From contig NZ_WWIA01000591.1 in the NCBI RefSeq assembly GCF_009870065.1, positions 1-34,597 on the forward strand: 34,597 bases of DNA, read 5' to 3'. Positions 1 to 34,597 of this stretch are shown here, one piece after another (position 1 is the first letter of the stretch; every line of letters starts with the position of its first letter). The DNA comes from Streptomyces sp. SID5785. Its GTDB lineage: Bacteria > Actinomycetota > Actinomycetes > Streptomycetales > Streptomycetaceae. The translations under genes were made by a program, and so were the position numbers. The notes beneath the pieces are model-generated. The model made no database searches, was not told where the DNA came from, and worked only from the letters and a program-made list of their open reading frames with translations.

Positions 1-696
1 TGGATCTCGGTGATCGTCGACACCGGCGACACGATGGACCACGGTTCCAAGGCCGAGAACGCGTTCCTCGACCCGGTCGCCGACCTGGGCGCCCCCTACG
101 TGTGGATCCGCGGGAACCACGACTCGAAGGAGACCCAGCGCTACCTGGGCCGCTTCAAGAACGTGCACGTCCTGGACGACGGCCGGGCCGTCACCGTCGC
201 CGGGCTGCGCTTCGCCGGGACGGGCGACCCGCAGTACACCCCCGACCGGTCCACGAAGGCGCTGGGCGAACCGGCCGAACGGCTCGCGGGCATCCGTCTG
301 GCCTCGGCCCTGAACGACCAGCGGGCGGCCGGCACCCCGGTCGACATCGCGCTCGCCCACAATCCGACCGCCGCCCGGGAGACGGACGGCTCGGTGCCGC
401 TGGTCCTGGCCGGCCACATCCACCACGAGCGGACGGAGGTGCTGCCGCTCGGCACCCGGCTGCGCGTCGAGGGTTCGACCGGGGGCAGCGGGCTGCGCGC
501 GGTCGACGACGCGGAGCCCGACCCGGTGCAGGCGTCGGTCCTCTACCTGGACCGCGCGACGAAGCGGCTGCAGGCCTGGGACGAGATCGAGCTGGGCGGT
601 CTGGGCCTCACGAAGGCCGAGGTCAGCCGCCATCTGCCCAAGGAGAACCAGCCGGGCGCCGACCCCTCCCCGACCCCCGCGGGCAGCCCCCCGTAA
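1..696 (+). CDS. metallophosphoesterase, 3' part (5' end outside window)
   Basis: The reading frame is open from the first base of the window and ends at a TAA at 694-696, so only the C-terminal ~231 residues are seen. Calcineurin-like phosphoesterase motifs are visible in order: GDTMDHG (metal-binding GDxxD), then GNHDS, then a histidine in the ALAHNP segment and finally GHIHH. These residues bind the di-metal centre that hydrolyses phosphoesters. The tail (EENQPGADPSPTPAGSPP-like) is proline-rich and looks disordered. The N-terminus is missing, so signal or membrane segments cannot be judged; in actinobacteria similar proteins often carry N-terminal transmembrane segments. The substrate is not predictable from this fragment. 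The next element is the tRNA promoter immediately downstream. Confidence 0.85.
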   Translation, partial: WISVIVDTGDTMDHGSKAENAFLDPVADLGAPYVWIRGNHDSKETQRYLGRFKNVHVLDDGRAVTVAGLRFAGTGDPQYTPDRSTKALGEPAERLAGIRLASALNDQRAAGTPVDIALAHNPTAARETDGSVPLVLAGHIHHERTEVLPLGTRLRVEGSTGGSGLRAVDDAEPDPVQASVLYLDRATKRLQAWDEIELGGLGLTKAEVSRHLPKENQPGADPSPTPAGSPP

Positions 697-702
697 ACCG
701 TT

Positions 703-732
703 TTGGCGAACGGTCCCCGCATCCCATATGCT
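703..732 (+). promoter_or_regulatory. candidate promoter of the tRNA-Glu-Asp-Phe cluster
   Basis: A -35-like TTGGCG (703-708) and a -10-like TATGCT (727-732) are separated by 18 nt and lie 44 nt upstream of the first tRNA. Pattern match to a housekeeping sigma promoter; not experimentally known here. Confidence 0.45.
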
Positions 733-776
733 TCTCACGTCCCCGACGCGCTGCAAAGCGCGCAGGCGGGCCGATA

Positions 777-849
777 GCCCTCATCGTCTAGCGGCCTAGG
801 ACGCCGCCCTTTCAAGGCGGTAGCACGGGTTCGAATCCCGTTGGGGGCA
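777..849 (+). tRNA. tRNA-Glu (anticodon TTC)
   Basis: A 73-nt cloverleaf. The 7-bp acceptor stem (GCCCTCA with TGGGGGC) has one G-U pair. The anticodon stem is CCGCC/GGCGG around loop CTTTCAA, anticodon TTC. The T loop is TTCGAAT and the discriminator is A849. The 3' CCA is not encoded. It is the first of a three-tRNA cluster. Confidence 0.96.
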
Positions 850-887
850 CGCAAGACAGTGTGCGACACTTAGTCGCGCAACAGCTT

Positions 888-962
888 GGTCCTGTGGAGC
901 AGTTTGGAGTGCTCGCCACCCTGTCAAGGTGGAGGCCGCGGGTTCAAATCCCGTCAGGACCG
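888..962 (+). tRNA. tRNA-Asp (anticodon GTC), copy 1
   Basis: A 75-nt cloverleaf. Acceptor GGTCCTG pairs with CAGGACC, anticodon stem CCACC/GGTGG surrounds loop CTGTCAA (GTC), T loop is TTCAAAT, discriminator G962. It is base-for-base identical to the tRNA-Asp at 6496-6570, with identity ending at the tRNA borders. Confidence 0.96.
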
Positions 963-964
963 CT

Positions 965-982
965 GAAGTTCTTCGGAACTTC
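965..982 (+). other. C(UUCG)G hairpin in the tRNA-Asp/tRNA-Phe spacer
   Basis: GAAGTTC (965-971), loop TTCG (972-975), GAACTTC (976-982): a perfect 7-bp stem closed by C-G around a UUCG loop, a known exceptionally stable tetraloop. It fills almost the whole 22-nt spacer, two nucleotides from each tRNA. It has no T-run and is not a normal terminator; a role in separating or processing the two tRNAs is inference. Confidence 0.6.
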
Positions 983-984
983 GT

Positions 985-1058
985 GGCTGGGTAGCTCAGT
1001 TGGTACGAGCGATCGCCTGAAAAGCGATAGGTCGCCGGTTCGACCCCGGCCCCAGCCA
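985..1058 (+). tRNA. tRNA-Phe (anticodon GAA)
   Basis: A 74-nt cloverleaf. Acceptor GGCTGGG pairs with CCCAGCC. The anticodon stem ATCGC/GCGAT surrounds loop CTGAAAA (GAA). The T loop is TTCGACC and the discriminator is A1058. The encoded 3' end reads ACC then G, so CCA is not fully encoded. Last tRNA of the cluster. Confidence 0.96.
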
Positions 1059-1066
1059 CCGCCCGT

Positions 1067-1102
1067 CGGCCCCGTGCATCGCACGGGGCCGACGTCGTTT
1101 TT
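1067..1102 (+). terminator. rho-independent terminator of the tRNA cluster
   Basis: A perfect 11-bp stem (1067-1077 with 1081-1091), 3-nt loop ATC, followed within a few bases by five Ts (1098-1102). It also separates the tRNAs from the convergent gene ending at 1137. Confidence 0.85.
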
Positions 1103-1136
1103 CCGGCCCATGCCGCACCGCACCGTCCCCGCGGCC

Positions 1137-2231
1137 TCACACCGGGGCCGCGTGCAGGGGCTCCGTTCCGCGGCCGCCCGGGTGGCGGTGGCGCCAGAGC
1201 CAGAAGAGGGCGCAGGAGAGCAGGGACCAGCCGGCCAGGACCAGGAACGGGAAGGCGTGCTGTTCCCCCTGGAAGTAGACCGCGGTGTGCTGCGCGTTCA
1301 CGGAGGCGCCCGGGGGCAGCCACTGGCCGATGCGGCCGATGACGGTGGGGAGCAGCGGTGGGGCGACGGCGCCGCCCGAGGCCGGGTTGCCGAGGAGGAC
1401 CAGCAGGCCCCAGGTCGGGATCATCGCCCAGCGGTGGAAGAACGTGTTGAACATCGTGAAGACCATGCCGCACGTGAACATCGTCAGCGCGAGGATCAGC
1501 CAGGACTCGACGAAGGGCAGGTCGACCGCGCCGAGCCACCAGTCGGCGACGGCCGCGACCGCGAATCCGCCGAGCAGCGCGTAGGCGACGGTGAAGGCGA
1601 TGCGCTCGGCCGGGTTGAGGCCACGGGCGTGCACGCTGAGCTGGATCGCGCCGACGAAGCCGATGATCACGGCCGCGAGCGAGATGTAGAAGATCGTCAG
1701 GCCGCGCGGGTCCCCGTTCTGCAGCGGCCGGACGTCCCGCACGGTCACGGGCGTGCCGGTCGCCCGGCCGACGGCGGGGCCGGCCTCCGTGAAGACCTGG
1801 GCCACGGAGAAGCCGGAGGCGCCGGACACGTCGAGGTCGACGCGCGCTCCGCCCGCGCGGACGTCGAGGACCGCGTAGACGCGCTGCTCGTCGATGGCCC
1901 GCGCAGCGTCCTCGCGGGACGCGTACGGCTTGAGGTCGAGCTGGGCGTCGAGGGCCTTCTCCATCGCGCCGAGGAACTGCCGGCCCCGTGCCGCGTCGTA
2001 CTCGCCGGTGACGCCGGCCGGGATGTGGTGCGGGGTGGGGTTGGCCATGGAGTACGTGTAGGAGGCGGCGAAGAGGGCGGCGGCCGCCGACAGGATGAGG
2101 ACGAGGACGGACGCGGGGAAGAAGGGGGACCTCTTGTAGTTCGCCCAGCGGTCGGCGCCCGTGGGGGGCCGTCCGTGCTCACCGTGCGGCGGGTGCGGGC
2201 GCGGCTCTTCGTCATCGGCCAAGGGCGACAT
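1137..2231 (-). CDS. ABC-2-type / YhgE-like membrane protein
   Basis: 364 residues, ATG at 2231. A charged, proline-rich cytosolic N-terminus is followed by a first hydrophobic segment (about residues 38-58), a large soluble loop (about 60-190, with a putative YhgE/Pip-like extracytoplasmic region) and then five more hydrophobic segments to the C-terminus. One long loop after helix 1 and a five-helix block is the topology of ABC-2 permeases and YhgE/Pip proteins. No ATPase partner is adjacent, so the transported substrate is unknown. No clear Shine-Dalgarno sequence precedes the start, whose upstream region is shared with the divergent hrpA. The family assignment is by topology and general resemblance, not by a diagnostic motif. 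Confidence 0.75.
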   Translation of the reverse strand: MSPLADDEEPRPHPPHGEHGRPPTGADRWANYKRSPFFPASVLVLILSAAAALFAASYTYSMANPTPHHIPAGVTGEYDAARGRQFLGAMEKALDAQLDLKPYASREDAARAIDEQRVYAVLDVRAGGARVDLDVSGASGFSVAQVFTEAGPAVGRATGTPVTVRDVRPLQNGDPRGLTIFYISLAAVIIGFVGAIQLSVHARGLNPAERIAFTVAYALLGGFAVAAVADWWLGAVDLPFVESWLILALTMFTCGMVFTMFNTFFHRWAMIPTWGLLVLLGNPASGGAVAPPLLPTVIGRIGQWLPPGASVNAQHTAVYFQGEQHAFPFLVLAGWSLLSCALFWLWRHRHPGGRGTEPLHAAPV

Positions 2232-2373
2232 AGCAGCACGCTAAAGCACGTATAAGCGGCATACATCCCGGAACGGATCGAATCCCCCGCTCCGGTGTGC
2301 TCCGGGCGCTCCGCACGCCACGCGGCAAAACCGTTCGCCACGCATTTCCCCGAGGTGAGATCCTGGGGGACGT

Positions 2374-5300
2374 ATGTCTACGCAGCCTGCCCCCGCCGCC
2401 GATCAGTTCGCCGCCGTAGCGCGACGGCTGTCCGAGCTGTCCCTCCGTGACGCGCACCGGCTGGGGCGCAGGCTCGAAGGGGCACGCAAGATCCGCAAGC
2501 CCGAGGCCCGCGCCTCGGTCCTCGCCGAGATCGACTCCGAGGCCGAGAGGGCCGCCGTCCGCACGGACGCCCGCCGCTCCCGCCGGGCCGCGCTCGAGGT
2601 CACGTACCCCGAGCAGCTCCCGGTCAGCCAGAAGAAGGACGAGATCGCCGAGGCGATACGCGACCACCAGGTCGTGATCGTGGCCGGTGAGACCGGCTCC
2701 GGCAAGACCACGCAGATCCCCAAGATCTGTCTGGACCTGGGCCGCGGCGTGCGCGGCATGATCGGGCACACCCAGCCGCGCCGGATCGCGGCCCGCACGG
2801 TCGCCGAGCGGGTCGCCGAGGAGCTGCACACGCCGCTGGGCGACGCGGTCGGCTGGAAGGTCCGCTTCACCGACCAGGTGAACCAGGACGCGACGTTCGT
2901 GAAGCTGATGACGGACGGCATCCTGCTGGCCGAGATCCAGACGGACCGGGACCTGCGCGCGTACGACACGATCATCATCGACGAGGCCCACGAGCGGTCC
3001 CTGAACATCGACTTCCTGCTCGGGTACCTGGCGCAGCTGCTGCCCCGCCGCCCCGACCTGAAGGTCGTCATCACGTCGGCGACGATCGACCCGGAGCGCT
3101 TCTCGCGGCACTTCGGCGACGCCCCGATCGTCGAGGTCAGCGGGCGTACGTATCCGGTGGAGGTGCGGTACCGCCCGCTCCTCGAGGAGGACTCGGACGA
3201 CTCCGACCGCGACCAGATCACCGCGATCACGGACGCCGTCGATGAGCTCCAGCGCGAGGGCGACGGCGACATCCTCGTCTTCCTCTCCGGCGAGCGGGAG
3301 ATCCGCGACACGGCGGACGCGCTGGAAAAGAAGTACGCCCGCGCCGGAGGCGCCATCGGACGCAGCACGGAGGTGCTGCCGCTGTACGCGCGCCTCTCGC
3401 ACGCCGAGCAGCACCGTGTCTTCCAGCGCCACACGGGCCGCCGGATCGTCCTCGCGACGAACGTGGCGGAGACCTCGCTGACCGTCCCGGGCATCAAGTA
3501 CGTGATCGACCCGGGCACCGCCCGCATCTCCCGGTACTCGCACCGTACGAAGGTGCAGCGGCTGCCCATCGAGCCCGTCAGCCAGGCCAGCGCCAACCAG
3601 CGCAAGGGCCGCTGCGGCCGTACGTCGGACGGCATCTGCGTCCGGCTGTACTCCGAGGACGACTTCCTGTCGCGCCCGGAGTTCACGGACGCCGAGATCC
3701 TCCGGACGAACCTGGCCTCGGTCATCCTCCAGATGACGGCGGCCGGCCTCGGCGACATCGAGAAGTTCCCCTTCATCGACCCGCCGGACCACCGCAACAT
3801 CCGCGACGGCGTGCAGCTGCTCCAGGAGCTGGGCGCGCTCGACCCGAGCGAGAAGGACGTCCGCAAGCGCCTCACCCAGCAGGGCCGCAAGCTCTCCCAG
3901 CTGCCCGTCGACCCGCGCCTGGCCCGCATGGTCCTGGAGGCCGACAAGAACGGCTGCGTGCGCGAGGTCATGGTGATCGCGGCCGCGCTGTCCATCCAGG
4001 ACCCGCGCGAGCGCCCGTCCGACAAGCAGGCGCAGGCGGACCAGCAGCACGCCCGGTTCAAGGACGAGACCAGCGACTTCCTGGCGTTCCTGAACCTGTG
4101 GCGGTACGTGCGCGAGCAGCAGAAGGAGCTGGGCTCCTCGGCCTTCCGCCGCATGTGCAAGCGCGAGTTCCTGAACTTCCTGCGCATTCGCGAATGGCAG
4201 GACATCTACACGCAGCTGCGGACCGTGGCGAAGCAGATGGGCATCCATCTGAACGACGAGGACGCCCCCGGCGACTCCATCCACGTCTCCCTCCTCGCCG
4301 GCCTGCTCTCCCACATCGGGATGAAGGACGTGAAGGAGTCCAAGGAGTCCCAGGCCAAGGACCCCAAGCAGGCGGGCCGCGACCGCGGGCGCAACGAGTA
4401 CGTCGGTGCGCGGAACGCGAAGTTCGCGATCTTCCCCGGCTCGGCGCTGTTCAAGAAGCCGCCGCGGTTCGTGATGTCGGCCGAGCTGGTCGAGACCTCA
4501 CGGCTGTGGGCCCGGGTGAACGCGCGGATCGAGCCCGAGTGGGTCGAGCCGCTCGCCGAGCACCTCCTCAAGCGCACGTACAGCGAGCCGCACTGGGAGA
4601 AGGACCAGGCGGCCGTGATGGCGTACGAGAAGGTGACGCTGTACGGCGTCCCGCTCGTCGCCCAGCGCAAGGTGAACTACGGGCGGATCGACCCCGAGGT
4701 CAGCCGCGACCTGTTCATCCGCAACGCGCTGGTCGAGGGTGACTGGCGCACCCACCACAAGTTCTTCGCGGACAACCGCAGGCTGCTGACCGAGGTCGAG
4801 GAGCTGGAGCACCGGGCGCGCCGCCGCGACATCGTGGTGGACGACGAGACGCTCTTCGACTTCTACGACCAGCGGGTCCCCGAGCACGTCGTGTCGGGCG
4901 CGCACTTCGACTCGTGGTGGAAGCACAAGAAGCGCGACGAGCCCGAGCTGCTCGACTTCGAGCGCTCGATGCTGATCCGCGAGTCGGCGGAGGCGGTCAC
5001 CAAGGCCGACTATCCGGACACGTGGCGGCAGGGGCAGCTGACGTTCCGGGTGACGTACCAGTTCGAGCCGGGCGCGGACGCGGACGGCGTCACCGTCCAC
5101 GTCCCGCTCCAGGTGCTCAACCAGGTGACGGACGAGGGCTTCGACTGGCAGATCCCGGGCCTGCGGGAGGACGTCGTGGTCGAGCTGATCCGCTCGCTGC
5201 CGAAGCCGATCCGGCGCAACTACGTGCCGGCGCCGAACTACGCGAAGGCGTTCCTGGAGCGGGCCGTTCCGTTGCAGGAGCCGCTGCCGCACACGCTGGC

Positions 5301-6399
5301 GCGGGAGCTCCAGCGGATGGTCGGCGTCCCGGTGCAGGCCGACGACTTCGACCTGACCCGCATCCCGGACCATCTGAAGATCACGTTCCGGATCGTCGAC
5401 GAGCGGCGGCGCAAGCTCGCCGAGGACAAGGACCTGGAGGCGCTCAAGCTCCGGCTGCGGCCCAAGGCCCGCCAGGCGATCTCCCAGGCGGCCGCGGCGA
5501 CCGCCGAGCGCTCGGGCGGCGAGTCCGTCGAGCGCTCGGGCCTGACCGACTGGACGATCGGCACGCTCTCGAAGGTCTTCGAGACCCGCCGCGCCGGCCA
5601 GCCGGTCAAGGCGTACCCGGCGCTCGTCGACGACGGCGACACCGTCTCCGTACGCCTCTTCGACTCCGAGGCCGAGCAGGCGCAGGCCATGTGGAAGGGC
5701 GTGCGCCGGCTCATCCTGCGCAACATCCCGGTGAACCCGGGCAAGTTCGCCTCCGACAAGCTGAACAACGCGGCGAAGCTCGCCCTCTCGGCGAACCCGC
5801 ACGGCTCCGTCCAGGCCCTGTTCGACGACTGCGCGACGGCGGCGGCGGACCGGCTCATCGGCGAGTTCGGCGGCCCGGCCTGGGACGAGGAGTCGTACCG
5901 CAAGCTCTACGAGAAGGTCCGCGCCGAGATCGTCGACACCACGGTGGCGGCGGTCGGCCAGGTGCAGCAGGTGCTCGCCGCGTGGCAGGCCTGTGAGCGG
6001 CGGCTGAAGTCGACGAGGAGCCCGGTGCTGCTCGCGAACCTCCAGGACGTGCGCACCCAGTTGGACACCCTGGTGAAGCCGGGCTTCGTGACGGCCACGG
6101 GGCTGCGCCGGCTGCCCGACCTGATGCGCTACCTGGTCGCGGCCGACCGCAGGCTCCAGCAGATGCCGACCAACGTCCAGCGGGACACCACCCGTATGGA
6201 GAAGGTCCACGAGATGCAGGACGAGTACGCGTGGCTGCTCGAACAGATGCCGCAGGGCCGTCCGGTGCCGCAGCAGGTCCTGGACATCCGCTGGATGATC
6301 GAGGAGCTCCGGGTCAGCTACTTCGCGCACGCGCTCGGCACCGCGCACCCCGTCTCGGACAAGCGGATCGTGAAGGCGATCGACGCCGCGGTGCCGTGA
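2374..6399 (+). CDS. hrpA: ATP-dependent RNA helicase HrpA
   Basis: 1341 residues, close to the ~1300 of E. coli HrpA. It is a DEAH-box superfamily-2 helicase that unwinds RNA using NTPs; HrpA of E. coli has been linked to mRNA processing and to rescue of stalled ribosomes. Visible motifs: Walker A GETGSGKTT from G105, TQPRRIAA (motif Ia), DEAH at 203-206 (motif II), SAT at 235-237 (motif III), FLSGERE, TNVAETSLT (motif V) and QRKGRCGR (motif VI). The helicase-associated and OB-like region follows to about residue 700, and the rest is the HrpA-specific C-terminal region (DUF3418). ATG at 2374 lies in a GGGGGA-containing context. Transcribed alone, divergent from the membrane-protein gene. Confidence 0.96.
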   Translation: MSTQPAPAADQFAAVARRLSELSLRDAHRLGRRLEGARKIRKPEARASVLAEIDSEAERAAVRTDARRSRRAALEVTYPEQLPVSQKKDEIAEAIRDHQVVIVAGETGSGKTTQIPKICLDLGRGVRGMIGHTQPRRIAARTVAERVAEELHTPLGDAVGWKVRFTDQVNQDATFVKLMTDGILLAEIQTDRDLRAYDTIIIDEAHERSLNIDFLLGYLAQLLPRRPDLKVVITSATIDPERFSRHFGDAPIVEVSGRTYPVEVRYRPLLEEDSDDSDRDQITAITDAVDELQREGDGDILVFLSGEREIRDTADALEKKYARAGGAIGRSTEVLPLYARLSHAEQHRVFQRHTGRRIVLATNVAETSLTVPGIKYVIDPGTARISRYSHRTKVQRLPIEPVSQASANQRKGRCGRTSDGICVRLYSEDDFLSRPEFTDAEILRTNLASVILQMTAAGLGDIEKFPFIDPPDHRNIRDGVQLLQELGALDPSEKDVRKRLTQQGRKLSQLPVDPRLARMVLEADKNGCVREVMVIAAALSIQDPRERPSDKQAQADQQHARFKDETSDFLAFLNLWRYVREQQKELGSSAFRRMCKREFLNFLRIREWQDIYTQLRTVAKQMGIHLNDEDAPGDSIHVSLLAGLLSHIGMKDVKESKESQAKDPKQAGRDRGRNEYVGARNAKFAIFPGSALFKKPPRFVMSAELVETSRLWARVNARIEPEWVEPLAEHLLKRTYSEPHWEKDQAAVMAYEKVTLYGVPLVAQRKVNYGRIDPEVSRDLFIRNALVEGDWRTHHKFFADNRRLLTEVEELEHRARRRDIVVDDETLFDFYDQRVPEHVVSGAHFDSWWKHKKRDEPELLDFERSMLIRESAEAVTKADYPDTWRQGQLTFRVTYQFEPGADADGVTVHVPLQVLNQVTDEGFDWQIPGLREDVVVELIRSLPKPIRRNYVPAPNYAKAFLERAVPLQEPLPHTLARELQRMVGVPVQADDFDLTRIPDHLKITFRIVDERRRKLAEDKDLEALKLRLRPKARQAISQAAAATAERSGGESVERSGLTDWTIGTLSKVFETRRAGQPVKAYPALVDDGDTVSVRLFDSEAEQAQAMWKGVRRLILRNIPVNPGKFASDKLNNAAKLALSANPHGSVQALFDDCATAAADRLIGEFGGPAWDEESYRKLYEKVRAEIVDTTVAAVGQVQQVLAAWQACERRLKSTRSPVLLANLQDVRTQLDTLVKPGFVTATGLRRLPDLMRYLVAADRRLQQMPTNVQRDTTRMEKVHEMQDEYAWLLEQMPQGRPVPQQVLDIRWMIEELRVSYFAHALGTAHPVSDKRIVKAIDAAVP

Positions 6400-6421
6400 C
6401 CGGGCAGGCACACGGAGTGAG

Positions 6422-6452
6422 TTCGACCGCCGGGCCTGCACTGCTGTACAGT
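6422..6452 (+). promoter_or_regulatory. candidate promoter of tRNA-Asp copy 2
   Basis: A good -10-like TACAGT (6447-6452) lies 43 nt upstream of the tRNA. The best -35-like hexamer is TTCGAC (6422-6427) at a long 19-nt spacing, so the -35 is uncertain. Confidence 0.3.
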
Positions 6453-6495
6453 CCTGTTCGCAGCGCAACGCAGAAGAAAAAGCGCCGCGACACCT

Positions 6496-6570
6496 GGTCC
6501 TGTGGAGCAGTTTGGAGTGCTCGCCACCCTGTCAAGGTGGAGGCCGCGGGTTCAAATCCCGTCAGGACCG
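6496..6570 (+). tRNA. tRNA-Asp (anticodon GTC), copy 2
   Basis: A 75-nt tRNA identical at every base to the copy at 888-962. Loop CTGTCAA gives anticodon GTC, discriminator G. It has its own candidate promoter and its own terminator, so it is a functional single-tRNA unit and not debris. Confidence 0.96.
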
Positions 6571-6577
6571 CAGCAAG

Positions 6578-6607
6578 AGAGGCCCGCACCGTTCGGTGCG
6601 GGCCTCT
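6578..6607 (+). terminator. terminator of tRNA-Asp copy 2
   Basis: A perfect 13-bp stem (6578-6590 with 6595-6607) closed by the tetraloop GTTC, seven bases after the tRNA. There is only a short TTG after the stem, as is usual for Streptomyces terminators. Confidence 0.8.
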
Positions 6608-6710
6608 TGCGTGTGTCCCGGGCGGCCAGGAAGGCTTCGCCGCCCGCCGCTTGACGCCGGCGCGGCCGGTGGGTACGCCAGAACCACGGCCCGGCACCGG
6701 GAGGCGGAAC

Positions 6711-6935
6711 ATGGCGGCACCCGCACGGCACGAGACGCGCGCCCTGCTGCGCGCCCACCTCGCCGCGGCGTCCGGCTACCGGCACCTGACCCGGCACTGC
6801 CCCATCTGCCACCGCCTGCTGCGGCTCGCGCTCGAGCCGGGCGCGGAGCCGGCCCCCGAGGCCCTCCTGAAGGCGCTGACGGCCCGTGAGGGGCCCCCGG
6901 AGGGCGGCGAGGACGAAAGTCCCCCGAAGGGGTGA
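6711..6935 (+). CDS. small DUF6274-type protein with CxxC motif
   Basis: 74 residues, ATG at 6711 preceded by GGGAGGCGG. The start is chosen by this ribosome binding site; the open frame extends further upstream, but that stretch overlaps the tRNA-Asp and its terminator. The visible features are an Arg/His-rich helix followed by HCPICHRLL (residues ~29-37), with a CxxC pair flanked by histidines that could bind a metal, and a low-complexity Glu/Pro/Gly tail. This matches small streptomycete proteins annotated DUF6274, with no known function. It lies between the tRNA-Asp terminator and the convergent bldC unit. Confidence 0.75.
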   Translation: MAAPARHETRALLRAHLAAASGYRHLTRHCPICHRLLRLALEPGAEPAPEALLKALTAREGPPEGGEDESPPKG

Positions 6936-7252
6936 CCAAAGCCGACCCACAAGCCGCCTGCCGGATGGCAGCCTGGGAGAGTCGCGGTCGACTCGTCCCC
7001 GCCGGGCCTCCTCTAGCGCACGGGCGACCACGGCAACAAGATTCAGAGCATGTGACGGGTGTCACCGAACTTGTTTTGGAAACACCGTTTCTTACACCCG
7101 CCCTACAACTGCTCAATTTAATATGTGCCATTGCACTGCCGTCACAGCAGTCCGTCAGGCTCTGGCCAGCGACCGATCACGGTCCCACAAGGTCGCGCAC
7201 AGGACACCGTCACAGGCCCCCCACAGGCCCCGCCCGACCCCCTTGAGCGCAC
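6936..7252. other. intergenic stretch, AT-richer than surroundings, no convincing gene
   Basis: The 317 bases between the DUF6274 gene and the bldC terminator are less GC-biased than their neighbours, most clearly around 7065-7130 (runs such as TTGTTTTGG and CAATTTAATAT). Short open frames here lack ribosome binding sites and codon bias. A small RNA or regulatory region is possible, but I see no terminator on the plus strand. Confidence 0.4.
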
Positions 7253-7292
7253 AAAAAAGATCGCGCTGGACCCGGCGGAGTCCAGCGCGATC
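7253..7292 (-). terminator. terminator downstream of bldC
   Basis: A 13-bp perfect stem (7259-7271 with 7280-7292, 8-nt loop) is followed on the minus strand by a six-T run (AAAAAA at 7253-7258 on the plus strand). It lies ~160 nt past the bldC stop codon, so the transcript would have a long 3' UTR. Confidence 0.85.
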
Positions 7293-7449
7293 GACGACGC
7301 ACCCGTGAAGCAGCTGAGATGACGCTTCGTGGACGCTTCATAAGAAGGGGGCCTGTTGGGGCAGGTCCCGCGTCGTGTGGAGCTATGGGGTGGGCGCACT
7401 ACGGGTTGGGGGACCCGAAACGCCCGGTATTGCGGTGTTGTGCGGTGCC

Positions 7450-7656
7450 TCAGGCCTCGCTGCGCTGCTGCGGAATACCCGCCAGCAGAGCGCGGACCTC
7501 GGCCTCGCGGTAACGGCGGTGTCCGCCGAGCGTGCGGATCGACGTGAGCTTGCCAGCCTTCGCCCAGCGCGTGACCGTCTTCGGGTCGACGCGGAACATC
7601 GTGGCGACCTCAGCGGGGGTCAGCAGCGGCTCGGCATCAGGGGTGCGAGCGGTCAT
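7450..7656 (-). CDS. bldC: developmental regulator BldC
   Basis: 68 residues, the known size of streptomycete BldC. It is a stand-alone winged-helix DNA-binding domain of the MerR class with no effector domain. Visible features are the helix-turn-helix LLTPAEVATMFRVDPKTVTRW and the wing GGHRRYREAEVRALL. BldC binds arrays of direct repeats and controls the timing of sporulation and secondary metabolism by delaying entry into development. The start is the ATG at 7656, preceded by GAGGAGG; a longer frame reaching to 7743 is rejected because it reads through this site and the leader hairpin. Monocistronic, with a terminator downstream. Confidence 0.97.
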   Translation of the reverse strand: MTARTPDAEPLLTPAEVATMFRVDPKTVTRWAKAGKLTSIRTLGGHRRYREAEVRALLAGIPQQRSEA

Positions 7657-7672
7657 GAGCGGCCTCCTCGGG

Positions 7673-7694
7673 AGAACCGAACCTTCTCGGTTCT
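7673..7694 (-). promoter_or_regulatory. inverted repeat in the bldC leader
   Basis: AGAACCGA (7673-7680) and TCGGTTCT (7687-7694) form a perfect 8-bp stem with a 6-nt loop. In bldC mRNA the hairpin ends two to three nucleotides before the GAGGAGG ribosome binding site. It could be an operator or an mRNA structure affecting translation; neither is shown. Confidence 0.5.
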
Positions 7695-7889
7695 TTCCTT
7701 TAAATTCTGCACCTTGACCCGCGTTGCCCGATATGGCGGACACGGGTCGAGTCGGTTATAGGACGAACGGCTTGTCCTCGGCACTACAACTACACCATCC
7801 GTCCAGCCGCGTCGGCCAAACCGATGGAATTGCCCTCCCAGGTGTTCATCAGCGACGGAAGCCGATGGACCATGCCATAGCGGACAGTC

Positions 7890-7920
7890 ACGCCCCTGTG
7901 ACGATCAGTCACAGGGGCGT
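7890..7920. promoter_or_regulatory. strong 13-bp inverted repeat in the bldC upstream region
   Basis: ACGCCCCTGTGAC (7890-7902), loop GATCA, GTCACAGGGGCGT (7908-7920): every base pairs. There is no T-run on either side, so a factor-independent terminator is unlikely, although it could block read-through both ways. The heptamer CAGTCAC also recurs as a direct repeat (at 7885 and 7906). It may be an operator. Confidence 0.5.
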
Positions 7921-8041
7921 CAGGAGTCGTCAGACCCCCCACAGACAGTGCAATGCTGAGAGATCCGCCCAAAGTGGTACTTAGTCGGGCGGACAGAGTC
8001 CTCCCCGGACTCCTTGTCCTATTTTGGCACGAGGAGGGGTG

Positions 8042-8107
8042 ATGGACGCAAGGGCGAAGTTAGTGCAGTCCGTCACGCTTGACGTAAACGCCCGGATCAG
8101 GACGTAG
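8042..8107 (+). CDS. possible 21-codon ORF containing a TTA codon
   Basis: ATG at 8042 is preceded by GAGGAGGGG (8031-8039), a strong ribosome binding site although slightly close. The frame runs 21 codons to TAG at 8105 and includes one TTA leucine codon (8060-8062), which in Streptomyces requires the bldA tRNA. A TATTTT sequence (8020-8025) could be a -10 element. The peptide (MDARAKLVQS...) resembles nothing I know. A small hairpin (GGTCC/GGACC, 8107-8120) follows. With so few codons no coding statistics apply, so this remains speculative. Confidence 0.25.
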   Translation: MDARAKLVQSVTLDVNARIRT

Positions 8108-8132
8108 GTCCTGAAGGACCGTGTGCGTCCCG

Positions 8133-8975
8133 TCAGTTGGCGTTCTGCCGGTCCTTCACCGCACGCCAGCGTGCCACGAGCCGCGCGTACGCGGCTCCCG
8201 CTCCGTCGCCGTCCCCCGCACGCAGCGCCGCGATCCCCTCCGCGACGTCGGCCGCCGAGTGGTCCTCGTCGAGCTGCTCCGCGGGAAGGGTGTGCACGAG
8301 CCCGCCGTAGTCGAGCTCGACGAGCGAGCGCGGGTGGAACTCCTCGAGCCAGCGCCCCACATCTACCAGCCCGTCGATCAGCGGCCCCTCGTCGATCGCC
8401 TCCCGCAGCGCCTTCAGCGCGCGCGCCACCCGCCGCCGGGCCTGCACCATCGGCGTCCGGTAGCGCAGGCTCGGCCCGTCGGCGCCGTCCGGCTCGTAGG
8501 CCCGCTCCTCGTCGGAGACGAGCACGAACCAGTTCGCCGGGACGTGCCAGGTCGCGGTGCGGATCCAGGGGCGCGCGTCCGGATTGCGCTCCAGCCAGTG
8601 CTCATAGTCGTCGGCCGCCTGCCGGCGCACGACCGGCGGCAGCACCGCGTCCAGGAGCGGCAGCGGGAGCTCGCCCGGCAGCGCGTCGAGCGCCTGCCAG
8701 CCGCGCAGCCGGGTGCGCCACGGGCACACGCACAGCACCCCGTCGGCCTCGAGCACGAACGCGTCGTCGCTCTCGTGGACCGGCACCGGCACCGGCGGGG
8801 TCGGCAGCAGATCGGTGAGCGAACGGTGCAGTTCGTCCTGGTAGGAGGGGTGCTGCTCACGGCGCGCGTAGCGCTCCCAGTGGCCGCGCTCCGGCTGCGG
8901 GAACGCGGCGAGCGGTTCGTAGACGCGGAGGTAGGCCGCGTACGGGACGGTCGGCGAGGACACCTTCTTCGGCAC
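8133..8975 (-). CDS. conserved actinobacterial hypothetical protein
   Basis: 280 residues, GTG at 8975 preceded by GGGGAGGG at good spacing. No signal peptide, membrane segment or catalytic motif that I recognise. The protein is soluble, with many Trp and Arg residues, a central region rich in aromatic residues (WIRTATWHVPANWFVLVSDEE) and helical C-terminal segments (RRRVARALKALREAI; AAYARLVARWRAVKD). Similar proteins occur at this position next to vdh in other streptomycetes. It is divergent from vdh, with about 220 bp between the starts. The function is unknown. Confidence 0.8.
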   Translation of the reverse strand: MPKKVSSPTVPYAAYLRVYEPLAAFPQPERGHWERYARREQHPSYQDELHRSLTDLLPTPPVPVPVHESDDAFVLEADGVLCVCPWRTRLRGWQALDALPGELPLPLLDAVLPPVVRRQAADDYEHWLERNPDARPWIRTATWHVPANWFVLVSDEERAYEPDGADGPSLRYRTPMVQARRRVARALKALREAIDEGPLIDGLVDVGRWLEEFHPRSLVELDYGGLVHTLPAEQLDEDHSAADVAEGIAALRAGDGDGAGAAYARLVARWRAVKDRQNAN

Positions 8976-9194
8976 GGCTGATCCCTCCCCGGCACCGGCC
9001 CGGACAACACGGTGATCGTGCCACGGCGCGCGCCGGTGCGGGCGAGCGCGCGTGCGGAGCGCCCCGACGCGAGAGAGTGATCCTGGGCACTGCGCCGGTG
9101 GCGGCCCCCCGCACGATCTAATCTCTTGCCACGGAGACCCGCCACCCTTACGGGGCCCCGCTCAACCGCCGCAACTTGACTGGGAGTCACCACA

Positions 9195-10289
9195 GTGACC
9201 GATGTGACCGGCGCCGCTGCTGACGTGCTGCACACCCTGTTCCACTCGGACCAGGGCGGGCACGAGCAGGTCGTGCTCTGCCAGGATCGCGCGAGCGGCC
9301 TCAAGGCCGTCATCGCCCTCCACAACACCGCTCTGGGCCCCGCCCTCGGCGGCACCCGCTTCTACCCGTACGCGACCGAGGCGGAGGCCGTCGCCGACGC
9401 GCTGAACCTCGCCCGCGGCATGTCGTACAAGAACGCCCTGGCCGGCCTCGACCACGGCGGCGGCAAGGCCGTCATCATCGGCGACCCCGACCGCATCAAG
9501 ACCGAGGAACTCCTGCTCGCCTACGGCCGGTTCGTGGCCTCCCTCGGTGGGCGCTACGTGACGGCCTGCGACGTCGGCACCTACGTGGCCGACATGGACG
9601 TGGTCGCGCGCGAGTGCCGCTGGACGACGGGCCGCTCGCCGGAGAACGGCGGCGCGGGCGACTCCTCGGTGCTCACCGCGTTCGGCGTCTTCCAGGGCAT
9701 GCGGGCGTCCGCCCAGCACCTGTGGGGCGACCCGACGCTGCGCGGCCGCCGGGTCGGCGTCGCGGGCGTCGGCAAGGTCGGGCACCACCTGGTCGAGCAC
9801 CTGCTCGCGGACGGTGCCGAGGTCGTCGTGACCGACGTGCGCCCGGAGTCGGTGCGCCGCATCACCGACCTGCACCCCGAGGTGCGGGTCGCCGCCGACA
9901 CCGAGGAGCTCATCCGCGTCGAGGGGCTCGACATCTACGCCCCCTGCGCGCTGGGCGGCGCCCTGAACGACGACAGCGTGCCCGTCCTCACCGCCAAGGT
10001 GGTGTGCGGTGCGGCCAACAACCAGCTCGCGCACCCGGGTGTCGAGAAGGACCTCGCGGACCGCGGGATCCTCTACGCGCCGGACTACGTGGTGAACGCG
10101 GGCGGGGTCATCCAGGTCGCCGACGAGCTGCACGGCTTCGACTTCGACCGGTGCAAGGAGAAGGCCTCGAAGATCTTCGACACCACACTGTCGATCTTCG
10201 CTCGTGCAAAGTCCGATGGCATTCCGCCGGCCGCCGCGGCCGACCGGATCGCCGAGCAGCGGATGGCGGAGGCGCGCTCCGGCCGGTGA
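9195..10289 (+). CDS. vdh: valine (branched-chain amino acid) dehydrogenase
   Basis: 364 residues, GTG at 9195 with GGGAG eight bases upstream. Glu/Leu/Phe/Val dehydrogenase family: NAD-dependent oxidative deamination of valine and related amino acids to 2-oxo acids, supplying precursors for branched fatty acids and polyketides. Visible: the catalytic region [22 protein letters not shown] with lysines K79 and K91, which match the two catalytic lysines of leucine dehydrogenases, and the Rossmann motif GVAGVGKVG. The length matches characterised streptomycete Vdh. I recognise this locus, next to bldC, as the place of vdh. Monocistronic, with a terminator at 10316. Confidence 0.93.
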
Positions 10290-10315
10290 TCCGGGCCCGT
10301 GCGTAACGAGCGTCA

Positions 10316-10346
10316 CTCTTCTCGGCGGGTCGCCCGCCGAGAAGAG
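10316..10346 (+). terminator. terminator of vdh
   Basis: A perfect 14-bp stem (10316-10329 with 10333-10346), 3-nt loop TCG, followed by GTTAAAA. It starts 26 bases after the vdh stop codon. Confidence 0.85.
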
Positions 10347-10468
10347 GTTAAAATCGCAGCTGACCAGCGAGGACGGGGCTCCTGGCTGGTCCTGCGCACA
10401 CGCGCGTCCTGCGGGCGACGTACCGTATGGGCGTGGGCTCAGGTACCGTGGAAGCCCTACGGACCGGT

Positions 10469-10482
10469 CTCTCCGCGGAGAG
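10469..10482. promoter_or_regulatory. perfect 14-bp palindrome upstream of the DUF3073 gene
   Basis: CTCTCCGCGGAGAG reads the same on both strands and lies 71-84 nt before the ATG at 10553. It is a possible operator; the binding protein is unknown. Confidence 0.4.
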
Positions 10483-10552
10483 CCCGTTCCAGATCATGAA
10501 CGCGTGTCAAGACTCTGGGGCCGTCGAGCCCCGTCACCGAGGGGGTCGAGCC

Positions 10553-10816
10553 ATGGGGCGCGGCCGGGCAAAGGCCAAGCAGACGAAGGTCGCCCGCCAG
10601 CTGAAGTACAGCAGCGGCGGGACTGACCTGTCGCGTCTGGCCAACGAGCTGGGCGCATCGACGTCGAATCCGGTCTCGAATCAGCCGCCGAACGGCGAGC
10701 CGTTCGAGGAGGATGAGGACGACGAGGACCCGTACGCCCGCTATGCGGATATGTACGACGACGATGAGGACGAGGACGATGAGTCCGGTCCGTCGTCTCA
10801 GCGCCGCGGCGCTTGA
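10553..10816 (+). CDS. DUF3073 family protein
   Basis: 87 residues, ATG at 10553 with GAGGGGG upstream. This start is chosen over in-frame upstream codons because the conserved family N-terminus is MGRGRAKAKQTKVARQLKYSS. The first ~30 residues are strongly basic. The second half is strongly acidic (EEDEDDEDPYARYADMYDDDEDEDDE). This charge segregation is typical of the family, which is found across actinobacteria and has no assigned function; binding to nucleic acid through the basic arm is only a guess. Transcribed alone, convergent with purM. Confidence 0.9.
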   Translation: MGRGRAKAKQTKVARQLKYSSGGTDLSRLANELGASTSNPVSNQPPNGEPFEEDEDDEDPYARYADMYDDDEDEDDESGPSSQRRGA

Positions 10817-10874
10817 CCTCGTAGCACGTAGCACTGCAAGCAGTTGATTCGTTCCGCGAATACTGCTGCACTTC

Positions 10875-10912
10875 ACCCGGTCCGGGGTGGTCACCACGCC
10901 GGACCGGGTTTT
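10875..10912 (+). terminator. terminator of the DUF3073 gene
   Basis: Stem ACCCGGTCCGG (10875-10885) with CCGGACCGGGT (10899-10909), 11 bp. The loop itself contains a short inverted repeat (GTGG/CCAC), and the stem runs into TTTT (10909-10912). Confidence 0.85.
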
Positions 10913-10934
10913 GTGCTGCCCCGAAGGGCAGCAC
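10913..10934. terminator. second hairpin between the DUF3073 gene and purM
   Basis: GTGCTGCCC (10913-10921), loop CGAA, GGGCAGCAC (10926-10934), 9 bp perfect. It sits 11 nt past the purM stop codon (minus strand) and directly abuts the previous terminator. It has no T-run on the minus strand, so a role in ending purFM transcription is inferred from position. Confidence 0.5.
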
Positions 10935-10944
10935 CCCGCGCGTC

Positions 10945-12024
10945 CTACTGTGCGTAGTCACCCGTGAGCTCGGCGCCCGTCGCGTGGTCACCGCGGTCGG
11001 TGATCTCGCCGGCCACCCAGGAGTCCACGCCGCGGTCCGCGAGGGTCGCGAGGGCGACGTCCACGGACTCCTGCGGCACGATCGCCATCATGCCGACGCC
11101 CATGTTGAGCGTCTTCTCCAGTTCCAGGCGCTCGACGGAGCCGGCCCTGCCGACCAGGTCGAAGATCGCGCCGGGGGTCCAGGTGGAGCGGTCGACCGTG
11201 GCGTGCAGGCCGTCCGGGATCACCCGTGCGAGGTTCGCCGCGAGGCCGCCGCCGGTGATGTGGCTGTAGGCGTGCACCTGGGTCGTGCTGGTCAGCGCCA
11301 GGCAGTCCAGGGAGTAGATCTTGGTGGGCTCCAGGAGCTCCTCGCCCAGCGTCCGCCCGAGCTCGTCGACCTGCTGCTCGAGCGCCATGCCCGCGCGGTC
11401 CAGGAGGACGTGACGGACCAGCGAGTACCCGTTCGAGTGAAGTCCGGAGGACGCCATGGCGATCACGGCGTCACCCGTACGGATGCGATCGGGGCCCAGC
11501 AGGTTGTCGTACTCGACGACACCCGTGCCGGCGCCCGCGACATCGAAGTCGTCGGCGCCGAGCAGGCCCGGGTGCTCCGCCGTCTCGCCGCCGACCAGGG
11601 CGCAGCCGGCGAGGACACAGCCCTCGGCGATGCCCTTCACGATGGCGGCGACCCGCTCCGGGTGGACCTTGCCCACGCAGATGTAGTCGGTCATGAACAG
11701 CGGTTCGGCGCCGCACACCACGATGTCGTCCATGACCATCGCGACCAGGTCGTGGCCGATCGTGTCGTAGACGCCGAGGCGGCGCGCCACGTCGACCTTC
11801 GTGCCGACGCCGTCGGTCGCGGAGGCGAGCAGCGGGCGCTCGTACCTCTTCAGGGCGGAGGCGTCGAAGAGGCCGGCGAAGCCGCCGAGGCCGCCGAGGA
11901 CCTCGGGGCGCTGCGTCTTCTTCACCCACTCCTTCATCAGCTCGACGGCGCGGTCGCCCGCCTCGATGTCGACGCCCGCTGTTCGGTAGGAAGCCGACGC
12001 GTAGCTGGCACCAGTCTCAGACAT
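10945..12024 (-). CDS. purM: phosphoribosylformylglycinamidine cyclo-ligase (AIR synthetase)
   Basis: 359 residues. PurM uses ATP to close the imidazole ring, converting FGAM to AIR (step 5 of purine synthesis). Visible: N-terminal SYRTAGVDIEAGDRAV, the family motif LLASATDGVGTKV, GEPLFMTDYICVGK-like and VGGETAEHPG segments, and the C-terminal SHITGGGLAANLARV. The length fits the family. The start ATG at 12024 is chosen because it opens the conserved N-terminus; a longer frame upstream reads through the intergenic space and purF. It follows purF after 53 nt on the same strand and is presumably co-transcribed with it. Confidence 0.96.
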   Translation of the reverse strand: MSETGASYASASYRTAGVDIEAGDRAVELMKEWVKKTQRPEVLGGLGGFAGLFDASALKRYERPLLASATDGVGTKVDVARRLGVYDTIGHDLVAMVMDDIVVCGAEPLFMTDYICVGKVHPERVAAIVKGIAEGCVLAGCALVGGETAEHPGLLGADDFDVAGAGTGVVEYDNLLGPDRIRTGDAVIAMASSGLHSNGYSLVRHVLLDRAGMALEQQVDELGRTLGEELLEPTKIYSLDCLALTSTTQVHAYSHITGGGLAANLARVIPDGLHATVDRSTWTPGAIFDLVGRAGSVERLELEKTLNMGVGMMAIVPQESVDVALATLADRGVDSWVAGEITDRGDHATGAELTGDYAQ

Positions 12025-12077
12025 TGCCTGGGATCTTTCGGGTTGGTGAATACGAGATACGGGGACCGGCGCGGGGC

Positions 12078-13604
12078 CTACGGCCGGCGGATCGCGTCGG
12101 TCGCGGCCGTGGACGCGGGGCCCGCGGCCAGTTCCGTCTCCAGGAGCTGCTTGCCGAGGAGCTCCGGGTCGGGGAGGTCCATCGGGTACTCGCCGTCGAA
12201 GCAGGCGCGGCAGAGGTTCGGCTTGTCGATGGTCGTGGCCTCGATCATGCCGTCGATGGAGATGTAGGAGAGCGAGTCGGCCCCGAGGGAGGTGCCGATC
12301 TCCTCGACCGACATGCCGTTGGCGATCAGCTCCGCGCGGGTCGCGAAGTCGATGCCGAAGAAGCACGGCCACTTCACGGGCGGCGACGAGATCCGGATGT
12401 GGACCTCGGCGGCGCCCGCCTCGCGGAGCATCCGGACCAGGGCGCGCTGGGTGTTGCCGCGCACGATCGAGTCGTCGACGACGACCAGACGCTTGCCCTT
12501 GATGACTTCCTTGAGGGGGTTCAGCTTGAGACGGATGCCGAGCTGGCGGATCGTCTGCGAGGGCTGGATGAAGGTGCGGCCCACATAGGCGTTCTTCACC
12601 AGGCCGTTGCCGAACGGGATGCCGCTGGCCTCCGCGTAGCCGACGGCCGCGGGGGTGCCGGACTCCGGCGTCGCTATGACGAGGTCCGCCTCGACGGGTG
12701 CTTCCTTGGCGAGACGGCGGCCCATCTCCACCCGGGAGAGGTACACGTTCCGGCCGGCGATGTCCGTGTCGGGACGGGCCAGGTAGACGTACTCGAAGAC
12801 GCAGCCCTTGGGCTTCGCTTCTGCGAATCGCGAGGTGCGCAGACCGTTCTCGTCGATGGCGACGAACTCGCCCGGCTCGATCTCGCGGACGAAGCTCGCG
12901 CCGCAGATGTCGAGCGCGGCGGACTCGGAGGCGACCACCCAGCCGCGCTCGAGCCGGCCGAGGACCAGCGGGCGGATGCCCTGCGGGTCACGCGCGGCAT
13001 AGAGGGTGTGCTCGTCCATGAAGACGAGGGAGAAGGCGCCCTGGACCTGGGGCAGCACGGTGGCGGCGGCCTCTTCGATGGTCAGGGGCTTGCCGTCGGC
13101 GTCGACCTGGCCCGCGAGCAGCGCGGTCACGAGGTCGGTGTCGTTGGTGGCCGCCACCTGTGTGGCGCGGCCGTTCTCCTTGGGGAGTTCGGCGACCATC
13201 TCGGCGAGCTGCGCCGTGTTGACCAGGTTGCCGTTGTGGCCGAGCGCGATCGAACCGTGCGCGGTGGCGCGGAACGTCGGCTGGGCGTTCTCCCACACGG
13301 AGGCTCCGGTGGTCGAGTAGCGGGCGTGACCGACCGCGATATGACCTTGGAGTGAACCTAGGGAAGTCTCGTCGAAGACCTGGGACACGAGGCCCATGTC
13401 CTTGAAGACGAGGATCTGGGAGCCGTTGCTGACCGCGATTCCCGCGGATTCCTGACCCCGATGCTGGAGGGCGTAGAGCCCGAAGTACGTGAGCTTTGCG
13501 ACCTCTTCGCCCGGAGCCCAGACACCGAAGACGCCACAAGCGTCCTGGGGGCCTTTCTCGCCGGGGAGCAGATCGTGATTGAGTCGACCGTCACCACGTG
13601 GCAC
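12078..13604 (-). CDS. purF: amidophosphoribosyltransferase
   Basis: 508 residues, GTG at 13604. PurF makes 5-phosphoribosylamine from PRPP and glutamine, the committed step of purine synthesis. The N-terminal Ntn glutaminase domain would start at Cys23 (DACGVFGVW) after cleavage of a 22-residue propeptide. LQHRGQESAGIA follows, and the PRPP site VVVDDSIVRGNT lies in the phosphoribosyltransferase domain. Four cysteines match those that hold the [4Fe-4S] cluster of Bacillus-type PurF: KGCVFEY, KWPCFFG and the pair in LCRACFDGEYP. This suggests an oxygen-sensitive Fe-S enzyme. No Shine-Dalgarno sequence is evident; a -10-like TACACT ends seven bases before the GTG. Confidence 0.97.
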   Translation of the reverse strand: MPRGDGRLNHDLLPGEKGPQDACGVFGVWAPGEEVAKLTYFGLYALQHRGQESAGIAVSNGSQILVFKDMGLVSQVFDETSLGSLQGHIAVGHARYSTTGASVWENAQPTFRATAHGSIALGHNGNLVNTAQLAEMVAELPKENGRATQVAATNDTDLVTALLAGQVDADGKPLTIEEAAATVLPQVQGAFSLVFMDEHTLYAARDPQGIRPLVLGRLERGWVVASESAALDICGASFVREIEPGEFVAIDENGLRTSRFAEAKPKGCVFEYVYLARPDTDIAGRNVYLSRVEMGRRLAKEAPVEADLVIATPESGTPAAVGYAEASGIPFGNGLVKNAYVGRTFIQPSQTIRQLGIRLKLNPLKEVIKGKRLVVVDDSIVRGNTQRALVRMLREAGAAEVHIRISSPPVKWPCFFGIDFATRAELIANGMSVEEIGTSLGADSLSYISIDGMIEATTIDKPNLCRACFDGEYPMDLPDPELLGKQLLETELAAGPASTAATDAIRRP

Positions 13605-13611
13605 GCCACCG

Positions 13612-13617
13612 AGTGTA
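13612..13617 (-). promoter_or_regulatory. candidate -10 element of a leaderless purF promoter
   Basis: TACACT on the minus strand lies exactly seven bases from the purF GTG. Transcription would then begin at or next to the start codon. The -35 match is poor (TTCGGA, 13636-13641, 18-nt spacing). Confidence 0.35.
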
Positions 13618-13654
13618 GACGTGATCGACCACTGGTCCGAATTGGGGACAAGCG

Positions 13655-13668
13655 CTACTCGCGTTGAC
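13655..13668 (-). promoter_or_regulatory. candidate purine-regulon motif upstream of purF
   Basis: CTACTCGCGTTGAC (plus strand) differs at a single base from CTACTCGCGTAGAC at 22797-22810 upstream of purS. Both lie on the same side of, and in the same orientation to, their genes, 51-64 nt (purF) and 58-71 nt (purS) from the start codon. The arms approximate the inverted repeat CTAC-N4-GTAG. The regulator is unknown. Confidence 0.5.
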
Positions 13669-13823
13669 GAGGGGCCCGCACCCGGGGGCAGCGGGGGCGG
13701 TCCGGGGGCGGCATCACCCCTGTGTTGTCCGTCTGACCTGCACAGATGTCGACCGAGCCGGAGGTGGGCCGGGGCCCGCTCCGGTGTGACGTAGCTCGCG
13801 TCGGCCGACCGCTCCGCGGCCGC

Positions 13824-14648
13824 TCACGGGGCGGTGAGGCTGACGCCGGGGCCCTTGCCGTCGGACGGTTCGAGGGTGAGGCTGTCGCCGCGGATCGTGT
13901 AGCGGGCCTCGCCGGTGAGGACCGCGCGGAGCGTCTTCTCCACCTCGGCCGCCGGGCCGAAGCAGCCCATGCGGGTGCTGGTCAGCGGCCCGAAGGTGAT
14001 GCGGTCGTCCCGGACGGTGGCCTTGGCGCGGCCGGTGTTGCAGCCGAGGCGGGCGTCGACGTGACCGTCCTTGTCGAACACCAGCCGGGCCCGGCCCTGC
14101 GCGGCCTTCGGCAGGGAACTCGTGGTGCCCTCCGACATCACTCCGGTGACCTGCCACTTCGTGCCGAACAGAGCGGTGTCGCGGCGCTTCACGAGCGTGA
14201 CGGTGTCGCCGCCGGACCGGGTGAGCGTGAGCGTGTCGCCGCGGGCGCCGGCCTTGACGGTGTTCCGCTCGCCGAGGGCGCGGGCCAGCGTCTTCTCGAA
14301 GCTGCGCTGCCGCGCGTCGGAGCAGTACATCTCGGTGACCTGGGCACGGCCGAGGTCGACGCTGTCGCCGTCGACCCGCGCGTCGGCGTCGAAGTGGTTG
14401 CAGCCGTAGTTGCCGCGCACCCGCTCGTCGGAGACGAACTCGACGTACGCGCCGCCCGGCGCCTTCGTCGGGCGGCCGTCCACGGTCACGGTGTCCACGG
14501 ACCAGTGGACGCCGGTCAGCTGGGTGCCGCCCGCCGTCACGGTCCCGGCCTGCTGTGTGCCGCAGGCCGTGACGGCTCCGAGGGCGGCCAGCGGCAGGAC
14601 CGCGGCGAGCGGGAGTCGGGGGCCACGAGTGCTGTGTCGCGTGAACAT
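13824..14648 (-). CDS. META/HslJ-domain lipoprotein
   Basis: 274 residues, ATG at 14648. The N-terminus is a lipoprotein signal: basic residues, a hydrophobic stretch LPLAAVLPLAALGAV and lipobox VTAC with Cys29 as the lipidated residue, so it should be anchored outside the cytoplasmic membrane. Two META-like domains follow (about residues 42-150 and 158-272). Each has the family pattern of an opening LxGxxW, an internal GCN turn, and a second cysteine (YCSDARQ; MGCFGP) that could form a disulfide. META/HslJ domains occur in stress-related and surface proteins, but the biochemical role here is unknown. The longer upstream frame is rejected because it lacks the signal peptide. It lies 104 nt after the next gene upstream. 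Confidence 0.85.
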   Translation of the reverse strand: MFTRHSTRGPRLPLAAVLPLAALGAVTACGTQQAGTVTAGGTQLTGVHWSVDTVTVDGRPTKAPGGAYVEFVSDERVRGNYGCNHFDADARVDGDSVDLGRAQVTEMYCSDARQRSFEKTLARALGERNTVKAGARGDTLTLTRSGGDTVTLVKRRDTALFGTKWQVTGVMSEGTTSSLPKAAQGRARLVFDKDGHVDARLGCNTGRAKATVRDDRITFGPLTSTRMGCFGPAAEVEKTLRAVLTGEARYTIRGDSLTLEPSDGKGPGVSLTAP

Positions 14649-14752
14649 GCCGATGGGACGGGTCCGGCCCCTCGATCGGTTCCGTCCCCGCGCTCGGTTC
14701 ACCCCGGCGACGCGGGGGCGCGGGGCGCGGGCACCGCGGCCGGGCCGTGCCG

Positions 14753-15559
14753 TCACGCCATGATCGGCAGCAGCCCTTCGAGATCGGCCCGCTCGCCGCC
14801 GGCTCTGACGGCCGCGTCGTCGAGCGCGGCGCGCCAGGTCGTCCGGCCCGTCGCGAGGCGGAGCCAGGTGAGCGGGTCGGTCTCCACCACGTTGGGCGGG
14901 GTGCCGCGGGTGTGGCGCGGGCCGGCCACGCACTGGACGACGGCGAACGGCGGCACCCGCACCTCGGTGGACGCCCCCGGCGCCTTCTCGGCCAGGGCGT
15001 CCGCGAGGAACCGGACCGCGGCCGCGAGCAACTGCCGCTCGATCGGCAGCGCCAGCTCGGGCAGCGCGTCGTTCAGGTCGTCGGTGTGGACGGCGAGCTC
15101 GACGGCCCGGGTCACCAGCGCGCTGGTCAGGGTGATCGAGCCGACCCGGTGCGCCAGCGGGCGGCTGCCGTCGAGGCCGGCCGGGAAGTGGGCCTCGAGT
15201 CCCGCGGCCGTCTCGGCGTAGAGCTCGGTCAGCGAGGAACCGTCGGCCAGTGCGTGGACGCGGGCGTCGACCGCGGGGGCGGCGGGCGCGGTCCGCGCCG
15301 GGTAGTCCATGAGGGCCAGCTCGGCGCGGGCGGGCGGCGGCTCGGCAAGACCGCGCGTCAGCAGGCCGACGGCCATGGTGAAGTGCGCGGCGAGCTCCCG
15401 CACCGTCCAGTCCCCGAGCCGGGTCGGCGCCGCGAGCTGCTCCGGGCCGAGCCCCTCGACCGTCGTCCGCAGGGTCGCGAACTGGGCCAGTACGGCCGTC
15501 CTCAACTTCTCCACGTCGTACGAACGCTGACGTTTCCTGGATGTGCTCCGCTCGGCCAT
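14753..15559 (-). CDS. maleylpyruvate isomerase-fold / sterol-carrier family protein
   Basis: 268 residues, ATG at 15559. The N-terminal half is the MDMPI (DinB-like) four-helix domain. The expected metal-binding residues are present: a histidine in LGDWTVRELAAHF, then Glu and His in RAVELAVHTDDL. This fold is used by mycothiol-dependent enzymes, and mycothiol is the actinobacterial thiol, so the protein may be a mycothiol-S-transferase or isomerase. The C-terminal ~90 residues resemble the sterol-carrier-like domain often fused to it. The substrate is unknown. It begins 10 nt after the stop codon of the TetR gene, so the two are very probably one operon. Confidence 0.82.
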   Translation of the reverse strand: MAERSTSRKRQRSYDVEKLRTAVLAQFATLRTTVEGLGPEQLAAPTRLGDWTVRELAAHFTMAVGLLTRGLAEPPPARAELALMDYPARTAPAAPAVDARVHALADGSSLTELYAETAAGLEAHFPAGLDGSRPLAHRVGSITLTSALVTRAVELAVHTDDLNDALPELALPIERQLLAAAVRFLADALAEKAPGASTEVRVPPFAVVQCVAGPRHTRGTPPNVVETDPLTWLRLATGRTTWRAALDDAAVRAGGERADLEGLLPIMA

Positions 15560-15569
15560 GCCCGTGACC

Positions 15570-16232
15570 CTACGCCCGCACCGCGAACCCGCTCAGGCCC
15601 TTTTCGACCAGGGCGAACGCCCGCTCGGCCCGCTCCACCGCGCCCCGGGCGACCTCGTCGCGCGCCGCGCCCGCGAGGATCCGGCGGTGGTTCTCGTTCA
15701 TCAGCGCGCTGACCACGCCGGAGAGCTGCGACGCGGCGACGGCGGACAGCAGCGCGTCCCCGGTCTCCTCGGTGAGGACCCGGGTGGCGGCCTGCTCGCC
15801 CTGCACCGACCAGAGCAGTGCTCTGCGGGCGAGCGCGGGCGTGCGGTTGATCAGCTGGATGAGCGCCAGCTCGTTCCCCTGCTCGCTCAGGCCGATCGAC
15901 GGGTCCCGGTCGGCGATCTTGCGGAGCACCATCGCGCGGACGGCGTCGACGGCTGAGCCTCCCCGCGGCCGCTCCTCGATCGCCCTCGCGAGGTCCTCGA
16001 CGTGCTCCTCCATGGGGCCCATGAGGAGGTCTTCCTTGGTGCCGAAGTAGTTGAAGACCGTCATCTTCGAGACCTCGGCGGCCTCCGCGATCTGCGCGAC
16101 GGAGACCTGGTCGAAGCCGTGCTCGAGGAACAGGTCGACGGCCGTGCGCCAGACCTTGAGCGCCGTCTGCTTCTTCTTGCGCTCGCGCAGCCCGAGTCCG
16201 TCGTCAGCCATGCCCGAACCGTACCAAGACAA
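15570..16232 (-). CDS. TetR family transcriptional regulator
   Basis: 220 residues. The N-terminal helix-turn-helix is clear (VSVAQIAEAAEVSKMTVFNYFGTKEDLL, about residues 45-73), with a ligand-binding C-terminal domain. The start is placed at TTG 16232 because GGAGG (16240-16244 on the complement) lies seven bases upstream; the ATG at 16211 (MADDGLG) has no ribosome binding site and would give 213 residues. It is divergent from an MFS exporter, a classic repressor-pump arrangement, and lies immediately upstream of the MDMPI-fold gene. Likely role: repressor of the pump and of its own operon, with the inducer unknown. Confidence 0.88.
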   Translation of the reverse strand: MSWYGSGMADDGLGLRERKKKQTALKVWRTAVDLFLEHGFDQVSVAQIAEAAEVSKMTVFNYFGTKEDLLMGPMEEHVEDLARAIEERPRGGSAVDAVRAMVLRKIADRDPSIGLSEQGNELALIQLINRTPALARRALLWSVQGEQAATRVLTEETGDALLSAVAASQLSGVVSALMNENHRRILAGAARDEVARGAVERAERAFALVEKGLSGFAVRA

Positions 16233-16323
16233 AGTTTCGCCTCCACATATTTTTACTCCAGGCTAAATTTTAATCCGAGCCGAAAGATTGACTCAGTACA
16301 TATTCTACGGGCACGGTGATGCC
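16233..16323. promoter_or_regulatory. shared TetR/MFS intergenic region
   Basis: These 91 bases are markedly AT-richer than their neighbours (CATATTTTTACTCC, GGCTAAATTTTAATCC). A weak inverted repeat GGCT-N13-AGCC (16261-16281) surrounds the AT-rich core and could be a TetR operator. No promoter with both hexamers was convincing in either direction. Confidence 0.45.
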
Positions 16324-17859
16324 ATGACCGAAACGACGGCACCGCCTTCCATGACCCCGCTCGCCCGGACCGTGGGCATGTTCGTCTGCCTGTTCACGAT
16401 CGTCCTGGCCGTGCTCGACCTGCAGATCGTGTCGGCGGCCACCGTGCCGATCGTGCGCGACCTCGACCCGGCCCACGGGATCGACCGCTTCCCCTGGCTG
16501 GTCAGCGCCTTCGCCCTCGCATCCGCGGCGATGCTGCCGCTGTACGGCAAGCTCTGCGACACCCTCGGCGCCAAGCGCGTCTTCCTCGGTGCCGTCACCA
16601 CCTTCCTGGTGGGCTCCGCCCTGTGCGGGCTGGCCCAGTCGATGAACGAGCTGATCGCGGCCCGCGCCGTCCAGGGCCTGGGCGGCGGCGGCCTCATGAG
16701 CGTGACGATGGTCGTGATCGCCCACCTCAAGGACCCCGACGAGACGGGCACCGGCAAGGGCGGCGGGATCGGCGGCATCGTCGCCGGCGGCGGCATGGCG
16801 CTCGGCCCCTGGCTCGGCGGCGTGCTCACCGACCACGCGAGCTGGCGCTGGATCTTCTACGTCAACCTGCCGCTCGGCCTCGCCGTCCTCGTCACCGGCG
16901 CTCTCGTCCTCAAGCTGCCCGACCGCCCGGTGCGCCGCCCCCTCGACTGGACCGGCGCCGCACTCGCCGCCGCCTTCTCCACCGCCCTGCTGCTCGCCAC
17001 CGACTGGGGCGGCAAGGAGTACGCCTGGAGCTCCCCGGAGATCATCGGCCTGCTGTGCGCGGCCGCGCTGGGCCTCGGCCTCTTCGTCCGGCGCCAGGCC
17101 ACCGCGGCCGAACCGCTGCTTCCCCTCTCCCTCTTCCGCATCCCCGAGCTGCGCTGGGGCTTCGCCGTCCAGGGCATCACCGGCGCCGCGATGATGTGCG
17201 CGATCTACTACGTCCTCGTCTATCTCCAGGTGGCCCGGGGCCTGTCCAGCTCCGACGCCGGCCTGTACCTGCTGCCGATGGCCGTCGGCATGACGGCCTC
17301 CGGTCTCGCCACCGGCCGCACGGCCCTCTCGGCGCGGACCTTCACGCTCTCGGGGACGCTCACCATGACCGGCGTCTTCGTCCTCCTCGCCACGACGCTC
17401 ACCCCCGACACCTCCCTGTGGCTGATCCGCGCCGAACTGCTGCTCGCGGGCGTCGCCTTCGGCCAGCTCATCGGCCAGCTCGTCTTCCTCGTGCAGAACG
17501 CGGCGCCCCGCCCCCTCCTCGGCGTCGCCACGACCGGCATCCGCTTCTTCCAGACGCTGGGCAACGCCCTCGGCGCCGCCGTGTTCGGCACCGTCCTCTT
17601 CCGCCTCCTCGACACCGACGTGAACGCCATCCCGGCCCTGCACGGTGCCCAACACGCCGCCGCCGTCCAGGACTTCGTCCACGCCACCAGCACCGTCTTC
17701 TGGTGCGGAGCCGCCGTGATGCTCCTCGCGGCGACCCTCGCGACCCGGCTCCCCCGGCGTCCTGAGCGGGCGGCAGCACCGGCACAGGCACAGGCGCCAG
17801 CACCGGCAGCACTGGCCCCGGAGTCGACCCGTGCCACCCGGATCGGCACCGGCCACTGA
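16324..17859 (+). CDS. MFS multidrug exporter, DHA2 (14-helix) family
   Basis: 511 residues, consistent with the 14-helix EmrB/QacA class of proton-drug antiporters in the cytoplasmic membrane. Visible signatures: LDLQIVSAATVPIV in helix 1, the loop 2-3 motif A variant YGKLCDTLGAKRVF, and the antiporter motif C region MALGPWLGGVLTDHASWRWIFYVNLP. Long hydrophobic helices run to residue ~480, followed by an Ala/Pro-rich cytosolic tail. The start ATG at 16324 is preferred to an in-frame TTG at 16288, which has no ribosome binding site; the site before ATG is itself weak. Divergent from the TetR gene, which probably represses it. The drug is not predictable. Confidence 0.92.
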   Translation: MTETTAPPSMTPLARTVGMFVCLFTIVLAVLDLQIVSAATVPIVRDLDPAHGIDRFPWLVSAFALASAAMLPLYGKLCDTLGAKRVFLGAVTTFLVGSALCGLAQSMNELIAARAVQGLGGGGLMSVTMVVIAHLKDPDETGTGKGGGIGGIVAGGGMALGPWLGGVLTDHASWRWIFYVNLPLGLAVLVTGALVLKLPDRPVRRPLDWTGAALAAAFSTALLLATDWGGKEYAWSSPEIIGLLCAAALGLGLFVRRQATAAEPLLPLSLFRIPELRWGFAVQGITGAAMMCAIYYVLVYLQVARGLSSSDAGLYLLPMAVGMTASGLATGRTALSARTFTLSGTLTMTGVFVLLATTLTPDTSLWLIRAELLLAGVAFGQLIGQLVFLVQNAAPRPLLGVATTGIRFFQTLGNALGAAVFGTVLFRLLDTDVNAIPALHGAQHAAAVQDFVHATSTVFWCGAAVMLLAATLATRLPRRPERAAAPAQAQAPAPAALAPESTRATRIGTGH

Positions 17860-17874
17860 CGCAGGCGGCGTCAG
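17856..17874. terminator. hairpin spanning two convergent stop codons
   Basis: CTGACGC (17856-17862), loop AGGCG, GCGTCAG (17868-17874). The TGA of the exporter gene and the TGA of the M23 gene lie inside the two arms, and the coding regions are 11 nt apart. There is no T-run. It may act as a bidirectional stop. Confidence 0.35.
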
Positions 17875-18728
17875 CCTCTGCGCTCCTCGCGGGCCGGGGT
17901 CCCGGAGTCCGCGAGGAGCTCCTCGTCCACCGAGAACGTCTCCCGGCCCGCCGGCACCCCCACACTCCGCCACCGGAACGGCAGGCCGACGGCCGCGTCC
18001 AGGTCCGGGGCGTCCATCAGCTGGAAGTGGACGTGCGGCTCCGTCGAGTTCCCCGAGTTGCCGCACCGGGCCAGCACCTGGCCGGCCCGGACCCGGTCGC
18101 CGGGGCGCACCCGCAGGGAGCCGCGCTGCAGATGGGCGTACATCGCGTACCCGCCGTCGCCCAGCTCAAGGACCACGTGGTTGCCCACGATCCAGCCGGC
18201 GCCGCCCAACTCCCGTATCGCCCCCTCCACGAGCATCAGACAGACCAGCGCCGGGCCCGAGTTACGGCTCAGATGGTCGCGGCGCCAGTCCGAGGCATGG
18301 ACCACGGTGGCGTCGGCGACGGCGTGCACGGTGGCGCCGAAGGCGGGGAACGCCGCCGGACGCCGCACCAGGGGCCAGACCGCCGCGAACGCGGGCCGGT
18401 CACCCGGCGCGCCCTCGGCCACGATGTCGATCGCGTACGACTGCCCGTACGCGTGCGTGCCGTGGCTCGGCACCTTGTCCGCCGGGCTGTTGAGCGCGGT
18501 CCAGCGGCCGCGCACCGGCGGGTCCACCACGATCTCCTCCCGCCCGGCGGCACCGGCCCGGGGCCCGGTCCGGCCCATGGCGGTGCCGATCACGAGGGCG
18601 AGGCCGAGCGGCACGAACGCCGCGGCCCACGGCAGGGGCCAGCCGTCGAAGAAGTCCCCGACGACCATGGCCAGAAAGGTCAGTTGAAGCAGGCGGTAGA
18701 GCACCATCGCTGTCTTGCGTACGGACAT
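17871..18728 (-). CDS. membrane-anchored M23 family metallopeptidase
   Basis: 285 residues, ATG at 18728 after GGGGGA. Two N-terminal hydrophobic segments (about residues 8-27 and 32-51) anchor it in the membrane. The remaining domain is LytM-like, the zinc peptidase fold that cuts peptidoglycan cross-bridges. Zinc-site candidates: His and Asp in SHGTHAYGQSYAIDI, the YAHLQ histidine and HVHFQ. The first motif differs from classical HxxxD spacing, as in other actinobacterial members. GDRVRAGQVLARCGNSGNS is the typical M23 glycine-rich segment. It lies 33 nt downstream of the ArsR-like gene in the same direction, so the regulator and the hydrolase form one operon. Confidence 0.87.
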   Translation of the reverse strand: MSVRKTAMVLYRLLQLTFLAMVVGDFFDGWPLPWAAAFVPLGLALVIGTAMGRTGPRAGAAGREEIVVDPPVRGRWTALNSPADKVPSHGTHAYGQSYAIDIVAEGAPGDRPAFAAVWPLVRRPAAFPAFGATVHAVADATVVHASDWRRDHLSRNSGPALVCLMLVEGAIRELGGAGWIVGNHVVLELGDGGYAMYAHLQRGSLRVRPGDRVRAGQVLARCGNSGNSTEPHVHFQLMDAPDLDAAVGLPFRWRSVGVPAGRETFSVDEELLADSGTPAREERRG

Positions 18729-18761
18729 GACTCCCCCAAGTCGTGATGCGTGTCGTCGGTG

Positions 18762-19421
18762 TCAGGCCGGTCGGGCCGCCGTCAGCGCCACAAGGAGCGG
18801 CACGACGCGCGCCGCAGGCACCTCGTAGCGTCCGCGGCCCGCCGACCGGAGCCAGCCGGCCGCGGTCAGCTGGCGCAGGTGGTGGTAGATCTGGCCGCTC
18901 GTCCCCACCTCGTCGAGTGCGGCGAGCTCGGTCGCCGAGGTGTGGCCGGAGAGGACCTCTCTCAGCAGGCGCAGCCGCAGGCCGTGCCCGAGCGCGGCGA
19001 AGGTGTCGGCCACCTCGGTCCAGTCGGAGGCCAGCAGCTCGTCGGTCACCGCGCCGTACTGCCACTCGTACTCCCGGCCTCTCTCCCTTCCTCTCTCCCT
19101 TCCTCCCTCTCTTCCGTGAGGCTCCTCAGACCCCTCGGCCCCGTCAGACCTCTCGGACCCGTCGAGCCCGCCGTCCGGCCCGGTGCGCGCGCCGGTCGCC
19201 GGCAGCCGCACCGCTCCGGTGAACAGCACGCCGCCGCCCGCCACCTCGGCGAGCTGCTCCTTCAGTCCCTCCAGCGCCCAGAACGTGCCGGCCGGCACGC
19301 TCGCGGGCCCCGCGGAACCGCCCTCCAGCGCGTCGAGACGCCGCTCCAGCTCGCTGACGCGCTGCTCCAGAGCCCGGTCACGCTCCCGAGGCCCGTCCCG
19401 ATGCTGTTCCCGACTCGCCAT
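18762..19421 (-). CDS. ArsR-like winged-helix regulator
   Basis: 219 residues, ATG at 19421. The N-terminus is a short predicted coiled coil (LEQRVSELERRLDALEGG). A middle region of low complexity follows, including REGGRERGRERGREYE. The winged helix-turn-helix occupies about residues 135-205 (FAALGHGLRLRLLREVL, then TSATELAALDEVGTSGQIYHHLRQLTAAGWL). No metal-binding cysteines are seen, so this is not a classical metal sensor. There is no Shine-Dalgarno sequence; a promoter positioned to start transcription at the ATG is present, and a perfect palindrome overlaps it. First gene of the operon with the M23 peptidase, and probably autoregulatory. Confidence 0.87.
   Translation of the reverse strand: MASREQHRDGPRERDRALEQRVSELERRLDALEGGSAGPASVPAGTFWALEGLKEQLAEVAGGGVLFTGAVRLPATGARTGPDGGLDGSERSDGAEGSEEPHGREGGRERGRERGREYEWQYGAVTDELLASDWTEVADTFAALGHGLRLRLLREVLSGHTSATELAALDEVGTSGQIYHHLRQLTAAGWLRSAGRGRYEVPAARVVPLLVALTAARPA
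19079..19113. repeat. homopyrimidine tract inside the ArsR-like gene
   Basis: The plus strand is pure pyrimidine for about 35 bases, with the 10-mer CTCTCCCTTC repeated in tandem (19081-19100). It encodes the Gly-Arg-Glu repeats of the linker region. Confidence 0.75.
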
Positions 19422-19427
19422 ACATCG

Positions 19428-19456
19428 AGATTACGTAATTACGTAGAACCCGACAA
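19428..19456 (-). promoter_or_regulatory. leaderless promoter with palindromic operator for the ArsR-M23 operon
   Basis: On the minus strand, -35 TTGTCG (19451-19456), 17-nt spacer, -10 TAATCT (19428-19433), then six bases to the ATG at 19421. This spacing predicts transcription starting at the start codon. TACGTAATTACGTA (19432-19445) is a perfect 14-bp palindrome lying between the hexamers and overlapping the -10, where a bound repressor would block polymerase. Confidence 0.65.
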
Positions 19457-19479
19457 CCCCTCGTTCGGGGGACACGACA

Positions 19480-19508
19480 AAGCCCCCGCCCGGATCGGGC
19501 GGGGGCTT
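19480..19508 (-). terminator. terminator of the purSQL operon
   Basis: A perfect 13-bp stem (19480-19492 with 19496-19508) with loop GAT, 26 nt past the purL stop codon. It continues into TTGTCG on the minus strand, so the ArsR promoter begins where the purine operon ends. Confidence 0.85.
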
Positions 19509-19534
19509 CGGGAGCCCGGCGGAAGCCGGTCGGC

Positions 19535-21796
19535 TCAGGCCAGCAGCTCCGGGATCGTGTTCTCGTGCGCGTCCCGCAGCTCGGCCAGCGACAGGGCGAA
19601 CTCACCCTGTACGTCGACCACCGCGCCCTCGCCGGAACCGTCCACGACACCGATGCGGGTGACGGGCAGACCCCGCGCACCGCACATGTCGTTGAACCGC
19701 AGCTCCTCGCTGCGCGGCACCGCGACGACCGCACGACCGGCCGACTCGGAGAACAGGAGCGTGAACGCGTCGAGCCCGTCCGGGACGACCAGACGCGCGC
19801 CCTTGCCGCCGAGCAGCGCCGACTCGACCACGGCCTGGACCAGGCCGCCGTCGGACAGGTCGTGCGCGGAGTCGATCATGCCGTCGCGCGACGCGGAGAT
19901 CAGGATCTCGCCCAGCAGCCGCTCGCGCTCCAGGTCCACCTTCGGCGGCAGTCCGCCGAGGTGCTCGTGGACCACCTGCGACCAGGCCGAACCGCCGAAC
20001 TCCTCGCGCGTGTCACCGAGCAGGTAGAGGAGCTGGCCCTCTTCCTGGAAGGCGACCGGGGTGCGCCGGGCGACATCGTCGATGACGCCGAGCACGGCCA
20101 CGACCGGGGTCGGGTGGATGGCCGCCTCACCGGTCTGGTTGTACAGCGACACGTTGCCACCGGTCACCGGGGTGCCCAGCTGGAGACAGCCGTCGGCGAG
20201 ACCGCGCACGGCCTCGGCGAACTGCCACATGACGGCCGGGTCCTCGGGCGAACCGAAGTTCAGGCAGTCGGACACCGCGAGGGGCTTGGCGCCGGTCGTG
20301 GCGACGTTGCGGTACGCCTCCGCCAGCGCGAGCTGCGCGCCCGTGTACGGGTCGAGCTTCGCGAAGCGGCCGTTGCCGTCCGTCGCGATGGCGACGCCGA
20401 GGCCGGACTCCTCGTCGATGCGGATCATGCCCGAGTCCTCGGGCTGCGCCAGCACCGTGTTGCCCTGCACGAAGTGGTCGTACTGCGAGGTGATCCACTT
20501 CTTGGACGCCTGGTTCGGCGAGGAGACGAGCGCGAGGACCTGCTGCTTCAACTCGTCGCCGGAGGCCGGGCGGGCCAGCTTGTTCGCGTCGTCCGCCTGG
20601 AGCGCGTCCTGCCACTCGGGGCGGGCGTACGGGCGCTCGTAGACCGGGCCGTCGTGGGCGACGGTGCGCGGGTCGACGTCGACGATCTTCTCGCCGTGCC
20701 AGAAGATCTCCAGCCGGTCGCCGTCGGTGACCTCACCGATGACGGTGGCGATGACGTCCCACTTCTCGCAGATCTCGAGGAAGCGGTCGACCTTCGACGG
20801 CTCCACCACGGCGCACATGCGCTCCTGCGACTCGCTCATGAGGATCTCCTCGGGAGAGAGCGTGGAGTCGCGCAGCGGTACGTCGTCCAGCTCGACGCGC
20901 ATACCGCCCGAGCCGTTCGACGCCAGCTCGGAGGTCGCGCAGGAGATCCCGGCCGCGCCGAGGTCCTGGATGCCGACGACGAGCTTCTCGGCGAAGGCCT
21001 CCAGGGTGCACTCGATGAGGAGCTTCTCCTGGAAGGGGTCTCCGACCTGCACGGCGGGGCGCTTGGACGGCTTGGCGTCGTCGAAGGTCTCGGAGGCCAG
21101 GATCGAGGCGCCGCCGATGCCGTCGCCGCCCGTGCGGGCGCCGTACATGATGACCTTGTTGCCCGCGCCGGACGCCTTGGCGAGGTGGATGTCCTCGTGC
21201 CGCATCACGCCGATGGCACCGGCGTTGACCAGCGGGTTGCCCTGGTAACAGGCGTCGAAGACGACCTCGCCGCCGATGTTGGGCAGGCCCAGGCAGTTGC
21301 CGTAGCCGCCGATGCCGGCCACGACGCCGGGAAGGACCCGCTTGGTGTCGGGGTGGTCGGCGGCGCCGAAGCGCAGCGGGTCCACGACCGCGACCGGGCG
21401 CGCGCCCATCGCGATGATGTCGCGCACGATGCCGCCCACGCCCGTGGCCGCGCCCTGGTAGGGCTCCACGTAGGACGGGTGGTTGTGCGACTCCACCTTG
21501 AAGGTGACGGCGTAGCCCTGGCCGACGTCCACGACGCCCGCGTTCTCCCCGATGCCGACGAGCATGGCGTCGGACTGCGGGGCCTTCTCGCCGAACTGGC
21601 GCAGGTGCACCTTGGACGACTTGTACGAGCAGTGCTCGGACCACATGACCGAGTACATGGCGAGCTCGGCGCCGGTCGGGCGGCGGCCGAGGATCTCCAC
21701 GACCCGCTCGTACTCGTCCTTCTTCAGGCCGAGTTCGGCCCAGGGGAGCTCGACGTCGGGGGTCTTGCTCGCGTTCTCTACGGTGTCGAGGCTCAT
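19535..21796 (-). CDS. purL: phosphoribosylformylglycinamidine synthase, PurL subunit
   Basis: 753 residues, the small PurL type that works with separate PurQ and PurS. The complex converts FGAR plus glutamine and ATP to FGAM (step 4 of purine synthesis); PurL is the ATP-dependent synthetase. Visible: [38 protein letters not shown] (catalytic His region), [28 protein letters not shown] and the second half of the pseudo-twofold repeat with [12 protein letters not shown] and [13 protein letters not shown] at 21796 overlaps the purQ stop codon by four bases, so translation is coupled. Last gene of purSQL. Confidence 0.97.
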
Positions 21797-22476
21797 GAGG
21801 CGGCGACCAGCTTCTTGAGGATCGAGGTGAAGAAGGGGAGGCCGTCGGTGCGGCCGGACCCGATGAGGGGCTCGACGGCGTGCTCCGGGTGCGGCATCAG
21901 ACCGACGACGTTGCCCGCCGCGTTCGTGATGCCGGCGATGTCACGGAGCGAGCCGTTCGGATTGGTGTCCAGGTACCGGAAGACGACGCGGCCCTCCGCC
22001 TCCAGCTCGTCGAGCGTGCGCTCGTCGGCGACGTACCGGCCGTCCATGTTCTTCAGCGGGATGTGGATCTCCTGGCCCGCCTCGTAGTCGGACGTCCAGG
22101 CGGTGCCCGCGTTCTCCACCCGCAGCTTCTGGTCGCGGCAGATGAAGTGCAGGTGGTCGTTGCCGAGCATCGCGCCGGGGAGCAGGTGGGCCTCGGTGAG
22201 GACCTGGAACCCGTTGCAGATGCCGAGGACCGGCAGGCCCGCCCTCGCCTGGTCGATCAGCGTCTCCATGACGGGCGAGAAGCGCGAGATGGCGCCCGCG
22301 CGCAGGTAGTCGCCGTAGGAGAAACCGCCGGGCAGGACGACCGCGTCGACCTGCTTCAGATCCTTGTCCTTGTGCCACAGGGCCACCGGCTCGGCGCCGG
22401 CCAGACGGATCGCGCGCTGGGTGTCCCTGTCGTCGAGGGAACCCGGAAAGGTGACGACGCCAATACGAGCGGTCAC
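21793..22476 (-). CDS. purQ: phosphoribosylformylglycinamidine synthase, glutaminase subunit PurQ
   Basis: 227 residues, GTG at 22476. Class I glutamine amidotransferase that supplies ammonia to PurL. The catalytic triad is intact: nucleophile Cys87 in [12 protein letters not shown], and His and Glu in MPHPEHAVE near the C-terminus. The N-terminus [22 protein letters not shown] is typical. Its start overlaps the purS stop codon (GTGA) and its stop overlaps the purL start (ATGA), so the three subunits are made in a coupled way that suits their complex. Confidence 0.97.
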
Positions 22477-22739
22477 TTTTCGGCCCCCACCGCGGGCTCT
22501 TCGATCTTGACGGTGAAGTTCTCGATCACGGTGTTGGCGAGGAAGGTTTCCGCCAGCTCGTGGATACGGGCGAGGGCGGCGTCATCCACCGGCCCGTCCA
22601 CTTCGAGCTCGAAACGCTTTCCCTGACGTACGTCGGAGATGCCGTCGAAACCGAGGCGCGGCAGCGCACGCTGCACCGCCTGGCCCTGGGGGTCGAGGAT
22701 CTCCGGCTTGAGCATGACGTCGACTACGACGCGTGCCAC
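22473..22739 (-). CDS. purS: phosphoribosylformylglycinamidine synthase, PurS subunit
   Basis: 88 residues from GTG 22739 ([19 protein letters not shown]). PurS is a small dimerising subunit that bridges PurL and PurQ. Visible family features: [29 protein letters not shown] and a C-terminal [12 protein letters not shown] strand. Two GTG codons are available. The one at 22745 touches the ribosome binding site GGGA with no spacer, while 22739 has a six-base spacer, so 22739 is chosen. First gene of the operon; a shared motif lies 58-71 nt upstream. Confidence 0.95.
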
Positions 22740-22796
22740 TGGCACTCCCGGTGTGTGGTGCTGAGCAGGTCCGTTCAGCGTACCCGCCCAAATCTT

Positions 22797-22823
22797 CTAC
22801 TCGCGTAGACAGTAGGAAGCTAC
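22797..22823 (-). promoter_or_regulatory. candidate operator cluster upstream of purSQL
   Basis: The pattern is CTAC-N4-GTAG (22797-22808), three bases, then GTAG-N4-CTAC (22812-22823). The first element, as CTACTCGCGTAGAC, recurs with one mismatch upstream of purF. It sits near the -35 position of a -10-like TACGCT (22777-22782). Likely a regulatory site; the protein is unknown. Confidence 0.5.
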
Positions 22824-23054
22824 GAGAGCCGCGTCACGTCCCGGCAACGACATGAGATCTGCACGGAAAATTGCGGGAAAACCCGAGCGGGGCGCGCGGA
22901 TAAGCGGGACGGTGGACCCCCGGCAAGACACGCGGAGGTTTTCAATTGGGCTTCCCAGTGCAATGCCATGCAGGGTAAAAAGGAAATACCAACGGCTGGA
23001 CAGTCGACATCACCGCACGTCAAAGCGGGATGCCGGACGAAGGGACCGATATTC

Positions 23055-23393
23055 GTGGCGCAGCGTGTCGTGGTCACTCTCTTTGACGACATCGACGGCG
23101 GAGAAGCGGCGGAAACGGTGGTCTTCGGTCTCGACGGCAAGTCGTACGAGATCGACCTGAACCAAGCCAATGCGAAAAAGCTCCGCAAGGTCCTCGCCCC
23201 GTACCTCCAGGCCGGGCGCAAGCAGGCCGGCGCCGGAGGCAGGCCTCCCAGGGCCCTGACCTCGTACAAGCACACGGCGCTGAGCCCCGACCCGGCCGCC
23301 GTGCGCGCCTGGGCCCGCTCGCACCGGCTCGACGTGCCCCCGCGCGGGCGGATCCCGAAGCGGGTCTACGAGGCCTTCGCCGAGGCCAACTGA
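23055..23393 (+). CDS. lsrL: Lsr2-family nucleoid-associated protein (LsrL-type paralogue)
   Basis: 112 residues, GTG at 23055 with AGGGA upstream. Lsr2 proteins are xenogeneic silencers that bridge AT-rich DNA. The N-terminal dimerisation domain is clear (VVVTLFDDIDGGEAAETVVFGLDGKSYEIDLN), followed by a flexible linker and a C-terminal DNA-binding domain with the RGR minor-groove motif in PPRGRIPKRVYEAF. Streptomycetes have two Lsr2 proteins, and the one next to purS is the paralogue called LsrL, hence the symbol. An in-frame upstream ATG (22968) is rejected because the conserved family start is MAQRVVV. Transcribed away from purS and toward the tRNA-Gly genes. Confidence 0.9.
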   Translation: MAQRVVVTLFDDIDGGEAAETVVFGLDGKSYEIDLNQANAKKLRKVLAPYLQAGRKQAGAGGRPPRALTSYKHTALSPDPAAVRAWARSHRLDVPPRGRIPKRVYEAFAEAN

Positions 23394-23480
23394 GCGGGCG
23401 GGCCCGGCGACCGCACCCCGCGCCGCAGCCCCGCGCACCCGCCCGCACCCCTCCGTCAGGAGCCCCCCGGGACAACCGAC

Positions 23481-23511
23481 TTGCGCTGCACCCCCGCGAG
23501 TCGGCTAGAGT
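23481..23511 (+). promoter_or_regulatory. candidate promoter of tRNA-Gly(UCC)
   Basis: TTGCGC (23481-23486) and TAGAGT (23506-23511) are separated by 19 nt, 51 nt upstream of the tRNA. The hexamers are good, the spacing long. Confidence 0.4.
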
Positions 23512-23562
23512 CTGGAGCACGCCGAGGGGCAAGGCCGAAAAGCCGCACCTCACGGAGTACAT

Positions 23563-23634
23563 GCGGGTGTAGTTCAGTAGTAGAACATCCCCCTTCCAGG
23601 GGGAAGGCGCAGTGTGCAATTCCTGTCACCCGCT
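23563..23634 (+). tRNA. tRNA-Gly (anticodon TCC) with aberrant D and T loops
   Basis: The 72-nt acceptor stem GCGGGTG/CACCCGC is perfect, the discriminator is T and the anticodon stem TCCCC/GGGGA is perfect around CTTCCAG, anticodon TCC. Bacterial glycine identity positions (G1-C72, C2-G71, U73, C35, C36) are all present. The D loop reads AGTAGTA, with A where conserved G18 should be. The T arm is abnormal: GTGC replaces GTTC (G55 in place of U55), and the stem pairs only if one T (23613) is bulged, giving G-U, C-G, A-U, G-C and G-C. The tRNA-Gly(GCC) 80 nt downstream is fully canonical. This matches a special-purpose tRNA; a decaying gene is the alternative. Confidence 0.85.
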
Positions 23635-23713
23635 CCGCATCGCGTACCGACCACCTCTCGGGGTGCGGTAGGCTGGTGCTCGCGCCGATCGGTGAGAGCC
23701 GGTCGGAGGCAAT

Positions 23714-23786
23714 GCGAACGTAGCTCAGTTGGTAGAGCGCAACCTTGCCAAGGTTGAGGTCGCGAGTTCGAACCTCGTCGTTCGCT
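23714..23786 (+). tRNA. tRNA-Gly (anticodon GCC), copy 1
   Basis: A 73-nt cloverleaf. Acceptor GCGAACG/CGTTCGC, D loop with GG, anticodon stem CAACC/GGTTG around TTGCCAA (GCC), T loop TTCGAAC, discriminator T. Identical to the copy at 27757-27829. Confidence 0.96.
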
Positions 23787-23792
23787 CCATTT

Positions 23793-23830
23793 CCGGAAGC
23801 CCCGGGTCCACAAGGATCCGGGGCTTCCGG
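23793..23830 (+). terminator. terminator after tRNA-Gly(GCC) copy 1
   Basis: A 17-bp stem with one G-U pair (23793-23809 with 23814-23830), loop ACAA, six bases after the tRNA. Confidence 0.85.
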
Positions 23831-23920
23831 CGTTCCCGGGGACCGCGTCCTGACATTTGTCATACGGGTCGATGACAGCGCGCACTGCCGAACCGCCCGC
23901 ACCGCCCCGAAGCTGAAGAC

Positions 23921-24904
23921 ATGACCAGCAACGAGCGCGTGATCGACGTCACTGATCTGCGCCGCGTGTACGGGGACGGCAAGCGCGGCACTTTCGAGGC
24001 CGTGCGCGGAGTCAGCTTCTCCGTGGGCCGCGGCGAACTCTTCGCCCTACTCGGTACCAACGGCGCGGGAAAGACCTCCACCGTGGAACTGCTCGAAGGG
24101 CTCGCGGCGCCCGCAGGCGGGCAGGTCCGGGTGCTCGGGCACGACCCGCGCACCGAACGCGACCTGGTGCGGCCGCGGATCGGCGTGATGCTCCAGGAGG
24201 GCGGGTTCCCCAACGAACTGAGCGTCCTCGAGACCACCCGGATGTGGGCCGGCTGCACCAGCGGCGCCCGCCCGGTCGACGAGGCCCTGGAGATGGTCGG
24301 GCTCACCGGCCGCGCCCCGGTCCGCGTCAAGCAGCTGTCCGGCGGCGAGAAGCGGCGGCTCGACCTCGCACTCGCCCTCATCGGCCGCCCCGAGGTGCTC
24401 TTCCTCGACGAACCGACCACCGGACTCGACGCCGAGGGCCGCCAGGAGACCTGGAACCTGGTCCGCGCCCTGCGCGCCGAAGGCACCACCGTGCTGCTGA
24501 CCACGCACTACCTGGAGGAGGCCGAGGAGCTCGCCGACCGGCTCGCCATCCTCCACGAGGGACGGATCGCCGCCGCCGGCACCGTCGACGAGGTCGTCGC
24601 CGCCCAGCCCTCGCACATCTCCTTCGAGCTGCCCCAGGGGTACTTCGTGGGCGATCTGCCGCCGCTCGACCGGCTCGGCGTGAGCGGGCACGAGGTCGTC
24701 GGCGCCACCGTGCGGCTGCGCACCGCCGAACTCCAGCGGGCCGCGACCGGACTGCTCGTCTGGGCCCGGGACGCGGGCGTGGAGCTGCGCCGGCTCGACG
24801 TGCGGGGCGCCTCGCTCGAGGAGGCGTTCCTGCGGATCGCGCGGGACGCGAAGCAGGAGGCCGCTCCCCGGGGCGGCGTACGGGAGAAGGAGATGGCGCT
24901 GTGA
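23921..24904 (+). CDS. ABC transporter ATP-binding protein
   Basis: 327 residues, ATG at 23921. All nucleotide-binding motifs are present: Walker A GTNGAGKTS from G45, Q-loop in MLQEGG, signature VKQLSGGEKRRLDLAL, Walker B EVLFLDEPTTGLD and switch histidine in LLTTHYLEEAEELADR. The C-terminal ~90 residues form the extra domain seen in ABC-2 drug or lipid export ATPases. It drives the permease encoded next, and the two genes overlap by four bases (GTGA). First gene of a four-gene operon-like group with a histidine kinase and response regulator. Confidence 0.95.
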   Translation: MTSNERVIDVTDLRRVYGDGKRGTFEAVRGVSFSVGRGELFALLGTNGAGKTSTVELLEGLAAPAGGQVRVLGHDPRTERDLVRPRIGVMLQEGGFPNELSVLETTRMWAGCTSGARPVDEALEMVGLTGRAPVRVKQLSGGEKRRLDLALALIGRPEVLFLDEPTTGLDAEGRQETWNLVRALRAEGTTVLLTTHYLEEAEELADRLAILHEGRIAAAGTVDEVVAAQPSHISFELPQGYFVGDLPPLDRLGVSGHEVVGATVRLRTAELQRAATGLLVWARDAGVELRRLDVRGASLEEAFLRIARDAKQEAAPRGGVREKEMAL

Positions 24905-25683
24905 GCACCGCGACGATGACGACCACCCCGGCGGGCCGGCTGCGCGCCCTCGGCCGGGCCGAACTCACCCTGCTCGGGCGGAGCAAGGGCGTCCTGTTCA
25001 CCGCCCTGTTCGTGCCGCTCGTCCTGCCGCTGAGCCTGCGCGCCTCGCTCACCGAGGACCGGCTGGAGGGCACCGGACTCGACGTCGGGACCGTCGTCGT
25101 GTCCTCGGCGATGGGCTTCTCCCTGCTCTTCGCGGTCTACTCGGCGCTCGTCAGCGTCTACGCCGCGCGCCGCGAGGAGCTCGTCCTCAAGCGGCTGCGC
25201 ACCGGAGAGCTGCGCGACGCCGAGATCCTCGCCGGCGCCGCCCTGCCGTCGGCCGCGATCGGACTGCTGCAGTGCCTCGTCCTGGCCGCGGCCTGCGTCC
25301 TGGCCCTCGACGCGGGGGCGCCCGACGCGCCGCAGCTCGTGATCGTGGGCCTGCTGCTCGGACTGCCGCTGTGTGCGGCGCTCGCCGCACTGACCACGGT
25401 GATGAGCCGCAGCGTCGAGAGCGCGCAGGTGGCCGCGATGCCGCTGATGCTCCTCACGATGTTCGGCTCGGGCTCGTTCGTCCCGCTCGAACTGCTGCCG
25501 GACAAGCTGGCGTCGGTGTGCGAGCTGCTGCCGCTCACCCCGGTGCTCACGCTGCTCCGCGGCGGCTGGAACGGCGGACTGTCCGGGGCCGACACGCTCC
25601 AGGCGCTCCTGACGGCGGTGGCCTGGCTGGTGCTCGCGGTGTTTGCTGTACGACGGTGGTTCCGCTGGGAACCGCGGCACTGA
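24901..25683 (+). CDS. ABC-2 type transporter permease
   Basis: 260 residues, GTG at 24901 overlapping the ATPase stop codon by four bases. Six hydrophobic segments: about residues 30-48, 60-85, 105-130, 135-160, 170-190 and 230-250. This is the ABC-2 permease architecture used for export of drugs, antibiotics or lipids. A short amphipathic stretch (RREELVLKRLRTGEL) lies between helices 2 and 3, the usual coupling position. With the ATPase it forms a dimeric exporter. The kinase gene starts 17 nt after its stop, which suggests that the exporter and sensor work together, as in antibiotic or membrane-stress detoxification modules. Confidence 0.93.
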   Translation: MSTATMTTTPAGRLRALGRAELTLLGRSKGVLFTALFVPLVLPLSLRASLTEDRLEGTGLDVGTVVVSSAMGFSLLFAVYSALVSVYAARREELVLKRLRTGELRDAEILAGAALPSAAIGLLQCLVLAAACVLALDAGAPDAPQLVIVGLLLGLPLCAALAALTTVMSRSVESAQVAAMPLMLLTMFGSGSFVPLELLPDKLASVCELLPLTPVLTLLRGGWNGGLSGADTLQALLTAVAWLVLAVFAVRRWFRWEPRH

Positions 25684-25700
25684 CGGACGGAGGGGATGCG

Positions 25701-27110
25701 GTGAGCCGGATGCGCTGGCGGGACCGGAGCAAGGTCGAGCGGGTCGAGTGGCAGAGCAGGTTCACCCTGCGCGTCATCACCTGGGTGTTCTTCCTGACCT
25801 GGTCGGGGCTCGGCCTCATCGGCAGCGTCCGGCACGACCGCACCTCCTACGTGCTCAGCATCGGCCTGATGGTCGTCAACGTGGCCCAGTGCCTGCTCGC
25901 CGACCGGCACACCAACCTCGCCCTCGACCAGTACCTCGGCCGGGTCCGGGTGCCCCGGGCGCTGACCGCCACGGCCGGCTCGCTCGTCGTCGTCGCGCTC
26001 GGCCTGATCGCCGCGCTGGCCGCCACCGGCAGCATCAAGCACGGGCTGATCGCCATGCCGCTGACGTTCGCGCCGATGCCGTTCAGCGGTCCGTACGCGC
26101 TCCAGGTGCCGCCCCGCACATTCCTGCGGCGGGGTGCCGTGTGCGCAGTGGTGGTGATCGCGGCGGCCGCCGTGATCGTCCGCCCGTCGGGCGGCTGGTT
26201 CGCGGGCGTCGCGCTGATGCTCGCCGTCGCCGCGGCCCTGTCGCTGCTCTGCTTCCGGTGCAGCGCCTGGAACCTCCTGGTCATGTGGGAGTCCGAGCAC
26301 GCCCGCGAGGTCGAGGCGCGGCTCGCGGTCGCCGAGGAGCGGCTGCGGTTCGGCCGCGACCTGCACGACGTGATGGGCCGCAACCTGTCCGTCGTCGCCC
26401 TCAAGAGCGAACTCGCGGTGCAGCTGGCCCGGCGCGGCCGGACCGAGGACGCCGTCGCCCAGATGACCGAGGTGCAGCGCATCGCGCAGGAGTCGCAGAA
26501 GGAGGTCCGCGAGGTCGTCCGCGGCTACCGGGCGGCCGACCTCGGTGCGGAACTGGCGGGCGCCCAGGGCGTGCTGGGCGCCGCCGGGATCACGTGCACG
26601 GTCACCGGCACGGCCCCCGGGCTGCCGTCCGACGTGCAGTCGGCGCTCGGCTGGGTCGTACGCGAGGCGACGACCAACGTGCTGCGGCACGGCGACGCGA
26701 AGGCCTGCCGGGTGACACTCGCGGCCGGCCCCGAGGACGTGGTCCTCACGGTGGAGAACGACGGGGTCGCCGCGGCCGGCGGCGGACGGGCGGGGACAGG
26801 ACTCGCGGGACTGCGGGAGCGGCTCGCCAAGGTGGCGGGGACGCTGGAGGCGGGTGTGGTGGACGAAGGAGTGTTCCGGGTGGTGGCGAGCGTTCCGGTC
26901 GGACGGGACCGGACGGACGGGCCGGGCACCGGCGAGGACGACGGCGACCCGACGGACACGGCGGACACGGGTCAGGACCGGGCGGACGCAGGTCAGGACC
27001 GGGCGGACGGAGCGGTGGGCGCCGCGCCGTCCGCCCGGTCCGGGCAGGCCGAGCGGACCGGGCAGGCCGAGCGGACCGGTGCCGCGCGACGGAGGGACGG
27101 CGGGCGATGA
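25701..27110 (+). CDS. sensor histidine kinase, DesK-like (HisKA_3)
   Basis: 469 residues, GTG at 25701 with GGAGGGG upstream; ATG 25710 is an alternative. The N-terminal half contains about five hydrophobic segments with no large extracellular domain (intramembrane sensing type). The phosphoacceptor is His222 in FGRDLHDVMGRNLSVVALK, the HisKA_3 H-box. The ATP-binding domain has the N-box REATTNVLRHG (Asn326), VENDG and a glycine-rich GGGRAGTGLAGLRERLA. DesK itself senses membrane fluidity; the signal here is unknown. The last ~80 residues are a low-complexity tail with tandem repeats. The stop codon overlaps the regulator start (ATGA). Confidence 0.94.
   Translation: MSRMRWRDRSKVERVEWQSRFTLRVITWVFFLTWSGLGLIGSVRHDRTSYVLSIGLMVVNVAQCLLADRHTNLALDQYLGRVRVPRALTATAGSLVVVALGLIAALAATGSIKHGLIAMPLTFAPMPFSGPYALQVPPRTFLRRGAVCAVVVIAAAAVIVRPSGGWFAGVALMLAVAAALSLLCFRCSAWNLLVMWESEHAREVEARLAVAEERLRFGRDLHDVMGRNLSVVALKSELAVQLARRGRTEDAVAQMTEVQRIAQESQKEVREVVRGYRAADLGAELAGAQGVLGAAGITCTVTGTAPGLPSDVQSALGWVVREATTNVLRHGDAKACRVTLAAGPEDVVLTVENDGVAAAGGGRAGTGLAGLRERLAKVAGTLEAGVVDEGVFRVVASVPVGRDRTDGPGTGEDDGDPTDTADTGQDRADAGQDRADGAVGAAPSARSGQAERTGQAERTGAARRRDGGR
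26970..27076 (+). repeat. tandem repeats in the kinase C-terminal tail
   Basis: A 19-base core repeated at a 21-bp period (26970-26988 and 26991-27009, encoding GQDRAD twice), and an 18-bp unit repeated perfectly in tandem (27041-27058 and 27059-27076, encoding GQAERT twice). Both keep the reading frame. Confidence 0.8.
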
Positions 27111-27715
27111 GTGTGCGGGTGCTGCTCGCCGACGACGAGCATCTGATCCGCGGCGCGCTCGCCGCGCTGCTCGCCCTGGAGGAGGACCTGACCGTGGTCG
27201 CCGAGGCCGCGAGCGGGCCCGAGGCGCTGGCCATGGCCCGCGCCCACGCGCCGGACGTCGCCGTGCTCGACCTGCAGATGCCGGGCCTCGACGGTGTGAG
27301 GGTGGCCACAGCGCTGCGCGCGGAGCTGCCCGGGTGCCGGACGATGATCGTCACCAGCCACGGGCGCCCCGGGCATCTGAAGCGGGCCCTCGCCGCGGGC
27401 GTGCGCGGGTTCGTGCCGAAGACGGTGAGCGCGCAGCGGCTGGCGGAGATCATCCGTACCGTGCATGCCGGGAACCGTTACGTGGACCCGGAGTTGGCGG
27501 CCGACGCGATCTCCGCCGGGGACTCGCCGCTGACCGCGCGGGAGGCGGAGGTGCTCGAGCTCGCGGCGGACGGGGCGCCCGTCACCGAGATCGCCGAGCG
27601 GGCCGCGCTGTCCCAGGGGACCGTGCGCAACTACCTCTCGTCGGCGGTCTCCAAGCTCGGCGCCGAGAACCGGCACGCGGCGGTGCGGATCGCGCGCGAG
27701 CGAGGTTGGGTATAG
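27107..27715 (+). CDS. LuxR/NarL-family response regulator
   Basis: 202 residues, ATG at 27107, overlapping the kinase stop by four bases. Receiver domain: acidic pair D9/D10 (LLADDEH), phosphoacceptor Asp55 in VAVLDLQMPGLDG, conserved Thr/Ser in MIVTSHG and Lys in VPKTVS. The C-terminal LuxR-type helix-turn-helix is SPLTAREAEVLELAADGAPVTEIAERAALSQGTVRNYL. It is phosphorylated by the adjacent kinase and probably controls the ABC exporter operon, as in the DesKR and LnrJK types. The stop codon is part of TATAGT (27711-27716), which may be the -10 element of the following tRNA. Confidence 0.95.
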   Translation: MSVRVLLADDEHLIRGALAALLALEEDLTVVAEAASGPEALAMARAHAPDVAVLDLQMPGLDGVRVATALRAELPGCRTMIVTSHGRPGHLKRALAAGVRGFVPKTVSAQRLAEIIRTVHAGNRYVDPELAADAISAGDSPLTAREAEVLELAADGAPVTEIAERAALSQGTVRNYLSSAVSKLGAENRHAAVRIARERGWV

Positions 27716-27716
27716 T
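27711..27716 (+). promoter_or_regulatory. candidate -10 element of tRNA-Gly(GCC) copy 2
   Basis: TATAGT lies 40 nt before the tRNA and overlaps the response-regulator stop codon. No good -35 hexamer was found, so the tRNA might also be read from the upstream operon. Confidence 0.35.
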
Positions 27717-27756
27717 AGGCGTCGCACTTCGGGCCGCAGGGCCTGCGGAGCAGCCT

Positions 27757-27829
27757 GCGAACGTAGCTCAGTTGGTAGAGCGCAACCTTGCCAAGGTTGA
27801 GGTCGCGAGTTCGAACCTCGTCGTTCGCT
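27757..27829 (+). tRNA. tRNA-Gly (anticodon GCC), copy 2
   Basis: A 73-nt tRNA identical at every base to 23714-23786. The identity runs on into the following CCA-like TCCA but stops before the terminators, which differ. The two copies bracket the ABC/two-component module. Confidence 0.96.
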
Positions 27830-27835
27830 CCACAC

Positions 27836-27866
27836 GAAAGGCCCCGGTCACCGACCGGGGCCTTTC
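27836..27866. terminator. terminator between tRNA-Gly copy 2 and purC
   Basis: A perfect 14-bp stem (27836-27849 with 27853-27866), loop ACC. It ends the tRNA transcript and lies 26 nt past the purC stop on the other strand, so it can serve both. Confidence 0.85.
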
Positions 27867-27892
27867 GCCGTTCCCACGGGCCTTTCGCCGAC

Positions 27893-28798
27893 CTACAGGG
27901 TCCAGGCCGTGCCGGTCAGGAGCTCGTACGCCTCGATGTACTTGGCGCGGGTCGCGGCGACGACCTCGTCCGGCAGGGCCGGCGGCGGCTGCTCGCCCGT
28001 GCGGTCCCAGCCGGAGGCCGGCGACGTCAGCCAGTCCCGCACGAACTGCTTGTCGTAGCTGGGCTGCGCGCGGCCCGGCTGCCACTGGTCGGCCGGCCAG
28101 AAGCGCGAGGAGTCCGGGGTGAGGACCTCGTCGGCGAGGACGAGCGTGCCGTCCTGGCCGAAGCCGAACTCGAACTTGGTGTCGGCGAGGATGATGCCGC
28201 GCTCGCGCGCGATGTCCCGGGCCCGGCCGTACACGTCGAGCGTCGCGCGGCGCAGCCGCTCGGCGGTGTCCGCGCCGACCTGGCGGACCACCTCCTCGTA
28301 CGACACGTTCTCGTCGTGCTCGCCGACCTCGGCCTTCGTCGCGGGCGTGAAGATCGGCTCGGGGAGCTCGGAGCCGTCCTCGAGGCCCTCGGGCAGCGCG
28401 ATGCCGCAGACGGTGCGGGACTGCCGGTACTCGGCCAGGCCGGAGCCGGTGAGGTAGCCGCGGGCGACCGCCTCGACGGGGACCATGTCGAGGCTGCGGC
28501 AGACCAGGGTGCGGCCGGCCCAGTCGGCGGGGGCGCCGGCCGGCAGCTCCTGCGAGATGACGTGGTGCGGGATCAGGTCCTTCAGCCGGTCGAACCACCA
28601 CAGCGAGAGCTGCGTGAGGACCTTGCCCTTGTCCGGGATCGGGGTCGGCAGCACCCAGTCGTAGGCCGACATGCGGTCGGTGGCGACCATGACCAGGTCA
28701 CCCGCGTCGTTGCGGTACAGGTCCCGCACCTTGCCGGTGTGGAGATGCACCAGACCCGGCACCTCCACGGGCTCGGGCTTTTCGACGAATCCGGACAC
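27893..28798 (-). CDS. purC: phosphoribosylaminoimidazole-succinocarboxamide synthase (SAICAR synthase)
   Basis: 301 residues, GTG at 28798 with GGGGAGG upstream. PurC joins CAIR with aspartate using ATP to form SAICAR. Visible: the N-terminal phosphate-binding segment HLHTGKVRDLYR, then ATDRMSAYDWVLPTPIPDKGKVLTQLS, ARGYLTGSGLAEY and the C-terminal DTKFEFGFGQDGTLVLADEVLTPDSSRFWPAD with the acidic metal-binding residues. The length matches the longer actinobacterial/fungal-like PurC. Monocistronic by position: a shared terminator lies downstream and the next upstream gene ends 91 nt away. Confidence 0.97.
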   Translation of the reverse strand: MSGFVEKPEPVEVPGLVHLHTGKVRDLYRNDAGDLVMVATDRMSAYDWVLPTPIPDKGKVLTQLSLWWFDRLKDLIPHHVISQELPAGAPADWAGRTLVCRSLDMVPVEAVARGYLTGSGLAEYRQSRTVCGIALPEGLEDGSELPEPIFTPATKAEVGEHDENVSYEEVVRQVGADTAERLRRATLDVYGRARDIARERGIILADTKFEFGFGQDGTLVLADEVLTPDSSRFWPADQWQPGRAQPSYDKQFVRDWLTSPASGWDRTGEQPPPALPDEVVAATRAKYIEAYELLTGTAWTL

Positions 28799-28889
28799 GG
28801 TTCCTCCCCGTTGTTCTGTACGAGTGGTTCCGATTCTCCCGTACCGGGGGACCGGATCCGGCCACGGGGCCGTGCGGCCGGCCGTGGGC

Positions 28890-30440
28890 TCAGTCTCGTT
28901 TGCAGATACGGTCCAGCAGGTTCGCCGTCGCGCGCTGGATCCTCGGGTCGATGTGCCCGGGCCGGTCCAGGGCCGGGGACCAGGCGAACGTCCCGGAGGC
29001 GAAGACCAGCGCGCCCGACGGCGCGCGGTACAGCGACGTCTCCTGGTGGCGGCGGGCGCGGTCGCCGTCCCGGTAGGGGGAGTGGGCCAGCAGGATGCGG
29101 TCCTGGTGCTCGGGCAGGGCGGTGCGCGGGAAGTAGCGGTCGGCCTCGCCGGCCACCAGGCCGTCGACCTCGTCGCCCTCGTGGGCGCCGGTGGCCTCCC
29201 ACAGCCAGTGGTCCGCGTTCCGCACGACGAGCGGGTGCGGCTCGGGGACGCGGCCCGCGTACTGGATGCCGAGGAGCTGCTGCTCGGGCCGGTCGATCTC
29301 GCGCCACAGCGTCGGCTTGCCGGGGCCTCTGCGCTTGCGGCAGGTCAGCAGCCCGTCGGGCACGCCGGACGCGGACGGGCCCAGCTCGACCTGCCAGTAC
29401 ATCGTGTTCGCCGAGAGGAAGACGAGGGACGTGCCGTGCTCGCGGGCCCGCTCGGTGGTCCGCCGCATGCTCGCCGACCAGTACTCGTCGTGGCCGGGGA
29501 AGACCAGGCCGCGGTAGCGGGTGGGGTCGACGCGGCCGGCGTGCAGGTCGCGGGTGTCGGCGTACGCCAGGTCGTAGCCGTAGCGCTCGGCCCAGCGGAT
29601 GAAGTCGTAGGCGTGCCCGACGTGCAGGGGCAGTCCCGCGCCCGCGTACGGGCGGTCGAAGGACACCGTGTGGGCGGCCTCGCTCTCGCCGAGGAGCCGG
29701 CCCTCCTCGTCCCACGCGTGGTAGAGGCTCGCGCCGCTGCGGCCGTCCTCCGGGTAGAGGTTGTACGCCTGCCAGGTGATGTCCGGCAGGAGGAGCAGCA
29801 GGTCGGCGGGCTCGCTGTCGCGGACGGTGAAGGGGATGTGCGAGCGGTAGCCGTCGACGGTGGTCAGGACGGCGACGTACGCCCCCACGTTCCAGTACGA
29901 CGGGATCTGCAGGCGCCAGGACAGCCACCAGTGGTGGCAGGAGACCGTGCGGTCGACGATCAGCGGCGCCGGCTGCACGATCCCCGACAGCCGCGGGCTC
30001 GTGGTGATCTTGGCGGCGCCGTCGCCGCCGTAGTGCCCGATGCGGTAGACGTCCACGGTGAACTGCTGGGGCGGGTCGACCGTGATGTGGAAGTCGATCG
30101 CCTCGCCGGGCGCGGCCGCTCCGGTGGAGGTGAAGCCCTTGATCTGGCGGTGCACGTCGTCGGCCGTGCGCGGGCCGCCCGTGCGCGGGACGGGGATCGG
30201 GGCGCTGCTGGTGGCGCCCGGCTGCGGGGCGTGGTCCACGTACCAGGGGACGACCTGGCCCGTGTCGTCGAAGTAGTGCTCGCTGCCGCGCAGCCAGGGC
30301 AGCGGGCCCTGGCCGAACGGGTCGGACACCGCGTGCGCCATCGCGCCGGACTCCCAGCGGGGCGTGCGCGGCCTCGGCGGGGCGGGGTCGTGATGCCGCC
30401 GCTCCGGCTCGTCCCCGGTGACCGCGCTGTCCCGCCCCAT
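28890..30440 (-). CDS. N,N-dimethylformamidase beta-subunit-like protein
   Basis: 516 residues, ATG at 30440 after GGGAGGGG. No signal peptide is seen. The region from about residue 100 on resembles the large subunit of N,N-dimethylformamidase: a beta-rich part (VYRIGHYGGDGAAKI, SYWNVGAYVAVLT) and then an amidohydrolase-like core (LLLLPDITWQAYNLY, RYRGLVFPGHDEYWS, SANTMYWQ). The known enzyme binds iron through two tyrosines and one glutamate. Candidates here are Tyr320 (GHDEYWS), Tyr348 (NTMYW) and Glu424 (HEGDEVDG). No small-subunit gene is adjacent. Actinobacterial homologues are of unknown substrate, so the amide-hydrolase role is inference. Confidence 0.75.
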   Translation of the reverse strand: MGRDSAVTGDEPERRHHDPAPPRPRTPRWESGAMAHAVSDPFGQGPLPWLRGSEHYFDDTGQVVPWYVDHAPQPGATSSAPIPVPRTGGPRTADDVHRQIKGFTSTGAAAPGEAIDFHITVDPPQQFTVDVYRIGHYGGDGAAKITTSPRLSGIVQPAPLIVDRTVSCHHWWLSWRLQIPSYWNVGAYVAVLTTVDGYRSHIPFTVRDSEPADLLLLLPDITWQAYNLYPEDGRSGASLYHAWDEEGRLLGESEAAHTVSFDRPYAGAGLPLHVGHAYDFIRWAERYGYDLAYADTRDLHAGRVDPTRYRGLVFPGHDEYWSASMRRTTERAREHGTSLVFLSANTMYWQVELGPSASGVPDGLLTCRKRRGPGKPTLWREIDRPEQQLLGIQYAGRVPEPHPLVVRNADHWLWEATGAHEGDEVDGLVAGEADRYFPRTALPEHQDRILLAHSPYRDGDRARRHQETSLYRAPSGALVFASGTFAWSPALDRPGHIDPRIQRATANLLDRICKRD

Positions 30441-30636
30441 GGCTCGCCCCTCCCTCGCTCCCCCGAGATCGGCCGGTTGGCGGATGGTGTGTCCGCGACC
30501 GGTCCCAGCACATCACATTACGCACGCACTCCGTCACCGTTCGTCGCGAATTGACGAGAGTGGAACGTTTCCCTCCGGGCGCCGCGCGGGTCGGCCGGAC
30601 CCCCGCGCACCCCGGCAGCGGACCCCGCGCGCCCCG

Positions 30637-32385
30637 TCACACGAGACGTACGGGCTTCTCCGGACGGATGCCGAGACCGGCCAGCCAGCCTCGGAGCGGG
30701 ACCGGGTCGCCGTCCTCCACCAGGCTCAGGACGCGCGGCGCGAGATCGGCCGCCCGCTCCCCGTCGACCAGCAGCGCCGGGCCGTCCAGCCAGTCGAGGC
30801 CGGGGACGGCGCCCGCCGCGTCGACCGCGGCGCAGCAGACCATCGCGGTCACGTGGTCGGTGAGCAGCTCGCGCCCGGTGCGCGGCGGCTGCAGCGGGAA
30901 CAGCGGCAGCGCGCCCTCGTCCCACAGCGCGCCGTCCGGGCCCTGGCCGGCCGCGGGCGCGGGCGGCGCGGGGCGGGCCTGCTCCTCCCGGGCCAGCTCG
31001 GCGCCGAGACCCGTGCCGAGGGCCTCGACCTCGGGGCGCTGCGCCTCGTCGTCGTCCTCGGCCTCCGGTGCCGGGGCCGGCGTCGGGGCCGGGTCGGCGG
31101 CGGGCGCCGCGGACGGGTCGGCCGCCAGATGCTCGATGACCCGGGCCAGCGTCGGCCCCTCGGGAGCACCGGCCGGGTCGGGGCCGAGCACGCCCAGGGT
31201 GTCCAGGACCCGGTGCAGCCGTGCGGCGTCCGTGCGCCACTTCCGGTCGACGACCTCGTCCGGGTACTCCTGCCAGTCGACCGGCGCCCAGTCCGGGCCG
31301 GGCTCGGCGGGCACCCCGTGGAACAGGCGGGCGGCGAGCAGCGAGGCCGCCTCGTCGACGAGGCCGGGCTCCTCCAGGAGATCGCAGGCGGGGCGCTCGC
31401 CGAGCCGGGAGGCGAAGGCGCCGCTCTGGGCCGCGAGGCGGTCCCGGCGCGACAGCTCGGTCAGGGCGGCGACCACGCCCGCGTCGAGGGCCGAGGGCCA
31501 GCGGCCCATCCGCCAGGCGGGCAGCGCGACCCGCGTGAGCAGCCGGTCCCAGCCCGCGTAGGCGAGGCCCACCTGCTCCTGGGCGACGATCCGCAGTCCG
31601 TAGTCCACGGCCTGGGCGCGCTCCGCGGCCGCCGCGGCGACCCCGCGCTCCATCTCCCCGGCGTGCAGCCGGCAGCCGCTGAGCATCAGGCGGGCGATCC
31701 GGCCGACCCCGCCGAGGACGGCGCGGCCGAGGGGGCCACGGCCGGGTGCGGCGGCGACGGCCACCGCGGCGTCCAGACCGCGCACGAACCGGCGGGCCGC
31801 CGCTATGTCCGGGTGGGCCGACGGGCCGGTGCCCGCGACGACCGGCGCGAGGACGGCACGCAGCTCTCCCACCCGCATCCACCACAGGAAGGGGGAGCCG
31901 ATGACGAGGACGGGGGCCACGCTCGCCCGGGCCTCGCCGGTGTCCTCCCCGGATATCCGGCGGCCGGGACGGGGCGGGCCGTGCGCGGGGTGCGTGCGGT
32001 CCTCCAGCCAGCTGTCGCAGTCCGGGGTGAGGGCTATCGCCGAGGGCGCCGGCACGTCGAGCCGGTCGGCCAGGTCCCGCACGAGGCGGTACAGATCGGG
32101 GGCGGTCTCCTCGGCGACCGGGACCGTCGGACTGACGGCGGGCCTGGCCCGCGCCACGACGAGCGCGACCCCGGCGGCCACGAGCAGCACCGCCACGGCG
32201 CACACGGTCACGACCACACGGGCCGCGTCCCATCCCGTGCCCGTCAGCCGGCCCATGGCGCCGCCCGCGAGCAGGATCACCGAGGCGGCCGCGGGCAGCA
32301 GCGCCACGGCCGTCGCCCTGCTGCGGACCCGCAGCACGGCGAGCGCCCGGGAACGCGCCGTCCGCGCACCCGCCTCCGCACCCAT
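30637..32385 (-). CDS. membrane protein resembling M48 peptidase, catalytic motif lost
   Basis: 582 residues, ATG at 32385; a GTG at 32394 with a better-spaced GGGGGTGA is an alternative. Two hydrophobic segments (about residues 25-43 and 56-79) are followed by APDLYRLVRDLADRLDVPAPSAIALTPD and VLVIGSPFLWWMRVGELRAVLAP. These have the layout of Ste24/HtpX (M48) peptidases, whose equivalent segment reads ELxAVLAHELGH. Here Pro181, Val182 and Gly185 occupy the H, E and H positions, so zinc catalysis should be impossible. The C-terminal third is Ala/Pro/Glu-rich and probably disordered. The function is unknown; a scaffold or regulatory pseudo-enzyme is possible. The similarity is my reading, without alignment. 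Confidence 0.7.
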   Translation of the reverse strand: MGAEAGARTARSRALAVLRVRSRATAVALLPAAASVILLAGGAMGRLTGTGWDAARVVVTVCAVAVLLVAAGVALVVARARPAVSPTVPVAEETAPDLYRLVRDLADRLDVPAPSAIALTPDCDSWLEDRTHPAHGPPRPGRRISGEDTGEARASVAPVLVIGSPFLWWMRVGELRAVLAPVVAGTGPSAHPDIAAARRFVRGLDAAVAVAAAPGRGPLGRAVLGGVGRIARLMLSGCRLHAGEMERGVAAAAAERAQAVDYGLRIVAQEQVGLAYAGWDRLLTRVALPAWRMGRWPSALDAGVVAALTELSRRDRLAAQSGAFASRLGERPACDLLEEPGLVDEAASLLAARLFHGVPAEPGPDWAPVDWQEYPDEVVDRKWRTDAARLHRVLDTLGVLGPDPAGAPEGPTLARVIEHLAADPSAAPAADPAPTPAPAPEAEDDDEAQRPEVEALGTGLGAELAREEQARPAPPAPAAGQGPDGALWDEGALPLFPLQPPRTGRELLTDHVTAMVCCAAVDAAGAVPGLDWLDGPALLVDGERAADLAPRVLSLVEDGDPVPLRGWLAGLGIRPEKPVRLV

Positions 32386-32569
32386 ACCGGACACGATCGA
32401 TGTCACCCCCTGCTGGCTGTGCCTGTCGCCCGGCCGAAGGCTCGCGCCCACGGCAGGACCCTGGTGGCGTTGCTCACTCCCCCACTGTGGCACCCGCCAC
32501 TGACATCGCAATGCCGGTGGTCCGTCTGGTTCTGTCCGGTCTCGCGGATGCCCGAACTCCGTGCGCCGC

Positions 32570-32598
32570 ACCATAGTTGGGCACTGCGGCAACGTCAG
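32570..32598 (-). promoter_or_regulatory. candidate promoter of the M48-like gene
   Basis: On the minus strand, CTGACG (32593-32598), 17-nt spacer, TATGGT (32570-32575). It would give a ~180-nt leader. Between 32386 and 32657 I see no gene. Confidence 0.35.
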
Positions 32599-32657
32599 CC
32601 GGATGGGTCAGCGGTCACTCGATGGAATGGCTTTGGGCAAAGGTGGCTGACATGACG

Positions 32658-32695
32658 GGGCCGGGCGGAGAAGGAACACCTTCTCCGCCCGGCCC
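32658..32695 (-). terminator. terminator of purD
   Basis: A perfect 17-bp stem (32658-32674 with 32679-32695), loop AACA, 28 nt past the purD stop codon. No clear T-run follows, as is common in this GC-rich genus. Confidence 0.85.
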
Positions 32696-32723
32696 TGTTC
32701 TCGTCCGTCCGCGGCTGCGCGCC

Positions 32724-33989
32724 TCAGCTGTCGGCGGCCGCCTTCGCGGCGATGTCCGTACGGTGCTGGGACCCGTCGAGGCCGATGCGGGCCACGGCGG
32801 TGTACGCGCGCTCGCGGGCCTGCCCGAGGTCGCGGCCGGTCGCCGTGACGGACAGGACGCGGCCGCCGGCGCTGAGCACCGGGCCGTCGGCCTCGGCCCC
32901 GTCCCGCTTCGTCCCGGCGTGCAGGACGTACGCGTCGGGTGCATCCTGGGCCGCCACGTCGTCGAGCCCGGTGATCGGGTCGCCGGTGCGCGGGGTGCCC
33001 GGGTAGTTGTGCGAGGCGATGACCACGGTGACGGCGGCGTCGTCGCTCCAGCGCAGCGGCTCGAGGTCGGCCAGCGTGCCGGTCGCGGACGCGAGCAGGA
33101 CACCGGCCAGCGGGGTCTGCAGGCGGGCCAGGACGACCTGGGTCTCGGGGTCGCCGAAGCGGGCGTTGAACTCGATGACGCGCACGCCGCGGCTGGTGAT
33201 CGCCAGGCCCGCGTAGAGCAGACCGGAGAAGGGCGTGCCGCGCTTCTTCATCTCGTCGACGGTCGGCTGGAGGACGGTGTCGAGGACCTCCTGGACCAGC
33301 TTCGGGTCGGCCCACGGCAGCGGCGAGTAGGCGCCCATGCCGCCCGTGTTCGGACCCGCGTCGCCGTCGAGGGCGCGCTTGAAGTCCTGGGCGGGCTGCA
33401 GCGGGACGACCGTCTCGCCGTCGGTGATCGCGAAGAGCGACACCTCGGGGCCGTCGAGGAACTCCTCGATGACGACGCGGTCGCAGGCGTTCGCGTGCGC
33501 CCGGGCCGCCTCGGCGTCGTCGGTGACGACGACGCCCTTGCCTGCGGCGAGGCCGTCGTCCTTCACGACGTACGGGGCACCGAACGCGTCCAGCGCCTCG
33601 TCGACCTCGGCGGGCGTCGTGCACACGTAGGAGCGGGCCGTCGGGACGCCGGCACCGGCCATGACGTCCTTGGCGAACGCCTTGGAGCCCTCCAGCTGCG
33701 CGGCCGCGCCGGACGGGCCGAAGACGGGGATGCCGGCCGCGCGCACGGCGTCGGCGACACCCGCGACGAGCGGGGCCTCCGGGCCGACGACGACGAGGTC
33801 GGCCGCCAGGCGCTGCGCGAGAGCGGTGACCGCGCCGCCGTCGAGGGCGTCGACCGCGTGCAGCTCGGCGACCCCGGCGATGCCTGCGTTGCCGGGGGCA
33901 CAGTGCAGGGCGGAGACGGCGGGGTCGAGGGACATTGAGCGGCACAGGGCGTGTTCGCGGGCGCCGCTGCCGATGACGAGGACCTTCAC
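32724..33989 (-). CDS. purD: phosphoribosylamine-glycine ligase (GAR synthetase)
   Basis: 421 residues, GTG at 33989 giving [15 protein letters not shown], the conserved family start; a longer frame upstream is rejected. PurD joins phosphoribosylamine to glycine with ATP (step 2). ATP-grasp features: [57 protein letters not shown] and [11 protein letters not shown] with metal ligands. The length fits the family. There is no Shine-Dalgarno sequence. TAGGCT lies seven bases upstream of the GTG (34003-33998 on the complement), which would make the transcript leaderless, although its -35 is poor. It follows dnaX on the same strand after ~430 nt of repeats. Confidence 0.96.
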
Positions 33990-34099
33990 GCGGGCCAGCC
34001 TAGCCCGCGGCACCGGCTGCTCTTGTACGGGCCGCCCAGGGGCGGGGCCGGGACGGCTTGTGCGTTCGCACGAGGGCGGGGTCTCAGGGCCGGGCCGCG

Positions 34100-34425
34100 G
34101 CGGGCCCACGGCCGGGCGAGGGCCGGGCGGCCAGGGGCGGACTCGGTACCCAGCGGAGTGCGGACCCGGCTCGGGGGCGGACTCGGCCGGGGCGGACTCG
34201 GGGCCGGGGCAGTCTCGGTCGTGGCGGACTCGGGGCTGGATCGGGGCCGGGGCGGTCGGGATCGGGGTCGGGCCGGACTCGGGGCCGGGGCAGTCTCGGT
34301 CGGGGCGGACTCGGGTCAGGCCGGACTCGGACCGGGGCGGTCGGGATCGGAGTCGGGCCGGACTCGGCTCGAGATCGGGGCCGGACTCGGGGCGGCCTCG
34401 GGATCGGGGCCGGGCTCGGGTCGGG
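34100..34425. repeat. GC-rich imperfect tandem repeats between dnaX and purD
   Basis: The region is built from variants of CGGACTCGGGGCCGGGG and TCGGGATCGGGGTCGGG. Longer units recur at a spacing of 81-85 bp: GGACTCGGGGCCGGGGCAG at 34194 and 34275, and CCGGGGCGGTCGGGATCGG at 34247 and 34332, most of the unit being identical. The open frame running through it on the plus strand is Arg/Gly-rich repeat translation with no coding character. The remaining intergenic bases (33990-34099) show nothing but a candidate purD -10. Confidence 0.75.
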
Positions 34426-34597
34426 CTACTCGTTCGTGAACTCTTCCAGGACCGTCGCGCCCAGCTCTCTGACGATGAGGTCGTGGCCGGACAGGGACTT
34501 CTCGTCCAGGTCCGGGTCGTCCGCCTCCGGGGTGTCGTCCTCCGGGGAGACCACGTGACGGGGCGGCTGCTGGGGGGCCGGGGGCTGCACCGGAGCC
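34426..34597 (-). CDS. dnaX: DNA polymerase III gamma/tau subunit, C-terminus only
   Basis: The frame is open from the window edge to TAG at 34426-34428, giving the last 56 residues. These are a proline/glutamine-rich stretch ([16 protein letters not shown]), an acidic stretch ([18 protein letters not shown]) and an end in [21 protein letters not shown]. The ELGATVLEE terminus and position upstream of purD match streptomycete DnaX, the clamp-loader subunit of the replicative polymerase. The conserved ATPase domain lies outside the window, so the identification rests on the C-terminus and gene order. Confidence 0.75.

Follow-up and report, generated by a model that had tools for sequence, protein, structure and literature searches.

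A conserved tRNA-Gly(UCC) of Streptomyces with an altered elbow and a bulged T stem, a candidate for glycine transfer outside translation

Structure of the locus and of the tRNA gene

The window, i.e. the whole stretch of DNA analysed (34,597 nt of Streptomyces sp. SID5785), contains two tRNA-Gly genes located between lsr2 and an ABC transporter gene: an unusual tRNA-Gly(UCC), referred to below as the odd tRNA, and a canonical tRNA-Gly(GCC), whose position downstream was confirmed by ARAGORN. The features of this region are presented in Table 1.

Table 1. Features of the odd tRNA locus and other tRNA calls in the window
Feature	Position	Strand	Remarks
lsr2	23055-23393	+	Synteny marker; Pfam Lsr2 98.4 bits; precedes the odd tRNA in 76 of 79 named loci
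Weak -35-like TTGCGC	23481-23486	+	19-base spacing to TAGAGT
Putative -10 box TAGAGT of the odd tRNA	23506-23511	+	Similar box in relatives
Odd tRNA-Gly(UCC)	23563-23635	+	73 nt without CCA; RF00005 53.5 bits; own covariance model (R1) 101.9 bits, the model being built from 24 sequences that include this one
A18 replacing G18	23579	+	A in 21 and G in 3 of 24 distinct sequences; 19 of 20 further copies also have A (L450, among these 19, lacks one base and was assigned by visual inspection)
A51 (23611) paired with U63 (23624), bulged U at 23613	23611-23624	+	A51-U63 in 24/24, bulge in 24/24
G55 replacing U55 (GUGC)	23616	+	Co-varies with A18; no mixed type in 150 listed matches and 20 further copies
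-10-like TAGGCT of tRNA-Gly(GCC)	23669-23674	+	
Canonical tRNA-Gly(GCC)	23714-23789	+	ARAGORN; GCC tRNA downstream in 79/79 testable named loci
Second tRNA-Gly(GCC)	27757-27832	+	Identical copy, about 4 kb downstream
tRNA-Arg(TCG), ARAGORN call	24436-24518	-	Inside the ABC transporter gene, without Rfam tRNA match; looks false

The RF00005 score of the odd tRNA lies above the cut-off of 29 bits and places it among the tRNAs, while its normal GCC neighbour scores 71. ARAGORN did not call it in the window; several close relatives were called. Reading of the sequence bore out the coordinates and bases given in the initial annotation (A18, G55, GUGC at positions 53-56, and a T stem that needs a bulge and a G-U pair), as well as the perfect acceptor (7 bp) and anticodon (5 bp) stems; the D stem (4 bp) is also perfect. 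The anticodon is UCC, U73 is present, and the D loop AGTAGTA provides A18 and G19. The T arm is composed of G49-U65, C50-G64, A51-U63, G52-C62, a bulged U and G53-C61, closing the loop U54 G55 C56 A57 A58; without the bulge, two of the five positions are paired. The G18-U55 elbow and the unbroken five-pair T stem of a canonical elongator are therefore absent. The T loop GTTCRA occurs in 53 of the 55 ARAGORN calls of the SID5785 genome (a draft of 7.49 Mb in 1157 contigs; completeness 93, contamination 6.9), the two exceptions being a second odd tRNA-Gly(UCC), which lies on a different contig, and the Arg call in the window, which is probably false.

The odd tRNA folds better than its shuffles (z -3.19), and its minimum-energy fold contains a small hairpin, GCGC-AGU-GUGC, where the T arm is expected. 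When the odd T arm was folded alone, the best structure (-1.3 kcal/mol) was not a T arm; canonical arms gave -4.5 to -6.6 kcal/mol. The bulge is thus predicted to weaken the T arm.

A -10-like box was found 30 to 110 bases upstream of the odd tRNA in 58 of 75 named loci, and in at most one of the 75 in each of five control windows, which lie further upstream, largely in lsr2 coding sequence, and so differ in composition. With a slightly wider motif, the box was located 54 to 59 bases before the gene in 67 of 78 loci. Such a box also separates the odd and GCC tRNAs in 74 of 80 loci (a count made without control windows). These motifs suggest that the odd tRNA is transcribed from its own promoter. 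No expression or charging data and no earlier report on this tRNA were found in the literature searched (subscription papers lay outside its scope).

Conservation and distribution

A strong relative of the odd tRNA (best match with an E value of 3.5e-17 or better) is present in 198 of 199 genomes of the genus, and in 72 of them, SID5785 included, the identity is 100% over at least 73 nt of the 74-base query (hand count). The places listed in this search reach down to 93% identity, and four weaker ones (L031-L034) were read. The exception is genome G157, where the best match shows 74% identity and no tRNA was found at an lsr2 locus. In G157, and in G224 of the family set, the sole full-length GCC match found sits in a Gly-Cys-Val tRNA cluster and not at an lsr2 locus; the absence of the odd tRNA from these two genomes may reflect assembly gaps.

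Gap-free alignment of 24 distinct sequences revealed eight pairs changed on both sides in the acceptor, D and anticodon stems, with 99.8% of pair cells standard. The T-stem bulge occurs in all 24 (one base earlier in L163) and the bulged T-stem cells are paired in 99.2%, but no T-stem pair has changed on both sides, and so this stem is supported by invariance and not by covariation. The following are invariant in the 24 sequences: (i) positions 1, 2, 71 and 72 (columns G1, C2, G70 and C71), U73 (T72) and TTCC, which upholds the assignment of glycine identity bases, C35 and C36 among them, (ii) the 3' T strand CCUGU and (iii) G19, U54, C56 and A58. The A51-U63 pair is also present in all 80 named loci, whose selecting pattern required A51. 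At 49-65, 20 of the 24 sequences have G-U, as does the window, and four have A-U. The initial annotation had allowed for a pseudogene confined to this strain. This reading, like that of a strain artefact, can be discarded, since the stems bear the compensated changes of selection and 72 of the 199 genomes share an identical copy; the changes are kept across the genus and in most of the sampled genera of the family.

The alignment also bears on the hairpin of the minimum-energy fold. If this hairpin replaced the T arm, the gene could specify a regulatory tRNA-like RNA that senses or signals. A precedent is tRNA-Other of Bacillus cereus, likewise a conserved tRNA-like gene that does not belong to the usual set of elongators, whose deletion alters the cell wall according to PMC3399842; that RNA, with its Trp anticodon and poor charging, is part of a regulatory transcript, whereas the odd tRNA keeps full Gly identity. 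Fold computation favours the hairpin over the cloverleaf for three of four sequences with A18/G55 and for neither of two with G18/U55, and G55 supplies one of the hairpin's pairs. However, pairing is found in 92.7% of the hairpin cells and in 99.2% of those of the bulged T stem, a lineage in which the hairpin is broken keeps A18/G55 (L173, L178; L447-L450), and the 3' T strand is invariant. The fold energies themselves decide little, because L034, L173 and L165 have minimum-energy folds that correspond to neither the hairpin form nor the cloverleaf. We consider a regulatory function quite improbable.

A18 accompanies G55 in 21 of the 24 distinct sequences; the other three (L165, L166 and L175, of genera g2 and g5) have the ordinary G18 with U55, and the T-stem bulge is already present in them. 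A pattern with any base at positions 18 and 55, in which other bases such as A51 were fixed, matched 303 of 384 family genomes. The 150 listed matches comprise 146 with A18/G55, four (all g5) with G18/U55 and no mixed type (hand count), in agreement with the earlier remark that both elbow partners change together. The 81 family genomes that did not match belong to g14 (70), g11 (3) and other groups (8). Six of these last eight gave BLAST matches, all with A18/G55 and the bulge (L450 being one base shorter), and no odd tRNA was detected in G224 and G326 by pattern or BLAST. Fourteen additional copies were read, comprising 13 with A18/G55 and one with G18/U55 (L451, genus g2). By parsimony, the bulge is likely to have arisen first and the elbow swap second.

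The odd tRNA type was found only in the Streptomycetaceae. The covariance model built from the 24 sequences assigns at least 91 bits to members and at most 75 bits to canonical Gly tRNAs. When applied to 394 genomes of the class, it scored all 40 members of the genus at 96 bits or more, with a gap from 96.2 to 78.5 bits among the matches listed, and none of the 354 genomes outside the genus exceeded 78.5 bits among these matches (12 candidates scored per genome; matches listed down to an E value of 1.9e-16). The exact signature of the odd tRNA was absent outside the genus in 296 class genomes. Named records with A18/G55 (at least 118 stretches, 80 of them listed) originate from Streptomyces, Streptacidiphilus, Actinacidiphila and one unclassified actinobacterium. 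A plasmid- or phage-borne odd tRNA was also considered and rejected, no copy being found in either collection at an E value of 1e-5.

Tandem odd tRNAs, two to four in number and spaced by about 113 to 119 bases, are present in several streptomycetes and relatives (L290, G692, G776, G799, G897, G212, G286 and G330; spacing of 158 in G330).

No match to the odd tRNA was obtained in genera g14 (70/70 genomes) and g11 (3/3). Eleven of these genomes were searched for the locus and ten loci inspected, the eleventh (G337) being cut by a contig end. In all ten (L410-L413, L415-L419, L423), a TAGAGT box and then two GCC tRNAs come after lsr2, and therefore a normal GCC tRNA occupies the place of the odd one. 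A difference in cell-wall type (meso- versus LL-diaminopimelate) as the cause of the loss in g14 was set aside: PMC6113628 gives DL- and LL-diaminopimelate with galactose for both Kitasatospora, to which g14 might correspond judging by genus size, and Streptacidiphilus, and one Streptacidiphilus genome (G258) keeps the odd tRNA.

A second odd tRNA-Gly(UCC)

The second odd tRNA-Gly(UCC) of the SID5785 genome (G000:C489:19590-19660; L101, L131) has a TGCAA T loop (G55) and an A51-U63 pair, but contains G18G19 and no bulge. It was matched in 25 of 61 genomes of the genus, with up to five copies per genome, and in 134 places on 69 plasmid records (including the plasmids L439-L444), the highest number on a single plasmid in the 20 listed records being eight; the plasmid gene table contains no RNA genes. 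None was found in the phage collection. Of 32 copies, 22 have a -10-like box 43 to 52 bases (about 47 nt) upstream, whereas a box at any position was present in 5 of 64 control windows; 21 of the 32 copies have a perfect inverted repeat of 8 bases or more downstream. This tRNA looks like a dispersed promoter-tRNA-terminator unit, and it deserves a study of its own.

Possible role of the odd tRNA

The initial annotation had recognized that the odd tRNA might be the only UCC tRNA of its host. This reading is eliminated by a canonical tRNA-Gly(UCC) in the SID5785 genome (G000:C459; L060/L132, 1966-2037) and in 149 of 150 family genomes, a count that relies on matches of which few were read as sequences; the only genome without such a match is a draft (G324). 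For the decoding of GGA, the odd tRNA is therefore redundant. The canonical Streptomyces tRNA-Gly(UCC) shares with it the anticodon, the acceptor ends, the four-base variable loop and G49-U65, but has G18 G19, U55, G51-C63 and no bulge, and the odd gene is a separate locus. All of the canonical Gly tRNAs that were read (UCC and GCC of SID5785, CCC of three relatives) contain G49-U65, C50-G64 and G51-C63.

The odd tRNA could still be an elongator for GGA and GGG, i.e. a divergent second UCC isoacceptor in which A18/G55 is tolerated and the bulge is neutral. This is consistent with an anticodon stem maintained by compensations, the invariant loop TTCCA, the retention of G19, C56, U54 and A58 in all 24 sequences, and the ordinary GCC tRNA in its place at the ten g14/g11 loci. 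However, a canonical UCC tRNA is nearly always at hand and g14 manages with it; moreover, neutral changes should drift, yet the bulge is kept in 24/24 sequences and A18/G55 in 146 of the 150 listed matches. We regard this explanation as rather unlikely.

A GUGC T loop is also a feature of the wall tRNA-Gly of Staphylococcus. According to PMC4052509, the non-proteinogenic tRNA-Gly species of S. aureus, which feed FemX/A/B, have replaced G49-U65 by A49-U65 and G51-C63 by A51-U63, and their positions 18-19 read UU or CU. The likeness to Staphylococcus pointed out in the initial annotation holds for redundancy, the Gly identity bases (with a UCC anticodon), the altered elbow and the weak EF-Tu pair A51-U63. 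It does not extend to G18G19, of which only position 18 is changed, nor to the strong G49-U65, which is mostly kept (20 of 24 sequences), and the odd tRNA was not classified with the S. aureus kind for these two reasons. In addition, its T stem has a one-base bulge and its use by FemX is only a candidate one. Its origin is presumably separate, since the type was found only in the Streptomycetaceae. By analogy, the odd tRNA may nevertheless work as the S. aureus kind does, as a charged but EF-Tu-shy Gly-tRNA.

The elbow and the T stem are broken, conservedly and in the same manner, which suggests that the glycine is carried for something other than protein making, possibly for the cell wall. 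It is probable that the odd tRNA is a specialised, largely non-translational tRNA-Gly. In the mechanism that we propose, the odd tRNA, expressed from its own promoter, would be charged by glycyl-tRNA synthetase, as the kept Gly identity bases and U73 lead us to infer; U73 shields Gly-tRNA, including non-proteinogenic species, from DTD (PMC6097841). The bulge, the weak A51-U63 pair and the lost G18-U55 contact would make it fit EF-Tu and the ribosome poorly, and its presumed escape from EF-Tu would maintain a pool of Gly-tRNA that is available for non-translational transfer. The most likely recipient would be FemX, which would use this glycine for the bridge in the LL-diaminopimelate wall; antibiotic enzymes of the Fem type would be secondary users. 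We give this proposal as a whole slightly less than an even chance. It retains, of the initial suggestion of a non-translational donor, what the conserved and coupled elbow, the canonical UCC tRNA beside it, the promoter-like box and A51-U63 speak for; a link to FemX was not found, and no genomic association with any fem gene was seen.

FemAB (PF02388), to which the candidate user proteins belong, gave a match in 149 of the 150 family genomes, among them 38/38 sampled g14 and 3/3 g11, with 2 to 8 matching stretches per genome where present (two may share one protein). Its presence is consequently uninformative as a correlate of the odd tRNA; the draft genome G219 has the odd tRNA and no FemAB match. 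Since g14 and g11 lack the odd tRNA and keep FemAB, FemX does not need this tRNA in them. Glycine bridges are also found in other actinomycetes, and no class genome outside the genus exceeded 78.5 bits among the matches listed, which argues against a wall role. A non-translational role is further opposed by the maintained anticodon loop, G19 and the predominant G49-U65: a purely non-translational tRNA might not need such a loop, although glycyl-tRNA synthetase reads C35 and C36.

The glycine might alternatively be destined for a user other than the wall enzyme, either the Fem-like enzymes of antibiotic synthesis (Orf11 of BD-12, DhpK) or an unknown transferase. The multiple FemAB-matching stretches per genome are in keeping with this, but the antibiotic pathways are accessory, whereas almost every sampled genome of the genus has the odd tRNA. 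Enzymes of this sort, dependent on Gly-tRNA, have been described in actinomycetes (PMC12945691). We judge an exclusive user of this type to be improbable.

The diversion of aminoacyl-tRNA from protein synthesis to such transferases is described as unclear in most instances in the review PMC4052509. We tentatively suggest, with more reserve than for the mechanism itself, that a private, non-translational Gly-tRNA channel evolved independently in the Streptomycetaceae, through the bulge and then the change of G18-U55 to A18-G55, yielding an EF-Tu-ignored donor for FemX, and that the mobile second cassette, carried by Streptomyces plasmids, may also supply this channel. Many products of Streptomyces depend on Gly-tRNA, and the FemX of this genus is essential. 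The natural intermediate (bulge with a normal elbow, in g2 and g5) and the clade in which the odd tRNA is replaced constitute a ready genetic test. If true, the odd tRNA would be a second answer, of different construction, to the problem solved by Staphylococcus.
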